Origin: Nocardia vulneris
GTDB lineage: Bacteria; Actinomycetota; Actinomycetes; Mycobacteriales; Mycobacteriaceae
Assembly: GCF_001613425.1 (NCBI RefSeq)
Contig: NZ_BDCI01000004.1
Coordinates: 186,001-250,000 of the forward strand
Reading direction: 5' to 3'
Length of the DNA: 64,000 nucleotides
The notes under the pieces were generated by a model that saw nothing but the letters and a program-made list of their open reading frames with translations, was not told the DNA's origin and made no database searches. Below, piece by piece: positions 1 through 64,000 of the stretch; the stretch's first letter is position 1; each line of letters opens with the position of its first letter. Both the position numbers and the translations under genes were made by a program.

Positions 1-1
1 G

Positions 2-136
2 ACCCTGGACCAGCTCACCTCCAATCTCACCGCCGCCGAACTCCACCTCGCACCCGCCGACCTGAGCGAGTTGGCCGTCCTGGTCGAATCCCCCGAGACT
101 TTCTGGCGCACCCGCGCCGAACTACCCTGGGCCTGA
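2..136 (+). CDS. C-terminal end of an aldo/keto reductase (partial)
   Basis: Only the last 44 codons lie in the window, read in frame 2 to the TGA at 134-136. The tail begins TLDQLTSNLTAAELHL and ends with ELPWA. This resembles the C-terminus of NADP-dependent aldo/keto reductases, where a 'QL..NL.A....L...EL..L' helix closes the barrel. The catalytic part is upstream of the window, so substrate and cofactor residues cannot be checked. An unrelated protein with a similar helix is possible. Confidence 0.55.
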   Translation, partial: TLDQLTSNLTAAELHLAPADLSELAVLVESPETFWRTRAELPWA

Positions 137-234
137 ACGCGCGGCGCCGGCCATTGCCGACCACCGCGACAGCCGAGTGCACTATGCTTCCCGACCACAT
201 GAACTAGAACAGGTTCCAGGGGGAGGGCTTCGCG

Positions 235-1449
235 GTGCGGGGATCAAGATTGCCGGCTGCCGCCATCGTCGCGGCTTACGTCGCAGTAGCGAGCGCCGGC
301 GCGGCGACGGCAGTGCCACTGCCGGAACAAGATTCGTTCTACACGGTGCCGCCGAATATCGCGGACCTGCCCAACGGCACCGTGCTCGCATCGCGGCCGA
401 TCGACGCACAGTCCTACTTCCAGCCGCTGGCCGCAGACGCATGGCAGGTGCAATACAAGACGATCGACAATCGCAACGAGCCCAGCGCATACATCGCCAC
501 GATCCTTGTGCCACAGCAGGAATGGCGCGGCATCGGCCCGCGGCCACTGCTGTCGTACCAGGTCGCCGAAGACGGCGTCGGCACGAAATGCGCACCCTCC
601 TATGCGTTGCGCGGTGGGCTCGGCGGCGGCCCGAGTAACTCGTTCAGCGAGACCGGGATGATAGGCATTGCGCTCCAACAAGGTTGGGCCGTCGTCGTGC
701 CGGACTATCAAGGCCCGAACTCCGACTTATCCGGCGCGGACGGCTACGCGCACGGCGTCCTGGACGGCATTCGCGCCGCCAAGACGTTCCCGCCCGCCGG
801 TGTCGACTCCGCCGCCCCGATCGGCCTGTGGCGCTACTCCGGCGGCGCGCAGGCCACGGCGGTCGCAGCCCAGGCGCACAGCACCTACGCCCCGGAGTTG
901 GCGCTGTCCGGTGCCGCGCTGGGCGGCGTGGTCGCCGATCTGGCCGCCACCCTGGCGGGTTTCAGCGGCGGACCGATGGGCGGCGCGCTCGTCATCGGCT
1001 TGGCCGGCTTGGACCGCTCGTATCCGTACGCCGACGTGTTGCGCTACGTCAACGAATCCGGCCGCCGGATGATCGCCGCGGGCCGGTCGGACTGCCTGCT
1101 CGACGCCGCGCTCGCGCACCCCTTTCTCAGGGTGGCCGAGCTGGAGGCCTGGCCCGGTTCGCTCACCGACAATGCGGAGCTGAGCCGGGTCATCCGGTTG
1201 ACCAGCCCGCTGTTCCGGGCCGGCGCGCCCACCGCGCCGGTGCTGATCTATCACGCGATCAACGACGAGTTCGCGCCGATCGATTCCGCCCGGGGGCTGG
1301 CCGAAAACTACTGCGCTGCAGGCACTCCGGTGCAGCGAGTGGAGAATCCGATCGGCGAGCACGGCACCGAAGCGGCAGCCGGGCTGCCCGCCGCCCTGAC
1401 CTACCTGTCCGACCGCTTCTCCGGCAGGCCCGCACCCAGCACCTGCTGA
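235..1449 (+). CDS. Secreted lipase, LIP (secretory lipase) family
   Basis: This 404-residue protein is probably an exported triacylglycerol or ester hydrolase. Residues 1-26 form a signal peptide ending near AATA/VPLP. The nucleophile elbow is RYSGGA with Ser202, followed by Asp344 in NDEFAP and His376 in GEHGTE, the usual Ser-Asp-His order of the LIP family. The first Gly of the GxSxG elbow is Arg here. The GTG start at 235 is chosen because a strong GGGGGAGG ribosome site lies just upstream and the signal peptide starts there. It is followed 107 bases later by another hydrolase on the same strand, though co-transcription is not shown. Confidence 0.85.
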   Translation: MRGSRLPAAAIVAAYVAVASAGAATAVPLPEQDSFYTVPPNIADLPNGTVLASRPIDAQSYFQPLAADAWQVQYKTIDNRNEPSAYIATILVPQQEWRGIGPRPLLSYQVAEDGVGTKCAPSYALRGGLGGGPSNSFSETGMIGIALQQGWAVVVPDYQGPNSDLSGADGYAHGVLDGIRAAKTFPPAGVDSAAPIGLWRYSGGAQATAVAAQAHSTYAPELALSGAALGGVVADLAATLAGFSGGPMGGALVIGLAGLDRSYPYADVLRYVNESGRRMIAAGRSDCLLDAALAHPFLRVAELEAWPGSLTDNAELSRVIRLTSPLFRAGAPTAPVLIYHAINDEFAPIDSARGLAENYCAAGTPVQRVENPIGEHGTEAAAGLPAALTYLSDRFSGRPAPSTC

Positions 1450-1556
1450 CCACACCTTTCCCGCGAAGACGAAACGCCGGACGACGCGGTGCCGATGATG
1501 TGATAAGAGCATCACCGCAGGCCGGACGGCCCGCGACGGAACACCTCGGGGGCGAG

Positions 1557-3155
1557 ATGACCACCGCACAAGTGCACCATCGACGGTTGATCGTCTATGT
1601 CCCCGGCCTGACCGAGCGGCCGGGGGCGATCGACGGCCTGTTCGCGCGGTTGCAACGGGAACCCGGCTACGGGACCGACGAAACGATCTACTGGCAGTTT
1701 CCGGACGGGATTCGCCGTTTCAGCCGCGGCACGCTGGCGAACCGGTGCCGGGATCTGGCGGACCGGATCGACGCGTACTGGACGGGGCCGCGCAAGACGC
1801 CGGAGATCGTGCTCATCGGGCACAGCATCGGCGGGATCATGCACCGGTACGCCTACTTGCAGGCTTTGCGCGGAATCGACGGGCATCGGCTGCCGTGGGC
1901 GGACGCGGTGACCAGGATCGTGCTGCTGGCCGCGCCGAATCGCGGGGTCGATCCCGATCGGCTGCCGTGGTGGCAGCGCTATCCGACGAAGCTGCTGGCG
2001 CCGCTGCTGCGCCGGTTCACGGCGGTCGAATTGATCTGCGGCGCACCGTTCATCACCAATCTGCGGATCCTGTGGCTGCGCGAGATCGCCCAGCTGGGCA
2101 ACCAGGCGCCGATCGTGGTGCAGGTCAGCGGGAAGAAGGACCGGGCCGTCGTGAAGGAGGACAGCCGCGATCTGGAAACGTTGCCGACAGGTGTGCAGAA
2201 GGTGGTGCCCGGTGCCACACACGCGGACATCATCAGCATCGAAGCGGGCCTGTCCGAGGACTATGCCGGTCAGCGGTACGAGATCCTGCGCGCGGCGATC
2301 ACCGAGCCACTGCCGCCCAGCAATCCGGAGCCGCTGCCCGACGCCGAGGCCGCGAAAACCTCGGTGGTGTTCGCCCTGCACGGCATTCGCTCGGGTAACG
2401 GCGAATGGCCGAGCGAGCTGGAAGCGGCACTCTTGGCAGCCGACAAGAATGTGCTCGTGGTGACGCCCTCCTACGGCCGGCTGTCGGCCTACGATTTCGC
2501 GCTTCCGTTCACGCGCCGGCGCAACCTGCGCTGGTTCGCCGACATGTACAGCTACCACCTCGCGCGCCACCCGGGCATTCCGTTCCACTTCGTCGGGCAC
2601 AGCAACGGCACCTATTTGTTCGGTCAGTCGCTGAAACAGATTCCGGCCCTGGAGTTTCAGCATGTGTTCCTGGCGGGCAGCGTGCTGCCGCGCGAGTTCG
2701 ACTGGGTCCGGTGCGCCGACGCGGGCCAGATCGGCTCGCTGGTCAACATCTGCGCCAATCAGGACAAGCCGGTCGGCTGGCTGTGCAGCGGGCTGCGCGC
2801 GTTCCGGATGCGCGACGTCGGGGTCGGCGGATTCACGGGCTTCGATTCGGTGCCGCCGGGCACCCGGCAGATCCGCCACATCGAGGGCGGACACGGCGCG
2901 GCCCTGGTGACCGACCGTCTTTCGGCCGTCGTCGACTACGTGCGTACCGGCGCGGCAGGCGGCGAAGCGCACGTGGTCAAGCCCGGCCGCGGCTTCGAAC
3001 TGATGTCGCGGGTGGCGCCCAGGCTGGCCTGGGCGACGGTCGCCGCCGTGGCCGGGCTGAGCTGGCTGGCCCTGTCCACGATGGGCATTCTGCTGGGCAC
3101 GGCGATCGTCGCCGGGCTGCTCGCGCTCACCTACACCACTTTGAAAGTCGCTTGA
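1557..3155 (+). CDS. Tandem double alpha/beta-hydrolase with C-terminal membrane segment
   Basis: The 532-residue product carries two hydrolase-like halves. The first (about 8-250) has GHSIGG with Ser90 and a later GATHAD with His222. The second (about 268-460) starts with VVFALHGI and has GHSNGT with Ser349 and GGHGAA with His446. A Pro-rich linker (about 250-266) separates them, and residues 490-527 are hydrophobic enough for one or two membrane helices. The reading frame is open upstream to 684, but that stretch overlaps the lipase; the ATG at 1557 follows a GGGGGCGAG sequence and begins the first hydrolase strand. Substrate unknown; lipase or esterase activity on the membrane face is inferred. 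Two catalytic centres in one chain are unusual. Confidence 0.8.
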   Translation: MTTAQVHHRRLIVYVPGLTERPGAIDGLFARLQREPGYGTDETIYWQFPDGIRRFSRGTLANRCRDLADRIDAYWTGPRKTPEIVLIGHSIGGIMHRYAYLQALRGIDGHRLPWADAVTRIVLLAAPNRGVDPDRLPWWQRYPTKLLAPLLRRFTAVELICGAPFITNLRILWLREIAQLGNQAPIVVQVSGKKDRAVVKEDSRDLETLPTGVQKVVPGATHADIISIEAGLSEDYAGQRYEILRAAITEPLPPSNPEPLPDAEAAKTSVVFALHGIRSGNGEWPSELEAALLAADKNVLVVTPSYGRLSAYDFALPFTRRRNLRWFADMYSYHLARHPGIPFHFVGHSNGTYLFGQSLKQIPALEFQHVFLAGSVLPREFDWVRCADAGQIGSLVNICANQDKPVGWLCSGLRAFRMRDVGVGGFTGFDSVPPGTRQIRHIEGGHGAALVTDRLSAVVDYVRTGAAGGEAHVVKPGRGFELMSRVAPRLAWATVAAVAGLSWLALSTMGILLGTAIVAGLLALTYTTLKVA

Positions 3156-3187
3156 GCCCAACCGCTCCCCTGGCCGGGCACCTTCCG

Positions 3188-3204
3188 GCACAGTGGCACT
3201 GTGC
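3188..3204. promoter_or_regulatory. 17-bp palindrome upstream of the small ORF and SARP gene
   Basis: GCACAGTG, one base, then CACTGTGC form a perfect 8-1-8 inverted repeat. It lies 89 bases before the small ORF at 3293 and about 260 bases before the SARP gene. It could be an operator for either. The protein that binds is unknown. Confidence 0.4.
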
Positions 3205-3292
3205 AGCAGGACTTGCCGTTCACCAGGCGCGTTCATTCACCGTTCAGCGCGAGACAGCGTCCGTTGATCCGCTGTCCCTACGGTCCGAAAAC

Positions 3293-3424
3293 ATGACGAA
3301 TCGGACTCCCCCGCCACTGGCCGCGCTGCACGAGCCCTGGGGTTGGGTGAAGCGGCTGCTGGTCCTCGTGGTCGTGGCGGTGGGGTGTGTAGTGCTCGAG
3401 GTCAAGGACCGCCTCTTCGGCTGA
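3293..3424 (+). CDS. Small single-pass membrane protein candidate
   Basis: This is a 43-codon frame with a short polar N-terminus, a Trp-Gly-Trp, a hydrophobic run (LLVLVVVAVGCVVLEV) and a charged tail KDRLFG. This pattern fits a small membrane peptide. It lies 42 bases before the SARP regulator, so it might share its transcript. No good ribosome site is visible in front of the ATG, which lowers confidence. No family is recognised. Confidence 0.4.
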   Translation: MTNRTPPPLAALHEPWGWVKRLLVLVVVAVGCVVLEVKDRLFG

Positions 3425-3466
3425 TGGCGGACAGCGGGACGCCGACCCTTAAGATCGGGTGATCCC

Positions 3467-6406
3467 ATGTTCCGCCGAGAGAAGCCGATGGACGCTGCCG
3501 ACCTGAGTTTTACGGTGCTGGGCCGCGTCACGGTGCGGCGCGGTGCGCTGACGCTGGCATCGGAACGCCTGCGGACCCAGGCCGTGCTCGCCGCATTGCT
3601 GTTCGCGCAAGGGCGGCCGTTGACCGCGGCACAGTTGGTGGACGCGGTGTGGGGTGAGGAGTTGCCCGGCGACCCGATCGCCTCGCTGCGCTCACACGTG
3701 CTGCTGTTGCGCAAACTCGTCGAACCCGATCGCGTGCGCCGCGGCGCGGCCACGGTGCTCGTTTCGGTCGGCGACGGATACGAATTGCGCGTCCCCCGGG
3801 AATCGGTGGACGCCTTCCAGGCCCAGTCGCTGGCCGCGGCCGCCGACAAGGCCAGGGCCGCAGGCGATTTCGAGCAGTCGCGAGCACACCTCGACCAAGC
3901 GCTGGCACTGTGGGGTGGTGAAGTGCTGACGGGCGTACCGGGACCGCTGGCAGCGGACCGGCGGCGGCACTTCACCGAGCTGCGCACGACCCTGCTGGAG
4001 GCCGGTTTCGAGGTCGATCTCCAGCTCGGGCGGCACGAGCAGGTGATCGGCGAATTGGCCACGGCCAGTGACGAATTCCCGCTGCGCGAGCGACTGCGCG
4101 GACTGCGGATGACCGCGCTGTATCGCTGCGGCCGGCGCAGCGAGGCCCTGTCGGTGTACACCGACACCCGGCGGCTGCTCATCGACCAGCTCGGCATCGA
4201 ACCCGGCCCCGAACTGGCCGAACTGCACCAGCGCATCCTGGACGACGATCTGGCCGCGCCCTCGATGCACGCAGCTCGACCCGAGTCGCGCGAGAACGTC
4301 CGGCCGGCCCAGATACCCCGGGGCATAGCAGATTTCACCGGACGCGCAGCACTGGTCGACGAGCTTTGCGCGACGTTGATCCCCGCGGGAGACACCCCGC
4401 CCATCGTGGTGCTCACCGGGATGGGCGGGGTCGGCAAAACGACCCTGGCGACGCACGTCGCACGCGAGATCAGCGCACATTTCCCGGACGGACAGCTCTA
4501 CGCGGACCTGCACAGCATGGACGATCGTCCCGCCGAACCGGTCGGCGTACTCGGCGCCTTCCTGCGCGCACTGGCGGTGCCGGACAGCGATATTCCACCC
4601 ACCGAGTCCGAACGAGCGGCACTGCTGCGCAGCATGCTCACCGACCGCCGCATGCTGCTGGTGCTCGACAACGCCGGCACCCTGGATCAGGTGCGCCCGT
4701 TGCTGCCCAGCGGGTCCGGCTGCGCGGTCCTGGTCACCAGCCGCGCGGTGCTGCCGCTGCCGGACGCGACGTACCGGCCGCTCGGCGTCCTGTCCGCGGC
4801 CGAGGCGCGAAACTTGTTGGCACGCATCGTGGGAACGGCTCGGATCGCGGCGGACCCCGCGGCCGCCGAGGCGGTCGTCGCGGCCTGCGGTCGATTGCCG
4901 TTGGCGATCAGGATCATCGGTGCCCGCCTGGTGGCGCGACCGCATTGGAGTATGGCGGCAGTGGCACAGCGGCTGGCCGACGAACGGCATCGCCTCCCGG
5001 AATTGCGCTGCGGCGACCTGACCGTGGATGCCTGCTTCGCGTTCGGCTACCGGCAACTGCCCGCCGCCACCGCGCGGACGTTCGTGGCGCTGGCCGTGCC
5101 CGCGGTGCCCGATCTCTCGGCCGCCGCGGCCGCATCGATCCTGGGTCTCGATACCGCTGCGGCGGCACAGGTCTGCGAGTCACTCGTCGATCTCGGGCTG
5201 TTGCAGTCCGTCGGCGACGATCGGTACAGCTACCACGATCTGCTGCGGCTGTTCGCCCACACCGTCGACACCGAGATCGACCGGGCAGCGGTCCTGTCGC
5301 GCCTGCTGGACTACTACCTCGCGACCGCGAAAAACATCGTCCGCCATCGTTATCCCGGCCATCGGCTCGACTATGTCCCGCCCACTGCGCAACCCGGCAC
5401 CGCGATCGGCACCGAGGCCGCCGCACACGCCTGGCTGGATACCGAGCGTACGGCGTTGATCGCCCTGCATCGCCAGATCGCCGCGGATCACCCCGCACTC
5501 GTGCCCGCGAGTGTGGACGTCGCGATGTTGATCAGCGAGAGCGTCGACCCGTCGGCAGAGTCCGGGCAGCTGGCCGACGCGCTGCGCGGGCTGCTCGCTG
5601 TCGCAGCGGGATTCGATGACCGGAACACCGAACTCCGCGCCCGCGTGGCGCTCGGCTTGATCCTCGCTCTGGACCTGGGTCGCGGTGACGACGCCGTCGC
5701 CGTGCTCGAACCCGTGCGAAAGATACTGCGACCGAACGGGAGCAGTCTGCTGCTGGCCTTCGCCGAACACCTGCTGGGCGCCGCCGCGCTCAGCGTCGGG
5801 CGCGCCGCCGATGCGATCACCCACATGGCCGCCGCGGTCGAGATCTTCCACGACCTGGACGACCCGGCCTGGGAGGGATGGGCCTGCGCCACCCTCGCCG
5901 ACCGGTACGGCGATGCCGCGCAATGGGATCGAGCCGCCGATGCCGCTGAGCGCGCGCTGCGCCTGGCCGAGCGATTGGGTGGCGCGGCCTTCGAGTCGCT
6001 GGCCCGGAGCCAGCTGGGCCGGGTGGTCCTGATGCGCGACCATGATCCGGAGCCTGCCGTGACGATCTGCGCGGACGCGGTGCGCACGGCGCGCGGGCAC
6101 GGCCGCCGGTTGCTCCTGGGCTGGGCGCTGTACCGGCAGGCGGAGGTCGCCCTGTACGGGCGGTACTTCGATATCGCGGAAACCGCTGCGGCCGAAGCCA
6201 TTTCGGTACTCACAGAAGCCGCGGACCCGATCCGCCGCGGGCACGCGCTGGACTATCGGGCCCGGGCACTGGCGGCGCTGGGACGCGATATCGAAGCCCG
6301 GCAGGTGCGCGCGCAACTGGCCGAGCTGGCCACCCGGATCGGCCGTACACCACCGGCAGCGGCCGAGTTCGACGTCGCCGGCGCGGGGAGCACCGGCCGA
6401 CCCTGA
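3467..6406 (+). CDS. SARP-type transcriptional regulator with NB-ARC ATPase and TPR region
   Basis: This 979-residue protein has the AfsR-like layout: an OmpR-type winged helix (about 12-95), a bacterial transcriptional activator domain (about 100-255), an NB-ARC ATPase (about 280-520) and an alpha-helical TPR-like C-terminal half. Walker A GMGGVGKTTL lies near residues 316-326 and Walker B MLLVLDNAG near 400. Such proteins activate pathway genes by binding direct repeats near -35. The ATG at 3467 follows GGGTGA at good spacing; a second ATG at 3488 is possible. The lipid kinase and acyltransferase genes start 132 bases downstream on the same strand and are the likely targets, which is inference. 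Confidence 0.9.
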   Translation: MFRREKPMDAADLSFTVLGRVTVRRGALTLASERLRTQAVLAALLFAQGRPLTAAQLVDAVWGEELPGDPIASLRSHVLLLRKLVEPDRVRRGAATVLVSVGDGYELRVPRESVDAFQAQSLAAAADKARAAGDFEQSRAHLDQALALWGGEVLTGVPGPLAADRRRHFTELRTTLLEAGFEVDLQLGRHEQVIGELATASDEFPLRERLRGLRMTALYRCGRRSEALSVYTDTRRLLIDQLGIEPGPELAELHQRILDDDLAAPSMHAARPESRENVRPAQIPRGIADFTGRAALVDELCATLIPAGDTPPIVVLTGMGGVGKTTLATHVAREISAHFPDGQLYADLHSMDDRPAEPVGVLGAFLRALAVPDSDIPPTESERAALLRSMLTDRRMLLVLDNAGTLDQVRPLLPSGSGCAVLVTSRAVLPLPDATYRPLGVLSAAEARNLLARIVGTARIAADPAAAEAVVAACGRLPLAIRIIGARLVARPHWSMAAVAQRLADERHRLPELRCGDLTVDACFAFGYRQLPAATARTFVALAVPAVPDLSAAAAASILGLDTAAAAQVCESLVDLGLLQSVGDDRYSYHDLLRLFAHTVDTEIDRAAVLSRLLDYYLATAKNIVRHRYPGHRLDYVPPTAQPGTAIGTEAAAHAWLDTERTALIALHRQIAADHPALVPASVDVAMLISESVDPSAESGQLADALRGLLAVAAGFDDRNTELRARVALGLILALDLGRGDDAVAVLEPVRKILRPNGSSLLLAFAEHLLGAAALSVGRAADAITHMAAAVEIFHDLDDPAWEGWACATLADRYGDAAQWDRAADAAERALRLAERLGGAAFESLARSQLGRVVLMRDHDPEPAVTICADAVRTARGHGRRLLLGWALYRQAEVALYGRYFDIAETAAAEAISVLTEAADPIRRGHALDYRARALAALGRDIEARQVRAQLAELATRIGRTPPAAAEFDVAGAGSTGRP

Positions 6407-6445
6407 CCGTCGGCTTGGGCCGCTTTACTCATCGCACCAGGTCGG

Positions 6446-6475
6446 GCGGGCGTTCATTCGCGGCTCAACGCCCGC
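6446..6475. promoter_or_regulatory. Inverted repeat between the SARP gene and the lipid kinase
   Basis: GCGGGCGTT (6446-6454) and AACGCCCGC (6467-6475) are perfect 9-base arms around a 12-base spacer. It could be a weak terminator for the SARP gene or an operator of the following pair. No T-run follows, so an operator or leader hairpin is more likely. Confidence 0.4.
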
Positions 6476-6538
6476 TCGAGCACGCCACCCAAGATCGGAT
6501 CGACAGCACGTTCCCCGGTCCGATCGGAGCAGTTCACC

Positions 6539-7450
6539 ATGCCTTCCGCCGCCACTATCGGCAGCAAGACCATCGATGTGATCGGGTATCCGTGCAATGC
6601 GCGCGGACGAGGACTGCGTACGGCCGTCACGGCGGCGCACTACCTCGCCGCCCGCGGCGCCCGGGTCCGCCAACTGCGCGGCACCACTCCCGCGACGACG
6701 ATCGACCTGATCCGCGCGCGGCTCAGCCGGCCCGACCGTCCGGAGGTCATCGCCTGCGCTGGTGGCGACGACCTGATATCGCTTGTTCTGCAGGCCATCT
6801 CCGGAACCGGGGTCGCGCTCGGCGTGTTGCCGACCGGGCACCGGGACGATCTCGCCGCAGCACTCGGCATCCCGCTGAACGACCCGCGGTCGGCGGCCGA
6901 GGTCGTCCTGGCCGGGCAGCTCCGCGAGATCGACGTGGGAGTCGCCGGTACCGCACCCGCCGCACACACCATGTTCACGACCGCCGTGCACATCGGATCC
7001 GACACCCGGCTGCTCGAACGCCCGTACCGGCCGTGGTCCCCCGGTTTTCCTGCGGCGCTGCCGGCTCCCTCCGCACACCCGGTAAGGATCGAATTAACTT
7101 GTGGTACTGAGCTTTCCACGCCGACCGTGATCGATACCGAGGCGTTGTTCGTGACCGTGGGCAATATCGGCCGCATCGGCGGCAAGCCGATCTGCCCCGG
7201 CGCACGACTCGACGACGGCCTGCTCGACGTCACCGTGATCGGATCCGCACCGCGCGGACAGACGCTCCGCCTGCTCACCGCGTTGGCCGCCGGACGGGCG
7301 GTCACTCATCCCGCCGTCACCTACCACCAGGCCGCCGCGGTGTCCGTGTGGTGCCCGGCGGGCAGCGCGATCGTCGACGGCACATCACTGGACGCGCGGC
7401 CCTGTACCGCGCACGTTCTGCGCGGCGCGCAGGCCGTCCTGGTGCCGTGA
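6539..7450 (+). CDS. Diacylglycerol/sphingolipid-kinase-like protein with altered active site
   Basis: The 303-residue protein follows the DagK/LCB5 fold order: an N-terminal nucleotide domain with CAGGDD, then LGVLPTGHRDDLA, then a C-terminal beta domain with VGNIGRIGG, PGARLDDGLLDV and IVDGTSLD. In active lipid kinases the first motif is GGDGT, the second GTGND and the last DGE. Here they read GGDDL, GHRDD and DGT, so ATP use or catalysis may differ. It is followed 22 bases later by a PapA-like acyltransferase, which suggests an operon acting on a lipid. Family assignment is fairly safe; kinase activity is doubtful. Confidence 0.75.
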   Translation: MPSAATIGSKTIDVIGYPCNARGRGLRTAVTAAHYLAARGARVRQLRGTTPATTIDLIRARLSRPDRPEVIACAGGDDLISLVLQAISGTGVALGVLPTGHRDDLAAALGIPLNDPRSAAEVVLAGQLREIDVGVAGTAPAAHTMFTTAVHIGSDTRLLERPYRPWSPGFPAALPAPSAHPVRIELTCGTELSTPTVIDTEALFVTVGNIGRIGGKPICPGARLDDGLLDVTVIGSAPRGQTLRLLTALAAGRAVTHPAVTYHQAAAVSVWCPAGSAIVDGTSLDARPCTAHVLRGAQAVLVP

Positions 7451-7472
7451 ACCTACCCCTGAGGAGAATCTT

Positions 7473-8717
7473 GTGAAATACCGAATCGGCACCATCGACC
7501 AGAACTTCGCGCCGAACAGACTCACCGTCTCGTACGTGGCCATCTGTGCGGGCACGGTAGATGTCGACCTACTGCGGCGGGCCTTCGCGCACACGTGCCG
7601 TCGCTTTCCGATGCTGTGCGGGCGGCTCCGCTCGGACGACGGCGACTGCTACGTCCACATTCTCGACAGTGAGCGCGACGACGCCGTCTTCGAGACGGTG
7701 CACAGCAGCGTCTCGGAGTGGCTCGCGCGCGGCCTCGACCCAGTCGATCCGGCCGTTCGGCTGGCGACACTGGAGATCGTGCACGCCGGCGCGACCACCG
7801 CGGTCGCACTGCGCGTGTCCCACGCCATCGGCGACGCGCACCTGGGATTCGAACTCCTCACCGAACTCTGGCGGACGGCTACCGCACTCGCCGCCACTGG
7901 GGCACTCGCCGAGCCCACCCCGATCGTGCCCCGCAGGCTGGAGGAACTACTCCACGAGCGCGGGATTCCCGTCCCCGACGTGGCGCTGCCCGCACCCCAC
8001 GGCCTCTACCGCTGCACGCCGACGGAGATACTCGGCCGGCCGGGCCTGCGCCTCGCCACGGAGGAGCGGATCACGCTGTCGAACAGGGACACCGGCGCGC
8101 TGCTGCGCCTCGCACGAGCGCAGGGCACGACGGTGCACGCGCTGCTCAGCGCCGCGGTGATCCGGGCCGAGCGAGCGATGATCGCCGAAACTTCCGGCGC
8201 CGCACCCGAAGACGAGCTGCCGATGATCATCGGGCATGCCGTCGACCTGCGCCCGCATTTGACACCCCCGGCTCCGGTCACCGATACCAGCAACGGTCTC
8301 GGGTACGCGCCCACCGTAACCCTGTGCGGACCGGACGCCGACCTGCTCACCCTCGGCAAAGAGGTGAAGGCGCAGATCGTATTCGGCATCGAGAGCGGTA
8401 CCGCACTGGCCACCATGTTCGCCGCGGCCCGCAGCGGGGAGAGCACACCGGACACGGCCGTCAACATCCTCACCAACTGGGGTGTGGTGCCCGCGCTGGA
8501 GTGTCCGGACGGGATGGCGGTGGTCGACTTCCGTGGCTTCGTCACCGGTGATTCCGTCCCAGAGCTCAGCTATTTCGTCTACACCTTCCGAGGGCGCCTG
8601 AGCATCGAGTTCACCTACGCCGAAAACCACCATCACCGCACCCGGATCGCCGCACTGCGCCGCCTCGTCGCGGGGAACCTCGAGGAGTTGATCGGTGATC
8701 TGGCCCGCCAGAACTGA
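7473..8717 (+). CDS. PapA/condensation-domain-type acyltransferase
   Basis: This 414-residue protein resembles polyketide-associated (PapA5-like) acyltransferases that esterify acyl chains onto hydroxyls of complex lipids. The catalytic HxxxD is HAIGD (His117, Asp121), and a C-terminal VVDFRGF sits where the family has DFGWG. The GTG start follows GAGGAGA at 7461-7467. It lies 22 bases after the lipid-kinase-like gene, so the two probably form a unit downstream of the SARP regulator. The acyl donor and acceptor cannot be told from sequence. Confidence 0.8.
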   Translation: MKYRIGTIDQNFAPNRLTVSYVAICAGTVDVDLLRRAFAHTCRRFPMLCGRLRSDDGDCYVHILDSERDDAVFETVHSSVSEWLARGLDPVDPAVRLATLEIVHAGATTAVALRVSHAIGDAHLGFELLTELWRTATALAATGALAEPTPIVPRRLEELLHERGIPVPDVALPAPHGLYRCTPTEILGRPGLRLATEERITLSNRDTGALLRLARAQGTTVHALLSAAVIRAERAMIAETSGAAPEDELPMIIGHAVDLRPHLTPPAPVTDTSNGLGYAPTVTLCGPDADLLTLGKEVKAQIVFGIESGTALATMFAAARSGESTPDTAVNILTNWGVVPALECPDGMAVVDFRGFVTGDSVPELSYFVYTFRGRLSIEFTYAENHHHRTRIAALRRLVAGNLEELIGDLARQN

Positions 8718-8770
8718 CCGGCCCGGCGCTGCGACGATATCCGGGCTGCTGCCGCCGAATCCTTTTGCCG

Positions 8771-8802
8771 TTTCGGTCGCTCTTATGTAGGAGCGGCCGA
8801 AA
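8771..8802. promoter_or_regulatory. Hairpin upstream of the ECF sigma operon
   Basis: TTTCGGTCGCTC and GAGCGGCCGAAA pair over 12 bases (one G-T wobble) with an 8-base loop. It sits 54 bases after the acyltransferase stop and 22 bases before the tiny ORF at 8825. It may end the upstream transcript or act as an operator or leader. No T-run follows. Confidence 0.4.
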
Positions 8803-8824
8803 GGGCCGGTGTCGAGGAGGATCG

Positions 8825-8920
8825 ATGACAGTGATCGTGGTCGCCGTGGTGGCGGCGGTGTCGGTGTGCAGCTGTGTGGCGGTGCTGCGGTGGCGTGGAA
8901 GGACGAACAGGCATGAGTGA
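8825..8920 (+). CDS. 31-residue membrane peptide overlapping the sigma factor start
   Basis: A strong GAGGAGG ribosome site (8814-8820) precedes an ATG that opens a 31-codon frame. It starts with MTVIVVAVVAAVSV, continues hydrophobic to about residue 21, and ends in a basic tail (RWRGRTNRHE). It overlaps the sigma factor start at 8913 by 8 bases. The sigma factor itself has no equally good ribosome site, so translation is probably coupled. The peptide could be a membrane partner or only a coupling leader. Coding is supported by the ribosome site and the hydrophobic pattern. Confidence 0.55.
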   Translation: MTVIVVAVVAAVSVCSCVAVLRWRGRTNRHE

Positions 8921-9464
8921 ATCGACTGCTTGGCCTGCCGACCAGCTGGTGCTGGCCGCCCAGCGCGGCGATGAAACCGCCATCACCGCACTGGTTTCGG
9001 GTGCGTATCCGCATATCCGGCGGTTCGCGACGTCGCTGTGCGCGAGCAGTCAGGACGCGGAGGACGCGGCGCAGGAAGCGGTCATCGTGCTGTTCCGCAA
9101 GATCGGCACGCTGCGCGCGACCACGGCGCTCGCGTCCTGGGTGTTCCGGATCGTGCGGAACGAATGCCTGCGCCGCGCCCAGCTGTTCGCGCGCCGCACG
9201 GTGCCTGCGGCGGAGGAGCTTTCGCCCTCGGCCGAGGACGACGTGCTGAGCAGGCTGGAGATCGAACGGGTGGCCGCCGCCGTGGCGTTGCTGCCCGAGG
9301 ATCAGCGTCGCGTCCTGATCATGCGGGACATCCAAGGGCTACCGGGAAAGACCGTCGCCGTGTCGCTCGGGCTCAGCGCGGCGGCGATGAAGTCGCGGCT
9401 GCATCGTGCCCGGGCGACCGTGCGGGCGCACCTTGCCGTCATCGAGGGGGGTGAACCGCGTTGA
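8913..9464 (+). CDS. ECF RNA polymerase sigma factor (sigma-70 family)
   Basis: The 183-residue protein has region 2 (about 15-85, with QDAEDAAQEAVIVLF and ALASWVFRIVRNE) and region 4 (about 118-175, with LPEDQRRVLIMRDI and AAMKSRLHRARATVRAHL). Both are typical of extracytoplasmic-function sigma factors. The ATG lies inside the upstream tiny ORF, and the stop overlaps the next gene's TTG by four bases, so three genes are tightly coupled. No classical anti-sigma gene is adjacent; the next gene encodes a small membrane protein with Cys residues that might take that role, which is speculation. Confidence 0.88.
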   Translation: MSESTAWPADQLVLAAQRGDETAITALVSGAYPHIRRFATSLCASSQDAEDAAQEAVIVLFRKIGTLRATTALASWVFRIVRNECLRRAQLFARRTVPAAEELSPSAEDDVLSRLEIERVAAAVALLPEDQRRVLIMRDIQGLPGKTVAVSLGLSAAAMKSRLHRARATVRAHLAVIEGGEPR

Positions 9465-9739
9465 GCACCGACGCGCCGTCGTTCGCCAGCAGATCCCTGC
9501 CGCTGCACCTGGCCAAGGGCGCCATCGGTTTCGGCTTCCTGGCCGCCTCGATGGCACTGCTACCGGTCCTCGGATGGATCGGCTTGCTGCTCATCGTGCC
9601 GGGTCTGGTGGCATTGCGCGGCTGCCCCACCTGCTGGGCGATCGGCCTGGCGCAGACACTGTCGCGGGGCCGGCTGCATCGGGTCTGTACCGACGGCCGG
9701 TGCACCCTGCAATCGGGGGCGCCCGGCCGACCTTCTTGA
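9461..9739 (+). CDS. Small membrane protein with a CPTC motif, DUF2892-like
   Basis: This 92-residue protein has a hydrophobic stretch from about 20 to 52, then GCPTCW, and a tail with further Cys residues (VCTDGRC). The layout recalls DUF2892/YgaP-type membrane proteins. The TTG start overlaps the sigma factor stop (TTGA), with GAGGGGGG upstream. Its position suggests it controls or serves the sigma factor, and the paired cysteines could sense redox or metal. That role is inferred only. It converges on the lipoprotein hydrolase ending at 9759. Confidence 0.65.
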   Translation: MSTDAPSFASRSLPLHLAKGAIGFGFLAASMALLPVLGWIGLLLIVPGLVALRGCPTCWAIGLAQTLSRGRLHRVCTDGRCTLQSGAPGRPS

Positions 9740-9758
9740 CCGGTGTGCGGCCGTCCGG

Positions 9759-10664
9759 CTATCGAACCGGCGTCGAATCCAGGAAGGAGACGACCAATGG
9801 TACGAGTAGATCTGGGCGGTACATGATGTCGTAGTGGGTTGTGCCCGGGACCGTTTCGAGGCGCGCACCCTTTCCGGCGTCGAGCCGGGCGACGAGGTCG
9901 ATGGTGTGCTCGCGGTACAGGGCGTCGGATTCCGCGGTGAGGATGAGCGCGGGTGCTTGGATTTTCGGGAGTTGCGCGGTCCAGTCGTAGTCCTGGGTGA
10001 GCAGCTGCCTGGTCTTGGTGACCAGGGCCGTCCAACCCGCCGGATCCGGCGCGACACCGCTGTACAGCTGATAGAGCGGAGTCTCGCGCAGCGCATCGGG
10101 ATTCATCGCGGCCATCCCGGCTCGAGTCTCGGGCAGCCAGCCGTCGGAGCGGTAGGGGGCGGACGCGATGGCGAGACGGCCGACCAGATCCGGTCGGCGC
10201 GCCGCGACCTGCAGGGCGACGCCACCGCCCAGCGAATAGCCGAACAAATCCGTCCGGCCGAGGTTCAGGTGAGTGATCAGCGCCGAAATATCATCGGCCA
10301 GTGACTCATAACTCAACGCTCGCTCGCGATCGGGCGTGTGCCCGTGCGCTGGCAAGTCCACCGAGATGACCTGACGTGTCTTGGACAGCTCGGGAACGTA
10401 AGTGCCGAAGGTGGATTCAGCGGTGGCGAGCCCACCGTGCAACAGGATCAACGGCTCTCCGGTGCCCTGCGTTTCGTAGTAGAGCCGCCCGCCGTTGATC
10501 TCGGCATATCGGCCCTTACCGTCGGCGGACACCGGATCATCTGCGGCAGAAGGTGTTTCCGACGCCACCGCGCCGCCGGTATCGTCGGTACCGCCACAGC
10601 CGGTGAGCACTGCGGACAGGGCCACGGCGCCCGAGACGGCCAGTGACACGATGCGGATTCGCAT
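9759..10664 (-). CDS. Secreted lipoprotein alpha/beta hydrolase
   Basis: The 301-residue protein begins with a lipoprotein signal ending in the lipobox LTGC, then a Thr/Ser/Ala-rich linker and an alpha/beta hydrolase. LLHGG forms the oxyanion region, GYSLGG holds the nucleophile Ser, and a late TTHYD holds the His. The ATG at 10664 is chosen over an upstream in-frame start because the signal peptide begins there and AGAGGA lies just before it. It follows the hydrolase at 10693-11532 by 28 bases on the same strand, so they are likely co-transcribed. Substrate unknown. Confidence 0.85.
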   Translation of the reverse strand: MRIRIVSLAVSGAVALSAVLTGCGGTDDTGGAVASETPSAADDPVSADGKGRYAEINGGRLYYETQGTGEPLILLHGGLATAESTFGTYVPELSKTRQVISVDLPAHGHTPDRERALSYESLADDISALITHLNLGRTDLFGYSLGGGVALQVAARRPDLVGRLAIASAPYRSDGWLPETRAGMAAMNPDALRETPLYQLYSGVAPDPAGWTALVTKTRQLLTQDYDWTAQLPKIQAPALILTAESDALYREHTIDLVARLDAGKGARLETVPGTTHYDIMYRPDLLVPLVVSFLDSTPVR

Positions 10665-10692
10665 GGGTGATCCTCTTCGAGAGTGCTGGATG

Positions 10693-11532
10693 TCAGGCCG
10701 CGAAGTGATCCGCGCCGACGAGGAAGGCACCGGAAACCGGTGCCAGGAGTGCGATTTTCGGATCGTGACTCAGTTTCGCCACTTCCGCGTGCCGCGCGTT
10801 CGGCAGCACGGCGGTAATCGCACGGGCAGCCGACCGCAACAGAGCTCCGCTCTTGGTGCCCGAGATGACCAGGGTCGGCACGTCGACGCCCGCCCACTCG
10901 GCGGGCCGCAACGCTTCACCACGCATGTACGGGCCCATGATCGCCCAATCGTGGGCCGTGGCGGGAGCGGTGGCCAACAGCGCGTTCCAGAACGGGGTGA
11001 ATCGCATGACCGCGGCGAGCAACCACGGCATGCCCATGCCTTTGGTCATGTAGTAGCGCACCACCTCCGCGCGCCGGTCCGCGGCGATCATCTCGTGCAG
11101 CCTGGCTGCCAGATCCGCTGGGGGAACAAAGTTTTCCTGGTCGGTGACGAAAGGCGGTTCGTAGGCGACCACTTTCGTGATGCCGTGCACCCGCCCGGAA
11201 GCGGCAGCGAGCAGCGCCAGGCCCGCACCCGACGACCAACCGAACACCGCGGCGCGGCCGCCGACCGCCTCGATCAGCGCCGCGAGGTCGTCGATCTCGT
11301 TCTCTACGCTGTAGACACCGGGCGAGTCGGTGCTGTCGCCGCGTCCGCGCCGGTCGTAATTCACGACCGTCAGCCCATACTGTTGCGCCAATATCTCGGC
11401 CAGCTCGACCAGCTTCGGAAACTTCCGATAGCTGAACGCGCCACCGATCAGGATGACCGTTCCGGCGGTACCGCCGACGATCCGATCGAAGGCGAGGACG
11501 ACGCCTCCGGGCGTGGTGATGGTCTGCACCAT
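10693..11532 (-). CDS. Cytoplasmic alpha/beta hydrolase
   Basis: This 279-residue alpha/beta hydrolase lacks a signal peptide. It has VNYDRRGRGDS after strand 4, a nucleophile elbow FGWSSGAG, and SGTKS near the expected acid. The C-terminal SHDPK may carry the His. The ATG at 11532 follows GAGAAAGG; an upstream TTG in frame has no ribosome site. Together with the lipoprotein hydrolase downstream it forms a probable two-gene unit next to a LysR gene. The substrate is unknown. Confidence 0.82.
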   Translation of the reverse strand: MVQTITTPGGVVLAFDRIVGGTAGTVILIGGAFSYRKFPKLVELAEILAQQYGLTVVNYDRRGRGDSTDSPGVYSVENEIDDLAALIEAVGGRAAVFGWSSGAGLALLAAASGRVHGITKVVAYEPPFVTDQENFVPPADLAARLHEMIAADRRAEVVRYYMTKGMGMPWLLAAVMRFTPFWNALLATAPATAHDWAIMGPYMRGEALRPAEWAGVDVPTLVISGTKSGALLRSAARAITAVLPNARHAEVAKLSHDPKIALLAPVSGAFLVGADHFAA

Positions 11533-11656
11533 TCGTGCCTTTCTCAGCAAACATTTTCAGCGGCACCACGAATCTCAACAGCCGGCGACGGGCGCAACAA
11601 GCGGTATGTCGGCAACGCCGGATGTAGCGGGGCTAAACGATCAGCGACGCGGCGGC

Positions 11657-12550
11657 TCACGCCGAAAGTGCTGCCTCGGTGATGGTTTCGAGGAATGGTG
11701 GCACCAGCGGGTGCTGCCCGGCGCGCGGCCACATCAGCCCGTAATCGATGGTCGGCGCGTCGCGGAAGGGGACGAACACGATTCCCGGATGCGAGTGGAA
11801 CCGCTCGGCCCGCAGGGCGACGGTACTGACGCCGACACCCTGGCTGACGTGCACGAGCACCTCTGCCCAGTAGGTCGTCGCCGGTCCCTGCGGGATCGGC
11901 CGGCCCGCGGGAGTCCGGCGGGGAAAGTGGCAGTCCATCCAGTAGCGCGGGACCGATGCATCCGCGAGGGTGATCAGTTTCGTGTCCGCGAGGTCTTCTA
12001 CGGACACCGATTCCGCCGCCGCGAAGCGATGTTGCTCGGGCACCATCAGTCCGCGCGGTTCGGTGAAGACGATCGCCCCGGTCATGATGTCGGGTTCCGC
12101 GATCGGGAATGCGGTCAGCTGGAGATCGACTGCGCCCGAACGCATCCGGCGCAGCGGTTCGGTCGGCTGGATCTCTTCGATGCCGACGATGGCGCCGGGG
12201 TAGCGGGTACGGAACAGATCCGCCGCGCGCATAAGCAGATTCCCGCACCATGGCGCCGAGAAGCCGGCCGTGATGGCCCGTTCGACGCTACCGCCCCGGC
12301 TGGCGGCCAGGACGCTCGCGGTGATCTGCTCATACGCGGGGCGCAACTCGTCGCGTAGCTGTCTGCCCAGCGGCGTGAGGGCGACCGTGCGGCTGCTGCG
12401 CTCGAAAAGCGCACTGCCGATGCGGCGTTCGAGCTTTCCGATGGTCTGGCTGATCCGGCTGGTGGTCACCCGCAGGCGCTCGGCGGTCCTGCCGAAATGC
12501 AATTCCTCGGCCAGCGTGAGAAAAGCCTCCAACTCGTGCCGCTCCAACAT
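11657..12550 (-). CDS. LysR-family transcriptional regulator
   Basis: The 297-residue protein has the LysR N-terminal helix-turn-helix (about 3-62, ELEAFLTLAEELHFGRTAER, then SRISQTIGKLERRIGSALF) and a periplasmic-binding-like effector domain (about 90-290). It lies 24 bases downstream of the alpha/beta hydrolase starting at 13393 and 124 bases upstream of the hydrolase starting at 11532, all on one strand. It probably regulates one of these neighbours. The effector is unknown. Confidence 0.9.
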   Translation of the reverse strand: MLERHELEAFLTLAEELHFGRTAERLRVTTSRISQTIGKLERRIGSALFERSSRTVALTPLGRQLRDELRPAYEQITASVLAASRGGSVERAITAGFSAPWCGNLLMRAADLFRTRYPGAIVGIEEIQPTEPLRRMRSGAVDLQLTAFPIAEPDIMTGAIVFTEPRGLMVPEQHRFAAAESVSVEDLADTKLITLADASVPRYWMDCHFPRRTPAGRPIPQGPATTYWAEVLVHVSQGVGVSTVALRAERFHSHPGIVFVPFRDAPTIDYGLMWPRAGQHPLVPPFLETITEAALSA

Positions 12551-12574
12551 GAGCGTTGCTCGTGCGCCGGTCGA

Positions 12575-13393
12575 TCACCGACGCGCGGGCTGCCGGGCCG
12601 AATCGGTCTCGCGCACGGCGGCGGCGACGGCGCGAAAGTCCTTGCGCAGGATATGGGAATGGTTGCTCGCGACCTTCGCGCTCACCTGGATGTGCGGGTT
12701 TCGTGCGAGCACCGGATCGAGTGAGGCGCGCACCGCTTCCATCTCCTTTTCGCCGCCGCCGAGGCTCGCACCCGTGGCCAGGACGTAGCGCACAGGGCAG
12801 CGCACCTGATCGAGCACCGGTGCGATCGCCGCGACGATCTCGTTGATCTCGATATTGACCTCGGCGTGCTCGGCCGCGCTCATCCGCGCCGCCATGCCGA
12901 ACGGACGCGCCAGCGGCAGTAGAAAACGCATGCGGTGGAACAACTTCCGAATCCGCTCCCGTCCTTCGGCACCGGTCAGCCCGTACGGCATCGCACCATC
13001 CACCGACACCACGCCGAGCGCGCGTTCCGGATTCCGCGCCGCCCAGTGCGCCGCGAGGGTCGCACCGTAGGACCAGCCCACCAGGATCGCCCGATCCACG
13101 CCGCGCGCAGCGAGAACGGCATCGACATCGCGCAGGCACGCCTCGAAGGTGTAGTCCGCGGACTGCCGCGACTTGCCGCGCGCCCGCATGTCGTAACTGA
13201 TGTGCCGGTATCCGGTACCGAGATCGGCGATCACCGGCCGCCACGGGCGCTGATCGGCGTAGGCACCGTTCAGGTAAAGGATGACCGGACCGGAACCACC
13301 GGTGTCGGTCACCGCCAGTGCGGTGTCCTCGACCGGCACCAGGCCGGTCCAGGTCGAGTCGGCGGTCGCGTGCTGCGCGGTCCTGGTCCTCAT
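12575..13393 (-). CDS. Alpha/beta hydrolase
   Basis: A 272-residue alpha/beta hydrolase without a signal peptide. It shows YLNGAYAD, DMRARGKS, the nucleophile elbow GWSYGA and a C-terminal SNHSH with the likely His. The ATG at 13393 is preferred to a start 22 codons upstream because GAGGAG lies 9 bases before it. It is divergent from the MarR-like gene at 13669, and the region between them holds repeated 11-base motifs, so that regulator probably controls it. The LysR gene follows 24 bases downstream. Substrate unknown. Confidence 0.85.
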   Translation of the reverse strand: MRTRTAQHATADSTWTGLVPVEDTALAVTDTGGSGPVILYLNGAYADQRPWRPVIADLGTGYRHISYDMRARGKSRQSADYTFEACLRDVDAVLAARGVDRAILVGWSYGATLAAHWAARNPERALGVVSVDGAMPYGLTGAEGRERIRKLFHRMRFLLPLARPFGMAARMSAAEHAEVNIEINEIVAAIAPVLDQVRCPVRYVLATGASLGGGEKEMEAVRASLDPVLARNPHIQVSAKVASNHSHILRKDFRAVAAAVRETDSARQPARR

Positions 13394-13448
13394 CACGAAT
13401 CTCCTCGGTGCGTTGTCTACGCTTCGCGATTCCCATGTTCGGGAATCT

Positions 13449-13601
13449 CTGAATGTCATCGAACGTACATTGCATTCAGAAATTCGTCAACGTTCTCTCT
13501 CGACTCGATTGCCGCTATAACTCGCACTTCTACGGGCTATTGCAATGACATTGAGAATGAATGCAATGCAAATCGCACGACATCTTTGCAATGAGATTCA
13601 G
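13449..13601. promoter_or_regulatory. Five copies of an 11-bp motif in a divergent promoter
   Basis: Variants of ATGACATTCAG occur at 13449-13459 (minus), 13469-13479 (plus, ATTGCATTCAG), 13545-13555 (plus, ATGACATTGAG), 13557-13567 (minus, weaker) and 13591-13601 (plus, ATGAGATTCAG). The region is markedly more A/T-rich than its surroundings. It lies between an alpha/beta hydrolase gene and a helix-turn-helix regulator gene, so it is a likely operator array for that regulator. Confidence 0.55.
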
Positions 13602-13668
13602 AAGACGGCATACTTGGGCAGCCAGCGGCGGGCATAGCCCACCGACACACAGAGGAGATCGGCACCGC

Positions 13669-14400
13669 ATGCCCGGAGGCAGACTGAGCAACGAGGATCG
13701 CCAGCGCATATCCACCGGCTTGGCCGAGGGACTCGGCTACGCGGAGATCGGCCGGCGGCTGGGCCGGCCCGCCTCGACCATCATGCGCGAGGTCACGCGC
13801 AACGGCGGCGCCGACGGCTACCGCGCGGATCGGGCGGACGAGGACACCCGTCAGCGTGCGCGCCGGCAGAAACGACCGCAGCCGACGACGCGACCACTCC
13901 CGGACAGCGATTACGGCCGCGACCCGCACGAGGTCCAGGACGCCGCCGACTCCTTCACCGCGCTGCTGGTGGGCCAGGGCCTGGCCCGGATGGAGGCGCG
14001 CGTGCTGGCCTGCCTGCACTTCACCGACTCCGGTGCCCGCACCGCCGCCGAGTTGGTCCAGCTCCTCCAGGTGAGCCCCGCGTCCATCTCGCACGCCGTC
14101 GCCTTCCTCGAACAACAGGGCATGCTCCGGCGCGAACGAGTGCCCGGTGGACGCCGCGAACGCTATGTCATCGACGATGATCTCTGGCTGCGCAACCTGC
14201 ACGCGACGCTGCAGATGAGCGAGGCCCTGGCCGCCGAATCCCAGCGCACCGCGGAGATTCTCGGCATCGATACTCCGGCGGGGGCGCGGTTCGCCGCCTC
14301 GACCGAACTCCTGCTGCTGGTGAACGAAGCGTTCCAGCACGCGATCGAGCAATGGACCCGGCGCACCGCCGCTCGAGCACCGTCGGATGCTGCCCGGTAG
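13669..14400 (+). CDS. Two-domain helix-turn-helix regulator (IS30-type HTH plus MarR/GbsR-like)
   Basis: The 243-residue protein opens with an HTH_38-like segment (about 6-45, with LGYAEIGRRLGRPASTIMRE), known from IS30 transposases and some regulators. A MarR/GbsR-like winged helix follows (about 85-165, with ARVLACLHFTDSG, QVSPASISHAVAFLEQQGM). The ATG at 13669 follows AGAGGAGAT; earlier in-frame codons overlap the promoter motifs. No transposase catalytic domain is present. It is divergent from the hydrolase at 13393, which it probably regulates together with itself. Confidence 0.82.
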   Translation: MPGGRLSNEDRQRISTGLAEGLGYAEIGRRLGRPASTIMREVTRNGGADGYRADRADEDTRQRARRQKRPQPTTRPLPDSDYGRDPHEVQDAADSFTALLVGQGLARMEARVLACLHFTDSGARTAAELVQLLQVSPASISHAVAFLEQQGMLRRERVPGGRRERYVIDDDLWLRNLHATLQMSEALAAESQRTAEILGIDTPAGARFAASTELLLLVNEAFQHAIEQWTRRTAARAPSDAAR

Positions 14401-14484
14401 ATCCGCGCCAACCTGGTAGAACGTTTCCGCCACCAGGCATTTTGCGATGGCCCTCGGCTCGCGGACCGATCTAAGGTCCCTTGC

Positions 14485-15327
14485 ATGAGCTCTGTCGAAG
14501 TTTCCCTGTACCCGGTCCGGTGCGATATCCAACCGCGGCAGGCCGATCTCGGCCGGGACGGCACCGCGAGCACGACCGCACTGGCGCAGTGGCTGCTGGA
14601 AGCCCGCAGACGACTGCGGTTGCCGCGATTCGAGCGACTCGTGCACTCCGGCGCGTTCGGTCCCTTCCAGATCGTGCTCGTCGGCGAGCGCGCCGAACGG
14701 CTCGCGCCGGTCCGCCTCTCGGACCCGGATATCACGGTGCACACCGGAATCCGGCGGTTCGGCCGGTCGTCGTTCACCTACGAGCAGGCGGTGTTCGCGG
14801 GCACCGAGCAGGTAGGCCGCGGCGGGGCGACCATCCTGCTGCTCGGCCCCGCGGGACCGCTCGCACTGCCGGACGAGATGATCGCCGATCTCACGGAGCT
14901 GTCCCTCCCGGATTCGGCCGAACCGGCCCCCGCTCGACCGGCGGTCGAGCGCCGAAACCGCGGCCACTACTCGTTTTTCGCGCCCCTGCGCGCACGGATC
15001 GCCGACGTCGACATCAACCAGCACGTCAACGCCATCGTCCTGGCGACCTGGTACGACGAGGCGGTCGCCGCGTTCACGGCCGCGGCGCTCGGCGTGACCG
15101 GCCTGGTGCCGGACCTGGCGCCGACGGCGCACCGTATCGACTACATCGGCGAGGTCACCTACCCCGGGGATTATGAAATCGGTGTCACGGTCCGCTCTTT
15201 CGAAGCCGATACCGTGCACTACGAACTCGGCATCTTTCGCGGCGACACCTGTTCGGGCGTTGCCGACCTCACCGGACCGCGCGGCGAGCTGACCCCGGAA
15301 CCTTCAGCGACCGACGTCCCCCACTGA
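14485..15327 (+). CDS. Double-hotdog acyl-CoA thioesterase-like protein
   Basis: This 280-residue protein seems to contain two hotdog halves. The second has DVDINQHVNAIVLATWYDEA split around residues 175-195, matching the D.D...HVNN signature of 4-hydroxybenzoyl-CoA/acyl-CoA thioesterases. The first half is more diverged. It would hydrolyse acyl-CoA thioesters in the cytoplasm; chain-length preference is unknown. Its 3' end overlaps the converging AraC gene by 24 bases. Confidence 0.78.
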   Translation: MSSVEVSLYPVRCDIQPRQADLGRDGTASTTALAQWLLEARRRLRLPRFERLVHSGAFGPFQIVLVGERAERLAPVRLSDPDITVHTGIRRFGRSSFTYEQAVFAGTEQVGRGGATILLLGPAGPLALPDEMIADLTELSLPDSAEPAPARPAVERRNRGHYSFFAPLRARIADVDINQHVNAIVLATWYDEAVAAFTAAALGVTGLVPDLAPTAHRIDYIGEVTYPGDYEIGVTVRSFEADTVHYELGIFRGDTCSGVADLTGPRGELTPEPSATDVPH

Positions 15328-16287
15328 GCGGGCGTAGTCGACCGGCGTCCGACCGTAGCGCTTCTTGAACGCGCGGACGAAGTGGCTGCTGTCCGAAAAG
15401 TGCCAGCGCGCAGCAACTTCCGCGATGGTCGGCCGCCGGCCGGGGCGGGTGAGCGCACGCCGCGCCGCGTCCAGCCGCCGGTGCCGGATGTAGGTCGCCG
15501 CGGACTCCCCCGCCTCGGTGAAGGCCCGTTGCAACGTGCGCACCGAGACGTTCAGTTCCCGCGCCAACATCGCGGGAGACAGGTCCGGATCGGTGAGGCG
15601 GCGCTGCGCCAGGTCCTTGGCCGCCCGGACGAGCGCGGGCCGGAACTCGGCCTCCGCGTCGTCGAACCGCCCCGCCGGCACCGCCCTGGCCAGCTCGAGC
15701 AGTGCGTCGTGCGCGGCGTGCACACCGGCCGGGCCGAGCGCGGTCACGGTCTCCTGGACCATGGTCGTGTGCGCCATCAGCAGGCGCATCTCGGCCGAAT
15801 CCGCCGAACCCAGGCTGCTCTGGTTCCGCAGCCGCGACTCGAGCACGGCCGAGGGCAGCGTGAGGATCCGCACGGTGGTGCCCGGTGCGGCGCCGAAATG
15901 CAACGGCGAACCGTACCGCAGCAGGAACTGTCCATCGGTCACGCGGTATGCATCACCACCGGGCGTGCCGCCCAGCGCCCAGGTGCCGCGCCGGACCACG
16001 TACATCCGCACCTGATCCGCGTAGCCGTAGGGGGTACCCGCGGTGCGGATGACGGACGCGCTGTCGAGATCGGTGACCGCCACGTCGCGCACCTTCGCGA
16101 CCCGGGTCCGTACCCGGAAATCACCCCGGGTGGTGGAGCTGAACGTCGGCAGTGGGAAGGCCGAGCCGACCTCGGTGAGCCATCCGTGCCGGAAGATATC
16201 GAAACCGCGCGCGACGCGGCCCGGGTCCGTGGAGTCCAGGGCGAAACCGCCGCGCGTATCGGCCGCGGGCGTTTCGATGCTGTTCAT
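15304..16287 (-). CDS. AraC-family transcriptional regulator
   Basis: The 327-residue protein has an AraC-binding-like N-terminal domain (about 50-200) and a C-terminal double helix-turn-helix (about 225-320, with SPAMLARELNVSVRTLQRAF and SDSSHFVRAFKKRYG). Its ATG overlaps the stop of the PAS-ANTAR gene in an ATGA, so the two are translationally coupled. The target and inducer are unknown; the converging thioesterase is one candidate target. Confidence 0.9.
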   Translation of the reverse strand: MNSIETPAADTRGGFALDSTDPGRVARGFDIFRHGWLTEVGSAFPLPTFSSTTRGDFRVRTRVAKVRDVAVTDLDSASVIRTAGTPYGYADQVRMYVVRRGTWALGGTPGGDAYRVTDGQFLLRYGSPLHFGAAPGTTVRILTLPSAVLESRLRNQSSLGSADSAEMRLLMAHTTMVQETVTALGPAGVHAAHDALLELARAVPAGRFDDAEAEFRPALVRAAKDLAQRRLTDPDLSPAMLARELNVSVRTLQRAFTEAGESAATYIRHRRLDAARRALTRPGRRPTIAEVAARWHFSDSSHFVRAFKKRYGRTPVDYARSVGDVGR

Positions 16288-17042
16288 CGGCGGGCGCCGT
16301 CATCCTCGTGACGCACCGCGTCGAGTTCGGTGTCCGGTGTGCTGGGCACGCGCTGGTGCGCGGTCAGCAGGACATGATCGATGCGGGTGCGCAGTGCGGT
16401 CGGGGCCGCGCCCGACCCGGTGACATCGGCGATGAACTGCTCGGACAACGCCCGCAGTTTGATGTTGGTCTCCTGGGAACGCCAGCGCAGCACATTGAAC
16501 GCTTGATCGGCCTCGATGCCGTAGGCCAGCATCAGCATGCCCTTGGCCTGCTCGATCGCGGCGCGGGCCGCGACGACCTCGGGCAACGTCTCGGTGAGCA
16601 CCGTCCGTTTGTCGGTCGCGACGGTCGAGGTGATGTCGACGTAGTACCCGGTGGTGCCGATGACCTGCCCGGCGTCGTCGAACATGTGGTCACCCACCAC
16701 CATCACGTGCCGGACCGCGCCCGCGGCGTCGACGAGGCGGTGCCTGCTGCTGAACGGCTGCCCGTTCTCGACCGCGGCGGCGATCGCGGCGGCGACCTGC
16801 TCGGAATCGTCCGGATGCCGATGTGCCAGTAGCAGTTCCGTGGTCGGCTGGACGGTCCCCGGCCGATATCCGTGCAGTTCGGCGACTTCGGGTGACCATT
16901 CCCAGCGTTGATCGGCGAACCAGTACCAGAAGGTGCCGACCCGCTGCGGCGTCCCGCCGATCACGTGCTCGAAGTCCTCCGTACTCGCTCGAGCTGGCAG
17001 CGCATCACCGGTCACGGGATCCAGTATCGCCGCGAACGTCAC
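16284..17042 (-). CDS. PAS-ANTAR RNA-binding antiterminator
   Basis: The 252-residue protein has a PAS domain (about 35-135, with WYWFADQRWEWSPEV and GYYVDIT) and an ANTAR domain (about 150-210, with ARAAIEQAKGMLMLAYGIE and FNVLRWRSQETN). ANTAR proteins bind paired stem-loops in nascent RNA and prevent termination; PAS would supply the signal input. The start is taken as GTG at 17042, with only weak ribosome-site support. It lies 60 bases after the STAS/ATPase gene and overlaps the AraC gene by 4 bases. A close paralogue sits at 34617-35300. Confidence 0.88.
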   Translation of the reverse strand: MTFAAILDPVTGDALPARASTEDFEHVIGGTPQRVGTFWYWFADQRWEWSPEVAELHGYRPGTVQPTTELLLAHRHPDDSEQVAAAIAAAVENGQPFSSRHRLVDAAGAVRHVMVVGDHMFDDAGQVIGTTGYYVDITSTVATDKRTVLTETLPEVVAARAAIEQAKGMLMLAYGIEADQAFNVLRWRSQETNIKLRALSEQFIADVTGSGAAPTALRTRIDHVLLTAHQRVPSTPDTELDAVRHEDDGARR

Positions 17043-17102
17043 CGGATGCGACGTGCCCGGACGAATCGCCGGGCTGACCGGCGAACCCGCACGACACGCC
17101 GG

Positions 17103-17864
17103 TCACCCCGGCGCGCGGTCCGTGGTGGTGAGCGCGGCCCAGACCACCTTGCCGACGGGCCGGCGCGGCGCACAGCCCCATGCCACGCTCAGCTGCGAAA
17201 TACTGTGCAATCCCCCGACGTGCGCACCCCCGGCACCCGGTTCGGCCAGCATCGCCTCGCGGGGATCGCTGTCGTAGACGGCAATGGTCAGCACGTCATT
17301 GCACAGCTCCAGCCGCAGCCGGAAATCGTCCGTGCCCCGGGCATGCCGATAGGCGTTCTCGATCAACTCGTTGCCCACCACCAGCGCGAGCACCCGGACC
17401 TGTGGCAGCTCCCACGCCCCGCAGGTCTCGCTGATGAACCGCCGAGCCTGCTGTCCCGCCAAGGCCGTCGGAGCGATCTCCAGATTGACGCGCCGATAGG
17501 CCCGCGGGTCGCGCGCCGCCCGCAGCGCGGCACCGAGGCTGTCCAGCACCGGCACGAACCGGGACACCGCGCTCGACCGCAGCCGCCTGCGCTCACCCGG
17601 GGCCGCGCAGACGAGCAGCACCGGCGTGCCGGGCCAGGTGCTGACCCGCATCCACGCACTGGAGAACGCCGTGAACAGCGGTTCGCTCCGGATCAGCAGT
17701 CCGTCTACGACCACCAGCACCGCCCGGGGTTGCTCCATCGCGTACTTCACCAACTCGTCGGTGAATTCGCGATAGTTCACCGCCGACAGCTCCCCGCGCG
17801 GACGAAGGACGATCGAACCCGCGAGTTCGCTCTTGTGCCAATCGATTTCGCGTTGCCTGGTCAT
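17103..17864 (-). CDS. STAS domain fused to an anti-sigma-type histidine-kinase-like ATPase
   Basis: The 253-residue protein has an N-terminal STAS-like part (about 10-110, with ELSAVNYREFTDELV) and a C-terminal HATPase_c domain (about 130-250) with the N-box VVGNELIENAYRHA and GGLHSISQLSVAWG. Proteins of this kind take part in partner switching that controls alternative sigma factors. It is divergent from the CheB-like gene, with a SigF/SigB-like promoter on each side. It probably heads an operon with the PAS-ANTAR and AraC genes. Which sigma factor it controls is unknown. Confidence 0.83.
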   Translation of the reverse strand: MTRQREIDWHKSELAGSIVLRPRGELSAVNYREFTDELVKYAMEQPRAVLVVVDGLLIRSEPLFTAFSSAWMRVSTWPGTPVLLVCAAPGERRRLRSSAVSRFVPVLDSLGAALRAARDPRAYRRVNLEIAPTALAGQQARRFISETCGAWELPQVRVLALVVGNELIENAYRHARGTDDFRLRLELCNDVLTIAVYDSDPREAMLAEPGAGGAHVGGLHSISQLSVAWGCAPRRPVGKVVWAALTTTDRAPG

Positions 17865-17941
17865 CGTCTCGGTGCCTCGGACCGCTACTCGCTACCGCGT
17901 TTGCCGCTCGGCGAGCCAGTGAACGGCGCTACATTCCGGTA

Positions 17942-17966
17942 CTACCCGAGCGTTCGCGCCCTACAC
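17942..17966 (-). promoter_or_regulatory. SigF/SigB-like promoter for the STAS/ATPase operon
   Basis: Read on the minus strand, GTGT (17966-17963), 15 bases, then GGGTAG (17947-17942). The actinobacterial SigF/SigB consensus is GTTT-N14-16-GGGTAT. The transcript would start about 70 bases before the STAS gene. The -35 box has one mismatch. Confidence 0.45.
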
Positions 17967-17987
17967 ACCTGGCCGGGCGCGGCACTT

Positions 17988-18012
17988 GTTTGCCTGCCCT
18001 GGGCTGGGGTAG
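17988..18012 (+). promoter_or_regulatory. SigF/SigB-like promoter for the CheB-like gene
   Basis: GTTT (17988-17991), 15 bases, then GGGTAG (18007-18012) matches the actinobacterial general-stress sigma consensus. Transcription would begin near 18020, about 25 bases before the ATG at 18046. Confidence 0.55.
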
Positions 18013-18045
18013 CCGACACATTCAGGGAAGAACCAGAAGGGTGCC

Positions 18046-19032
18046 ATGAGCGAGTCTCCTTCGCATCTGATCGTCGTCGGCGCTTCCGCCGGAGGCGTAG
18101 AAGCCTTGCGCGAGTTCGTCGGCGGGCTGCCTACCGATCTGACCGCAGCCGTGCTGGTAGTGCTGCATATTCCGGCGCAGGGACCCAGCGTGCTGCCGTC
18201 GATTCTGCGCCGGGCCGGGTCGCTGCACGCGGTGGCGGCCGACAACGGCACGCCGTTGGCCGCGGGGACGATCTACACCGCCGTACCGGGCCATCATCTG
18301 CTGGTCGCCGACGGTCGCACGCTGCTTTCGCGCGGTCCCACCGAGAACGGGCATCGCCCGGGCGTAGACGCGCTGTTCCGCTCCGCGGCCGTCGTCTGGG
18401 GGCCGCGAGTGGCGGGCGTGGTGCTCTCGGGCTCGCTCGATGACGGTACGGCCGGGCTGGCCTCGATCAAAGCCCAGGGCGGATTGACCGCGGTCCAAGA
18501 CCCTGCCGAAGCGCTCTACCCCTCGATGCCGGAGAACGCGTTGGCGAACGTGGACGTCGATCTGGTCATGCCCGCCAAGAAGATCGGCAGCGCGCTGGCC
18601 GATCGCTTGCGTTTCCAACCCGCCGACCCGCCGGCACCACCGCCGCCGCTCGACCGGTTGGAGGCCCGCATCGATGCAGGCGAACAAGACGACTCGACCG
18701 AGGTGACGGCCGCGTTGCCCGCGGCAGGGCTGAGCTGCCCCGACTGCGGCGGCTCGCTGTTCGCCGCACAGACAGCCGCTCGATTCCGCTGCAGGATCGG
18801 CCATGCGTGGACCGCGCAGGCGCTGTTGCTCGAACAACATCTCGAAGTGGAACGCGCGCTGTCAGCGGCACTGCGGGTGGTGGAGGAGAAGCGCGCACTC
18901 GCCGATCGGATGCGCGCCGACGCACTCGAGCGCGGTCATCGACAAGTCGCCGACACCTATGCCGAACGCAGTACCGAACACGCGCACACCGTGGCGGTGC
19001 TGCGCGAACTGCTGTCCCGCGAGCCCTCCTGA
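18046..19032 (+). CDS. Orphan CheB-type protein-glutamate methylesterase
   Basis: The 328-residue protein carries the CheB methylesterase fold without a receiver domain. Ser14 lies in GASAGG, His41 in VVLHIPAQG and Asp132/133 in SGSLDDG, in the order of the CheB triad. Residues about 245-275 hold CPDC and RFRCRIGHAW, a zinc-ribbon-like element. A helical tail follows. No CheR or chemoreceptor gene is in the window, so a chemotaxis role is unlikely; such stand-alone CheB proteins have been linked to stress signalling. AAGGGTG precedes the ATG. Confidence 0.85.
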   Translation: MSESPSHLIVVGASAGGVEALREFVGGLPTDLTAAVLVVLHIPAQGPSVLPSILRRAGSLHAVAADNGTPLAAGTIYTAVPGHHLLVADGRTLLSRGPTENGHRPGVDALFRSAAVVWGPRVAGVVLSGSLDDGTAGLASIKAQGGLTAVQDPAEALYPSMPENALANVDVDLVMPAKKIGSALADRLRFQPADPPAPPPPLDRLEARIDAGEQDDSTEVTAALPAAGLSCPDCGGSLFAAQTAARFRCRIGHAWTAQALLLEQHLEVERALSAALRVVEEKRALADRMRADALERGHRQVADTYAERSTEHAHTVAVLRELLSREPS

Positions 19033-19036
19033 CCCT

Positions 19037-19078
19037 ACTGGCACAGGCCGACTCGAATCCGAGTCGGCCTGTGCCAGT
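19037..19078. terminator. Bidirectional terminator
   Basis: A perfect 19-base inverted repeat (arms starting ACTGGCACAGGCC and ending GGCCTGTGCCAGT) with a 4-base loop lies between the converging CheB-like and ferritin-like genes. It can stop transcription from both sides. Confidence 0.85.
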
Positions 19079-19092
19079 GGCGAATTGGGGTA

Positions 19093-20055
19093 TCAGTTCA
19101 AGCCGGTCACCTCTTGGGCGATCGCGGCGAGCCGGGTCTGCGCGGCCGAGATCACACCGTGCCGGTCCTTGTGCTGCTCCTCGTAGGCGACGATCGCGCG
19201 GATGTCGGCGGGCGAGGTCAGGTCCTTGATCGCGGCGACGGCCTGGGTCACGTTCAGGTCGGCGTAATCGGCGATCGGCAGTTCTGCCGGCTCGAGCACG
19301 CCGGTGCTGGTACGCAACGAGTGGACGGCCTCGGCGGCCCCCCTCGCGCCTTCGCGGTGGGCCACCTGCTCGGCGGTCTCGAGGACCGCATCGCGCGACG
19401 CGGCAAGCGCTTTCACGGCGACATCACCCGCGTACGCGCCTCTGGCGAGCAGCTCTTCGAACGCGGGCGGCGCGCTGCGGAACGTATCCAGCGCCCGGTC
19501 GATGCCGCGCGCGGACCAGGTCACCGGGATGTTGACCAGTTTCACCGCGGTACCGGCGGCCGCCTGGAACGGCGTGCGGCGCAACGCCGCCGGGCCGCCG
19601 AGCGCGTCCTCGGCCAGCACGGTGGTGAGCCAGTCGACGGTCGCCGAGTGCGCGGCGATCAGCCGGTCCGCCAACGCCACGATCCCGGCGTGCTCGGCGG
19701 TGGTGGCGAGCGCCTTCAGGTAGCGGGCGCGGTCGAGCAGCTGATGCTCGAGTGCGAGATCGCCGAGCAGGGCTTCGTCGAACGGCTGCGCCTGTTCGCC
19801 CATCGCCTTGACCGCCGCGACGGCTCGGCCGAAGAAGGGGCCGATTCTGGTTGGGATGCCGCCCAATTCGCGCAGGGCGGCTTCGATGGCGGCGGCGCGA
19901 GCCCGGGCGTTGTCGGCGTTCTCGGACAGCTCCCGGCGCACCGCGTCCGTGCGCGCCTGGGCGATGCGGGTTTCGGCGACCTGTATTTCGGTGTTGGTCA
20001 GATCGCGGACAGCGCGCAACTGCGCCAGCAAGGTGGTGGTGTCGCGTGTGCTCAT
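19093..20055 (-). CDS. Ferritin-like-domain helical protein
   Basis: The 320-residue protein is almost wholly alpha-helical and Ala/Glu/Arg-rich. An N-terminal segment has TEIQVAETRIAQAR, and a central part has EALLGDLALEHQLLDRARYL with an E..H pair that fits a ferritin-like four-helix fold. The metal site is not certain. A GTTT-N14-GGGTAG promoter lies about 60 bases upstream, and the manganese catalase gene is next upstream on the same strand, so a role in oxidative or general stress is likely. Exact function unknown. Confidence 0.65.
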   Translation of the reverse strand: MSTRDTTTLLAQLRAVRDLTNTEIQVAETRIAQARTDAVRRELSENADNARARAAAIEAALRELGGIPTRIGPFFGRAVAAVKAMGEQAQPFDEALLGDLALEHQLLDRARYLKALATTAEHAGIVALADRLIAAHSATVDWLTTVLAEDALGGPAALRRTPFQAAAGTAVKLVNIPVTWSARGIDRALDTFRSAPPAFEELLARGAYAGDVAVKALAASRDAVLETAEQVAHREGARGAAEAVHSLRTSTGVLEPAELPIADYADLNVTQAVAAIKDLTSPADIRAIVAYEEQHKDRHGVISAAQTRLAAIAQEVTGLN

Positions 20056-20115
20056 GAAAATCTTTGTCCTTCGACGTGGATATCAGGTCGGCGCAACGGT
20101 GCACCACTGATACGA

Positions 20116-20139
20116 CTACCCACCTGAGCCGCCCGAAAC
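20116..20139 (-). promoter_or_regulatory. SigF/SigB-like promoter for the ferritin-like gene
   Basis: On the minus strand GTTT (20139-20136), 14 bases, then GGGTAG (20121-20116). It lies about 60 bases before the gene's ATG at 20055, inside the 218-base gap after the catalase gene. It matches the general-stress sigma consensus well. Confidence 0.55.
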
Positions 20140-20273
20140 ATTGCGCCCCACCATGTTCGGTCCCGAGCCGCCGGACAACACACTGGTCAGGCACTGATTA
20201 CGGCCGATCGGAGTCGGCAGCGATCGGCTGCGGCGGCTCAGCAACACCGGGCTTGCGTTGCCGGGCCGGGTGA

Positions 20274-21185
20274 TCAGGGCTTGTCGGGATCCAATGTGTC
20301 CTTGATCTTCCCGATCAAGCCCGCTTCGGTACCGAGCGCGGCCGAGCGTGGTTCACCCATCGAGCCGTCGTAGGTGACATAGAGCTGCGGATCCGGCGGC
20401 GGCGGTGCGGCCTTGTCCCCCAACGGAACCGGATCCGGAATGAAACCGTTCTTGTGCAGGCCGTCCGGTGCCATGCCGTGCGCCCACATGCCTTGATCGG
20501 CCGCTACGCCGTCGGACAGGTGCCACAGGCTGGTCGCGTGCTCGCCGTGCTCCTCGTCGAGCAGCGCGTTCGGGGTGATGGTGCCCTCGATGCCGTCCGC
20601 CTCGAGCTGCGCGATCGCCGACAACCACAGATTCTGGTGGTAGGTGTCGCGCGCGAGGTTGAACTTCAGCATGTCCTTGACACCCGGGTCGTCGGTCATG
20701 TGATAGAGCCGCGCGGTCTGCACGCGACCTTGGGATTCCGCGGTGACGTTGGCCCGGAAGTCGGCGAGCAGATTTCCGCTGGCCACGATGTAGCGGCCGT
20801 TCCACGGCACCCCGTTGCTGTCGGCGAGCACCGGCCCGCCGCCGGAAACGATCGCCTGCTGCGGATCCATCCCGCCCAGCACGGCCGCGACCACCGGGTC
20901 GCCCATCGCCGCCTGGGTGGCGTGCGTCGCGGGCGCCCCCTCCAGCAGGCGGGCGACCATCGTCGCGATCATCTCGACGTGCCCGATCTCCTCGGTCGCC
21001 ACGTCCATGATCATGTCCTTGTATTTGCCGGGCATCCGGCAGTTCCAGCCCTGGAACAGGTACTGCATGGTCACGGTCATCTCGCCGTAGGCGCCGCCGA
21101 TGAGTTCCTGCAGCTTGCGCGCGTACACCGGGTCCGGCTTCTCCGGCTTGACATCGAATTGCAAATGGCCGGTATGGCGAAACAC
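20274..21185 (-). CDS. Manganese catalase
   Basis: The 303-residue protein matches non-haem dimanganese catalases, which break down hydrogen peroxide. Counting from the GTG at 21185, Glu35 (YGEMT), Glu66 and His69 (TEEIGHVE), Glu150 and His183 (TYHQNL) fit the known ligands of the Lactobacillus enzyme almost position for position. The GTG start is preferred to upstream in-frame codons because GGAGGACAAC lies directly before it. The C-terminus is Pro-rich. A SigF/SigB-like promoter and a palindrome lie upstream. Confidence 0.92.
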   Translation of the reverse strand: MFRHTGHLQFDVKPEKPDPVYARKLQELIGGAYGEMTVTMQYLFQGWNCRMPGKYKDMIMDVATEEIGHVEMIATMVARLLEGAPATHATQAAMGDPVVAAVLGGMDPQQAIVSGGGPVLADSNGVPWNGRYIVASGNLLADFRANVTAESQGRVQTARLYHMTDDPGVKDMLKFNLARDTYHQNLWLSAIAQLEADGIEGTITPNALLDEEHGEHATSLWHLSDGVAADQGMWAHGMAPDGLHKNGFIPDPVPLGDKAAPPPPDPQLYVTYDGSMGEPRSAALGTEAGLIGKIKDTLDPDKP

Positions 21186-21228
21186 GTTGTCCTCCAAATG
21201 AGTTGTATACGTTCCCTTCCCGCCGCGA

Positions 21229-21253
21229 CTACCGCGGCAGCGTCGGGGCAAAC
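21229..21253 (-). promoter_or_regulatory. SigF/SigB-like promoter for manganese catalase
   Basis: On the minus strand GTTT (21253-21250), 15 bases, then CGGTAG (21234-21229), one mismatch from GGGTAG. It lies about 45 bases before the GTG start. Confidence 0.45.
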
Positions 21254-21300
21254 ACCGATTCGGCGCCGACAAAACGGCGAGTCGCCGAGTTCGATCTTGC

Positions 21301-21324
21301 CTATACGTATACATCTACGTATAG
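21301..21324. promoter_or_regulatory. Palindrome in the catalase/GtrA divergent promoter
   Basis: CTATACGTA (21301-21309) and TACGTATAG (21316-21324) are perfect 9-base arms with a 6-base spacer. A further GTATACGT half site lies at about 21204-21211. The A/T-rich dyad in a G/C-rich genome suggests a regulator-binding site for the catalase gene, the GtrA gene, or both. Confidence 0.5.
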
Positions 21325-21378
21325 TCAGAGCGTCGCCGGAAGTCGGCGGTGCCGAGACCTACGTTCGATCGGAAGACC

Positions 21379-21894
21379 ATGACCGTCCTGCAGACCACCC
21401 GCCCGGGGTTGCTCCCCGGCACGAGCGCCTACGCCGCGTTGGCCGATCGGTACCGGGGGCTGCGCGCGGAATGGGAGGCGGCGCTCGCCGGACCGCTGCG
21501 GCACGTGCGCAGCGAACACGCGCTGGCCCAGCTCGTTCGGTTCGCCCTGGTCGGTGGTGCCAGCAATATCGCCTACGTGCTGCTGTTCCTGGCCATGCAC
21601 GGCAGCGGTCCCCTGGTCGCCAATGTCGCGGGCTCGCTGGTGAGCACGGCGATCGCGAACGAATTGCACCGGCAGCTCACGTTTCGCGCGGCGGGCCGCG
21701 TCACTTGGCGCACCGCGCAGTGGGAGGGCGGCGGGCTGGCGCTGCTCGGCCTCGGCATCAGCACCGCGGCTCTTGCGGGACTGGACTTCTGGGCGCCGGG
21801 CCTCGGCGAAACCACACAGGCGGGCGCCGTGCTCGTCATCATGGCCGCGGTCGGCGGGCTGCGCTTCCTGGCCCTGCGCACCCTCGTGTTCTGA
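21379..21894 (+). CDS. GtrA-family membrane protein
   Basis: The 171-residue protein has a polar N-terminus of about 50 residues and four predicted membrane helices. QLVRFALVGGASNIAYVLL and ANVAGSLVSTAIANELHRQL match the GtrA family, whose members help move polyprenyl-linked sugars across the membrane or accompany glycosyltransferases. The start is the ATG at 21379, after CGGAAG. No glycosyltransferase is adjacent, so the substrate is unknown. It is divergent from manganese catalase. Confidence 0.8.
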   Translation: MTVLQTTRPGLLPGTSAYAALADRYRGLRAEWEAALAGPLRHVRSEHALAQLVRFALVGGASNIAYVLLFLAMHGSGPLVANVAGSLVSTAIANELHRQLTFRAAGRVTWRTAQWEGGGLALLGLGISTAALAGLDFWAPGLGETTQAGAVLVIMAAVGGLRFLALRTLVF

Positions 21895-21898
21895 AGGG

Positions 21899-22036
21899 TC
21901 AGATTCGATCGTCGCCTTCGTTGGCCGACGGGTTCCCGGTCGACAGAGAGGTGTCGTCCTTGCCGCGCGACCGCTTGCGGAACAGCAGCACGGCGGCGAC
22001 CACCACCACGAGCGCAATGATCACGATTATCTCCAT
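21899..22036 (-). CDS. 45-residue single-pass membrane protein candidate
   Basis: A short frame begins MEIIVIIALVVVVAAVLLFR, then a basic KRSRGK and an acidic, Ser-rich tail ending GDDRI. This is a typical small membrane protein with its tail in the cytoplasm. It converges on the GtrA gene, with four bases between the stops. The ribosome site is weak. No family is recognised. Coding potential rests on the hydrophobic-to-polar pattern and the good fit into a gap. Confidence 0.5.
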   Translation of the reverse strand: MEIIVIIALVVVVAAVLLFRKRSRGKDDTSLSTGNPSANEGDDRI

Positions 22037-22177
22037 GATCAGGTGCTACCCGGCATATCGGTGGTTATTCGCCGCGGCGGCGATGCATCTTTTCCCGCAC
22101 CCCGGGTACGCCGCCCCAAGCACGCCGAACCTATTCGGCGCGGCTGGACAACAACGGACTCGAACACAGGAGGACTG

Positions 22178-22387
22178 ATGGTCTCTCAGGACACGATCGC
22201 GCAGCTACGCCAAGACCTCACGACGGCCTCCGACGCGGGTGACGAGGCGGCGGTGACCCGCCTGCGCGGCGAGCTGGACGAAGCCTTGAACGCCCAGGGC
22301 GCCGAAACCGAAGCGCGCGACGATCCGACCGCCACCACCGAAGACCCGGCCGCCAATATGGACTACGAGGGCGACACCCCCAACTAG
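22178..22387 (+). CDS. Small acidic protein of unknown function
   Basis: The 69-residue product has a predicted helix at 1-42 (TIAQLRQDLTTASDAGDEAA) and a disordered acidic tail ending MDYEGDTPN. An AGGAGG site lies directly before the ATG. Its TAG overlaps the stop of the converging MHS transporter by four bases. No family is recognised. It lies near catalase and ferritin-like genes, which may point to a stress role, but this is weak. Confidence 0.65.
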   Translation: MVSQDTIAQLRQDLTTASDAGDEAAVTRLRGELDEALNAQGAETEARDDPTATTEDPAANMDYEGDTPN

Positions 22388-23712
22388 GACACCTTCGTGG
22401 GATCGTCCTCGTGCGCGATGGTGCGCAGGTCCAGACGGCGCGTCTCCCCCGCCCAGAGGAACGCGGTGGCGGTGCAGGCCAGCATCGCGCACAGCAGCAG
22501 CGAGACGGGAACGGTGGACGGGTACCGGTCCAGCAGGGCGACCCCGATCAGCGGGGTGAGCGCCCCGCCGACGACGGTGGCGAGCTGATAGCCCAAAGAC
22601 GCACCGGTGTAACGGACTTCGCTCGGGAACAGCTCGGCAAAGAACGGCGCCTGGATGCCGGTGAGCAGGCCGTGCATGGTGAGTCCGATCGTGATCACCA
22701 CGGTGATCACGATCCACCGGCCACCGTCCACCAGCGGCAGCGCAAGGAAGGCCCAGAGCGCGATCAGCCCGGCCAGGAGCACGCTCGTCGGCCGCCGCCC
22801 GAACCGGTCGCCCACCGCTCCCCCGGCCACGATCGCGGCCGCCTGGAAGCACGAGGCGATCGTGATCGAGGACAGCACAGTACTTTTCGGCACGTGCACG
22901 ACCTGGGTGAGGTAGGCGAGCAGGAAGATGCTGAAGGTGTAGTAGGTGGCCTTCTCGCCGACGTCCGCGAGCGCGGCGATGAGCACCTGTTTACGAAAGC
23001 GGCGCAACACGATTCGCACCGGCGCGTGTCCGGACCGGCCCGCGGCGCGAGCCTGCGCTTCCAGGAAGATCGGCGACTCCTCCACCGCGTGCCGCAGCCA
23101 GATGCCGACCAGCACCAGCACGATCGAGAGCAGGAACGGGATCCGCCAGCCCCAGGCCTGGAATTGGGCATTCGACACCCAGAGCCCGAGCACCGCGAGA
23201 ACGCCTGTGGCCAAAAGGTTTCCGAGCGGACCGCCGGTTTGCGGCCAACTGCTCCAGAAACCACGATGGGCAGGCGAGCCGTGCTCGGCCACGAGCAACA
23301 CCGCACCGCCCCACTCTCCGCCGAGCGCGATGCCCTGCACCAGCCGCAGCAGCACGAGCAGCAGTGGCGCGGCAACCCCGATGCTGGCGTAGGACGGAAT
23401 CAATCCGATCGCGACGGTCGCACCGCCCATCAGCAGCAACGTGATCGACAGGGTCCGCCGCCGCCCGAGCCGGTCGCCGAGGTGCCCGAACAGCACGCCA
23501 CCGAGCGGCCGCGCCAAGAACCCGACCGCGTAGGTCGCCAATGCCAGCAGTACCCCGACGAGGGGGTCATCCGCCGGGAAGAACACCTTGTTGAAGACCA
23601 GCGCCGCCGCCAGCCCGTAGAGGAAGAAGTCGTAGAACTCGATGGTCGTCCCCGCCACGCTGGCGGCGACCACCCGGGCGAAACGAGCACCGGAGGTGGG
23701 AGTGTCGGTCAT
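22384..23712 (-). CDS. Metabolite:H+ symporter (MHS) family MFS transporter
   Basis: The 442-residue protein has 12 predicted membrane helices. It starts with FARVVAASVAGTTIEFYDFF, typical of the MHS subgroup (ShiA, KgtP, ProP relatives), and has the loop motifs GHLGDRLGRRRTL and GDRFGRRPT. It would import an organic acid or similar solute with protons; the solute cannot be told. It has its own 198-base upstream region shared with the divergent LLM oxidoreductase gene. Confidence 0.9.
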   Translation of the reverse strand: MTDTPTSGARFARVVAASVAGTTIEFYDFFLYGLAAALVFNKVFFPADDPLVGVLLALATYAVGFLARPLGGVLFGHLGDRLGRRRTLSITLLLMGGATVAIGLIPSYASIGVAAPLLLVLLRLVQGIALGGEWGGAVLLVAEHGSPAHRGFWSSWPQTGGPLGNLLATGVLAVLGLWVSNAQFQAWGWRIPFLLSIVLVLVGIWLRHAVEESPIFLEAQARAAGRSGHAPVRIVLRRFRKQVLIAALADVGEKATYYTFSIFLLAYLTQVVHVPKSTVLSSITIASCFQAAAIVAGGAVGDRFGRRPTSVLLAGLIALWAFLALPLVDGGRWIVITVVITIGLTMHGLLTGIQAPFFAELFPSEVRYTGASLGYQLATVVGGALTPLIGVALLDRYPSTVPVSLLLCAMLACTATAFLWAGETRRLDLRTIAHEDDPTKVS

Positions 23713-23843
23713 AGTCGAGCATCCAGTCGATCAGTGGTCGCGGTGACCTGTCGACTATGCCGCCCACGGCCACCACCCGTCCCGAAATTCGTCCGATCAA
23801 TTCGCCCCTGCCGCACTGCCGAAACGCGGTCGCATGCGAGTAC

Positions 23844-23874
23844 TTGACTTGGAGTGCACTCCAAGTCGTAGCGT
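23844..23874 (+). promoter_or_regulatory. MerR-type promoter with a 22-bp perfect palindrome
   Basis: A perfect palindrome spans 23846-23867 (core TTGGAGTGCACTCCAA). It lies between TTGACT (23844-23849) and TAGCGT (23869-23874) with a 19-base spacer. The long spacer filled by a dyad is the hallmark of promoters activated by MerR-family regulators. It drives the LLM oxidoreductase at 23911. No merR-like gene is in the window. Confidence 0.75.
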
Positions 23875-23910
23875 GCTCACCGAGAGTCTTCGACAGACAA
23901 GGGGCTGGTC

Positions 23911-24786
23911 ATGGAACTCGGTTTGCATCTTCCGATCTTCGATATCGACGGTGGCACCACTGCCATCGCCGGTGAACTCGCCCGGGTCGGCGCCGCCGCG
24001 GAGGCGGCGGGCGCGACCTGGCTGTCCTTCATGGATCACTACTTCCAGATCGAGCCGACGGGCCTGCCCGCGGAGGCGAACATGCTGGAGGGCTACACCT
24101 CGCTCGGCTACCTCGCCGCGCACACCTCCACCGTCGAACTGGGCCTGCTCGTCACCGGCGTGACCTATCGCCATCCCGGGCTGCTCGCCAAGATCGTCAC
24201 CACCCTCGACGTGCTGTCCGGCGGCCGGGCCGCGCTCGGCATCGGCGCCGCGTGGTTCGAGCGCGAACACCGCGGGCTCGGAGTGCCCTATCCCCCGCTC
24301 GGCGAACGGTTCGGGCGGCTGGAAGAAGCGTTGCAGATCTGCGCCCAGATGTGGGATCCGGCGAACAACGGGCCGTTCGAGGGCACGTATTACCAACTGG
24401 CGGAGACACTCTGCGCCCCGCAGCCGATCTCGAAGCCGACGGTGCTGATCGGCGGCAGTGGCGAGCGCAAGACCCTGCGCCTGGTCGCACAGTACGGGGA
24501 CGCCTGCAATCTGTTCGGCTCCTCCCCGGAGGACGTCCGGCACAAACTCGACGTGCTGCGCAAGCATTGCGACGACGTGGGCCGGAACTACGACGACATC
24601 CGGATCACGGTGATGGCCAACAATCCCCGCCCGGACCCGCAGCGCCGCGACGAATTCGTCAGGCAGATGGCCGATTACGCCCCGCTCGGCGTGCACACCG
24701 TCATCATCACGCCGACCACGGGCGCACCCGCCGCGTGGATCGACGCGATGGCGCCGGCGGTCAAGCAACTCGCCGAACTCGGCTGA
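23911..24786 (+). CDS. LLM-class (luciferase-like) F420- or FMN-dependent oxidoreductase
   Basis: The 291-residue TIM-barrel protein opens with ELGLHLPIF and has LGLLVTGVTYRHPGLLAK, GRAALGIGAAWFEREH and PTVLIGGSGERKTLRL, all typical of the luciferase-like monooxygenase family. Actinobacterial members of this branch usually use coenzyme F420. Its substrate is unknown. It is preceded by a MerR-type promoter, so it probably responds to a thiol-reactive compound, oxidant or metal, which is inferred. A terminator follows at 24798. Confidence 0.88.
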   Translation: MELGLHLPIFDIDGGTTAIAGELARVGAAAEAAGATWLSFMDHYFQIEPTGLPAEANMLEGYTSLGYLAAHTSTVELGLLVTGVTYRHPGLLAKIVTTLDVLSGGRAALGIGAAWFEREHRGLGVPYPPLGERFGRLEEALQICAQMWDPANNGPFEGTYYQLAETLCAPQPISKPTVLIGGSGERKTLRLVAQYGDACNLFGSSPEDVRHKLDVLRKHCDDVGRNYDDIRITVMANNPRPDPQRRDEFVRQMADYAPLGVHTVIITPTTGAPAAWIDAMAPAVKQLAELG

Positions 24787-24797
24787 CCCGCAACGAA

Positions 24798-24826
24798 TCC
24801 GGCCTACCCCACTGCGGTAGGCCGGA
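24798..24826. terminator. Bidirectional terminator
   Basis: TCCGGCCTACC and GGTAGGCCGGA form a perfect 11-base stem with a 7-base loop between the converging LLM oxidoreductase and S15 hydrolase genes. Confidence 0.8.
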
Positions 24827-24841
24827 CCGTGCGAGACCGGA

Positions 24842-26689
24842 CTAGCCGGTCGCGACGTTGAACACGCCCTGCCCGCCGACCACCGGGAAGGTCACCTTGG
24901 TCTCGGTGAGGTTCACCGAGAACCCGGGGCCCGGCTTGGGTCGCAGGGTGTACTCGTTGTCACTGGACAGGATGACCACGCCCAGCTTGTGTCCCTTCGG
25001 CAGCAGATAGTCGTGCGGCTGCATGGAAAGGTTGATCGAGTACTGCGTGCCCGGCGTGATCGGGGTCGTCTTACCGAGCGCGTCCCGGTTCTGCGGATCC
25101 ACCCAACCCCTGGTGATGATGCGGGATCTGCCGTCGGGTCCCCGATCCACCAGCAGCGCGGTGACATTGGCCGCGGGTCGCTGGAAGGTCATCCGGAACG
25201 CGACATCGACTGTGCCGCTTATCCGCAGCGCGGACCTGGTCGCTTTGGTGTAGTAGGCCAGGCGATTCGGCGAGCTGGGCGCCGCGACGAGGTCCGCGGC
25301 CGTCTTGCTCGCGTCGTCGTCGAGTGATTCCGGCGGCGCACCGTTCGCGCCGCCGATCGGCACGAGCCCGCCCGCGCTGCGGCCACCGGGGGTGAACTGC
25401 GCGATCGCCGCGGCGGCACCGGGGGCGGGCCATTCCGCCTCGTTGACCCAGGACTTGTCCTCACGCTGGATGGTGGCCTTGGGTTCCCGATCGATCCCGT
25501 TGTTCTGGCCGAGCAGATACTTGCTGAACCAGCGGTTCACCGTGCGCAGCCATTCGTCGCGGCGCAGGCTGATCGGGTCGACATGGCCGGACTGATGCAG
25601 CCAGATCTTGTGCGGGATATTGGCTTTCGTGAGCGCCGCGTACCACTGCGCGACATGCTTGGTCTTGACATTGAAGTCGTTGAGCCCGTGCACGGCCAGT
25701 ACCGCGGCGCGCACCTTGCCGACGTCGTTGAGGTAGTCGCGCTCCTCCCAGAACTTGTTCACATCACCGGTGATCCGGTCCTGGTCTCGCTCGAGCTGGT
25801 CGATGACCGGCTTGCAGATGTTCTGGTCCGCCCTGGTGTAGACGTAGCGGGCCAGCACGTCGGTGTCTTCACCCTGGTACGTGCCGGGCGCGACCACCGC
25901 ACCGGCCGCGCGGTAGTAGTCGTACCAGCTGCTGATGGCGGCGATGGGCACGATGGCCTCCAGACCGGGCACGCCGGTCGAGGCGACGGCGTTCGGCAGC
26001 GTCCCGTTGTAGGAGACGCCCATCATGCCGACTTTGCCGCTGGCCCAATCGGCTACGGCGCGCTTGCCCTGCTCGTCCCTGGCCTCGGCCCGGCCGTTGA
26101 GCCAGTCGATCGGGGCGCGGGCGCCGATGGTCTCGTTGCGCGCGCCCGAGGTCGGGCAGCCGGTGGACTTACCGGAGCCGAGCGATTCCCCGTACATCAC
26201 GGCGTAGCCGCGGGACAGGAAGTATTCCTCGTACTGCCAGGTGATCTGCCCGTTGCCCACCGTGATACCCGCGACCCGCAGGTCTTCGGCCACCCGTGCG
26301 CGCATCTCGCCGGGCGCCTTGGCCATCCGGCCTTCGGGCCCGCCGGGCACGTAGAGCTCGACGTCGACACCGTGGTTGGTGACGTCGTTGCCGCCGGAGA
26401 AGTACGGGCTCGCCTGGTACACGACCGGCAGTTTGCCGGTCGCACCCGCCGGGCGGACCACCTGGATATGCACCTCGTCGTCCTTGCCGTCCCGGTCGCT
26501 GTCGATCGGCGCCCGGACCCACAGGTCCTTGCGGATCGGCGCGGCCGCGTCGAAGACCGGCTGGGCCTCGCCGCCGGAAAACGATGGCCCGCCTGCCGGT
26601 TGCGCCATCGCGGGTGCGCCGCACAGCAGCATCGCACCCACCGCGCTCACCAGGGCCAGTCGTTGCCACGGTCTGGGAATCGCCGCCAT
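24842..26689 (-). CDS. Secreted Xaa-Pro dipeptidyl-peptidase-like (S15/CocE-type) hydrolase
   Basis: The 615-residue protein has a signal peptide ending AMAQPAGG, then an S15-type alpha/beta hydrolase with MMGVSYNGT (nucleophile Ser), LAVHGLNDFNVK (acid) and HQSGHVDP (His), and a C-terminal jelly-roll (about 480-615). YEEYFLSRGYAVMYGESLGS is characteristic of Xaa-Pro dipeptidyl-peptidases. The ATG at 26689 is preferred to an earlier start because AAGGAG precedes it and the signal peptide begins there. It lies 78 bases after the M64 peptidase gene, so the two exported peptidases probably share a transcript. Confidence 0.9.
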   Translation of the reverse strand: MAAIPRPWQRLALVSAVGAMLLCGAPAMAQPAGGPSFSGGEAQPVFDAAAPIRKDLWVRAPIDSDRDGKDDEVHIQVVRPAGATGKLPVVYQASPYFSGGNDVTNHGVDVELYVPGGPEGRMAKAPGEMRARVAEDLRVAGITVGNGQITWQYEEYFLSRGYAVMYGESLGSGKSTGCPTSGARNETIGARAPIDWLNGRAEARDEQGKRAVADWASGKVGMMGVSYNGTLPNAVASTGVPGLEAIVPIAAISSWYDYYRAAGAVVAPGTYQGEDTDVLARYVYTRADQNICKPVIDQLERDQDRITGDVNKFWEERDYLNDVGKVRAAVLAVHGLNDFNVKTKHVAQWYAALTKANIPHKIWLHQSGHVDPISLRRDEWLRTVNRWFSKYLLGQNNGIDREPKATIQREDKSWVNEAEWPAPGAAAAIAQFTPGGRSAGGLVPIGGANGAPPESLDDDASKTAADLVAAPSSPNRLAYYTKATRSALRISGTVDVAFRMTFQRPAANVTALLVDRGPDGRSRIITRGWVDPQNRDALGKTTPITPGTQYSINLSMQPHDYLLPKGHKLGVVILSSDNEYTLRPKPGPGFSVNLTETKVTFPVVGGQGVFNVATG

Positions 26690-26767
26690 AATCCACTCCT
26701 TGTCATCCCCCGCGCGACCTTTCCGCGCGGGGCTCGAAACATTCACTGGTGCAAAGGAATTGCTGGA

Positions 26768-27727
26768 TCAGGGCTTGTTCGGCGGAGCCTTCCGCTCGAT
26801 CGCGGCCTTCATCGCGTCCAGGCCGATGAGGTTGAATTCCCGCCCGAGCGCTCGCATCAACGAGTTCTCCGTCGGCCGGTACACCCCGCGCTTGTGATAG
26901 ACCGCGCCTTCGTAGGTGCCGACCACGCCGCCGTCGGGTGAGGGTTTGCCGAGGTACTGGTACCACTTGGTGCGTTTCTGCTGCATCTGCGCGCTGGTGT
27001 AGATCGAGGCGTTGACCTCGCGCGGTTCGCCGCCGGTGTAGCGGTCGTCGGGGTAGTCGTACTCGTCGGCCAATCCGCCGATGGTGTGGCCGAGTTCGTG
27101 CAGCACGATCTGCCCCGCCGCGGTGTTGCCGCCGGACGAGGTGGCGACCCGGCCGCCCGCGCCGCCATATTTCGTGGTGTTGGCGAGCGCGACCACCTGG
27201 TCGACCTCGGGTGCGAGCCGGGCGAACTGCAGCGCTTTGTTCTCGTTGACGCAGAGCAGCCGCTCCGTGCCGCCACACCAGAAGGTCATGTCCAGCGCGG
27301 TATTCCGATAGGTGCCGCGCGGATCGTTGTCCACCCCGGACTGCTGGGACACCACGTTCACGGCCCAGACGTTGAAGGAGTTCTTGTATGACTTGAACGG
27401 CTCGACCTGGGTCAGCTCGTTCCAGCGGCTCGTCGCCTGCTGCTTGTATTTGTCCAGCTCGGCCGAGGTATAGCCGTCACCGACGAAGACGAGATCGAAG
27501 CGCTGGCTCGACGGGCCGGTCTGCTGGATCGGCACCACATCGGCCTGTACCGCCGAGCGCGGCGCCGGGGTCTGGTCCTGGACCGGTGCGACGACCCGGC
27601 TGATCGTGCCGTCGGGCGAAAAGACTTCCCGCTCTTCGTATTGCGTGGCGGATCCGGTGGCGGTGGACAGTCCGGCGATGATCACCGTGCCGAACATGAT
27701 GGTGGACAGACGTCGTAGCAGCGGCAT
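26768..27727 (-). CDS. Secreted M64-family metallopeptidase (IgA-peptidase-like)
   Basis: The 319-residue protein has a signal peptide (about 1-27) and the zinc motif HELGHTIGGLADEY, in which two His and a downstream Glu or Asp bind zinc. FDLVFVGDGYTSAELDKY at about 77-94 is typical of peptidase M64. The family is named after an immunoglobulin A protease, but most members have unknown targets. It is the first gene of a likely operon with the secreted S15 hydrolase. It is divergent from the PhoD gene. Confidence 0.88.
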   Translation of the reverse strand: MPLLRRLSTIMFGTVIIAGLSTATGSATQYEEREVFSPDGTISRVVAPVQDQTPAPRSAVQADVVPIQQTGPSSQRFDLVFVGDGYTSAELDKYKQQATSRWNELTQVEPFKSYKNSFNVWAVNVVSQQSGVDNDPRGTYRNTALDMTFWCGGTERLLCVNENKALQFARLAPEVDQVVALANTTKYGGAGGRVATSSGGNTAAGQIVLHELGHTIGGLADEYDYPDDRYTGGEPREVNASIYTSAQMQQKRTKWYQYLGKPSPDGGVVGTYEGAVYHKRGVYRPTENSLMRALGREFNLIGLDAMKAAIERKAPPNKP

Positions 27728-27908
27728 GACGAAACTCCTGGAATGGTCCGCGAATTCGAGCGAAACGGCGGTGGCGCGCCGTCTCTGGATGCGTCGAATG
27801 CCTAATCAAGGAACCACATCCGGGCGAGCAACTCGACTGGCGCACAACTGGGGATCGGCATCGGCGTTCCGGACCGGGCCGCCGCCCGGCGAAGTAACGT
27901 CGGAGTGC

Positions 27909-29504
27909 ATGGCGAAGCTGCTTTTGGGGCCGGTGTTACGGCACGTCGACACCACCTCGGCGACCGTCTGGGTGGAGACGGACAGCGCGTGCGAAGTGGA
28001 TGTTCTGGGCTTGCGCGCGAACACCTTTCGAGTCGGGGAGCAGCATTTCGCGCTGGTGCTCGTCACGGGATTGACGCCGGGCACGTCGACGCCGTACGAG
28101 GTGCGACTGGACGGGGAAGCGGTGTGGCCGGAGCCCGAATCCCGTTTTCCGGCCTGCCGGATCCGCACCCGGCCCGTCGAGAAGATCCTGTTCGGCTCGT
28201 GCCGGGCGGCCAAGGCGACCGCGGACGCGGCGGCGGACGCGGTCGGTCTCGACGCGTTGGACGCCTACGCGTCCCGCATGCGGGACTTGCCCGAAGACCG
28301 ATGGCCCGACGCCTTACTGCTGCTGGGCGATCAGGTGTACGCCGACGAGCCCACGCCGCAGCTGCGGGAATGGTTGCACCGGCGGCGCGGGGACCAGGAA
28401 CCGCGGGGTGAGGTGGTGTCGTTCCGGGAGTACGGCGAGCTGTATCACGAGACCTGGAGCGATCCGGAGATCCGCTGGCTGCTGTCGACGGTGCAGACCT
28501 CGATGATCTTCGACGACCACGACATCCGCGACGACTGGAACACCTCGCGCACCTGGCGTACCCAGATGGCGGAAAAGCCGTGGTGGCGCAGCCGGATTCG
28601 CGCCGGGCTCGCGAGCTACTGGGTGTACCAGCACATCGGCAATCTCGGACCCGCCGAACTCGCGGACAACGAGCTGTACCGCACGGTCACCGCGTCGGGC
28701 GCGGATGTCCGTGCGCTGCTGGAGGATTTCGCCGAACGCGCCGATGGCGAGGTGGACGGGCGCAGGCCGACCCGCTGGAGTTACCGGCGCGATTTCGGCC
28801 GGATCCGACTGCTCATGATCGACACCCGCGGCGGGCGCATCCTCGACGGCCAGCGCTTGATGGTCGGAGCCGAGGAGTTCGACTGGATCGAGGCGAACGC
28901 CGCGGGTGAGTTCGACCATCTGCTCATCGGCTCGTCGTTGCCGTGGCTGATGCCGCACGCGCTCAGCCATCTCCAGTCGCTCAACGAACGCGCCGCGAAC
29001 CAGCCGGGGCTGCGCGGCAGGCTCGGCGAAAAGCTCAGGCAGGCGGCAGATCTGGAGCATTGGCCCGCATTCCGCGGGTCGTTCGAGCGTTTGGCCGGAT
29101 TGATCCACCGGATTGGTACCGCACCGGACGCGCCGCGCACGATCTGTGTGCTGTCCGGCGACGTGCACCACAGTTACGCCGCCCGTGCCGACTACCCGCA
29201 CCCGACGAAATCCCAAGTGCTGCAACTGGTGTGTTCGCCCGTGCACAACGACCCACCGAAACGGTTCCGGCCCGTGTTCGCCCTCTCGTGGGCCACACCG
29301 ATCGCCTCGGCGCTGCGGTGGCTCGCCGACCGGCGCGGCATCTCCGCGGACCCGGTGCGCTGGACCAAGGTGAGCGGCCCGCATTTCGGGAACTCGATCG
29401 CCGCGCTCGACCTCACCGGCGACGCCGCGCGGTTCACCCTGGAAACGGCTCGGGAAGGGGTCGGCTTGGTCGAGGTGGCCCGGCTGGACCTGACGACGGC
29501 CTGA
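27909..29504 (+). CDS. PhoD-like metallophosphatase
   Basis: The 531-residue protein has an N-terminal fibronectin-like domain (about 1-90) and a PhoD-type metallophosphatase domain with FGSCR, LLLGDQVYAD, FDDHDIRDDWN and LSGDVHHSYA, which carry the metal ligands. It would hydrolyse phosphate mono- or diesters. No signal peptide or Tat motif is seen, unlike classical secreted PhoD, so a cytoplasmic role is likely. The ATG at 27909 follows CGGAG at short spacing. It is divergent from the M64 gene. Confidence 0.88.
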   Translation: MAKLLLGPVLRHVDTTSATVWVETDSACEVDVLGLRANTFRVGEQHFALVLVTGLTPGTSTPYEVRLDGEAVWPEPESRFPACRIRTRPVEKILFGSCRAAKATADAAADAVGLDALDAYASRMRDLPEDRWPDALLLLGDQVYADEPTPQLREWLHRRRGDQEPRGEVVSFREYGELYHETWSDPEIRWLLSTVQTSMIFDDHDIRDDWNTSRTWRTQMAEKPWWRSRIRAGLASYWVYQHIGNLGPAELADNELYRTVTASGADVRALLEDFAERADGEVDGRRPTRWSYRRDFGRIRLLMIDTRGGRILDGQRLMVGAEEFDWIEANAAGEFDHLLIGSSLPWLMPHALSHLQSLNERAANQPGLRGRLGEKLRQAADLEHWPAFRGSFERLAGLIHRIGTAPDAPRTICVLSGDVHHSYAARADYPHPTKSQVLQLVCSPVHNDPPKRFRPVFALSWATPIASALRWLADRRGISADPVRWTKVSGPHFGNSIAALDLTGDAARFTLETAREGVGLVEVARLDLTTA

Positions 29505-29630
29505 CCGCACACGCGCACGGTGGCGGGAATCACCGACGGCGCCGCGTGACAACCGTAGGCTCGGTCGTGTCGATCCGACAGCGGGCAGCCACCATGTTGT
29601 CGCACGGGCAGAACGGAAGGACTGAAGGCA

Positions 29631-30290
29631 ATGCTGCGGAAGTTCCTCGATCAGGGTGTCGTCTCGTTGATCGACCGGTCGGCACGGCTACAGAAGCCAC
29701 TGGTGGACAAGTACGTCGGCTTCGTGCAGGGCAGGCATCCGGTCGAATCGCCCGATCAGATCGTCGAGCGGCTCGGGCGGCACTATTTGATCGCGGTGAC
29801 CGCGAGCGGCGTCGTGGTCGGCTTGAGCGCGGCCGTTCCCGGCGTGGGGACCCTGGTCGGGCTGGCCGCGGCCGGCGCCGACACAGTGTTCTTCATCGAG
29901 GCCTCGACGGTGTACACGGTGGGTGCGTCGGAGGTCGCCGGGAGCAAGGCCACCGCGCCGCGACCGCCGCTGGTCTCCGCGGTCGTGCTCGGGCAGGCGG
30001 GCACCGGAGCGCTCGGCGCGGCGGGCCGTTCGGCCAAGCAATGGGACACCATGCTGGCCAACAAGCTTCCGGTGCTGCGCCGGATGGACGATTCACCGAT
30101 CAAACGATTCGTCGTCCAGTTCATCGTCAAGCGTGGTGCGCTCGCCTTCGGCAAGGTGATTCCGGCCGGGATCGGCGCGGTCGTCGGTGGCGTCGGCAAC
30201 CATGCGCTGGCCCGCGGCGTCATCAAGAACCTGCACGCGGCACTCGACGAAGCCGCCCGGCCCGACGAGGTAGTCCCGGCGGACGCTTAG
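29631..30290 (+). CDS. EcsC-like membrane-associated protein
   Basis: The 219-residue protein has a hydrophobic Gly-rich stretch (TASGVVVGLSAAVPGVGTLV) and a C-terminal segment VIPAGIGAVVGGVGNHAL. These resemble EcsC-family proteins, which have Gly/Val-rich membrane-associated segments. Function is not known. It converges on the 107-residue gene with a four-base stop overlap. GGAAGGAC precedes the ATG. Family assignment is by eye and moderate. Confidence 0.6.
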   Translation: MLRKFLDQGVVSLIDRSARLQKPLVDKYVGFVQGRHPVESPDQIVERLGRHYLIAVTASGVVVGLSAAVPGVGTLVGLAAAGADTVFFIEASTVYTVGASEVAGSKATAPRPPLVSAVVLGQAGTGALGAAGRSAKQWDTMLANKLPVLRRMDDSPIKRFVVQFIVKRGALAFGKVIPAGIGAVVGGVGNHALARGVIKNLHAALDEAARPDEVVPADA

Positions 30291-30610
30291 GCCCGTACCC
30301 CGTGACCGGTCCACGCCGCGTCGAAGTTCGGATGGGCCTGGTAGACATCGAGAAAGAGATCGAGCACCTCGCGTAGCGCGTGTTCGGCGGTCTCCGCGCA
30401 GGTCTCGGCGCGCCCATACCGATACATCACCAGCACAGCCGCTTTCGCCTGCGCCTCGGCGGCGAACCGGGTGCCCGCGTCGGCGTCGTCGATCGACACC
30501 TGTGCCGCGTGCCGCAGGTCCTCGCCGATGCGGGCGACCAGAAACGATTCGGCGGCCGCGGGCAGGGCCGGCGTCCGTGCCCGGTCCACGCGCAGGTCTT
30601 CAGCAGTCAT
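30287..30610 (-). CDS. Conserved-looking hypothetical protein, 107 residues
   Basis: The protein is alpha-helical, Ala/Glu/Arg-rich and soluble. GAGGGAG precedes the ATG at good spacing. It lies 35 bases downstream of the mycolate methyltransferase gene on the same strand, so the two may be co-transcribed. No family is recognised. Confidence 0.6.
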   Translation of the reverse strand: MTAEDLRVDRARTPALPAAAESFLVARIGEDLRHAAQVSIDDADAGTRFAAEAQAKAAVLVMYRYGRAETCAETAEHALREVLDLFLDVYQAHPNFDAAWTGHGVRA

Positions 30611-30645
30611 GGTTCACGCTCCCTCGTAGTGGCGAACAGGCACGG

Positions 30646-31539
30646 CTAGTGGCTCAGATGCACCCCCTTGGCACAGGTGAACTGCATGACGTCGATGTGC
30701 CCGACCCGGAAGTGGTGCGCACAGCCGGTGAAATAACGGAGATAGGTCTCGAAGGTCTGCGCGCCGACCAGCGCGACGGCCTCGTCCTCGCGCTCGCGCA
30801 GCGCCGCGGCCCAGTGATCGAGCGTCTGCGCGTAGTGCAGCCGCAACGGGTGGATCCGGGTCACCGCGAAACCGGCCGTCTCGGCGTATTCCCGTACTCC
30901 GCGCGGGAATCGGCCCCACGGGATCGGCAGCTGACCGCCGGGAAATATCTCGGTGCGGATGAAACGCATGAAGTCGATATCGCGCCGGGTGAGCGGAATT
31001 CCGTTGGCGCGCATATGGTCGAGGCCGTACACGACGATCGTGTGCAGCAGCATGATCCCGTCCGGGCCCAGTGCGCCATAGGCGAAGTCGAAGAAATCCG
31101 CATAGCGTTCCTGCCGGAAATGCTCGAATGCGCCGATGCTCACGATCCGGTCGACCTGCCCGTCGAATTCCTCCCACCCTTGCAGCCGGACCTCCGCGTG
31201 CCTGCCGTTCGCGCGCTGGTCCAGTTGCGCTTGCACATAGTCGCGTTGATTGCGGCTCAGCGTGAGGCCGATGACATTCACGTCGTACTTTTCCATCGCG
31301 CGCAGCATCGTCGCGCCCCAGCCACACCCGACGTCCAGCAGCGTCATTCCGGGTTGCAATCCGCACTTGTCCAGGGCCAGGTCGATTTTCGCCTGCTGCG
31401 CCTGCTCCAGCGTGTAGCCGGTCTCTTTCCAATACGCACAGCTGTAGGTGCGGCTGGGGTCGAGAAACAGCGCGAAGAAATCGTCGGACAGGTCGTAATG
31501 GGATTGCACCTCGGCATAGAACGGAGCGTGACGACTCAT
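30646..31539 (-). CDS. Mycolic acid cyclopropane-synthase-family methyltransferase
   Basis: The 297-residue SAM-dependent enzyme matches the CmaA/PcaA/MmaA family. It has FYAEVQSHYDLSDDFFALFL, RTYSCAYWK, the SAM-binding LDVGCGWGATML (about 68-79), the catalytic-site segment SIGAFEHF and DIDFMRFIRTEIFPGG. These enzymes methylate or cyclopropanate double bonds of meromycolate or other unsaturated acyl chains. AGGAGG-like CTGGAGG lies before the ATG at 31539. The product type (cyclopropane or methyl branch) cannot be told. A CRP/GlxR-like site lies about 190 bases upstream. Confidence 0.92.
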   Translation of the reverse strand: MSRHAPFYAEVQSHYDLSDDFFALFLDPSRTYSCAYWKETGYTLEQAQQAKIDLALDKCGLQPGMTLLDVGCGWGATMLRAMEKYDVNVIGLTLSRNQRDYVQAQLDQRANGRHAEVRLQGWEEFDGQVDRIVSIGAFEHFRQERYADFFDFAYGALGPDGIMLLHTIVVYGLDHMRANGIPLTRRDIDFMRFIRTEIFPGGQLPIPWGRFPRGVREYAETAGFAVTRIHPLRLHYAQTLDHWAAALREREDEAVALVGAQTFETYLRYFTGCAHHFRVGHIDVMQFTCAKGVHLSH

Positions 31540-31720
31540 GCAGCAACCTCCAGGAAGTTCGACGGTCGAATGTGGTGGCCGGGCCGGAGTACCGAGAGCT
31601 CGCCCGCCGCCTGCGCGACAAGGCGGTCCGAGCGACATCGAGTTGGAGCCGGGCCCGCTGGGCCCACTGCGCGATCACTACGGAGTCGCAGCGCGGGAGT
31701 ACCCGGATGACCGGAACGTA

Positions 31721-31736
31721 TGTGATGTACGTCACA
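31721..31736. promoter_or_regulatory. Perfect CRP/GlxR-type operator
   Basis: TGTGATGTACGTCACA matches the CRP consensus TGTGA-N6-TCACA and the corynebacterial GlxR form TGTGANNTANNTCACA at every fixed base. The flanking TA on both sides extends the dyad. It lies 88 bases from the DUF1460 gene start and about 180 bases from the divergent mycolate methyltransferase. Confidence 0.7.
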
Positions 31737-31808
31737 TATCAACTGGGGATTTCCGGATACCGTGGGGAACGCCGTCGTACCTCGATCGACTCTGGAGGCG
31801 CTTTGCGC

Positions 31809-32603
31809 ATGCTCGCTCGTGTCCTGCTCGTCCTGCTCACGCTGGTCATCGGCGCGGCGACCGCGCTGCCCGCGGCCTCGGGCACCCCGGACGCAGCCTT
31901 TGACGACGCCACCGCGCGCAGGATCGATGACGCGCTCGCGGCCCGGGCGGGCGCACCGAGCAAGGGCGAGTCGATCGAGCGGGTGTCGCGGCCCTTCCTC
32001 GGGACGCCGTACGTCGCGAACACACTGATCGGCTCCGCGACCCAGGCCGAGCAACTGGTGATCGACCTGCAGCGGGTGGATTGCTTCACCTACCTCGACT
32101 ACGTCGAGGCACTCAGCCGAGCCTCCACGCGCGACGAGTTCACCGCCGATCTGATCCAGACGCGCTACACCGACGGCGTCGTCGACTTCGCGCATCGCAA
32201 GCATTTCTTCAGCGATTGGGCGCATACCCCGCGCGTCGCCGCGACCGACATCACCCGCTCGCTCAGTCCGGGCGCGGTCACCGTCGCCAAGCGGCTGAAT
32301 GCGAAAGCCGATGGTGGACAGTACCTTCCGGGACTACCTGTCACCGATCGGGACATCACCTATATTCCGAGCGAGGCCGTCGACGACACCGTCATCGGTC
32401 AGCTCCGCACCGGCGATTACCTCGGCGCGTATGCCGACGCACCCGGGCTGGACGTCACCCACGTCGGCATTTTCGTCATGACACCGACGGGTCCGGTATT
32501 TCGCAACGCGTCGTCGCTGGCCGCCGATAACAAGGTGGTCGACTCACCGTTGGCGGAATACGTCCGATCGGTGCCGGGCCTCGTGGTGTTCCGCGCGCAA
32601 TAA
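31809..32603 (+). CDS. Exported DUF1460 protein (NlpC/P60-like amidase fold)
   Basis: The 264-residue protein has a signal peptide ending near PAASG, followed by FLGTPYVANTLIG and LVIDLQRVDCFTYLDYVEAL. These match DUF1460, a family related to NlpC/P60 amidases that act on peptidoglycan fragments. Cys in RVDCFTY is the likely nucleophile and THVGIFV holds the probable His. The start may be ATG 31809 or TTG 31803, both served by GGAGG at 31794-31798. A CRP/GlxR-type site is upstream. Confidence 0.8.
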   Translation: MLARVLLVLLTLVIGAATALPAASGTPDAAFDDATARRIDDALAARAGAPSKGESIERVSRPFLGTPYVANTLIGSATQAEQLVIDLQRVDCFTYLDYVEALSRASTRDEFTADLIQTRYTDGVVDFAHRKHFFSDWAHTPRVAATDITRSLSPGAVTVAKRLNAKADGGQYLPGLPVTDRDITYIPSEAVDDTVIGQLRTGDYLGAYADAPGLDVTHVGIFVMTPTGPVFRNASSLAADNKVVDSPLAEYVRSVPGLVVFRAQ

Positions 32604-32769
32604 GCCGGTCGCCTCGGTGACTCTTTCACCGCGGACGTGCTCTGCAAGAGCTGATCCCGCAATGCCTTTCACTCGCGGCGCTGCTGCCCGCCCGGCGCGC
32701 AGGCGCAGGCCCGCGCGGTACTCGACGCGATCGGCCGTCCCGCGTGAGGTCACGGCGCACACTGGTGTG

Positions 32770-33171
32770 GTGACAGACGACCTTGGGCAGCTGATCGTGG
32801 TGGACGCCGCGAACGTCGTCGGCTCGCGACCCGACGGCTGGTGGCGCGACCGTGCGGGTGCGGCCCGCAGATTGCTCGACAAACTCACCGTGCTGGATCA
32901 GCGCCTGACCGAACCGGCCGAGGTGGTGGTCGTGCTGGAGGGCGCCGCCAAAGCGGCGGCGCAAGACGCGCCGGACGCGCTGCGGGTGGTGCCGGCCCAC
33001 GGGTCGGGAGACGACGCGATCGTCGGCGTGGTGCTCGCTGCCGTCCAGGACGACATCGACCGGACGATCATCGTCGTGACCGCCGATCGCGGCCTGCGCG
33101 AGCGGGTCGAGGCGCTCGGCGCGGACACCATCGGACCGCGCTGGCTTTTGGACCTGATCGAGCACCCATAA
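32770..33171 (+). CDS. NYN (PIN-like) domain ribonuclease-type protein
   Basis: The 133-residue protein consists of one NYN domain. LIVVDAANVVGSRPDGWWRD, SGDDAIVGV and VVTADRGLRERV hold the acidic residues of the PIN-like active site. Family members are thought to cut RNA, for example YacP/Rae1-type nucleases. Two adjacent GTG codons (32767, 32770) are possible starts; upstream codons in frame encode low-complexity Arg/Pro sequence and are rejected. The ANTAR gene follows 28 bases later. Confidence 0.82.
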   Translation: MTDDLGQLIVVDAANVVGSRPDGWWRDRAGAARRLLDKLTVLDQRLTEPAEVVVVLEGAAKAAAQDAPDALRVVPAHGSGDDAIVGVVLAAVQDDIDRTIIVVTADRGLRERVEALGADTIGPRWLLDLIEHP

Positions 33172-33199
33172 CCTGGCGATCACTGGGTAGTCAGCCGAC

Positions 33200-33493
33200 A
33201 TGAGCAATGCATTCGAGGAACGTGGCCAACCGTCCCTCGGACGTGCCTTACCCGAACTCTTGGCCGCACGGGCCGTGATCGAGCAGGCCAAGGGCGCGTT
33301 GATGTTGGCCTACGGTATTGATGCCGAGCAGGCGTTCGGCTTGCTGCGTAAGCGCTCGCAGGCAACGAATGTCAAGCTCAGGTCGCTTGCCGCGCAGCTG
33401 ATCGCCGAGTTGCCGAGCCTGGATCTGGCGCCGCCGGAGTTGCGGCGCGAGGTAGACCACCTGCTGCACGGGCCGTCGCAGGCCGAGCACTGA
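33200..33493 (+). CDS. Stand-alone ANTAR-domain protein
   Basis: This 97-residue protein is almost only an ANTAR domain: ARAVIEQAKGALMLAYGID and FGLLRKRSQATNVKLRSLA. It would bind dual hairpins in RNA as an antiterminator, but lacks a sensor domain. It follows an NYN nuclease gene by 28 bases, placing two RNA-acting proteins side by side. Two PAS-ANTAR genes lie elsewhere in the window. Confidence 0.85.
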   Translation: MSNAFEERGQPSLGRALPELLAARAVIEQAKGALMLAYGIDAEQAFGLLRKRSQATNVKLRSLAAQLIAELPSLDLAPPELRREVDHLLHGPSQAEH

Positions 33494-33596
33494 GCGACCG
33501 GAAACCCGCGGGGACCTGACGGACAATTCCGTTCCGACGGCGGCCCAACCGAGGCCCCGACGCAATCGGACACCACCGTAGCGCTACCGTGCGCGG

Positions 33597-34610
33597 GTGA
33601 TCCTGCTCACGGTCGGCCTGATTCTGCTGGGTGTCTTCGCGTTGCGCTTCCATCTGGATCGTCGGCGGTTGAGCAACGGGATCTATCTCTTGTCGAGTGT
33701 CCTCGTCCTAGGGGTGTGGGCGATCGGGTCGGGCGATCAGGTGGATCTGACGCTGGCGCTGGCCGGCCTGCTCGTGGTGCTCTCCCCGCTGGCGGTGCTG
33801 GTGCTCGCCGGATTGTTGCTGGCCAACGGCATGCAGATGCTGCGCAGGGAAGGGCTGCGGATCGCGAACCTGCTCTCGATCGGGCCGGGCGTCGTGCTGC
33901 TGGCGCCCTACGTGCTGCTCGGTGTCGCCATCGCGACCGGCAGCCTGCGATCGGTGCTGCTCGCGTCGCTGCTCATGGCCGTGAGTTACTTCGGCTTCGT
34001 GTTCACCGGCTTCGTGCTGTATTCGCTGCTCTACGGCCGGCTGCCGTACCGGCCCGGCATGGACGCGATCGTCGTGCACGGCTCCGGGCTGGTGGGCGCG
34101 CGGGTGCCGCCGCTGCTGGCCGCTCGCTTGGACCGTGCCGCCCAGATCTACTGGGCCGAACTGGCCGAAGGCCGCAAACCCGTGATCATCACCAGCGGCG
34201 GCAAAGGCTCCGACGAGGCGGTATCGGAGGCGGCCGCGATGGCGGACTACCTGCTCGCCCGCGGTATCCCCGAGGACAGCGTGGCGCGCGAGGAGAAATC
34301 CACCACCACGCGGGAGAACCTGCTCTTCATCAAGCGGCTGCTCGGCGAGCGGGGCACCACGACCCGAATGGTGCTGGTAACCAGCAACTTTCATATCCTG
34401 CGCACCGCGATTCTGGCGCGCAGGCTGCGCCTGGACGCGGAGGTGACGGGCGCGCGGACCGCCTTCTACTACCTGCCGAGCGCCATCCTGCGCGAGTTCA
34501 TCGCGATCGTCGTCGCCTACAAGTGGACCAACGCCCTCACCTGCCTGGTGCTGGTAGCGCTGCCGCTGGTGCTCGGTTTGGCCGCAGGCGAGTCGCTCAC
34601 CGGCCGGTGA
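33597..34610 (+). CDS. YdcF/SanA-like DUF218 membrane protein
   Basis: The 337-residue protein has about four N-terminal membrane helices (1-150), a DUF218 domain (about 155-290) and a last membrane helix. MDAIVVHGSGLVG, ITSGGKGSDE, EDSVAREEKSTTTRENL and VTSNFHILRT are typical of the family, which is linked to envelope barrier function. Its biochemistry is unknown. GTG at 33597 is the start. It converges on the second PAS-ANTAR gene, six bases away. Confidence 0.85.
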   Translation: MILLTVGLILLGVFALRFHLDRRRLSNGIYLLSSVLVLGVWAIGSGDQVDLTLALAGLLVVLSPLAVLVLAGLLLANGMQMLRREGLRIANLLSIGPGVVLLAPYVLLGVAIATGSLRSVLLASLLMAVSYFGFVFTGFVLYSLLYGRLPYRPGMDAIVVHGSGLVGARVPPLLAARLDRAAQIYWAELAEGRKPVIITSGGKGSDEAVSEAAAMADYLLARGIPEDSVAREEKSTTTRENLLFIKRLLGERGTTTRMVLVTSNFHILRTAILARRLRLDAEVTGARTAFYYLPSAILREFIAIVVAYKWTNALTCLVLVALPLVLGLAAGESLTGR

Positions 34611-34616
34611 GCGTCC

Positions 34617-35300
34617 TCAGGAGGCGTCGACGCGTTCGTGCACGGTCAGCAGTAAATGGTCGAAGCGAGTGCGGAAACCGGCGCTGTCCTTGCTGATCAT
34701 CCTGAGTTCGGCGACGAACTGCGCGGCCAGATCGCGCAACTTCGTATTGGTCTCCTGCGAGCGCCAGCGCAACACCCGGAACGCCTGCTCCGCGTTCACC
34801 CCGTAGGCCAGGATCAACGCGCCCTTGGCCTGCTCGATCACCGCCCTGGCCTCGATCACCTCGGGCAGGATCTCCTCGAAGACCTCTTGGCGTTGCTCTT
34901 CGAGCCGTTCGGTCACGTCGACGTAGTAGCCGGAGGTGCCGATGATGGCGCCATCGTCGTCGGTGAGCAGGTCGCCGACGACGACCACCTCGCGCACCTC
35001 GTCCTTCGCGTCGACGATCCGGTGCCTGCCGCAGAACGGCTGACCGGTCTCGGCGGCCGCGGCGATGCAGCTGGCCACGTGCTCGCGGTCGTCGGGGTGC
35101 TTGTGCGACAGCAGCAGCTCGGTGGTCGGTTCCACCTCGCCGGGTGCGTAGCCGTACATCGCCGCCAGCTCGTCGGACCACTCCCACCGCTGATCGGCAA
35201 ACCAGAATCGGAACCAGCCCGGTTCGGCGCAGGGGTCGACACCGATGGTCTCCTCCATCGCCTGCACCACGCCCGGTGGCACCTCGTCGCCCAAACTCAC
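34617..35300 (-). CDS. PAS-ANTAR RNA-binding antiterminator (second copy)
   Basis: The 227-residue protein has a PAS domain (FRFWFADQRWEWSDELAAMY, GYYVDVTERL) and an ANTAR domain (ARAVIEQAKGALILAYGVN, FRVLRWRSQETNTKLRDLA). It is clearly paralogous to 16284-17042, with the same WYWFADQRWEW-type block and the same spacing. Start at GTG 35300. It shares a short divergent region with the VanX-like gene. The signal and RNA target are unknown. Confidence 0.88.
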   Translation of the reverse strand: MSLGDEVPPGVVQAMEETIGVDPCAEPGWFRFWFADQRWEWSDELAAMYGYAPGEVEPTTELLLSHKHPDDREHVASCIAAAAETGQPFCGRHRIVDAKDEVREVVVVGDLLTDDDGAIIGTSGYYVDVTERLEEQRQEVFEEILPEVIEARAVIEQAKGALILAYGVNAEQAFRVLRWRSQETNTKLRDLAAQFVAELRMISKDSAGFRTRFDHLLLTVHERVDAS

Positions 35301-35379
35301 GCGTCCAGTATCCGCCGAAACCTGCGCGCACCGCGAGGCGGCCCGTCATTGTGGCAACAGCTGACCCACGAGGAGAACC

Positions 35380-36219
35380 ATGAGAACTGTGCTGTCCGTC
35401 CGACGGCTCGGCATCCTGGCGGTGGCCGGGGCCTTTCTGCTGGCGCTCACCGCCTGCGCGGAGCGCCGCACCGATCCGCCGGCCGCCGAATCCGCCACCG
35501 CGGCGCCAGCCGCCGAAACCATCACCGCGGCGCCGGCCGACGAATCCGCCTTCGTCTCCATCACCGAGGTCGATCCGACGATCCTGGTCGAGGCCCGGTA
35601 CTACGGGGAACACAACTTCCTCGGCACCCGGGTCAACGGCTACGAGGCGCCGAAATGCCTGCTGACCAAGCCGGCGGCGACCGCGTTGGCCCAGGTGCAA
35701 GCGGAGTTGCGGCCGATGAACCTCACGCTCAAGACCTACGACTGCTATCGGCCGCAGCGCGCGGTCGACCATTTCGTGGCGTGGGCCAAAGATCTCGGCG
35801 ACGTGAAGATGAAGCAGGAGTTCTACCCCACCGTGGAGAAGGCGAATCTGTTCCGCGACGGCTACATCGCCGAGAAATCCGGGCACAGTCGCGGCAGCAC
35901 AGTGGATCTGGCCATCGTCGCGTTGCCCGCCGCCGACCCCGAGCCGTACCGCGCCGGTGATCCGCTGCGCGCCTGCTTCCTGCCCGCCGAGCAGCGATTC
36001 CACGACAACATCCTCGACTTCGGCACCGGTTACGACTGCTTCGACCCCGCCGCGCACACCGCCAACCCCGCCACCGGCGGCAACCAGCGCGCCGTGCGGA
36101 CGCTGCTGACCGAACTGATGGACGATCACGGCTTCACCAATCTGCCCGAAGAGTGGTGGCATTTCACCCTGAAAGACGAGCCCTTCCCCAAGACCTTTTT
36201 CGACTTCCCGGTGCGCTGA
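35380..36219 (+). CDS. VanX-type D-Ala-D-Ala dipeptidase lipoprotein
   Basis: The 279-residue protein has a lipoprotein signal with LALTAC, an Ala/Pro linker (about 27-55) and a D-Ala-D-Ala dipeptidase domain. Zinc ligands are visible in EKSGHSRGSTVDL (His and Asp) and EEWWHF (Glu and His); TYDCYRPQRAV holds the conserved Arg. It would cleave D-Ala-D-Ala outside the membrane. There is no vanH or vanA partner, so housekeeping peptidoglycan turnover is more likely than glycopeptide resistance. Confidence 0.9.
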   Translation: MRTVLSVRRLGILAVAGAFLLALTACAERRTDPPAAESATAAPAAETITAAPADESAFVSITEVDPTILVEARYYGEHNFLGTRVNGYEAPKCLLTKPAATALAQVQAELRPMNLTLKTYDCYRPQRAVDHFVAWAKDLGDVKMKQEFYPTVEKANLFRDGYIAEKSGHSRGSTVDLAIVALPAADPEPYRAGDPLRACFLPAEQRFHDNILDFGTGYDCFDPAAHTANPATGGNQRAVRTLLTELMDDHGFTNLPEEWWHFTLKDEPFPKTFFDFPVR

Positions 36220-36390
36220 GCGCGATCGGCCGTGCCGCAGGGGTGCACAGCGGACGCGCGGGCTTCTACACTGAGAACCTGCGGCACGGTCGAGACGTCG
36301 GAGCGGCCCGCATTCGGCGATCGGCATCCATCGAAGTCCTGATCCCGCTCGCCGGTCGCGTTGCCCGGCCCGTTCCATGGAAGAGGCGCC

Positions 36391-36930
36391 ATGCCCGATC
36401 CATCACACGTCAAGGTCTGTCTGTTCGGGCAGGATTGCCGCTGCCCCAGCATCACCGTGTTCCTCGCGCCCGAACCGCTGCTGCCCGGCGGCAGCATCCT
36501 GCATCTGCTCGAACAAGCGCCCCTGACCGCGGCCACCGAGCCGACCCCCGACGCCGACCTGATCGACCGGGTGCAGGCCGAATCGGCCGACGCCGATCGA
36601 ACGGCCCTGTTGCACACCGAGTTCCGCGCGTTTCTGGCGGGCCTGCCCGAACCCGGACAGGTCGGGACCATTCTGCACGACCATCAGATCAGCGCCACCG
36701 CACCGGTCGGCCTCGATCTCGACGATCCCGCCGAGCTGACCCGGCTGGCGCTACTTCCCGAGCACCCCATCGGTTTTCGCCGCACCGCGGACTTCCGCGA
36801 GGCGGCCATGCGCCGCGCGATGGCCACCGTCTACCGGCATTTCGAGGTCGACCAGCGCGTCCGGCTCATGTATCACGGCTTCGCCGACCCGAGCACCGGC
36901 TGGTTCGCGCTGCGCACCGCGAGCGCCTGA
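36391..36930 (+). CDS. Hypothetical protein with Cys-rich N-terminus
   Basis: The 179-residue protein begins MPDPSHVKVCLFGQDCRCPS with three Cys in eight residues and has no membrane segment. The rest is mixed alpha/beta. AAGAGG precedes the ATG at 36391. It converges on the DUF574 methyltransferase gene, seven bases away. No family is recognised; the Cys cluster could bind metal. Confidence 0.6.
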   Translation: MPDPSHVKVCLFGQDCRCPSITVFLAPEPLLPGGSILHLLEQAPLTAATEPTPDADLIDRVQAESADADRTALLHTEFRAFLAGLPEPGQVGTILHDHQISATAPVGLDLDDPAELTRLALLPEHPIGFRRTADFREAAMRRAMATVYRHFEVDQRVRLMYHGFADPSTGWFALRTASA

Positions 36931-36937
36931 GGGCCGA

Positions 36938-37744
36938 TCAGGGTTTGCGGGCGACGCCGCCGTACGCCCCGGAACGCTCCGGGAACTCGCCGATATCCGC
37001 GGCGTTCTCCGGCCGCCAGAGCGGCAGGTGCACGAGCCCCGGGTCGAGCAGGTCCCAGCCCACGAAGAATTCGGCGATCTCCGGCCGGCTGCGCAGCACG
37101 ATCTCGGTCGAGGTGCGCCCGGACAGTTTCTGGGCCTCGAGCACCTCCTCGGGCTGTCCGTCGGCCGTGGCGTGGGTGATGGCCAGGTAGCTGCCGGGCA
37201 CGACCGCGTCGCGCAGCCGGGCCACGCAGCCCGCCGGGTCGGCGTCGTCGCCGACGAAGTGCAGCACACCGAGCGCGAGCACCGCCACCGGCTGCTCGAA
37301 ATCGATCAGCTCCGCCACGGCCGGATCGGCCAGGATGGCTTCGGGGTCACCGATATCCGCGCGCACCACCGCCGCGGCCGGATTGCCGTCCAGAATCGCC
37401 CGGCTGTGCGCCACCGCGACCGGGTCGATATCGACGTAAACGACTCGCGCCGAAGGGTTTCGGCCCTGGGCGACCTCGTGCACATTGCCGACGGTGGGGA
37501 TGCCGGAGCCGATGTCGAGGAACTGGGTGATGCCCTCATCGATCAGGAACCGTACGCATCGGCGCAGCAAATCCCGGTTGGCCCGCATGGTTTCGGCCAC
37601 GTTGGGCGTGAACGCCTCGATCTGCCTGGCCAAGGTCCGGTCGATCTCGAAGTTGTGCATGCCGCCGACGAAGTAGTCGTAGACCCTGGAGGCGCTGGGC
37701 CGATCCAGATCGATTCCCTCGGGCGCCCAACTCGGTCTGGTCAT
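36938..37744 (-). CDS. DUF574 (PF04672) SAM-dependent methyltransferase
   Basis: The 268-residue protein starts with PEGIDLDRPSASRVYDYFVG and has FLDIGSGIPTVGN, VVYVDIDPVAVAHS and LALGVLHF, the standard pattern of this actinobacterial methyltransferase family, which is often found in many paralogues. Substrates are not known. It is divergent from the GGDEF-EAL gene across 129 bases. Confidence 0.9.
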   Translation of the reverse strand: MTRPSWAPEGIDLDRPSASRVYDYFVGGMHNFEIDRTLARQIEAFTPNVAETMRANRDLLRRCVRFLIDEGITQFLDIGSGIPTVGNVHEVAQGRNPSARVVYVDIDPVAVAHSRAILDGNPAAAVVRADIGDPEAILADPAVAELIDFEQPVAVLALGVLHFVGDDADPAGCVARLRDAVVPGSYLAITHATADGQPEEVLEAQKLSGRTSTEIVLRSRPEIAEFFVGWDLLDPGLVHLPLWRPENAADIGEFPERSGAYGGVARKP

Positions 37745-37873
37745 CGATCCCGAACCCTCCTAGAAATATCGCCAGCTCACGATCGACGCGGCGAAAGCTT
37801 CGTCATCGTAGCCGGGTTCGTCCGTCGCCCGCAGTTGGGCGAGCGCCAGCAAACCGGACTACGATCAGAGCTT

Positions 37874-40036
37874 ATGGCGTGGGATGCCGGGAGGGGTTCA
37901 GATCCTGGCGGACCGCACGCCGAACTGGCCGAGCAATGGGCGGCCGCGCTCGGTGGCGGACCGCGCGATCATGTCGTGCCCATGAGTTCGGCCGAATCCC
38001 GGTTGCTGCTCACCACGCTGGCCGAGGAATTCGCGATCGCCGCCGAAACCGGCGCGCCCGCCGAACAGGTCGCGGAACTGGGCGCGCGGCTGGCGGAATC
38101 GCACTTCGTCGGCGACGAGGTGCTCGGGCGCACCCTGGCCGTGCTGAACACCTACCTCACCGAGGCCAGCGGCGTCCCCGCCGGGCGCGTGGCCGAATTG
38201 GTCGGCGCGTTCGCGACCGGCTACCTGCGCGCGTTCCGGGCCTGGCTACTCGCCGAGCAGGAGAGCGTGCGCACCGCCGAGATCGCCGCCCGCCGGATGG
38301 TCGAGCAGCAGTTGCGCTCCAGCGAGGCCCGGCTGCGGGCGGTGTTCTCCCAGGCCGGCATCGGCACCGGTCTCTCCGATATGACCGGGCGCATCATCGA
38401 GGTCAACAACGCCTTCGCGAACATGCTCGGCTACCGGCCCGAGGAGATGTGCCGGCTCTCGGTGACCGATCTGACCCACCCCGACGACGGCCCCGACATG
38501 TGGCAGAAGTACGCCGGGGTGCTCGCGGGCAAATACGACAACGTGCAGCTGGAGAAGGCGTACCGGCATCGGGACGGCGGCACGGTGTGGACCCATATCA
38601 ACGTCTCGCTCATCCGGGACGAGCAGGGACAACCGCAGTACACGCTGGTGCTGGTGGAGGACGTGTCCGAGCGACGGGCGCTGCGCGAACGGTTGCAGTA
38701 CCGCGCGCACCACGACCAGCTGACCGGCCTGCCGAACCGATCGCGCTTCTTCGACGCGCTCACGGCGGCTTTCGCCGACTGCACCAGGGTCGGGCTCTGC
38801 TACGTCGATCTGGACCATTTCAAGACCGTCAACGACACCTACGGGCACGCGGTCGGCGACGAACTGCTCGCCCAGGCCGCCGCCCGGCTCAGTGCCTGCA
38901 CCACGCGCGCCGATCAGCTCGTGGCCCGGATGGGCGGCGACGAGTTCGTGGTGCTCGTACCGCATTCCAGCGGCGTCGAGGAGATGGCCGCGGTGGCGCG
39001 CACGGTGTTGCACGCGCTGTCTCAGCCGTTCTATGTGCACGAGCACCATCTGGCGATCACCGCGAGCATAGGCGTGATGGAGGAGCGCGCGGATCGCTCG
39101 TCCACCGGTGATTTCCTGCAGGCCGCCGACACCAGCATGTACTGGGCCAAGGCCGCGGGCCGCGCCCGCTACGCGATCTTCGACGCCGATCGCGGCCGGC
39201 GCGAACACACCAGTGCCGAACTGTCCGCGGCGATGCCCTCGGCCATCCGGCACGGCGAGTTCTTCCTCGACTATCAGCCGATCGTCTCGCTCGCGGATGG
39301 GCAGACCGTCGCTGTCGAGGCGCTGGTGCGCTGGCGCCATCCCGATCTCGGTGTGCTCAGCCCGGCCCGGTTCGTCGACCTGGCCGAGGACAACGGCCAT
39401 ATCGGCGCGCTGGGCGCGGTGGTGCTCGAACGCGCCTGCCTGGACAGCCGGGAATGGCATACCCGGTACCCGCATACCCCGACCATCAGCGTGAACGTCT
39501 CGGCCGCCGAGGTGGCCGATCCGGCCTGGCTCGATCACGTGCAGCAGGTGATCGCGGAAACCGGCATCGAGGCGGGCCTGCTGCAACTGGAACTGACCGA
39601 GCGCGCGTTCATGCAGACCACCGGCCGGCCGCTGCGGGCATTGCACACGCTGGCCGAGTCGGGCGTGCGGATCGCCATCGACGATTTCGGCACCGGCTAC
39701 TCGAATCTCGCCTACCTCGGGCAACTTCCGCTGCACGTGGTGAAGCTCGCGGGCCCGTTCGTCCAGCGCATCCGCACGCCGGACACCGCGAGCCCGACCG
39801 ACCTGCTACTGCTCGAGACGATCATCGATCTCACGCACGCCCTCGGCTTCACCGTCACCGCCGAATGCGTCGAAACCCGCCACCAGGCCGACCAACTCCG
39901 CGACCTCGGCTGCGACACCGCCCAGGGCTGGCACTTCCACTATCCGATGCCCGCCGACCAGGTGACGACCCTGCTCGGCAGCACGACCGGCGCCAACACC
40001 GATCCGGCCAGACGAAAACCTCCCGGCGACAAATAA
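37874..40036 (+). CDS. PAS-GGDEF-EAL cyclic-di-GMP turnover protein
   Basis: The 720-residue protein has an N-terminal helical domain (about 1-140), a PAS domain (about 150-270), a GGDEF domain with intact MGGDEF near residues 353-358, and an EAL domain with VEALVRWRHP near 480, NVSA, ELTERAF, DDFGTGYSN and AECVET. It may make and degrade cyclic di-GMP. By eye, the product-inhibition site reads RxxQ instead of RxxD, and the usual LKIDxxFV reads VKLAGPFV. The start is ATG 37874; upstream open frame is antisense to the methyltransferase. Confidence 0.9.
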   Translation: MAWDAGRGSDPGGPHAELAEQWAAALGGGPRDHVVPMSSAESRLLLTTLAEEFAIAAETGAPAEQVAELGARLAESHFVGDEVLGRTLAVLNTYLTEASGVPAGRVAELVGAFATGYLRAFRAWLLAEQESVRTAEIAARRMVEQQLRSSEARLRAVFSQAGIGTGLSDMTGRIIEVNNAFANMLGYRPEEMCRLSVTDLTHPDDGPDMWQKYAGVLAGKYDNVQLEKAYRHRDGGTVWTHINVSLIRDEQGQPQYTLVLVEDVSERRALRERLQYRAHHDQLTGLPNRSRFFDALTAAFADCTRVGLCYVDLDHFKTVNDTYGHAVGDELLAQAAARLSACTTRADQLVARMGGDEFVVLVPHSSGVEEMAAVARTVLHALSQPFYVHEHHLAITASIGVMEERADRSSTGDFLQAADTSMYWAKAAGRARYAIFDADRGRREHTSAELSAAMPSAIRHGEFFLDYQPIVSLADGQTVAVEALVRWRHPDLGVLSPARFVDLAEDNGHIGALGAVVLERACLDSREWHTRYPHTPTISVNVSAAEVADPAWLDHVQQVIAETGIEAGLLQLELTERAFMQTTGRPLRALHTLAESGVRIAIDDFGTGYSNLAYLGQLPLHVVKLAGPFVQRIRTPDTASPTDLLLLETIIDLTHALGFTVTAECVETRHQADQLRDLGCDTAQGWHFHYPMPADQVTTLLGSTTGANTDPARRKPPGDK

Positions 40037-40086
40037 TTCCGGCCGCCCGGCGATAGATATCGGGGCAGCCGTGACATGTTCAGCGC

Positions 40087-41511
40087 TCAGTCGTCGGTGG
40101 TGCCCGGTGGGTAGATCATCTGGTTCGGTGGGTTGCTGGTGCGGCGGGCGAGGGGGTAGTAGATCGCGGCGGTGAAGACGATGCCGACGATCCAGGAAAT
40201 ATCTGCGCCGCCGAGCTTTTCGGTGAGCGGGCCGGTGTAGAGCTGCTGGGCCAGGAACGGGATCTGCGCGAGAATGCCGAGCGCGTAACAGGCCAGCGCG
40301 GTGACGTTCCAGCGACCGTAGCGACCGTTCGGGTCGTAGAGGGCCGGAATGTCGATCCGCTCGCGGGAGATCAGGTAGTAGTCGATCAGGTTGATCGCGC
40401 TCCACGGCGTGAACACCATGAGCAGCGTGAGTACGAAATTCTTGAAATTGTTCAGGAAGTCGGCGCTGGCCGCGATCGCGATCAGCATCGACACCACCGT
40501 GAACCCGACGATGTAGGCGGCACGGACGATCGGCGTGGCGCGCGATTGCCCGGTGAACGCGGTCACCGAGGTCAGGATGCACATGAAGCCGCCGTAGGCG
40601 TTGAGGCAGTTGACGGTCAGCTTGCCGACCACGATCACCAGATAGATCAGCACGCCGAGCACGAACGGCCCCGCCAGCTCACCGAGAAAGCCGACCTGGT
40701 TGCCCAGGAAGGCTTTTCCCGCCGCGGCCGCGACGATCGCGCCGAACGTCATCGACCACTGCGAGCCCAGCACACTCCCCGCGAAGGTCGCCCAGAAGGT
40801 GGTGCGGTCGCTGGTCGAGCGGGGCAGGTAGCGCGAATAGTCCGCCACGTACGGCCCGAAGGTGAGCTGCCACCCCGCGCCGAGCGAGATGGCCAGCACG
40901 AACGTGGCCGCATCGAACGGCTCCGCCCCGAGCAGCGCGCGCACGTCGTAGTCGGCGGCGAGCCGGATCGCGAGATAGCCGAAGCCCACGATGCCGACCA
41001 CCGTGGCGATCCGGCCCACCACGTGGATGAGCCGGTACCCGGTCACCGCGACCACGGCGGTGAGCGCACCGAACACGAGGATCCCGACCGTCGCATCCTC
41101 GATGCGCAGGATCTTGTTCACCGCCTGACCCGCCAGCACCGTACCGGTCGCGGCGAACCCGAGGTACATGACGACGACGAGCAGCAGCGGCAGTACGGCC
41201 CCGAACACCCCGAATTGTGCTCGGCTGGAGATCATCTGCGGCAACCCGAGGCGCGGTCCCTGCGCCGAATGCAGGGCCATCACGATGCCGCCTAGGATGT
41301 TGCCGATCAGCAGGCCGAAGATCGCCCACAGCGCGTCGGCCCCGAACACCACCGCCAGCGCGCCGTCGACGATCGCGGTGATCTGCATGTTCGCCCCGAA
41401 CCAGAGGGTGAACTGGCTGCGCGGCGTGCCGTGCCGTTCGGCGTCGGGGATCACCTCGATGGTGCGCCGCTCGATCGGCCCCGTCGCGTCGATGCGCTCG
41501 TCCTGCGCCAT
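40087..41511 (-). CDS. NCS1-family nucleobase/hydantoin permease
   Basis: The 474-residue protein has about 12 membrane helices. It opens with a cytosolic tail (PIERRTIEVIPDAERHG), followed by TLWFGANMQI, LGNQ/GG patterns, FGVFGAVLPLLLVVVMYLGF and GPYVADYSRYLPRST. These match NCS1 transporters for purines, cytosine or allantoin. The substrate cannot be told. Start at ATG 41511 after AAAGGCGG. It follows the NarI-like gene by 122 bases on the same strand. Confidence 0.9.
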   Translation of the reverse strand: MAQDERIDATGPIERRTIEVIPDAERHGTPRSQFTLWFGANMQITAIVDGALAVVFGADALWAIFGLLIGNILGGIVMALHSAQGPRLGLPQMISSRAQFGVFGAVLPLLLVVVMYLGFAATGTVLAGQAVNKILRIEDATVGILVFGALTAVVAVTGYRLIHVVGRIATVVGIVGFGYLAIRLAADYDVRALLGAEPFDAATFVLAISLGAGWQLTFGPYVADYSRYLPRSTSDRTTFWATFAGSVLGSQWSMTFGAIVAAAAGKAFLGNQVGFLGELAGPFVLGVLIYLVIVVGKLTVNCLNAYGGFMCILTSVTAFTGQSRATPIVRAAYIVGFTVVSMLIAIAASADFLNNFKNFVLTLLMVFTPWSAINLIDYYLISRERIDIPALYDPNGRYGRWNVTALACYALGILAQIPFLAQQLYTGPLTEKLGGADISWIVGIVFTAAIYYPLARRTSNPPNQMIYPPGTTDD

Positions 41512-41633
41512 GGGTCCGCCTTTCGTCCACGAGGCACGATCAGCGAAACGGCGATGCCCCGGAGCAGCAGTATGCCGGATACCGGACGGTCTTGTACGGC
41601 GTTGCGGCGCAGCCGGTTCCGTGGACCGCGCGG

Positions 41634-42311
41634 CTACCCGGCCGCGAGCATCCGCGGCGATTCCGGCGCGGGTTCGGTCTTGATCCGCAGCAGCGCGCGG
41701 CAGATCGGATCCGCCATCACACCGGCCAGCCGGGTGTAGGGCCAGATCGCGATGAACACCACCAGGATCAGGCCCCGGGCCTGATAGATGAGCGGTGCGT
41801 GCACCATGACATCGGGCTGCGGATGGAGACTGAACAGCGACCGGAACCAGACGAAAAGCGTTTCGGCGGTGCGATATCCACCCTCGGTGGAGTTCGGGTC
41901 GAACTTGATCGCCACCCAGGACAGCAGCGCGGTCACCATCAACGGAAAGGTGATGCGGTCGAACGGGCTGATCACCGGTCGGGCCGACCCGCCGATGATG
42001 TCGGGGACGAACAGCAATACCGCGCCGACGGCGGCGGCGACCAGCGCACCGATCTCGACGACGGCGAGGGCCACGTAGAGCGGCCCGTCCGGGTGGCCGT
42101 GCGGCCCCGAGACCAGCAACTCGGTCACCCGCGCCGCGATCAGCACACCGATGCCGACGCGCAGCGCGGTCGTGCCGAACCGCTGACCGGGGTCGGTCTC
42201 CTCGCGATTGCCGAACCAACTGAACCGATCGTGCCGATAACGCCACACATGGCCGAGGACGAACGACAGAAACGCACTGTAGGGAAGCGTGATCCACAGC
42301 ATCGACATCAT
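41634..42311 (-). CDS. NarI-like membrane protein lacking the haem-ligand histidines
   Basis: The 225-residue protein has five predicted membrane helices and clear homology to the gamma subunit of respiratory nitrate reductase: LPYSAFLSFVLGHVWRYRHD near the start, and EGGYRTAETLFVWFRSLF and IAIWPYTRL near the end. In NarI four His bind the two b haems, two in FH-G...GH of helix 2 and two in the last helix. Here these read ALRVG...AARV, YQARGL and TRLAGV, so all four are gone. No narG, narH or narJ is nearby. Start taken at 42311 after AAGGCGAG; several Met codons are close. Confidence 0.75.
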   Translation of the reverse strand: MMSMLWITLPYSAFLSFVLGHVWRYRHDRFSWFGNREETDPGQRFGTTALRVGIGVLIAARVTELLVSGPHGHPDGPLYVALAVVEIGALVAAAVGAVLLFVPDIIGGSARPVISPFDRITFPLMVTALLSWVAIKFDPNSTEGGYRTAETLFVWFRSLFSLHPQPDVMVHAPLIYQARGLILVVFIAIWPYTRLAGVMADPICRALLRIKTEPAPESPRMLAAG

Positions 42312-42424
42312 CTGCCGACTCGCCTTCTGCATCGAGCTAATCGAAAACGAAACTATCCGGTGCACTACTTTCGCAGACCGCGAGTCACCAGGCAAGCATC
42401 GAAAGCCCCGTTACCCAGCGTGTA

Positions 42425-42556
42425 CTACCTTTGAACGACAGTGGATCCGGGGTGCGGCGCCGAGGCCGAGTCGGCCGGCGGCGCGGCCACCACGGCAGAC
42501 AGAATGAAGGCCACCACCGCCGCGGTTTCGGCCACCGTCCGCTTGGAAATACGCAT
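42425..42556 (-). CDS. 43-residue secreted-peptide candidate
   Basis: In the 375-base gap 42312-42686 a short minus-strand frame starts MRISKRTVAETAAVVAFILS, continues AVVAAPPADSASA, and ends in a short polar tail. This is a textbook signal peptide with a cleavage site after SASA, leaving only about ten residues. The ribosome site (GGGGTCGGG) is poor. If not real, the gap holds only the promoter of the NarI-like gene. Nothing else coding is seen there. Confidence 0.35.
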   Translation of the reverse strand: MRISKRTVAETAAVVAFILSAVVAAPPADSASAPHPGSTVVQR

Positions 42557-42686
42557 ATCCCGACCCCAACTGTGCACCGCACACCTCGTCGCCAACTCCC
42601 TGTCGAACGAACGGTATCCACCCGCGAACGGCGTTCCCAGACAGCACTTTTCCTGCCCCGGGAATCGGCGTTACCCGCGCGCCCGG

Positions 42687-43697
42687 TCAGCCGGAGGCGA
42701 TCGCGGTGATGAGCGTGCGGGAGGCGAGCGTGCGGGTCGTGATGAGCTGGGTGAAGGTGCGCGGCTGTTCGCCGGGGTACTGCTCGGTGAGTTTCACCTC
42801 CCAGTGCGCGAGTCCGTCGTCGCCGTCCTTGGCCCGGGTGACCAGGACGCAATAGCGGGTGCCGACGGGAGTCTGGTTGATCCCGCGCTGGATCTGGTCG
42901 GCGGGCGAGACGATCGCATTGTCCGCGACCACCGCACGCGCCCGATATCCGGAACGCTCCACGTAGTAGGCGTATTCGAAGGCGAGGATGGCGTCCGGGC
43001 CGGTGGCGGTGCCGCCGGGATCGGTGCCGGACACGATGTCAGGAGTACGCCGCTGCTCGCACCCCTGCGTCGCGATCGCCGAAGCCTGTGCGGGCGGTGC
43101 CGTACTGGTCGCCGCGGTCGTCACCGCGCCGGGGGCGCGCACCGTCGAACTGGCCGCGGCGGGCTTGTCGTCGCCACCCAGACCGTTGATCGCGGTGTAC
43201 AGGATCGAGACCACCGCGATCCCGACGCCGAGCACGATCAGTACAGCGAGGATCCGATTGCCGTTGGACTGCCTGCTGCGCTGGCGGGTCGGATGGCGCA
43301 GCGGGACGCCCGGATGGATGCCGGACCGGTTGATGATCGCGGGCGGCGGCGCGACATTGTCGTCGTAGCCGGCGGCGCGATCGTCCTCGTCCGCGACGGG
43401 CACGCGCCGCCGCTCCGGCGCCACCGACGGCTCCGGTCCCTGCTCGGCCGTACGCGGCGGCGGGTCCAGCCATTGCTCCCAGTCACCGGTGCGCCGCGGC
43501 CGGGCGGCCGGTGCGTCCGGGTTCGGCTCGGGCACGTAGACCTCCGGATCTCGGCGGCGCACCGGCGACCGGCGACCGGACGGACGCCGCCGCTTGCGCG
43601 TCTTGCCGACGGGCGTGCGCACCATGGGCAGTCCGGTATCGAACGGATTGCCCTGCCCCTCTTGCCGACCCGGAGAATTCGGGTCAGAGGGTGTCAT
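42687..43697 (-). CDS. Single-pass membrane protein, third gene of the EspC-like operon
   Basis: The 336-residue protein has a long cytoplasmic N-terminal part rich in Arg and Pro (TRKRRRPSGRRSPVRRRD at about 33-50), a membrane helix (ILAVLIVLGVGIAVVSILY, about 149-167), a Thr/Ala/Ser linker and an extracytoplasmic domain of about 130 residues with two Cys (213, 283). No family is recognised. It overlaps the upstream 459-residue gene by 14 bases, so the two are coupled. It could anchor or export the partner proteins; this is inferred from gene order. Confidence 0.7.
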   Translation of the reverse strand: MTPSDPNSPGRQEGQGNPFDTGLPMVRTPVGKTRKRRRPSGRRSPVRRRDPEVYVPEPNPDAPAARPRRTGDWEQWLDPPPRTAEQGPEPSVAPERRRVPVADEDDRAAGYDDNVAPPPAIINRSGIHPGVPLRHPTRQRSRQSNGNRILAVLIVLGVGIAVVSILYTAINGLGGDDKPAAASSTVRAPGAVTTAATSTAPPAQASAIATQGCEQRRTPDIVSGTDPGGTATGPDAILAFEYAYYVERSGYRARAVVADNAIVSPADQIQRGINQTPVGTRYCVLVTRAKDGDDGLAHWEVKLTEQYPGEQPRTFTQLITTRTLASRTLITAIASG

Positions 43698-45063
43698 CGT
43701 CGTAGTCGCCGAGCACCGGTGTCACGGCGACCACTGCGGTCGGCACGGTCACGCCGAGCTGGCCTTCGCGGGGCTTGTGCTCCCGATCGTCCGGCGGCGG
43801 CGAGGGCGGCAACGCGACGCCGCCGGTGGTGCCCGGCGGGTGCGGCTGGTCCGGCGCGGCGGAACGCGACGGCGCGTCGTCCACCACCGGTGGCGCCGGG
43901 GCCGGCGCGGGGGCCGGCTTCGACTCCGGTTTCGGCGGTGCCTCGTTCGCGGTCGGCGCGGAGCCCGGCCCGGACGGCGGAATCACACTGCTCGGACCGC
44001 TGGGACCACTCGGTGCCGGAGTACGCGCGCCCGCGCCGAAATCGAACAGCTTCGGCGAGGCACTCGAATTCGACGAGCCGTTCGGCCCGTCGCCGGTGGT
44101 GCTGCCGGGCCGGATCGCCTCGGTCACGGCCTTGTCCGCGCCGGCCGCCACCGTATCGATGGCGTGCGTGCCGACCTCGGCGACCTTGTCGATGATGTGG
44201 GTGCCGACGCCGGCGATCTTGTCGATGATGTTCGTGCCGATGTCGACGCCCGCGTTGATCGCCGCGGTGCCGACCTGCACCCCCGCCGAGATCAACTGCT
44301 GCTGCAACTGGAGTTGCGCGGCCAGTGCCGGATCCATCGGCTGCCCGTTGGCGGTCGTGCCCGGCACGTATTGGCTCGTTACGCCGGGCGGGTAGGTGCC
44401 CGAAGAGTAAGGCCCGGACGAGTAGGGCTGCGCTGTGGTGACCCCGGACGGCTGCGTGACCGTGAGCGGGCCCATCGCGTCGAGCCGCCTGCTGTGATCG
44501 TCCATTTCGGTCTGCGCGGCGTTGACCGTGGTCAGCGCGTCCCGCAGGGCCTGGGTGGCCCGCGCGATCACCGCGTCGGTGTCGGGCGCGGCGGTCGCGT
44601 TGCCGAGAATCTGGCGGGCGTCGCTGCGGAAGTCGGCGATGATCTGATCGACCGTGCGCGCGGCGCGCGCGCTGGTGGCGTGCGCGTCACCGAGCACGCT
44701 CAGGTAAGCCGGTCCGCGATCGGAGATTTCGCCGATCTCGGTCTGTGTGGTGCGCAGCGCGGGCACCGCCGCATCGGCGCCACGCGAGGTCCAGGTCGAC
44801 TCCAGTGCGTGCAGGCCGTCGCGGTGCGGGCCCTCGGTGTCGGCGGCCTGGGTGCTCGCGGCGGACAGCGCTGCGGTCGCGGTCTGATTCGGCACGGCGA
44901 CCCCCGAACCGAGCGTGGACCGCAGTTGCAGCAGCGGCCGCACCAGCGCGGCGACGATGGGGGGATCGACATTCGGGTCGAGATAGGTCGTTGCGGGCAC
45001 GGCGTTGTCGGTGCGCGCCGGCGCGGCCGCGGGCCGTCTGCGTAGTCCGGAAAGGCTTCTCAT
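43684..45063 (-). CDS. Large helical, Pro-rich protein with 11-residue repeats (T7SS-associated candidate)
   Basis: The 459-residue protein has no signal peptide. Residues about 30-200 are predicted helical and Ala-rich; about 205-245 are Tyr/Ser/Pro-rich; residues 264-307 contain four tandem 11-residue units (VGTAAINAGVD and relatives); about 345-435 are Pro/Ala-rich. The overall layout resembles large type VII secretion substrates that pair with an EspC- or WXG100-like protein. Its ATG overlaps the stop of the EspC-like gene (ATGA), and its end overlaps the membrane protein gene. No YxxxD/E export motif was found by eye. Confidence 0.7.
   Translation of the reverse strand: MRSLSGLRRRPAAAPARTDNAVPATTYLDPNVDPPIVAALVRPLLQLRSTLGSGVAVPNQTATAALSAASTQAADTEGPHRDGLHALESTWTSRGADAAVPALRTTQTEIGEISDRGPAYLSVLGDAHATSARAARTVDQIIADFRSDARQILGNATAAPDTDAVIARATQALRDALTTVNAAQTEMDDHSRRLDAMGPLTVTQPSGVTTAQPYSSGPYSSGTYPPGVTSQYVPGTTANGQPMDPALAAQLQLQQQLISAGVQVGTAAINAGVDIGTNIIDKIAGVGTHIIDKVAEVGTHAIDTVAAGADKAVTEAIRPGSTTGDGPNGSSNSSASPKLFDFGAGARTPAPSGPSGPSSVIPPSGPGSAPTANEAPPKPESKPAPAPAPAPPVVDDAPSRSAAPDQPHPPGTTGGVALPPSPPPDDREHKPREGQLGVTVPTAVVAVTPVLGDYDDDTL
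44143..44274 (-). repeat. Four tandem 33-bp units encoding an 11-residue repeat
   Basis: The 33-base period is visible as GTGCCGA(C/T) recurring on the plus strand at 44168, 44201, 44234 and 44267. On the coding strand it gives VGTAAINAGVD, IGTNIIDKIAG, VGTHIIDKVAE and VGTHAIDTVAA. The hydrophobic positions fit an 11/3 amphipathic helix of the kind seen in synuclein, perilipin and LEA proteins that bind membranes or lipid surfaces. Confidence 0.8.
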
Positions 45064-45383
45064 GTCAGCGTCTCCCCTGTCCGGGTGATGGCGCCCGCGG
45101 TGTCGCCGTCGACACCCTGCATATTCGCGGTGTAGTCGCGCAGGACCTGCCCATAGGTGCCGACCAACTGGCCCGCGGTCGAGAGCGCCTGCGCGTGTTC
45201 GGAGACCGCCGTGGCGAAGCGCGCCGCGAAATCGGCGCCGATCAGTCCGAGGTCGGCGGCGAGCTGGTCTTGATTCACCGCGCCGGACGCTACGGCCGAC
45301 GCCGAGGCGAGTTGCTGGGAGACCGCGTCCGCGATCGCGGTGTATGCGGCTACCGCCGCCGGGTCGAGCTTCAGCGTGTCCAC
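45060..45383 (-). CDS. EspC-like / WXG100-related type VII secretion protein
   Basis: The 107-residue all-helical protein begins MDTLKLDPAAVAAYTAIADA and has LGLIGADFAARFATAV, then LVGTYGQVLRDYTANMQGVD. This follows the pattern of EspC-type ESX-associated proteins (L.ldP..v...A, G..G..F, late D). It lacks a WxG turn and a clear YxxxD/E signal. GTG start with a very strong GGGAGGGG site. First gene of a three-gene overlapping operon. No ESX core genes (eccC, eccD, mycP) are in the window. Confidence 0.75.
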   Translation of the reverse strand: MDTLKLDPAAVAAYTAIADAVSQQLASASAVASGAVNQDQLAADLGLIGADFAARFATAVSEHAQALSTAGQLVGTYGQVLRDYTANMQGVDGDTAGAITRTGETLT

Positions 45384-45549
45384 CGTTCCCCTCCCGGGTT
45401 ACCAGTCCTTCGCTACCGCGACATGATTCGAAGACAAGCCTACTGTGCGACCTGGACACCTGCGTCAGATCTTCGCTTGTCGCTCCGCTGAGTATGGCAA
45501 TCAACGTACGCGCTGTCATGCGCTGGCCCGGCACTTCGTCGAATTGATT

Positions 45550-45568
45550 CCCGAGGGGTTACCTCGGG
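45550..45568 (+). promoter_or_regulatory. Leader hairpin before the ABC transporter genes
   Basis: CCCGAGG and CCTCGGG form a perfect 7-base stem with a 5-base loop, 28 bases before the GTG at 45597. It lies in the 213-base divergent region between the EspC-like operon and the ABC transporter. It may be a leader structure or operator. Confidence 0.35.
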
Positions 45569-45596
45569 TTGTCCTAGGCACTAGGCTTGACTCTTT

Positions 45597-46451
45597 GTGC
45601 GCGGCAGTGTGGAGGGGGGCGGGCAAGTCGCTGCGACCGGGCACCCTTGGCGGGTCATCGCGGTATACGCCCAGTTGGCGCGGGCCGGGTTCCGGCGGCA
45701 GTCCCAGTACAAGCTGGCGATGTTCGCCGGACTGTTCACCAATTGCGTGTTCGGCTTCGTCCGGGCGGCGGTGATGCTGGCCGCCGTGCGGGTGGCGGGC
45801 GACTTCGGCGGCTACACCGAAGGTTCCATCGGCGCCTACGTCTGGTTGTCTCAGGGGCTGCTCGGAGCGCTGCAGTTCATGGGACCGCCGCTCGACCTTT
45901 CGGATCGAGTGCGCAACGGCGACATCGCGATCGATTTCCTGCGTCCGGTCGACATCCAGCTCGGCTATCTGGCCGGCGATATCGGACGCGCGGCGTGCAC
46001 GATCCTGCCGCGCGGCGTGCCGAGCGTGTTGATCGGCGTGCTGACCTTCGGCCTGGCGATGCCGACCACGCCGGGCCCCTACCTGCTGGGGACGATGAGT
46101 GTGCTGCTCGCCGTTGCCCTCTCGTTCCTCTGCCTGTTCGTGGTGGCGCTGATCGGATTCTGGGTGGTCGAGACCCGCGGCATCCGGGTGGTGTACCAGA
46201 TCTGCGGCACGTTCCTGGCCGGGCTCTTCGTGCCGGTGCACATGTTCCCGCTCTGGCTGCGCACGATCGCGCAGGCGACACCGTTCCCGTCCATCCTGCA
46301 AGCCCCGATCGACGTGCTGTCCGGCCGGACGACCGGCACGGCGGCGGTGGGGGTGCTGGCGGTTCAAGTGTTCTGGGTGCTCCTGATCGGCCTGGCCGGG
46401 CGGCTGCTGCTGGCTGCGGGACGGCGCAAGCTGGAGGTGCAGGGTGGCTGA
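45597..46451 (+). CDS. ABC-2-type transporter permease (first subunit)
   Basis: The 284-residue protein has six predicted membrane helices, with MGPPLDLSDRVRNGDIAIDF and FLRPVDIQLGYLAGDIGRA typical of the ABC-2 permease group that works in pairs. The GTG start at 45597 lacks a ribosome site; a GTG at 45609 is also possible. It overlaps the next permease gene by 8 bases. With the ATPase it forms an exporter of unknown substrate, divergent from the EspC-like operon. Confidence 0.85.
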   Translation: MRGSVEGGGQVAATGHPWRVIAVYAQLARAGFRRQSQYKLAMFAGLFTNCVFGFVRAAVMLAAVRVAGDFGGYTEGSIGAYVWLSQGLLGALQFMGPPLDLSDRVRNGDIAIDFLRPVDIQLGYLAGDIGRAACTILPRGVPSVLIGVLTFGLAMPTTPGPYLLGTMSVLLAVALSFLCLFVVALIGFWVVETRGIRVVYQICGTFLAGLFVPVHMFPLWLRTIAQATPFPSILQAPIDVLSGRTTGTAAVGVLAVQVFWVLLIGLAGRLLLAAGRRKLEVQGG

Positions 46452-47268
46452 GTCGGCCGCCGCCGCGGGCACCTGGTTCACCCCGTACGCGGCGGTGCTG
46501 CGCTCGCGGATCCGCGCGCAGCGGTCCTATCGGTTGTCTTTCGCCAGTGAGGTTTTCGGCGCGTTCCTGATCGGTCTCGTGGAATTCGCCGAGGTGTGGG
46601 TGATCTTCCACAACGTCCGGGTGCTCGGCGGACTGGATCTGAACGCCGCGCTGCTGCTCTTCGGCTTCGGGCAATCGACCTTCGCCTTGGCCCAGGTCCT
46701 GTTCGGGCATCTGGACACGCTGCCGACGCTGATCCGGATGGGCCAGCTCGATGCCTACCATCTGCGCCCGCAGCCGCTGCTGCTGCAACTCGTCACGAGC
46801 GATATCTCGTTGCGCCGCTTCGCCAGGGCGGCGGTCGCGATCGTGGTGCTCGGCGTCGGACTGTGGCGCAACGATATCGATTGGGGCCCAGCGACTCTCG
46901 CCCTGATCGCATTAACCCTGGTGAGCGGCGTCGCCCTGTTCGGCGGGATCTTCGTGTGCGCGGCGGGATTACAGTTCTATTTGATCGACGGAGCCGAGCT
47001 CACCAACAGTTTCACCTACGGCGGTTCGTTCGCCGCGGTCCAACCGGCCACGGTGTTCCCGATGCCGCTGCGGGTGCTGTTCGGCTTCGCGATTCCGGTG
47101 TCGTTCACGGCCTACCTACCCACCATCGCGCTGCTCGACCTGCCCGGCCCGCCGCTGCTGCCGGCCTGGCTGGCCTGGTTCGTCCCGCTCGCTGTGCTGT
47201 GGGTGTGGCTGCTGGCACTGGTGCTCTGGCGCTTCGGTACCCGGCATTACCAAGGAGGGGGCGGCTGA
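46444..47268 (+). CDS. ABC-2-type transporter permease (second subunit)
   Basis: The 274-residue protein has six predicted membrane helices and the same organisation as the first permease (LIRMGQLDAYHLRPQPLLLQ matches its loop NGDIAIDFLRPVDIQLG in position). GTG start inside the 3' end of the first permease gene. The ATPase gene starts two bases after its stop. The two permeases likely form a heterodimer. Confidence 0.88.
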   Translation: MAESAAAAGTWFTPYAAVLRSRIRAQRSYRLSFASEVFGAFLIGLVEFAEVWVIFHNVRVLGGLDLNAALLLFGFGQSTFALAQVLFGHLDTLPTLIRMGQLDAYHLRPQPLLLQLVTSDISLRRFARAAVAIVVLGVGLWRNDIDWGPATLALIALTLVSGVALFGGIFVCAAGLQFYLIDGAELTNSFTYGGSFAAVQPATVFPMPLRVLFGFAIPVSFTAYLPTIALLDLPGPPLLPAWLAWFVPLAVLWVWLLALVLWRFGTRHYQGGGG

Positions 47269-47269
47269 C

Positions 47270-48259
47270 ATGGCGAATTCCGGTGCGGCAGAAGCCATCA
47301 TCGATATCGAGAACCTGACCAGAGAATTCACCCTGACGCGCAAGGACGGCCGCCGATGGCGGCGGCGGCGCGAGACCTTGACCGCGGTGGACCGGATGAC
47401 TTTCCGGATCGAGCGCGGCGCCGCGGTCGGCTATATCGGCGCCAACGGCGCGGGCAAATCCACCACCATCAAAATGCTCACCGGCATCCTGGTGCCCACC
47501 GCGGGCCGCGTGCGCACCTGCGGGCTGGAACCGGTCCGGCAGCGGCGCGAACTGGCCGCCCGGATCGGCGTCGTGTTCGGGCAGCGCTCCCAGCTCTGGT
47601 GGGATCTGCCACTGCGCGAATCGTTTTCGATCCTCGCGGCCATCCATCGGCTGGAGCCCGATGCCGCGCGCAAACGCGAGCACGAGCTGGTCGAGCAGCT
47701 GGAGATGGCCGAGACGCTGGACACGCCGGTGCGCCAGCTCTCGCTGGGCCAGCGCATGCGCGCGGAAGTGGCCGCGGCCCTGCTGCATTCGCCCGAACTG
47801 GTGATTCTGGACGAACCGACGATCGGACTCGACGTGCTGTCGAAGCAACGCCTGCGCGAGTTCCTGCGGGCCGAGCGCGCCGAGCGCGGCACCACGCTGC
47901 TGCTCACCACCCACGACATGGGCGACATCGAAAGACTGTGCGGCCGAGTGCTCGTGGTGGATCACGGACACCTGGTCTACGACGGGTCGCTGACCGGGCT
48001 GGCCGCGACGGTGGGGGCGCGGCGCGTCCTCGTCGTCGATCTGGCCGAGCCGGCACCGGATCTCGACGATCTCCCGTGCGCGCAACTGCTCGAATCCGAA
48101 GGCGGCGGCATGCGTCAGCGGCTGGCCTTCGATCCGGAACAGACCACCGCCGCGCAGCTGCTCGCGCTGGTCTCCGAGCGCGCCGAGGTGCGGGACCTGT
48201 CCATCGAGGAGCCCGAGATCGAAGACGTGGTCCGGCGGATATACGAATCCGCCCGCTGA
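47270..48259 (+). CDS. ABC transporter ATP-binding protein
   Basis: The 329-residue ATPase has Walker A GANGAGKST, Q-loop GQRS, signature LSLGQRMRAE, Walker B LVILDEP and switch THD. The C-terminal 90 residues form an extra domain as in drug- or polysaccharide-export ABC-2 ATPases. An Arg-rich insertion (KDGRRWRRRRET) lies between the first beta strands. It completes a three-gene exporter. The substrate is unknown. GGAGGGGGCGG precedes the ATG. Confidence 0.92.
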   Translation: MANSGAAEAIIDIENLTREFTLTRKDGRRWRRRRETLTAVDRMTFRIERGAAVGYIGANGAGKSTTIKMLTGILVPTAGRVRTCGLEPVRQRRELAARIGVVFGQRSQLWWDLPLRESFSILAAIHRLEPDAARKREHELVEQLEMAETLDTPVRQLSLGQRMRAEVAAALLHSPELVILDEPTIGLDVLSKQRLREFLRAERAERGTTLLLTTHDMGDIERLCGRVLVVDHGHLVYDGSLTGLAATVGARRVLVVDLAEPAPDLDDLPCAQLLESEGGGMRQRLAFDPEQTTAAQLLALVSERAEVRDLSIEEPEIEDVVRRIYESAR

Positions 48260-48273
48260 ATCAGCGGGCGGAT
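48247..48273. terminator. Terminator overlapping the ATPase stop codon
   Basis: ATCCGCCCGC and GCGGGCGGAT pair over 10 bases around TGAATCA, which contains the ATPase stop codon. It lies between the converging ATPase and DUF4389 genes and can serve both. Confidence 0.7.
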
Positions 48274-48295
48274 CCGGTGCCGAGGAGCTTGGGCG

Positions 48296-48994
48296 TCAGC
48301 GGGTTTCGCGGGCGCCCTGATCGAGCCGGAACGGCGGGTACTCGTCGCGCATCAGGGTGGCGTAGGCCTGCACCCGGATGCTCCAGCGGCTGATGCCGAG
48401 CAGGAAGTCGTACACACCCTGCGGGTACCGGGCGGTGAACAGCAGCCCGATCACCGCCACCAGCACCAGGATGCTGGTCAGCGAAATACTCGCGCTGCCG
48501 GCCCAGGAGTCGTCGTCGCCCATCGCGAACGCCGCCCCACCGGCCATCATCGCGGCCAGGATCAGATAGTGCGGAATGGCCAGCAGCCACCACTTCACCA
48601 GCACCAGGCCACGACTGAGCCGCTCGGGGTAGTCGACCTCGAGATCGGCCGGGTACTCCGCGTTCGGTTGCAGGCTGAACGGCGGGTACTTGTCGGTGCC
48701 GAGCACCGACAGCGCGTAGAACTCCACTCGCCACGTCCAGCGCATGACACCGACATTGAAGTCGAACAGCGCCTTCGGATACTTGGCGGTGAACAGAATC
48801 GCGAAGAACGCGACTATCGTGAGCACGATATAACCGATGTGCAGGAAGAACAGCACGATGTAATGCGGAATGGCGAGAAGCCATTTCACCAACCACATCC
48901 AGCGTGACAGTGCCGGATCCAGATCACCGCGCACACGAATCGGAGCGACCGCGTCGACCGCTTTCGCGGCAATCTCGGGATTTTCGGGTTCCAT
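48296..48994 (-). CDS. DUF4389 membrane protein with internal duplication
   Basis: The 232-residue protein has four predicted membrane helices in two repeats: WMWLVKWLLAIPHYIVLFFL and VLVKWWLLAIPHYLILA, then ILFTAKYPKALFDFNVGVMR and LLFTARYPQGVYDFLLGISR. This is the DUF4389 pattern. Function is unknown. The ATG at 48994 follows AAAGGGG; an earlier in-frame start has no ribosome site. Confidence 0.88.
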   Translation of the reverse strand: MEPENPEIAAKAVDAVAPIRVRGDLDPALSRWMWLVKWLLAIPHYIVLFFLHIGYIVLTIVAFFAILFTAKYPKALFDFNVGVMRWTWRVEFYALSVLGTDKYPPFSLQPNAEYPADLEVDYPERLSRGLVLVKWWLLAIPHYLILAAMMAGGAAFAMGDDDSWAGSASISLTSILVLVAVIGLLFTARYPQGVYDFLLGISRWSIRVQAYATLMRDEYPPFRLDQGARETR

Positions 48995-49178
48995 GATCGA
49001 CGCCCCTTTCAGATGCTTTCGATCCACGCCGCGAACAAACGCGACTTGCATCGATTGTCACGTACCCGAAGTGCGCGAACGCCACGATCTGATATCGACA
49101 CGCCGACGAATAGATGTGCGCAGCCGGCCGGTGCGCTTCGCCCGCCTTAATCGCCCGATTCGCACCTCTGGCGACACG

Positions 49179-49212
49179 CGGGTGCCACCGGTACATCCAC
49201 CGGTGGCACCCG
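49179..49212. terminator. Terminator for the second S15 hydrolase gene
   Basis: CGGGTGCCACCGGT and ACCGGTGGCACCCG form a perfect 14-base stem with a 6-base loop, eight bases after the stop of the minus-strand hydrolase. Confidence 0.85.
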
Positions 49213-49220
49213 GTACCGAG

Positions 49221-51284
49221 CTAATCCATCGCCCGGCTCAGCGGTACGTTGACGAAGCTCGGCGCCGCCGGATCGAGCACCAGGTGCTGCGGGGTCAGCG
49301 CGTTGCGGATGCCGCCGTCGAACAACAGCGGCGGCGGCAGGAAGCCGCGCGGGAAATTGCTGGCGAAGACGTTGACGCGCAACCGATGTCCCGGCTTCAG
49401 CACGGCGTCGAGCGGATTCACCGCGACGTCCAGGGCGGTCGGCTGACCGGGCACCAGCGGCTGACGGTCGGCCAGCGTCAGCTTGTACACGGTGTGGGTG
49501 TAGTCGCCGTCGGCGTCCTTCTCGCTCTTGCCGTCGTCGACCGCGCGCAGCGACGCCGCCAGCTGTCCGCTGGCCAGCACCGTCGACTGCCCGTCCGGCG
49601 CAACGTCGTTCACGCTGACCGCCCAGTAGCCCTCGACGTTGTCGTACATCGTGTTCAGGTGCACCGTGATCGGGCCGGACAGCACGGTCGGCTCGGTCAC
49701 CGGGGCGCCGGTGAAGGTCAGCCCGCCCGTCTCGTGGATCCGATCGTCACGGCCGCAGAAGTTGAAAATGCTGAGCACACCGGTGGATTCGACCGCCGAG
49801 TCGCGCGAGCACAGCGAGGTGATCCCGGTGACCGGCGATACCGTCAGCCGGACCGCGTCCTGCGGCGTCTGCGCGCTCAGCGAACCGTCGTAGATGCTGT
49901 TCGCGGTGCCGCTGCGGACCGGCGAGAGGTACATGCGCTGATATTCCATACCGGGCCGCGGGAAGGCCGACGCGGTGGTCCAGCCACCGCCCTGCTGCCA
50001 CAGTGCGACCGGCCCGTACTCATCGATCCCGTTGTCGATTCCCTTGAGCCACTTGTCGAACCACGCCATCTGCAGGACGTCCAGCCGCGGCGGCCGCCCC
50101 GGATTGCCCAGTCCGGAGCCGGGATTGATGTGGTAGGTGTCGCCCATGATCAGCTTCTTGCGCTCCGGCGGCAGCGGAATGTCACCGAACGAGCGCGCAC
50201 TCGACGAGGCGAAGATGTCCTGCCAGCCGCCGTAGGCGAAGGTCGGCACCCGGATATCCTCCGGGTGGTTGTCGGTCCACGCGCTGCGCAGCGGACTACC
50301 GGGCAACAGCTGCTGCTTCAGCGGCTCGGGCACCGAATCCACCGAGAGCGACAACGCCATCAGAATGTAGTCGAAGAACTCCAGCGGCGTCTGGACCCGG
50401 TCCATCAGCCATTTCATATCCAGATGGCCTAGAGCGATGCCCACCGGGTCGGGGAAATTGGAGATCACGTCGATCGCGGCGATGTAGAGCGGGCCGAACA
50501 GCCCCACTCCGCCGCCGGGAAACGCGACATCTGTGAGCGTATCGGTACTGCCCTCGACCGGGAAGATGGCCTCGAGTGCGGGCGGATTCTGTTCGGCCGC
50601 CTTGAATTGATTGATGCCGGAGTACGAGATACCGGACATACCGATATTGCCGTCCGACCACGGCTGCTTGCTCGCCCAGTCGATCAGTTCGACGGTGTCC
50701 TGAGTCTCCCTGCTCTGGAAGAACTTCCAGTCGCCCTGGGAATAACCGGTACCGCGTACGTCGGCCACGATGTAGGTGTAGCCCTGTTGCACCAGCTTGC
50801 GATCCGCGCCGAAAGTCCGTGCGGCGCCGCCGCTGAGCGCCCTGGTGAGATCGGTGATCGAGTCGAACGGCGTGCCACCGAAGTCGAATCGGTTCACCAG
50901 CTCGATCAGCGCATCCGAGAGCACCGGGATGTTCAGCGCGAGATCGGCGATCAGGGACACGAATTTCGTGTACGGGGTCAGGTTGACGATAGTCGGCAGC
51001 GGTTCGTCGACAATCCGGCCCGCCGCATCCACCGGACGGTAGATGTTGGCCTTCAGCACCGTCCCGTCGCTCATGGTGACCGGCACATCGAAGTCGATGT
51101 GCACGGGCCCGGGGTATTTCGGCGGGCCATCGTGCGCCGCGAGCCACGCCGCGGCGAGCGCGCCACCGTCGGGCGGCGTCTCGGCCACAGCCGTGCTCGG
51201 CACGACCCACAGTGCGGCCATGGCGGCCGCCACCACCATGACTCCGGCACGTGCCCCGGCACGGCGAACTGTCCTCATCGTCAT
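49221..51284 (-). CDS. Secreted CocE/NonD-type (S15) hydrolase
   Basis: The 687-residue protein has a signal peptide (about 1-34, ending STAVAE), an S15-type hydrolase with DVRGTGYSQGDW, MSGISYSGI (nucleophile Ser) and IMGDTYHINP, and a C-terminal beta domain from about 430. Family members cleave acyl peptides, esters or cocaine-like substrates; most have no known target. AGGAGG lies four bases before ATG 51284. It is divergent from a TetR gene that probably controls it. A second S15 hydrolase lies at 24842. Confidence 0.9.
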   Translation of the reverse strand: MTMRTVRRAGARAGVMVVAAAMAALWVVPSTAVAETPPDGGALAAAWLAAHDGPPKYPGPVHIDFDVPVTMSDGTVLKANIYRPVDAAGRIVDEPLPTIVNLTPYTKFVSLIADLALNIPVLSDALIELVNRFDFGGTPFDSITDLTRALSGGAARTFGADRKLVQQGYTYIVADVRGTGYSQGDWKFFQSRETQDTVELIDWASKQPWSDGNIGMSGISYSGINQFKAAEQNPPALEAIFPVEGSTDTLTDVAFPGGGVGLFGPLYIAAIDVISNFPDPVGIALGHLDMKWLMDRVQTPLEFFDYILMALSLSVDSVPEPLKQQLLPGSPLRSAWTDNHPEDIRVPTFAYGGWQDIFASSSARSFGDIPLPPERKKLIMGDTYHINPGSGLGNPGRPPRLDVLQMAWFDKWLKGIDNGIDEYGPVALWQQGGGWTTASAFPRPGMEYQRMYLSPVRSGTANSIYDGSLSAQTPQDAVRLTVSPVTGITSLCSRDSAVESTGVLSIFNFCGRDDRIHETGGLTFTGAPVTEPTVLSGPITVHLNTMYDNVEGYWAVSVNDVAPDGQSTVLASGQLAASLRAVDDGKSEKDADGDYTHTVYKLTLADRQPLVPGQPTALDVAVNPLDAVLKPGHRLRVNVFASNFPRGFLPPPLLFDGGIRNALTPQHLVLDPAAPSFVNVPLSRAMD

Positions 51285-51330
51285 CGAACCTCCTGGCAGA
51301 CCCGCTTAAAAACATCGCCGTACCCAACTG

Positions 51331-51358
51331 GGATGTGAGAGTAACCGGGACCACATCC
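51331..51358. promoter_or_regulatory. Inverted repeat in the S15/TetR divergent promoter
   Basis: GGATGTG (51331-51337) and CACATCC (51352-51358) are perfect 7-base arms with a 14-base spacer. It lies midway between the divergent hydrolase and TetR genes and is a candidate operator. Confidence 0.4.
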
Positions 51359-51410
51359 GACGGGCAAGTATGAGACGGATCACTATCGCGAAGGTGACTA
51401 TCCTCAGAGG

Positions 51411-52076
51411 ATGGGACTCGAAGCCGGCGTCGACCGCGGCCGCCTACCGCGCGGCACCCACGGCATGGCACCGGAGGCGGTCGCGCACTCGCAGCGCATG
51501 CGGATGTATCTCGGCGTGCTCGAGGCGGTGGCCGAACGCGGCTATGCCGCAACGACAGTCGGCGATATCGTGGCCCGCGCCAGCGTTTCCCGGCGCACCT
51601 TCTACGAGCTGTTCCGCGGCCGCGACGACTGCTTCACCGAAGCCTTCGAGGCCGCGGTGGATCTGGTGCTCGGCGAACTCGACACCAGCGTGCAGGCCAC
51701 GCCGCGCTCGGAATGGCGGGTCCTGATCCGCCGGACGCTGGACACCTACCTGCGCGTGCTGGCCGAAAACGGCGTCTACGCCCGGGCGCTGCACATCGAG
51801 TGTCTGGTGGCCGGGCCGATCGTCGCGCAGCAGCGGCGGGCGATGAAAACGCTGCTCGCCAACCGTATGCATGCCGCCTTCCGGATCGGCCGCACCGCGG
51901 GCGATATCCCGGTGGATATTCCGCCCGAGATCTTCGAGGCGCTCATCGGCGCCGTGGACGACCGCATCCGCGATTGCCTGGACGGCCCTGGGGCGCAGGC
52001 ACTACCGGACCTCGGTGCACATCTGTACCAGATCACCATGGCCCTGTTCGGCGTACCGGACTGGAGCCAGGACTAG
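51411..52076 (+). CDS. TetR-family transcriptional regulator
   Basis: The 221-residue protein has a TetR helix-turn-helix (about 28-75, with GYAATTVGDIVARASVSRRT and FYELFRGRDDCF) and a helical ligand domain. The start may be ATG 51411 or a later Met (51465); neither has a clear ribosome site. It is divergent from the secreted S15 hydrolase, the likely target. Its stop overlaps the converging 106-residue gene by four bases. Confidence 0.88.
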   Translation: MGLEAGVDRGRLPRGTHGMAPEAVAHSQRMRMYLGVLEAVAERGYAATTVGDIVARASVSRRTFYELFRGRDDCFTEAFEAAVDLVLGELDTSVQATPRSEWRVLIRRTLDTYLRVLAENGVYARALHIECLVAGPIVAQQRRAMKTLLANRMHAAFRIGRTAGDIPVDIPPEIFEALIGAVDDRIRDCLDGPGAQALPDLGAHLYQITMALFGVPDWSQD

Positions 52077-52393
52077 CCGGGCCCGGTGCCCTGCGCCGAA
52101 TAGAGGCTCACTTCGCCGTCCTCGCTGAGGAAGGCGTTCACCAGCATCATGCGCTGCGCCTGCAGTTCGTCCGGGTCAGGGGCCTCGGTGGTGATCGAGA
52201 TCTGCGGTATCGCGGCCCAGTTCACCACGTAGCGCTCCGGCGGACCGTCGTCGTCGGAGAGGCGGGCGAGCCGGAACACCGAAACGGTCTTGCGCACGAT
52301 GAGGGTGCGCACCACCTCGCCGATTCGCTCCGGGTCTTCCAGCGCGAACATGAACCCGAAGGTGAGCTCGGGCGATGACACGTAGGCAGGCAC
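52073..52393 (-). CDS. Hypothetical protein, 106 residues
   Basis: A soluble protein with balanced composition: ELTFGFMFALEDPERIGEVV, then VRKTVSVFRLARL and QISITTEAPDPDELQAQ. It has no signal peptide or membrane helix. A GTG start at 52393 is used; another GTG lies four codons in. The ribosome site is weak. It converges on the TetR gene with a CTAG stop overlap. No family is recognised. Confidence 0.5.
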   Translation of the reverse strand: MPAYVSSPELTFGFMFALEDPERIGEVVRTLIVRKTVSVFRLARLSDDDGPPERYVVNWAAIPQISITTEAPDPDELQAQRMMLVNAFLSEDGEVSLYSAQGTGPG

Positions 52394-52708
52394 GAATATC
52401 GAGGCTAGCCGATCGCACGGCGGCCCGCAGCCGCCGCGCCGAACCGGTTGCTGCCCATGAACTGACGATACGATGTCGGAAACTGCGACGGTATCCGCAT
52501 GTGACCGCTCCGTGACGGATCATAACGATTCATCGGCGCCGGATAGATTTGTACACCATACTATTGCGCGGATTCGACAACCGCGCTTTCCTGAAAGAGT
52601 CCCGATTTCTCGGGCCGTCTTCCTCATCGCATCGTCGCGGATTTCCCGGTTTCTTTGCCGTGCTGGTGGACTGTTGGGGGTGGCGTCCGAGCGCGGGGCT
52701 GCGCCGGA

Positions 52709-52743
52709 GCCGAGGGGTGCCCCTCCCCGAAATCCCCCTCGGC
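52709..52743 (+). promoter_or_regulatory. Alternative leader hairpins in the gap 52394-52786
   Basis: The 393-base gap before the DUF4254 gene holds no convincing gene. GCCGAGGGG (52709-52717) can pair with CCCCTCGGC (52735-52743), or its GAGGGG part with CCCCTC (52720-52725), so the two stems exclude each other. They lie 44 bases before the ATG at 52787 and could form an attenuator or translation switch. The rest of the gap is likely promoter. Confidence 0.35.
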
Positions 52744-52786
52744 CCTGGCGCATCCAGAATTGGATCGTGACCGCAGGGGTGTGCAC

Positions 52787-53311
52787 ATGCCTACCGAATA
52801 CGCAGGCGTCCGTATCGGCATCGAAGAGTTGCCACCACCCGCGGAGTTGTTGCGCGCCTTCCGAAACGAGCCGAATCACCGCAAGCACAGCGTGCTCACC
52901 GCCGCCCGCGAACTCGTCGAATGCCATGAGCGACGGCGCAATGCGCTCGAGGCCGCGCACGCACCGGGGGTCACCACCGGCCGCGTGGTGGCGTGCGGTC
53001 AGCTGATCGAGGACATCGACAGCCACCGGGCCGAGCTCGTCGGACGCATCGACAGCTGGGTCGCGGGCAACGTCGAGCACCGCGGCGGCGCCTCGCTGCA
53101 CACCGAGACCCTCGGCGCGGTCATCGATCGACTGGCGGCGAAATGGATTGCAGCACAACAGGCTTTGCGAAAGGCGCCGCAGCAGGCACACCGCGTGCAG
53201 GTGGACGGGGAAGCCCACCTGCAGTGGTGCCGGCTCGCCGAGCTGACCGACGGATACCGCGACCTGATCACCGACGTCACCGAGCACCGGCGCAGGCTGC
53301 CGGTGTGGTGA
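52787..53311 (+). CDS. DUF4254-family protein
   Basis: The 174-residue helical protein has ELLRAFRNEPNHRKHSVLTA, AARELVECHERRR and ASLHTETLGAVIDRLAAKWI, which match DUF4254. Function is unknown. The ATG at 52787 follows AGGGGTG; an upstream open frame runs through the leader hairpins and is not used. It converges on a 109-residue gene, 17 bases away. Confidence 0.78.
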   Translation: MPTEYAGVRIGIEELPPPAELLRAFRNEPNHRKHSVLTAARELVECHERRRNALEAAHAPGVTTGRVVACGQLIEDIDSHRAELVGRIDSWVAGNVEHRGGASLHTETLGAVIDRLAAKWIAAQQALRKAPQQAHRVQVDGEAHLQWCRLAELTDGYRDLITDVTEHRRRLPVW

Positions 53312-53328
53312 TCAGCGCGACGGGTTGA

Positions 53329-53658
53329 TCAGCGCGGCTCGCCGGGCTCCGGCTCGACCACCTCGGCGTCCACATAGGGCGCCTCGGTCGCCACCGGCTC
53401 TTTCACCACCGGCTCGGTCGCCGGCGGCGCGAGATCATCGTCGAGATCGAGATCGAGATCGCGCTGTGCCGCCGCGTCCCGGCGCGCGGCCGCAGCGGCC
53501 TCCCGCATCTCGATCCCGTCGGTGATCCACTCACCGATCTCCTTGGTGACCTCCGCGACCGTGCCCGCGATGATGCTCGCGATATTGCCGACATGCTTCG
53601 CACCCGAGGACGTCAATTCTTGAATGAGGTCCTTGTTGCTTTCGAATTTCCCAATCAT
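53329..53658 (-). CDS. Small acidic-tailed protein coupled to the desaturase gene
   Basis: The 109-residue protein has a short amphipathic N-terminal half (HVGNIASIIAGTVAEVTKEI, then EWITDGIEMREAAAA) and a disordered acidic, Pro-rich tail with DLDLDLDDDL. Its ATG follows the desaturase stop without a gap (TGAATG), so it is translationally coupled and is the third gene of the oxidoreductase-desaturase operon. A helper role for the desaturase or membrane association is inferred. No family is recognised. Confidence 0.7.
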   Translation of the reverse strand: MIGKFESNKDLIQELTSSGAKHVGNIASIIAGTVAEVTKEIGEWITDGIEMREAAAAARRDAAAQRDLDLDLDDDLAPPATEPVVKEPVATEAPYVDAEVVEPEPGEPR

Positions 53659-54807
53659 TCACACGCCCACTTCGCTTGCCTTTCGCTGACGCATCACGAT
53701 AACACCGGGAGAGGGCTCGCTCTTGACCAAGCCGGGCGGCAGTGCGAGCTTGAAAATTTTCAGCCACACCGAGCCGATCTGCTTGCCGAGCGAGCCGGTG
53801 TTGTACGGCAATCCGTACTTTTCACACAATGCCCGGACCTCCGGCGCCATCTCCGGATAGCGGGCGGCGGGCAGGTCCGGGAACAGGTGGTGTTCGATCT
53901 GGTGCGACAGGTTGCCGGACATGATGTGGAACAGTTTGCTGCCGGTGATGTTGGCGGAGCCGAGCATCTGCCGGACGTACCACTCGCCGCGGGTCTCGTC
54001 GGCGGTCTCCTCCTCGGTGAACGTCTGTACGCCGGTGGGGAAATGGCCGCAGAAGATGATCGAGAAGGCCCACAGGTTGCGCACCAGGTTGGCGGTCACG
54101 TTGCCCGCGAGCGTGCTGACGAACAGCGGGCCGCTCAGCGCCGGGAAGATCACGTAGTCCTTGAGCACCTGCTTGCCGGCCTTGCGCCACTGCCCCTTCA
54201 CCAATTTCTTGATGTCGGACCACTTCCGCTTGCCCGCGATGATGTTCTCGACCTCGAGGTCGTGGCCCATCACGCCCCACTCGAACAGCACCATCAGCGC
54301 GAAGGCGTACAGCGGCTGCCCCAGGCGCAGCACGTTCCACGACTGGGCCTCGTCCATCCGCAGGATGCTGTAGCCGATGTCGCGGTCCTTGTTGTGGATG
54401 TTGGTGTAGGTGTGGTGCAGGTAGTTGTGCGAATGCTTCCACTGGTCCGCCGGGCAGACGGTATCCCATTCGAAGACACGGGAATTCACGCCGGGTTCGC
54501 GCATCCAGTCGTACTGGCCGTGCATGACGTTGTGGCCGATCTCCATGTTGTCCAGGATCTTCGACACACTCAGCGCGGCGACGGCGGCCAGCCAGAACGG
54601 CGGCAGGAAGCCGAGATACATCAGGCCGCGGCCCGCGATCTCGAAACCGCGCTGCGCCTTGATGATCGAGTACAGGTATTCGCGGTCGCGCTCGCCCAGG
54701 TCGGCCACCACCTTGGCGCGCAGCTCGTCCAGCGCCCGGCCGAGCTCCTCGACCTGATCGGGGCTCAGTACCAGGGGTCCGTCTTTGGTTTCGGTGAGGA
54801 TGGTCAT
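53659..54807 (-). CDS. desA3: Membrane acyl-CoA/fatty-acid desaturase, DesA3-like
   Basis: The 382-residue protein has three histidine boxes of membrane desaturases: HNVMH (92-96), HNYLHH (127-132) and HQIEHH (302-307), which bind two irons. It has four or so membrane helices. It resembles mycobacterial DesA3, a stearoyl-CoA delta-9 desaturase. GAGGAG precedes the ATG. It lies 20 bases after the ferredoxin-reductase-type gene, its likely electron donor as in mycobacteria, with a TetR gene divergent. Confidence 0.88.
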   Translation of the reverse strand: MTILTETKDGPLVLSPDQVEELGRALDELRAKVVADLGERDREYLYSIIKAQRGFEIAGRGLMYLGFLPPFWLAAVAALSVSKILDNMEIGHNVMHGQYDWMREPGVNSRVFEWDTVCPADQWKHSHNYLHHTYTNIHNKDRDIGYSILRMDEAQSWNVLRLGQPLYAFALMVLFEWGVMGHDLEVENIIAGKRKWSDIKKLVKGQWRKAGKQVLKDYVIFPALSGPLFVSTLAGNVTANLVRNLWAFSIIFCGHFPTGVQTFTEEETADETRGEWYVRQMLGSANITGSKLFHIMSGNLSHQIEHHLFPDLPAARYPEMAPEVRALCEKYGLPYNTGSLGKQIGSVWLKIFKLALPPGLVKSEPSPGVIVMRQRKASEVGV

Positions 54808-54827
54808 CGATTGCTCCTCTTGTTCGG

Positions 54828-55943
54828 TCAGATGTCGATCTCGACGTCGCCCACGGGGGCGTTGATGCAGAGCTGGATGGGCTGATCCGGGTCGCTGTCG
54901 GTCTCGCCGGTGCGCAGGTTGCGGGTGCCACCGGAACGGCGAACGGCCGTGCAGGAGAAGCAGATTCCCATCCGGCAGCCGTATTCGGGGGTGAGACCCG
55001 CCGCCTCGGCCTGCTCCAGCAGGGTGGCGCCGTTGTTGTCCGCGGTGACGCCGGTGGCGGCGAAACTCACTGTGCCGTAGGCATCTTCGGCGTCCACCGG
55101 AGCGAGGGAAACCGTGAATTCCTCGCTGTGCAGCCGCTGGTCGAGCTGCTCGGCCTGGTAGATCTTGCGCACCGCGTCCATCAGCGACTGCGGGCCGCAG
55201 ACAAAGGTTTCCGCGTCGGCGAACCACGGCGCCACCCGTTCCAGTTCGTCGTAGTCGAAATACCCACTGGCGGCCGCGGTGGCCACATCGACCCACGGGG
55301 CCTTGCGGTTCACATTGCTCGTGTCGGACCGCCACGGATGCCGCAGTTCGATGCGGAAGTTCTTGTGCCGCTGGGCGATCGCGTCGAGTTCGGCGCGATG
55401 CGGTACCACCTCGGGCGACTTCGCGTAGTGCAGGAACACCACCTCGCCCGGATAGTCCTCCGCGGCCAAGGTGCGCAGCATCGACAGCACCGGGGTGATA
55501 CCGCTGCCGCCACTGATCAGCAGCACCCGGTCGGGTCGCCGGTCGGGCAGCCGGAACGTCCCCGCGGCGGGCTCGAGGTCGACCACCAGTCCGGGCCGGG
55601 CGTTGCGGTGCAGATACTGCGACACCAAACCTTCGGGATGGGCCTTCACGGTGAGCTGCACCTGCTTGCCCCGGCCGCCCGCCGGGCCGACCGGCGAGTA
55701 GCAGCGGGTGTGCCGGACGCCGTTGATCACGACGCCGATCTGCACGTACTGACCCGCGGCATGCCCCTGCCACTGGCGGGTCGGGCGCAGGGTGAGCGTC
55801 ACCGAGCCGGGCACCGACCGGTCGACGTGGACGATCTCGGCGCGCATCTCCCGCGCGGTCAGCGTGGGACGCACCAGTTCCAGGTACCGGTCCAGCGGAT
55901 GCGGCGTGGTCAGGGTCTGCACCAGATTGATGAGATCCACCAT
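54828..55943 (-). CDS. Ferredoxin-NADP-reductase-type oxidoreductase with C-terminal 2Fe-2S domain
   Basis: The 371-residue protein has an FAD domain (RCYSPVGP), an NAD(P) domain (LLISGGSGITPVLSMLR, FVCGPQSLMD) and a plant-type 2Fe-2S domain with YGCRMGICFSC and a later LC. It would pass electrons from NADPH to the desaturase encoded next to it, like the mycobacterial Rv3230c-DesA3 pair. ATG at 55943 with GGAG upstream. A dyad with AGTGNAC half sites lies in front of it. Confidence 0.88.
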   Translation of the reverse strand: MVDLINLVQTLTTPHPLDRYLELVRPTLTAREMRAEIVHVDRSVPGSVTLTLRPTRQWQGHAAGQYVQIGVVINGVRHTRCYSPVGPAGGRGKQVQLTVKAHPEGLVSQYLHRNARPGLVVDLEPAAGTFRLPDRRPDRVLLISGGSGITPVLSMLRTLAAEDYPGEVVFLHYAKSPEVVPHRAELDAIAQRHKNFRIELRHPWRSDTSNVNRKAPWVDVATAAASGYFDYDELERVAPWFADAETFVCGPQSLMDAVRKIYQAEQLDQRLHSEEFTVSLAPVDAEDAYGTVSFAATGVTADNNGATLLEQAEAAGLTPEYGCRMGICFSCTAVRRSGGTRNLRTGETDSDPDQPIQLCINAPVGDVEIDI

Positions 55944-56021
55944 TCGTTCTCCGTACCTCTGCGTCGGGGTCCTACTGCCGGGCTGTGTGGCGCAGGTCCC
56001 GCGACGTTGCGTTCCAATTTC

Positions 56022-56039
56022 AGTGCACGTCTGTACACT
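56022..56039. promoter_or_regulatory. TetR-type operator in the desaturase/TetR divergent promoter
   Basis: AGTGCAC, four bases, then GTACACT form an 18-bp dyad (one mismatch), overlapped by ACACT-N5-AGTGT at 56035-56049. It lies 79 bases before the oxidoreductase start. Similar AGTG-type dyads are bound by TetR proteins of lipid metabolism such as DesT. Confidence 0.55.
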
Positions 56040-56145
56040 CAACTAGTGTGACCGATGGCAGGGGTCGGGTGTCAACCGGCAAAACATGTGACCCGAACAA
56101 CATCTTTGGATGAGTGGAATGGTGAACGGATGTATGCTCACCGTG

Positions 56146-56766
56146 ATGAGCGAGCAGTCAGCAACCCGAGGCGAGCGCAAGGAGCGCACGCGACAGGCCC
56201 TCATGGACGGCACCCTGGCGTTGGCCGCCGACCGCGGCTTCGCCGCGCTCAGCCTGCGTGAGATCGCCCGTTCCGCGGGCATCGTGCCGACCGCCTTCTA
56301 CCGGCACTTCGCCTCGCTCGACGATCTCGGCGCGACCTTGGTCGACGACGGCATCACCGCCCTGCGGCTCGCGCTGCGTGAGGTGCGGCGCAATCCCGAG
56401 GCCAGCCTCGCCGACACCGTGCGCTTCGTGTTCGCGCAGGTCGACCCGAAACGGGAACTGTTCGGTTTTCTCACCAGGGAGCGCCACGGCGGATCGGCTG
56501 CGCTGCGCAAATCCATTGCGCTGGAGATCCAGTTGATCGTGCGGGAACTGGTCGCCGACCTCTCCCGCATCCGCGCGCTGGACTCCTGGTCCCCCGCGGA
56601 TCTGGAGATCGCCGCCGACCTGCTGGTCGCCACGGTCTCGGACGGCATCGCCGCCTACATCTCGGCACCGGCGCGCGAACAAGAACTGCTCGTCGACCGC
56701 ACCGTGCAACAGATGCGCCTGATCGCCCTCGGCATGGGCGCCTGGTGGCCACCGAAGGAACGCTGA
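56146..56766 (+). CDS. TetR-family regulator of the desaturase operon
   Basis: The 206-residue protein has a TetR helix-turn-helix (about 8-60, with GFAALSLREIARSAGIVPTA and FYRHFASLDDLG) and a helical C-terminal domain with acyl-sensing-type character. It is divergent from the oxidoreductase-desaturase operon and is probably its acyl-CoA-responsive repressor. The start may be 56146 or 56134; ribosome-site support is weak for both. Confidence 0.88.
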   Translation: MSEQSATRGERKERTRQALMDGTLALAADRGFAALSLREIARSAGIVPTAFYRHFASLDDLGATLVDDGITALRLALREVRRNPEASLADTVRFVFAQVDPKRELFGFLTRERHGGSAALRKSIALEIQLIVRELVADLSRIRALDSWSPADLEIAADLLVATVSDGIAAYISAPAREQELLVDRTVQQMRLIALGMGAWWPPKER

Positions 56767-56926
56767 ACCGGGCGCGCACGCCCGGCATGCGGAATCAGAC
56801 GAGGTCACCCCAGCTTCACCCGGGTCCGCCCTGAGTCGGATGCGGCGCGGCCACGCGCTTTCTAAGCTGTCTGCGACGGTGTGCCCGCACACCGTTCGTT
56901 CGCGGCCGAATGTACACGGAGGACGC

Positions 56927-57346
56927 ATGACCCAGGCAGATCGTGGCCCGCAGTTCTTTCCCACCTGGTTCGGCCGCTGGCAGAGCCGGTACATGAACCC
57001 GGTCGCCCGTCGCCTATCGCGCTACCTCCCGACGTTCGCGGTGATCGAACACCGGGGACGCAAGTCGGGCAAACCCTATGAGACGCCGGTCAACACGTTC
57101 AGCGTCGACAGCGGACTGGGCATCGTGCTCGGGCACGGAACCACCGACTGGGCGCGCAACGTACTCGCCGCGGGCGACGCGCGGTTGCGCCGCCGCGGCC
57201 GGTCGATCCGGCTCGTCAACCCGCGCATCGTCGACAGCGATACCGTCGCGCGATTGCCGCTGGTGCCGCGCACGGAGACCGGGCTCGTCCACGCGATCAC
57301 GGGCAAGCGGCTGCGGCTGTTCGTCGCCGATATCGCGCCGAGCTGA
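56927..57346 (+). CDS. Deazaflavin (F420)-dependent nitroreductase-family protein
   Basis: The 139-residue split-beta-barrel protein has RYLPTFAVIEHRGRKSGKPY and ETPVNTF, then ARNVLAAGDARLRRRG, the pattern of the Ddn family. Ddn-type proteins use reduced F420 on quinones or nitro compounds. AGGAGGA-like CGGAGGA precedes the ATG at 56927. It converges on the amine-oxidase gene 16 bases later. Confidence 0.85.
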   Translation: MTQADRGPQFFPTWFGRWQSRYMNPVARRLSRYLPTFAVIEHRGRKSGKPYETPVNTFSVDSGLGIVLGHGTTDWARNVLAAGDARLRRRGRSIRLVNPRIVDSDTVARLPLVPRTETGLVHAITGKRLRLFVADIAPS

Positions 57347-57362
57347 CGAAACCGGTTGCGGC

Positions 57363-59105
57363 TCAGCGCTGGTGGACCTCGAGGGCGCTGCGGACACCGC
57401 TTTCCAACGCGCCTTCGATCCACGCGGTGTTCAGGCTGGTGTGGTCACCGGCGAAATGCACTCGGCCCTCGACCGATCGGGTGGCGAGATGATGCTCGTG
57501 CAACTGGCCGGGCGCCGGGATGGCCGCTTCGCCGAGCGCGTAGCGGGCCCGCGCCCAGCTCTGGGTGATGCCGACGCCGGTGAATTCGGCGTCGACCCGC
57601 GCGCCGAACAGTTCGCGCAGGCCGGCCAGGGCGAAGTGGATGCGCTCCCCCTCGGTGAGTGCGTCCCAGCGCATCGCGTCGTCGGCGAAGGTGTAGGCGG
57701 CCAGCACCACACCGCCGTCGGAATCCGTGACGTGCGAGGGGAAATACGTGCACCGATTCGGCGAATCACTGACGCAGCGCCCGCCGCGGAAGCCGGCCGG
57801 TCCCTGCTCCCAGAAGCGACTCTTGAACTCCAGCAACACTTTTGTCGCCGAGTCGTGCTGCAGTTCGATGATCGCCCGGCGCTTGGCGTAACTCAACGGC
57901 GGATCGAACGTGCAGAAGCGCGCCGCGGTGAACGGGATCGCCACGATCGCGTAGTCCGCCTCGAACGACTCGACCGGATCGATCGGCCGGCCGTCGGAGG
58001 TCTCGTCGCCTGCTTCCGCGGTGGTCCGGATGCGCACGCCGTGCTCGGTCTGCTCCAGCCCGGTCATGCGCTTGCCCAGCAGGAGCGCCGGTCCCAGCTG
58101 CCGGGCCAGCGCGTCGGTGAGCGTCGACATGCCGCCCGCCAGTTCCCAGTAGGTGGCGCCTGCCGGGATCAGGGTGTGGTCGACCAGCGGGAAGACAACG
58201 CTGTACCCCAGCCGAGCGGTCAGGTTCTCCAAGGTGCCGACCGCATCGATCCGCGCTTTGGGCCAGCCCTGCTCGCGCAGATAGTCACGCAGGGAATGGT
58301 TTTCGTAGGTGTGCAGTAGGCGGGTCCAGCTTTCGACCTGCCGCTCGATCGAACCACTCTGCCGCACAGCGTCTTTGCGCAGTTCGGCATCGAGCGCGAC
58401 GTTGCTGGCCGTGGACAGCGCACAGCCGAAACCCGCGTGCACCGCGCCGGGGTTCGCGGCGTAGTCGCCGCGCGACACGACGCGTCCGTTCACCTTGATC
58501 AGCCCGCGGCCCGCCGGATCCGGTGGCACGTAACGCATTACGGGACCGTTGGACCACTCCTCACCGGTGAAGGAGCGGTAGACGACCGGCGGCGTGGCAG
58601 GCGTAGGGGTGTCCGGATGCACGTCGGCGCTGTAGAACGGCCTGCGCGGCAAGCCGAACTTGTCGGCCAGCGCCAGCGCCAACGGCTGCGCGCTGGACAG
58701 CCGCATCGCTCCGCCCTCGGCGTAGAGGGCAGGATCGGTGAAAACACCGCGAAACGTCTTGACCCGGCCGCCGACCCGATTTCGGTTGGCCTCCAACACC
58801 GTCACCTGATGTCCGGCCGCGGCGAGCAGGTTCGCGGCACTCAACCCCGCCGGGCCCGCGCCGACGACGATGATGCGCTTGCGCCGATCCGTGGCGGGAA
58901 GACCGGTGTCGACGAGGGCCGTCAAATACGTCAACGTGAGATCGGTGCCGTTCGCGCCGACGCCGAGCAGCTGCCTGGCCAGCCATTCGCTGCGCGAACT
59001 GGCGCCGACGCTGGCGGCGGGCACGCACGCCGTCGTCACCAGCGCACCCGCGGCCAGCGCGGTACCCAGCAGACCACGTCGGGACACCCCGCTGCCGTTC
59101 GACAT
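57363..59105 (-). CDS. Tat-exported flavin amine oxidase
   Basis: The 580-residue protein has a twin-arginine-type signal (VSRRGLLGTALAAGALVTTA), an FAD-binding IIVVGAGPAGLSAANLL and EANRNRVGGRVKTF, and a C-terminal AGDHTSLNTAWIEGALESG that closes the FAD site. These are typical of flavin monoamine/L-amino-acid oxidases. A Cys follows the signal, but the lipobox is poor. GGGAGGAT precedes the ATG. It is likely folded with FAD in the cytoplasm and exported. Substrate unknown. Confidence 0.88.
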   Translation of the reverse strand: MSNGSGVSRRGLLGTALAAGALVTTACVPAASVGASSRSEWLARQLLGVGANGTDLTLTYLTALVDTGLPATDRRKRIIVVGAGPAGLSAANLLAAAGHQVTVLEANRNRVGGRVKTFRGVFTDPALYAEGGAMRLSSAQPLALALADKFGLPRRPFYSADVHPDTPTPATPPVVYRSFTGEEWSNGPVMRYVPPDPAGRGLIKVNGRVVSRGDYAANPGAVHAGFGCALSTASNVALDAELRKDAVRQSGSIERQVESWTRLLHTYENHSLRDYLREQGWPKARIDAVGTLENLTARLGYSVVFPLVDHTLIPAGATYWELAGGMSTLTDALARQLGPALLLGKRMTGLEQTEHGVRIRTTAEAGDETSDGRPIDPVESFEADYAIVAIPFTAARFCTFDPPLSYAKRRAIIELQHDSATKVLLEFKSRFWEQGPAGFRGGRCVSDSPNRCTYFPSHVTDSDGGVVLAAYTFADDAMRWDALTEGERIHFALAGLRELFGARVDAEFTGVGITQSWARARYALGEAAIPAPGQLHEHHLATRSVEGRVHFAGDHTSLNTAWIEGALESGVRSALEVHQR

Positions 59106-59231
59106 CCCCGATCCTCCCCCGTGCGAGGGGCACCGCCCCGGCTTCGCCATGACGGCCGCAGACGGTACCCGAAACCGTGCGGCGCCCAGCGGATCCCGCG
59201 GCCGCGGCCGGTAGCGCGGGCGATTCGCCCG

Positions 59232-59381
59232 ACGTTCGGGCCCAGCGCGCGGACCGCCCTGCGGTTCGGCGACCAGAAGCTGAATCTGCGGCCGGTCGGT
59301 GCGCGGGGCGAGATGATCTCGCACTACTGCCGCGATCCGGACGGAAACCTCATCGAGATCGCCGTCTACCCGTCAGTCTGA
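59232..59381 (+). pseudogene. Remnant of a VOC (glyoxalase-like) gene with internal deletion
   Basis: About 50 codons read TFGPSARTALRFGDQKLNL, then RPVGARGEMISHY, then CRDPDGNLIEIAVYP and stop. The first piece fits the middle and the last piece the C-terminus of VOC/glyoxalase proteins of about 130 residues; some 45-50 residues between them are missing and no start or N-terminal half remains. A strong terminator follows directly, which suggests that the original gene end is still in place. Confidence 0.6.
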
Positions 59382-59384
59382 CCA

Positions 59385-59417
59385 CAACCGCCGGACATGT
59401 TCCGGCGGTTGGGTTTT
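59385..59417. terminator. Rho-independent terminator
   Basis: CAACCGCCGGA and TCCGGCGGTTG form a perfect 11-base stem with a 5-base loop, followed by GGGTTTT on the plus strand. It would end the VOC remnant and also serve the converging SnoaL-like gene. Confidence 0.85.
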
Positions 59418-59425
59418 CGGGCTCG

Positions 59426-59821
59426 TCAGGCGATGTCGGCCGGGGTGGCCAGTGCGGCCTGCATCGCCACGCCGTCGACGTAGGTGTGCTTCTCGCGCAC
59501 CGCGCCATCTTCGACGAAGACCACGTCGGCGATGTCCACATCGACGGCGGCGCCGGTGACCGAGGTGCCCGACAACTTCCACTGGACCGCCCAGAAATCG
59601 TCGCCGACGCGCAGATTGACCAGGTGGAAGGTCAGGTCCGGGACCAAGGCGAAGGTTTCCGCGGCGGCCGCGCGGATCTCGGCCCGGCCGTGCGCGGGCG
59701 CACCCCCGGAGTGCAGATGGAAAATCGAGTCGGGCGTGTGCAATTCGACGATGCGGTCGGGATCGCGATCAGCCCAGCAGGCGTGGTAGCGCTCGAACAG
59801 ATCCTTGGTGCCAACGGACAT
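59426..59821 (-). CDS. SnoaL-like (NTF2-fold) protein
   Basis: The 131-residue protein has LFERYHACWADRDPDRIVEL, DSIFHLHSGG and EKHTYVDGVAM, the pattern of SnoaL/NTF2-like proteins, which include polyketide cyclases and isomerases but are often of unknown function. AGAAGGA precedes the ATG at 59821. It is divergent from a TetR gene, with a dyad in between, and is probably controlled by it. Confidence 0.8.
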   Translation of the reverse strand: MSVGTKDLFERYHACWADRDPDRIVELHTPDSIFHLHSGGAPAHGRAEIRAAAAETFALVPDLTFHLVNLRVGDDFWAVQWKLSGTSVTGAAVDVDIADVVFVEDGAVREKHTYVDGVAMQAALATPADIA

Positions 59822-59841
59822 GATCCGAATCCTTCTAAGAT

Positions 59842-59862
59842 ACAAACAGGATGACTGTATGT
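59842..59862. promoter_or_regulatory. Dyad in the SnoaL/TetR divergent promoter
   Basis: ACAAACAG (59842-59849) and CTGTATGT (59855-59862) pair in 7 of 8 positions with a 5-base spacer. It lies 20 bases before the SnoaL-like gene and is a likely TetR operator. Confidence 0.5.
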
Positions 59863-59923
59863 TCCACGAAGGTGGCCGCCGCGGTCAAGGGGTGCGGCGG
59901 CGTGGATAGACTGCTACGTCGCC

Positions 59924-60532
59924 ATGAACGCTGATCGACGAACCCAGGCCGAACGGTCGGCCGCCACCCGCGCCGCGGTGATCCGTGCCGCGCGAGAACT
60001 GTTCGGCCGGTTCGGATATGGCGCGGTGAGCACCGTCGCGGTGGCCGAGGCGGCGGGCGTCAGTCGCGGTGCGCTCTATCACCAGTTCAGCGAGAAGCGC
60101 GAGCTGTTCGAGGCGGTGTTCGAGGACCTCGAGCGCAGCCTGGTCGAGGTGATCGGCACGGCGGTGGCCGAGGCCCGGTCCGACGATCCGATCGCCGGCT
60201 TGATCGTCGGCTGCCTGGCCTGGTTGGACGCGTCGACCGCGCCCGAGGTGCGGCGCATCGCACTGTTGGACGGCCCCGCGGTGCTGGGTTGGCACCTCTG
60301 GCGCGAGATCGAGTTGCGGCACACGATCGGCCGGGTGGAAAACGCCCTGGCGGGCGCCATCGCGGCGGGACGTATCCGCCGCCAACCCGTGCGCCCCCTG
60401 GCATTGATCATCGTCGGCGCCCTGGACGAGGCGGCCCAAATCCTCGCGCACTCAGCCGAATCCACCGAAGACACCGCCGCCGTCCGCGCGGTGATCGAGC
60501 AGTTGATCACCGGCCTCACGATCAACGGTTGA
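59924..60532 (+). CDS. TetR-family transcriptional regulator
   Basis: The 202-residue protein has a TetR helix-turn-helix (about 14-62, GYGAVSTVAVAEAAGVSRGA, LYHQFSEKRELF) and a C-terminal domain with PEVRRIALLDGPAVLGWHLW and PLALIIVGALDEAA, a subgroup pattern common in actinobacteria. It is divergent from the SnoaL-like gene, its likely target. Confidence 0.9.
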   Translation: MNADRRTQAERSAATRAAVIRAARELFGRFGYGAVSTVAVAEAAGVSRGALYHQFSEKRELFEAVFEDLERSLVEVIGTAVAEARSDDPIAGLIVGCLAWLDASTAPEVRRIALLDGPAVLGWHLWREIELRHTIGRVENALAGAIAAGRIRRQPVRPLALIIVGALDEAAQILAHSAESTEDTAAVRAVIEQLITGLTING

Positions 60533-60548
60533 GCCGAAACCGCCTGCC

Positions 60549-61088
60549 TCACTGACCGTTGCGCGCCGCGTGCAGCAGCCGCAACTGCCCGATCTCGGCG
60601 GCGTTCTTCATCAGTTCGGCGTTCACCCAGGCGATGGTGTGCGCTACGGACTTGCCGTCCTCGCCGGACCACGGAAACGCCGCCGGGGCAACGAGATCCG
60701 CGTCGGAGATCCGATCCAACACACACGACCATTCAGCCCGCAAGCCGCGCAGCCATGCGACGACGGCGTGGTCACCCGGCCACTCGATCTCGTGCCGCCC
60801 CCGGGGTGCCCGACCGGCCAGATGATCCATGGCCACACTCCACCACCAGCCGATATGCCAGCTGAGCCAGGCGATGGTCGGCACCGGGATCGGATCAGGC
60901 TCGACGTCGGCCCAGTCCGGCACCCAGCTCCCGTCGGCTCCGGTCCGCAGCGTCCAGCACAGGTCTGCGGGCTCCCAGCGGACCTCGGCCTCGGTCAACC
61001 GCTCGAGGTGGAATTCGAACAGCGCCCAGACCAGGTCGAATTGCCAGCGCAGCACGGTAGACGACGACAAATCCATGGGTCGAATCAT
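60549..61088 (-). CDS. DinB-family (mycothiol-dependent enzyme-like) protein
   Basis: The 179-residue four-helix protein has LRWQFDLVWALFEFHLERLT, then WLSWHIGWWW and GEDGKSVAHTIAWVNAELMK. Helical DinB proteins bind a metal through three His and often use mycothiol in actinobacteria. The His ligands are not fully certain here. ATG at 61088 follows GGTGGGG. It is divergent from the D-aminoacylase gene. Confidence 0.78.
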   Translation of the reverse strand: MIRPMDLSSSTVLRWQFDLVWALFEFHLERLTEAEVRWEPADLCWTLRTGADGSWVPDWADVEPDPIPVPTIAWLSWHIGWWWSVAMDHLAGRAPRGRHEIEWPGDHAVVAWLRGLRAEWSCVLDRISDADLVAPAAFPWSGEDGKSVAHTIAWVNAELMKNAAEIGQLRLLHAARNGQ

Positions 61089-61130
61089 GCCTACCCCACC
61101 TGACCAGGGCAATTGGTTTGCCGAACTTAG

Positions 61131-61148
61131 ATAGTGATCGATCACCAT
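61131..61148. promoter_or_regulatory. Palindrome before the D-aminoacylase gene
   Basis: GTGATCGATCAC (61134-61145) is a perfect 12-base palindrome; with flanks it pairs in 16 of 18 positions. It lies 38 bases before the aminoacylase start and is a likely operator for the TetR protein encoded downstream in the same unit. Confidence 0.6.
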
Positions 61149-61186
61149 TTATGTTACCGTCAAGCGAAACGGCCAGGAGGCATGCG

Positions 61187-62971
61187 ATGTTCGACATGAT
61201 CGTGCGAGACGGACTCTGGTTCGACGGAACGGGTGCGCCGCCGCAACGCCGCGACCTCGGCATCCGGAACGGGATCGTGGCGGCGATCTCGGCGCAGCGA
61301 CTGCCCAGCGGTCCGGACACCGAGGTGATCGAGGCCGAAGGCAAATGGGTCGCACCGGGTTTCGTCGATGTGCACACCCATTACGATGCCGAACTCCTTG
61401 CGCGTCCGGCACTTTCGGAGTCGGTACGGCACGGTGTCACGACGGTGTTCATCGGCAACTGTTCGCTGTCCACCATCCTGGCCTCGAACGCGGACTGCGC
61501 GGACTTCTTCAGCAGGGTCGAGGCGGTGCCCCGCGCGGCCGTGCACGACGTGCTGGAGGCGCACCGCGACTGGCGAACTCCCGCCGAATACGCCGCAGCG
61601 CTGGAGCGACTTCGATTGGGCCCCAACGTTGCCGCGTTCCTCGGCCATTCGGATCTGCGGACCCATGTGCTCGGTCTCGACCGCGCCGTCACCCGGGACA
61701 CCCGGCCGAGCGCGGCGGAACTCGCGCGCATGCAGACGCTGCTGGAGCAGGCCATCGACGCGGGCTTCCTCGGCTTGTCCTCGATGACCAACACCCTGGA
61801 CAAGATCGACGGCGAGATCTACCGTTCCCGCTCGCTGCCCTCGACCTACGCCCGCGGCCGGGAGTTCCGGGCGCTCAACGCCGTACTGCGCCGCCGCGGC
61901 CGCATCCTGCAGAGCGCGCCGACCATCAACTTCACGCCGAATATCTGGAAGTTCTTCGCGGCCAGCTCGGGGTTGTTCGGGCGCAAGGCTTTGCGGACCT
62001 CCCTGCTGTCGGCGGCCGACTCGAAGGCGTATCCGCCGATCGTGTTCTTCATGATGTACGCCGCGCCGCTGCTGAACCGGTTCGCGCGCACCGACTTCCG
62101 ATGGCAGCACCTGCCGGTGCCGTTCACCGTCTACGCCGACGGCATCGACCTGGTGGTGTTCGAGGAGTTCGGCGCAGGCGCCGCGGCACTGCATCTCAAG
62201 GACGAGGTCGAACGCAATGAACTGTTGCAGGACAAGGAATATCGTCGCTGGTTCCGCAAGGACTACGACAACAAGTTCAGTCCCCGGATCTGGCACCGGG
62301 ACTTCTTCGACGCCACCATCGTGGCCTGCCCGGACGAGAGCGTGATCGGCAAGACCATCGGGCAGGTCGGCAAGGATCGCGGGTTGCACCCGGTCGACGC
62401 CTACCTCGACCTGGTCGTCGAATACGGCACCCGGTTGCGGTGGCGGACCACCGTGGCCAACCATCGGCGCAAGTACCTGGACAAGCTCGCCACCAACCCG
62501 GGTGTGCAGATGGGGTTCGGCGACGCGGGCGCGCACCTGCGCAACATGGCGTTCTACAACTACCACCTGCGGCTGCTCGAACGGGTGCAGGCCGCGCAGG
62601 GCCGCCGCAAGCCCCTCATGCGGACCGAGCAGGCCATCCACCGGCTGACCGGCGAGCTCGCCGACTGGTACGGCCTCGACGCCGGTCACCTGCGCGTCGG
62701 GGATCGCGCCGATCTCGTCGTGCTCGACCCCGCCGGGCTGGACCAGTCCGTGCACGGCCTGCACGAGCGCCCGATGCCCGAGTTCGGTCTCAACCGCATG
62801 GTCAATCGCAACGACGGCGCGGTGACGGCCACCGTCGTCAACGGCGTAACCGTCTATCGCGAAGGACAATTCGCGGCCGGCTTCGGCACCGACTGGGGCA
62901 CCGGCCAGTTCTTGCGCGTCGGCCGGCCCGCACGCGCACACGTCGAGATCCGGCATTCCGTCGGCTCCTGA
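61187..62971 (+). CDS. N-acyl-D-amino-acid deacylase-family amidohydrolase
   Basis: The 594-residue metal-dependent hydrolase has VRDGLWFDGTG, APGFVDVHTHYDAE (metal-binding HxH), FIGNCSLS, GHSDLR and MGFGDAGAHLRN, typical of D-aminoacylases in the amidohydrolase superfamily. It resembles the mycobacterial Rv2913c protein. Its substrate is not known. AGGAGG lies six bases before ATG 61187; an earlier in-frame start overlaps the operator. A TetR gene follows 36 bases later. Confidence 0.9.
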   Translation: MFDMIVRDGLWFDGTGAPPQRRDLGIRNGIVAAISAQRLPSGPDTEVIEAEGKWVAPGFVDVHTHYDAELLARPALSESVRHGVTTVFIGNCSLSTILASNADCADFFSRVEAVPRAAVHDVLEAHRDWRTPAEYAAALERLRLGPNVAAFLGHSDLRTHVLGLDRAVTRDTRPSAAELARMQTLLEQAIDAGFLGLSSMTNTLDKIDGEIYRSRSLPSTYARGREFRALNAVLRRRGRILQSAPTINFTPNIWKFFAASSGLFGRKALRTSLLSAADSKAYPPIVFFMMYAAPLLNRFARTDFRWQHLPVPFTVYADGIDLVVFEEFGAGAAALHLKDEVERNELLQDKEYRRWFRKDYDNKFSPRIWHRDFFDATIVACPDESVIGKTIGQVGKDRGLHPVDAYLDLVVEYGTRLRWRTTVANHRRKYLDKLATNPGVQMGFGDAGAHLRNMAFYNYHLRLLERVQAAQGRRKPLMRTEQAIHRLTGELADWYGLDAGHLRVGDRADLVVLDPAGLDQSVHGLHERPMPEFGLNRMVNRNDGAVTATVVNGVTVYREGQFAAGFGTDWGTGQFLRVGRPARAHVEIRHSVGS

Positions 62972-63007
62972 GCAGCGGCGGCGCACCGTGCCCTTACGAT
63001 CGCGCAC

Positions 63008-63607
63008 ATGAGCCGCACCCAGCGCGAACGGCGCGAGTCCACCATCGCCAAGCTGCTCGACGCGAGCATCGCGACGATCAGCGAGAAGGGCTATGCGCGC
63101 GCCTCGGTCAAGACCATCGCGTCCCGGGCCGGGCTCTCCTACGGTGCGCTGTTCCGGCACTTCGAGACCATGGCGGATTTCATGGTCGCCACTGCCGAAG
63201 AGGCGTTCCGGCGCCAGCTCGATGCGTTCGAGACACGGTTCGCCGCCATTCCGGCCACGGAACGCGGCGTGGAAACGGTGTTGCGGCTGCAGTACGAGCT
63301 GGCGGGCAACTCCGTCAACACCGCGATCTACGAATTGCAGCTGGCGGCGCGCACCGACGAGAAGTTGCGCGAGGGATTGCAACCGGCGCTGTTCGCCTAC
63401 GGCGTGCGCATTCTGCAACTCGCCCTCGAGACCACGGACCCCGACCCGGCCATCGATCCGGCGGATTTCGCCACGGTGGTGTTCATGATCAGCGATATGT
63501 TCGACGCCGAGCACTTGTTCCGGCACGTCCGGCCCTACCCGGAACTGACCGAGCGCCGAATCCAGTTGCTCACCACCATGATCGACGCGCTCCGACCGAC
63601 TCGCTGA
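63008..63607 (+). CDS. TetR-family regulator paired with the D-aminoacylase
   Basis: The 199-residue protein has a TetR helix-turn-helix (about 10-58, with GYARASVKTIASRAGLSYGA and LFRHFETMADFM) and a helical ligand domain. It lies 36 bases downstream of the amidohydrolase, in the same order as Rv2913c-Rv2912c in mycobacteria. The palindrome at 61134-61145 is its probable operator. Confidence 0.9.
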   Translation: MSRTQRERRESTIAKLLDASIATISEKGYARASVKTIASRAGLSYGALFRHFETMADFMVATAEEAFRRQLDAFETRFAAIPATERGVETVLRLQYELAGNSVNTAIYELQLAARTDEKLREGLQPALFAYGVRILQLALETTDPDPAIDPADFATVVFMISDMFDAEHLFRHVRPYPELTERRIQLLTTMIDALRPTR

Positions 63608-63630
63608 TACACCGCGCACCCGTTACCGCG

Positions 63631-64000
63631 TCAGCGCAGCCGGAACCGCAGGAAGAATCCCAGACCACGACGCCGCCACGCACGCAGCATCGGAAGGGTT
63701 GGGAGCCAGAAGGTTTCGAGGCGCGGGAAGCCGCGTGGCGACCAGCCGACGAGCCCGAACCGACGCAGCTTGCGGGCGAGCGGCAGCAGCGGGAACACCG
63801 GCTGGTAGTCGTAGTCCAGCCTGCCCTTGCCGAGCAGTTCGGTGATGAGACGGCCCATCTGTTCGGGGGCACGGGTGACACCCTTGATCTCGGGATGCGC
63901 CCGGCGCCACTGCTCGGCGGCCTCCTCGGACGCGAAAAAGCTGTTGTAGTCGCACCATCCGACCACCCGATGCGGCATCTCACGCAGCGGGTACCCCAGA
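63631..64000 (-). CDS. MerB-like (organomercurial-lyase-family) protein, partial
   Basis: The frame is open to the window edge; at least 122 codons are present and the N-terminal part is missing. WCDYNSFFASEEAAEQWRRA and HPEIKGVTRAPEQMGRLITE resemble the C-terminal part of MerB-family proteins. The remaining tail is basic with Pro/Leu/Trp and may touch the membrane. The catalytic Cys residues lie outside or cannot be assigned, so true organomercurial lyase activity is uncertain. Confidence 0.55.
   Translation of the reverse strand, partial: LGYPLREMPHRVVGWCDYNSFFASEEAAEQWRRAHPEIKGVTRAPEQMGRLITELLGKGRLDYDYQPVFPLLPLARKLRRFGLVGWSPRGFPRLETFWLPTLPMLRAWRRRGLGFFLRFRLR

What the first reader, a model, noticed from the sequence alone, without database searches (positions are those of the whole stretch)
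42687..45383. Compact three-gene EspC-like operon without an ESX core
Three minus-strand genes overlap by 4 and 14 bases: an EspC-like helical protein with a very strong ribosome site, a 459-residue helical and Pro-rich protein with 11-residue repeats, and a single-pass membrane protein with an Arg-rich cytoplasmic tail and an outer domain with two Cys. Tight coupling implies that they act together. No ESX ATPase, EccD or mycosin gene is near, so this may be a satellite secretion-effector or envelope module. The division of roles is inference.
Basis: partly seen in the sequence, partly recalled or inferred. Interest (0 to 1): 0.75.

Follow-up and report, generated by a model that had tools for sequence, protein, structure and literature searches.

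The report
Nocardia type-VII cargo pair plus anchor
Across Nocardia three overlapping genes stay together and encode two relatives of type VII secretion cargo proteins plus a single-pass membrane protein whose outer part is predicted to be an NTF2-like domain; the pair likely leaves the cell through a distant secretion machine and would be held or sensed at the cell surface by the membrane protein, although the usual export tag has lost its key tyrosine.

Summary
In detail: three minus-strand genes with 4- and 14-base overlaps, a strong ribosome site, and no EccC match on the same 642-kb contig. They form a real module. In 68 of 68 named Nocardia loci genes 1 and 2 overlap by 4 bases; 63 carry gene 3 next (53 with the 14-base overlap) and the other 5 end too soon. 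Gene 1 is EspC-like. Gene 2 has a predicted PPE41-like bundle and is homologous to the WxG/EspA-like half of a Nocardia WxG-NlpC/P60 protein, which has its own EspC partner and a gene-3 relative 9-12 kb away. Gene 3 is a membrane protein with a DUF8176 domain, predicted NTF2-like. In 25 of 68 loci the trio sits beside glmM, probably the older position; in 4 of 6 unnamed glmM-linked genomes an EccC gene lies 23-29 kb away. Best reading: a satellite EspA/EspC-type cargo pair plus an envelope docking protein. Against simple export: the YxxxD/E tyrosine is gone in 25 of 25 aligned EspC orthologues, though the acid stays. Interaction and export are untested. New variant of a known kind.

The parts
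45060..45383 (-). gene 1, EspC-family protein, 107 aa, GTG start
   Evidence: PF10824 18.7 bits here, match in 23 of 25 aligned rows; orthologue in 68 of 68 loci
45390..45395 (-). ribosome-binding block GGGAGG upstream of gene 1
   Evidence: sequence; similar block in 52 of 52 orthologues with a placed start
45060..45063 (-). ATGA overlap of gene 1 stop and gene 2 start
   Evidence: 4-base overlap in 68 of 68 loci
43684..45063 (-). gene 2, 459-aa WxG-type helical partner with disordered Pro-rich tail
   Evidence: model; homologue of WxG-NlpC/P60 protein
44446..44964 (-). gene 2 residues 34-206: predicted helical bundle, PPE41-like; W91 at the helix turn
44156..44240 (-). 33-bp (11-residue) tandem repeat in gene 2
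   Evidence: three-unit form in 7 of 68 orthologues
43684..43697 (-). 14-base overlap of gene 2 and gene 3
   Evidence: 14-base overlap in 53 of 63 loci
42687..43697 (-). gene 3, 336-aa single-pass membrane protein
43185..43259 (-). gene 3 membrane helix, residues 147-171
42690..43061 (-). gene 3 outer domain, residues 213-336: DUF8176 (PF26527), predicted NTF2-like fold, two invariant Cys

Best explanation
The three genes encode one co-inherited module: an EspC-family protein and a WxG-type helical partner that likely bind each other and are likely exported in trans by a distant ESX machine, and a single-pass membrane protein whose outer domain, predicted to be NTF2-like, would dock or sense the exported pair at the cell envelope. 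Shown: gene order, overlaps, the EspC-family match of gene 1, homology of the gene-2 N-domain to the WxG half of an NlpC/P60 protein with its own EspC partner, and the DUF8176 domain of gene 3. Predicted: the PPE41-like fold of gene 2 and the NTF2-like fold of gene 3. Inferred: the heterodimer (by analogy with EspA/EspC, EspE/EspF and PE/PPE), export through ESX-4-type machines (from the older position near EccC genes and from cysteine-free cargo), and docking by gene 3 (from tight coupling and topology). Gene 2 lacks the NlpC/P60 enzyme of its paralogue and carries instead a disordered Pro-rich tail with a conserved GQLGVTxP and acidic end, which I take as a binding rather than enzymatic arm.
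Confidence: 0.5

Rival explanations
1. The pair is an old secretion pair that is no longer exported; it stays in the cytosol and is bound by the conserved cytoplasmic tail of gene 3 (NPFDxGLPM and DRSG motifs), so that the module is an envelope sensor with an inside output.
For: Loss of the YxxxD/E tyrosine in 25 of 25 aligned rows and no Gly at the WxG site in 44 of 68 aligned rows, one of them a gap; motifs NPF[DE]xGLPM in 47 of 48 and [DN]R[ST]G in 48 of 48 gene-3 rows; the same DUF8176 domain sits on Ser/Thr kinases.
Against: The acid of the motif is kept (24 D and 1 E of 25) although the tyrosine is gone, and the paralogue that carries a wall-enzyme domain and shows no evident signal peptide (my reading) also lacks the tyrosine in 8 of 18, so the tyrosine may not be needed in this subfamily.
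Confidence: 0.27
2. The pair is a host-directed secreted effector, with gene 3 as an export helper.
For: EspA and EspC of M. marinum are ESX-1 substrates needed for lysis of red cells at pH 5 (PMC13203967, passages); the carriers include species known from patients (species names; their clinical record is recalled).
Against: Carriers also include species described from soil or insects (recalled from names), and the nearest paralogue carries a wall-enzyme domain; the Pfam scans of gene 2 show no effector domain.
Confidence: 0.1
3. Gene 3 is a separate sensor or receptor that is only co-transcribed with the pair and does not touch it.
For: Gene-3 relatives occur in many contexts: 7 copies in the own genome, and matches in 94 of 151 genomes and 25 of 31 genera of the family.
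Against: Gene 3 follows in all 63 loci that reach far enough, with conserved overlap, and the paralogous locus also has a gene-3 relative 9-12 kb away in 13 of 13 regions long enough.
Confidence: 0.13

Closest known systems
espACD operon of Mycobacterium tuberculosis
   Same: EspC-family protein plus WxG-type EspA-like partner, co-encoded (passages), away from the machine that would export them (that espACD lies apart from the ESX-1 locus is recalled)
   Different: EspC-like gene comes first; the third gene is a DUF8176 membrane protein instead of EspD; gene 2 has no cysteine (EspA has one) and a Pro-rich tail; the YxxxD/E tyrosine is lost
Nocardia WxG-NlpC/P60 locus (C43 type; C40 family peptidase)
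   Same: EspC-like partner, homologous N-domain, gene-3 relative 9-12 kb away
   Different: its large protein ends in NlpC/P60, and a YbaB-like gene lies downstream; the trio has neither
PE/PPE pairs (PE25-PPE41)
   Same: predicted fold of gene 2 residues 41-206 follows PPE41 5-174
   Different: no Pfam PE or PPE match
EspE/EspF with EspH
   Same: EspC/EspA-type pair with a third protein encoded nearby (PMC6107294, passages)
   Different: EspH is a cytosolic YbaB-like chaperone; gene 3 is a membrane protein
DUF8176 Ser/Thr kinases of Nocardia
   Same: same outer domain
   Different: gene 3 has a disordered tail instead of a kinase

Membership tests
EspC family (PF10824) | profile match | tested here: inconclusive
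   18.7 bits, below the 23.5 cut-off, for this copy; 23 of 25 aligned rows match at E<=1, best 9.1e-6
EspC family (PF10824) | YxxxD/E export motif after the helical hairpin | tested here: not met
   0 of 68 by pattern after residue 60; the aligned site lacks Tyr in 25 of 25, acid kept
EspA/EspE family (PF18879) | profile match of the N-domain | tested here: not met
   no match at E<=1 in the scan of 68 members; only the homologous paralogue matches, 10 of 19 at E<=0.01
EspA/EspE-type WxG partner | WxG at the helix turn | tested here: inconclusive
   Trp in 62 of 68 aligned rows, Gly two on in 24, Ser in 41
PPE family | PPE-type helical bundle | tested here: inconclusive
type VII secretion substrate pair | export that depends on an ESX machine | not testable with these tools
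   needs fractionation of an eccC deletion
type VII secretion substrate pair | heterodimer of the two proteins | not testable with these tools
   no complex prediction on hand
DUF8176 (PF26527) | profile match of the outer domain | tested here: met
   PF26527 precomputed on all 77 listed proteins, among them a 99% identical N. brasiliensis one; the Pfam scan here did not report it
NTF2-like fold | alpha-beta cone fold in structure comparison | tested here: met
ESX locus | EccC encoded in the same cluster | tested here: not met
   none of the 10 own-genome EccC matches is on contig C4

The most novel reading that the evidence does not exclude
A type VII cargo pair whose bipartite export tag is dismantled (Tyr of YxxxD lost, Gly of WxG mostly lost) has been captured by a DUF8176 membrane protein and turned into a fixed part of a transmembrane envelope-sensing or anchoring device: secretion cargo that became a resident of its own membrane dock.
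Probability: 0.2. Interest if true: 0.8.

Novelty: new variant of a known kind. Interest (0 to 1): 0.55.

Why it matters
ESX-4-type machines are called the most ancestral ESX systems (PMC11217815, passage), and a 2016 paper called the function of ESX-4 unknown (PMC4791881, passage); that few cargoes are known is my recollection. A widespread Nocardia module with a conserved cargo-type pair, a traceable older position near EccC genes, and a membrane partner gives a small and testable handle on what these machines move and where the cargo goes. The loss of the tag's tyrosine in one branch of a paired family, next to a paralogue that keeps it in part, lets one ask directly whether the tyrosine is needed outside mycobacteria.

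Tried and rejected
Lead dropped: I first took the trio for the orthologue of the small-plus-large pair beside glmM in mycobacteria (Rv3440c-Rv3439c, gene numbers recalled). Fetching that region showed a different pair there in the own genome too (L234 7836-9929; EspC 22.2 bits, below cut-off, and weak WXG100), so the trio is an additional pair. A paper search for those two gene numbers gave 6 papers with one mention each (listing only).

Neighbours in the window (permease, ABC-2 exporter, GGDEF-EAL, methyltransferase, S15 peptidase) were set aside: the ABC-2 exporter families recur within the flanks of 11 of 68 loci (family sizes), so they are not a constant partner. Sequence searches of the PDB gave no convincing relative: chance-level rows for gene 1, none for gene 2. 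No terminator-like site and one weak promoter-like site (9 of 12) were found by pattern; no weight given. DUF8176 is in no paper of the held library. Nocardia plus EspC plus type VII secretion gave 5 papers, none on this operon by title and abstract start. Nocardia plus ESX-4 plus type VII secretion gave 21 papers, 15 listed; I saw passages of two, PMC4791881 and PMC11217815. I saw no description of the operon in these searches.

Limits: alignments are selections of mine: 25 EspC rows and 48 gene-3 rows, own copy included, and 68 of the 120 gene-2 proteins. Script errors: the neighbour tables used wrong columns for the upstream side; one search replaces them. In the tree, L179 and L202 were left out, so 66 of 68 rows and 23 of 25 glmM rows were used; its root is the midpoint, four long branches are flagged, and some early forks are weakly supported (89/59, 84/70).

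Full report
The window lies in contig C4 (642 kb) of a 9.38-Mb genome. Named relatives with 99% identical gene 2 are Nocardia brasiliensis.

Synteny. A scan of named genomes with the gene-2 alignment returned 68 loci, all titled Nocardia. In 68 of 68 the EspC-like gene lies directly upstream with a 4-base overlap. Gene 3 follows in 63; the other 5 (L166, L187, L188, L189, L202) end within or just after gene 2. The gene 2-3 junction is -14 in 53, -4 in 6, -1 in 2, -11 in 1 and +15 in 1, measured to the nearest possible start codon. In the unnamed set, 23 of 35 same-genus relatives have a gene-2 match at E<=1e-40, and in all 23 a gene-3 match lies beside it; the other 12 show weaker matches (best 9.2e-20) or none. 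Outside the genus, a profile search of 298 genomes of the order matched 8, six of them the own genome or same genus and two weak (1.9e-5 and 8.8e-4), but only 5 candidates per genome were scored. A search of 5.8 billion proteins gave 120 proteins among the 7996 candidates scored; those that bear an organism name are Nocardia, apart from one labelled Streptomyces gardneri whose UniRef name points to Nocardia. So gene 2 is, as far as tested, a Nocardia protein.

Gene 1. EspC-like, below the curated cut-off in this copy but matching PF10824 at E<=1 in 23 of 25 aligned rows. Type VII pairs carry YxxxD/E on one partner after the hairpin and WxG on the other (PMC6107294, passages). By pattern, 0 of 68 orthologues have YxxxD/E after residue 60. 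In the alignment the acid is kept (24 D, 1 E of 25) but the residue four before it is M, A, V, S, Q or T, never Y. In the paralogous EspC proteins the D is invariant (18 of 18) and the earlier residue is Y in 10 and L in 8. Of the 13 EspC-type proteins of the own genome that I listed, several others also lack the motif, so its loss is not unique to the trio.

The core locus. I took regions from the own genome and 18 relatives chosen because gene 2 had a match there. The WxG-NlpC/P60 protein was called in 19 of 19. An EspC-like gene lies beside it in 18 (in L276 none was called), and a YbaB-like gene in 18 (the stretch L262 begins at the contig start, before it could appear). A gene-3 relative lies 9 to 12 kb from the EspC-like gene in all 13 regions long enough to hold it. 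YbaB-like EspH binds EspE in M. marinum (PMC6107294, passages), so the core locus looks like a complete cargo unit, and the trio like a second unit that swapped its enzyme for a tail and gained an overlapping membrane gene. That order of events is inference.

Position. The trio is directly downstream of glmM in 25 of 68 loci. One search looked for EccC in 12 same-genus genomes, the own one included. Six of these have a glmM-linked trio. In four of the six the nearest EccC match lies on the same contig and strand, 29.1 kb (G021), 25.7 kb (G035), 25.6 kb (G006) and 22.8 kb (G011) from the edge of gene 2. In the other two (G009, G034) the over-cut-off EccC matches are on other contigs; G009 has only a weaker, partial match about 94 kb away. 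The remaining six have the trio elsewhere. On a tree of genes 1 and 2 (66 rows, midpoint root) the glmM position needs two changes (shuffled mean 19.1) and is spread over the early branches, with the 37-row group that holds N. brasiliensis nested within (97/93), though some early forks are weak. So leaving glmM looks like the later event, unless the root or the cyriacigeorgica branch misleads. A published table row marks three ESX clusters for N. brasiliensis, which I read as ESX-4, ESX-4EVOL and an ESX-1-like one (PMC4791881, passages; column heads not seen); another paper calls ESX-4 the only system in Nocardia (PMC11217815, passages).

Mechanism. Most likely the EspC-like protein and the gene-2 bundle form a four-helix pair, leave through an ESX-4-type machine encoded elsewhere, and meet the NTF2-like outer domain of gene 3 at the envelope. 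Shown are the parts and their bond in evolution; the pair, its export and the docking are inferred. For export: homology to a protein with a wall-enzyme domain that has no evident signal peptide (my reading of the alignment), no cysteine in 68 gene-2 and 25 EspC rows (weak, since 8 of 47 proteins of like length lack it too), and the older position near EccC genes. Against: the eroded tag. The main rival keeps the pair inside, bound by the conserved tail of gene 3.

Verdict. Observation confirmed; interpretation partly supported; a new variant of the EspA/EspC kind of cargo unit.

Noticed in passing
L176:11328-18311 (also L181, L168, L174, L173, L177, L159): The part of gene 3 before the outer domain grows to over 2,000 residues without a stop in some species (2,327 aa protein in L176; 508-1,216 aa in the six others), disordered in composition, with the NPFDxGLPM start kept.
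   Followed up: partly
   Followed up: partly
L090:7606-9126 (similar frames in L091, L092): Gene-3-type outer domain at the end of longer frames that look like Ser/Thr protein kinases; named kinases with PF26527 appear. That L091 and L092 are kinases is my reading.
   Followed up: no
L070:8086-15416: EspC-like gene (206 aa) followed by a predicted 2,235-aa frame in the own genome, a possible large type VII cargo.
   Followed up: no
G031:C1:71760-73894: A second, divergent gene-2/gene-3 pair in a genome that also has the trio.
   Followed up: no
L058:4752-7190: A gene-3 paralogue in the own genome lies downstream of a cutinase-domain protein and beside ParA-like and small membrane genes.
   Followed up: no
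window 45597-48259: Divergent ABC-2 exporter with ATPase next to the trio; its families recur in the flanks of 11 of 68 loci, 7 of them the N. brasiliensis group.
   Followed up: partly
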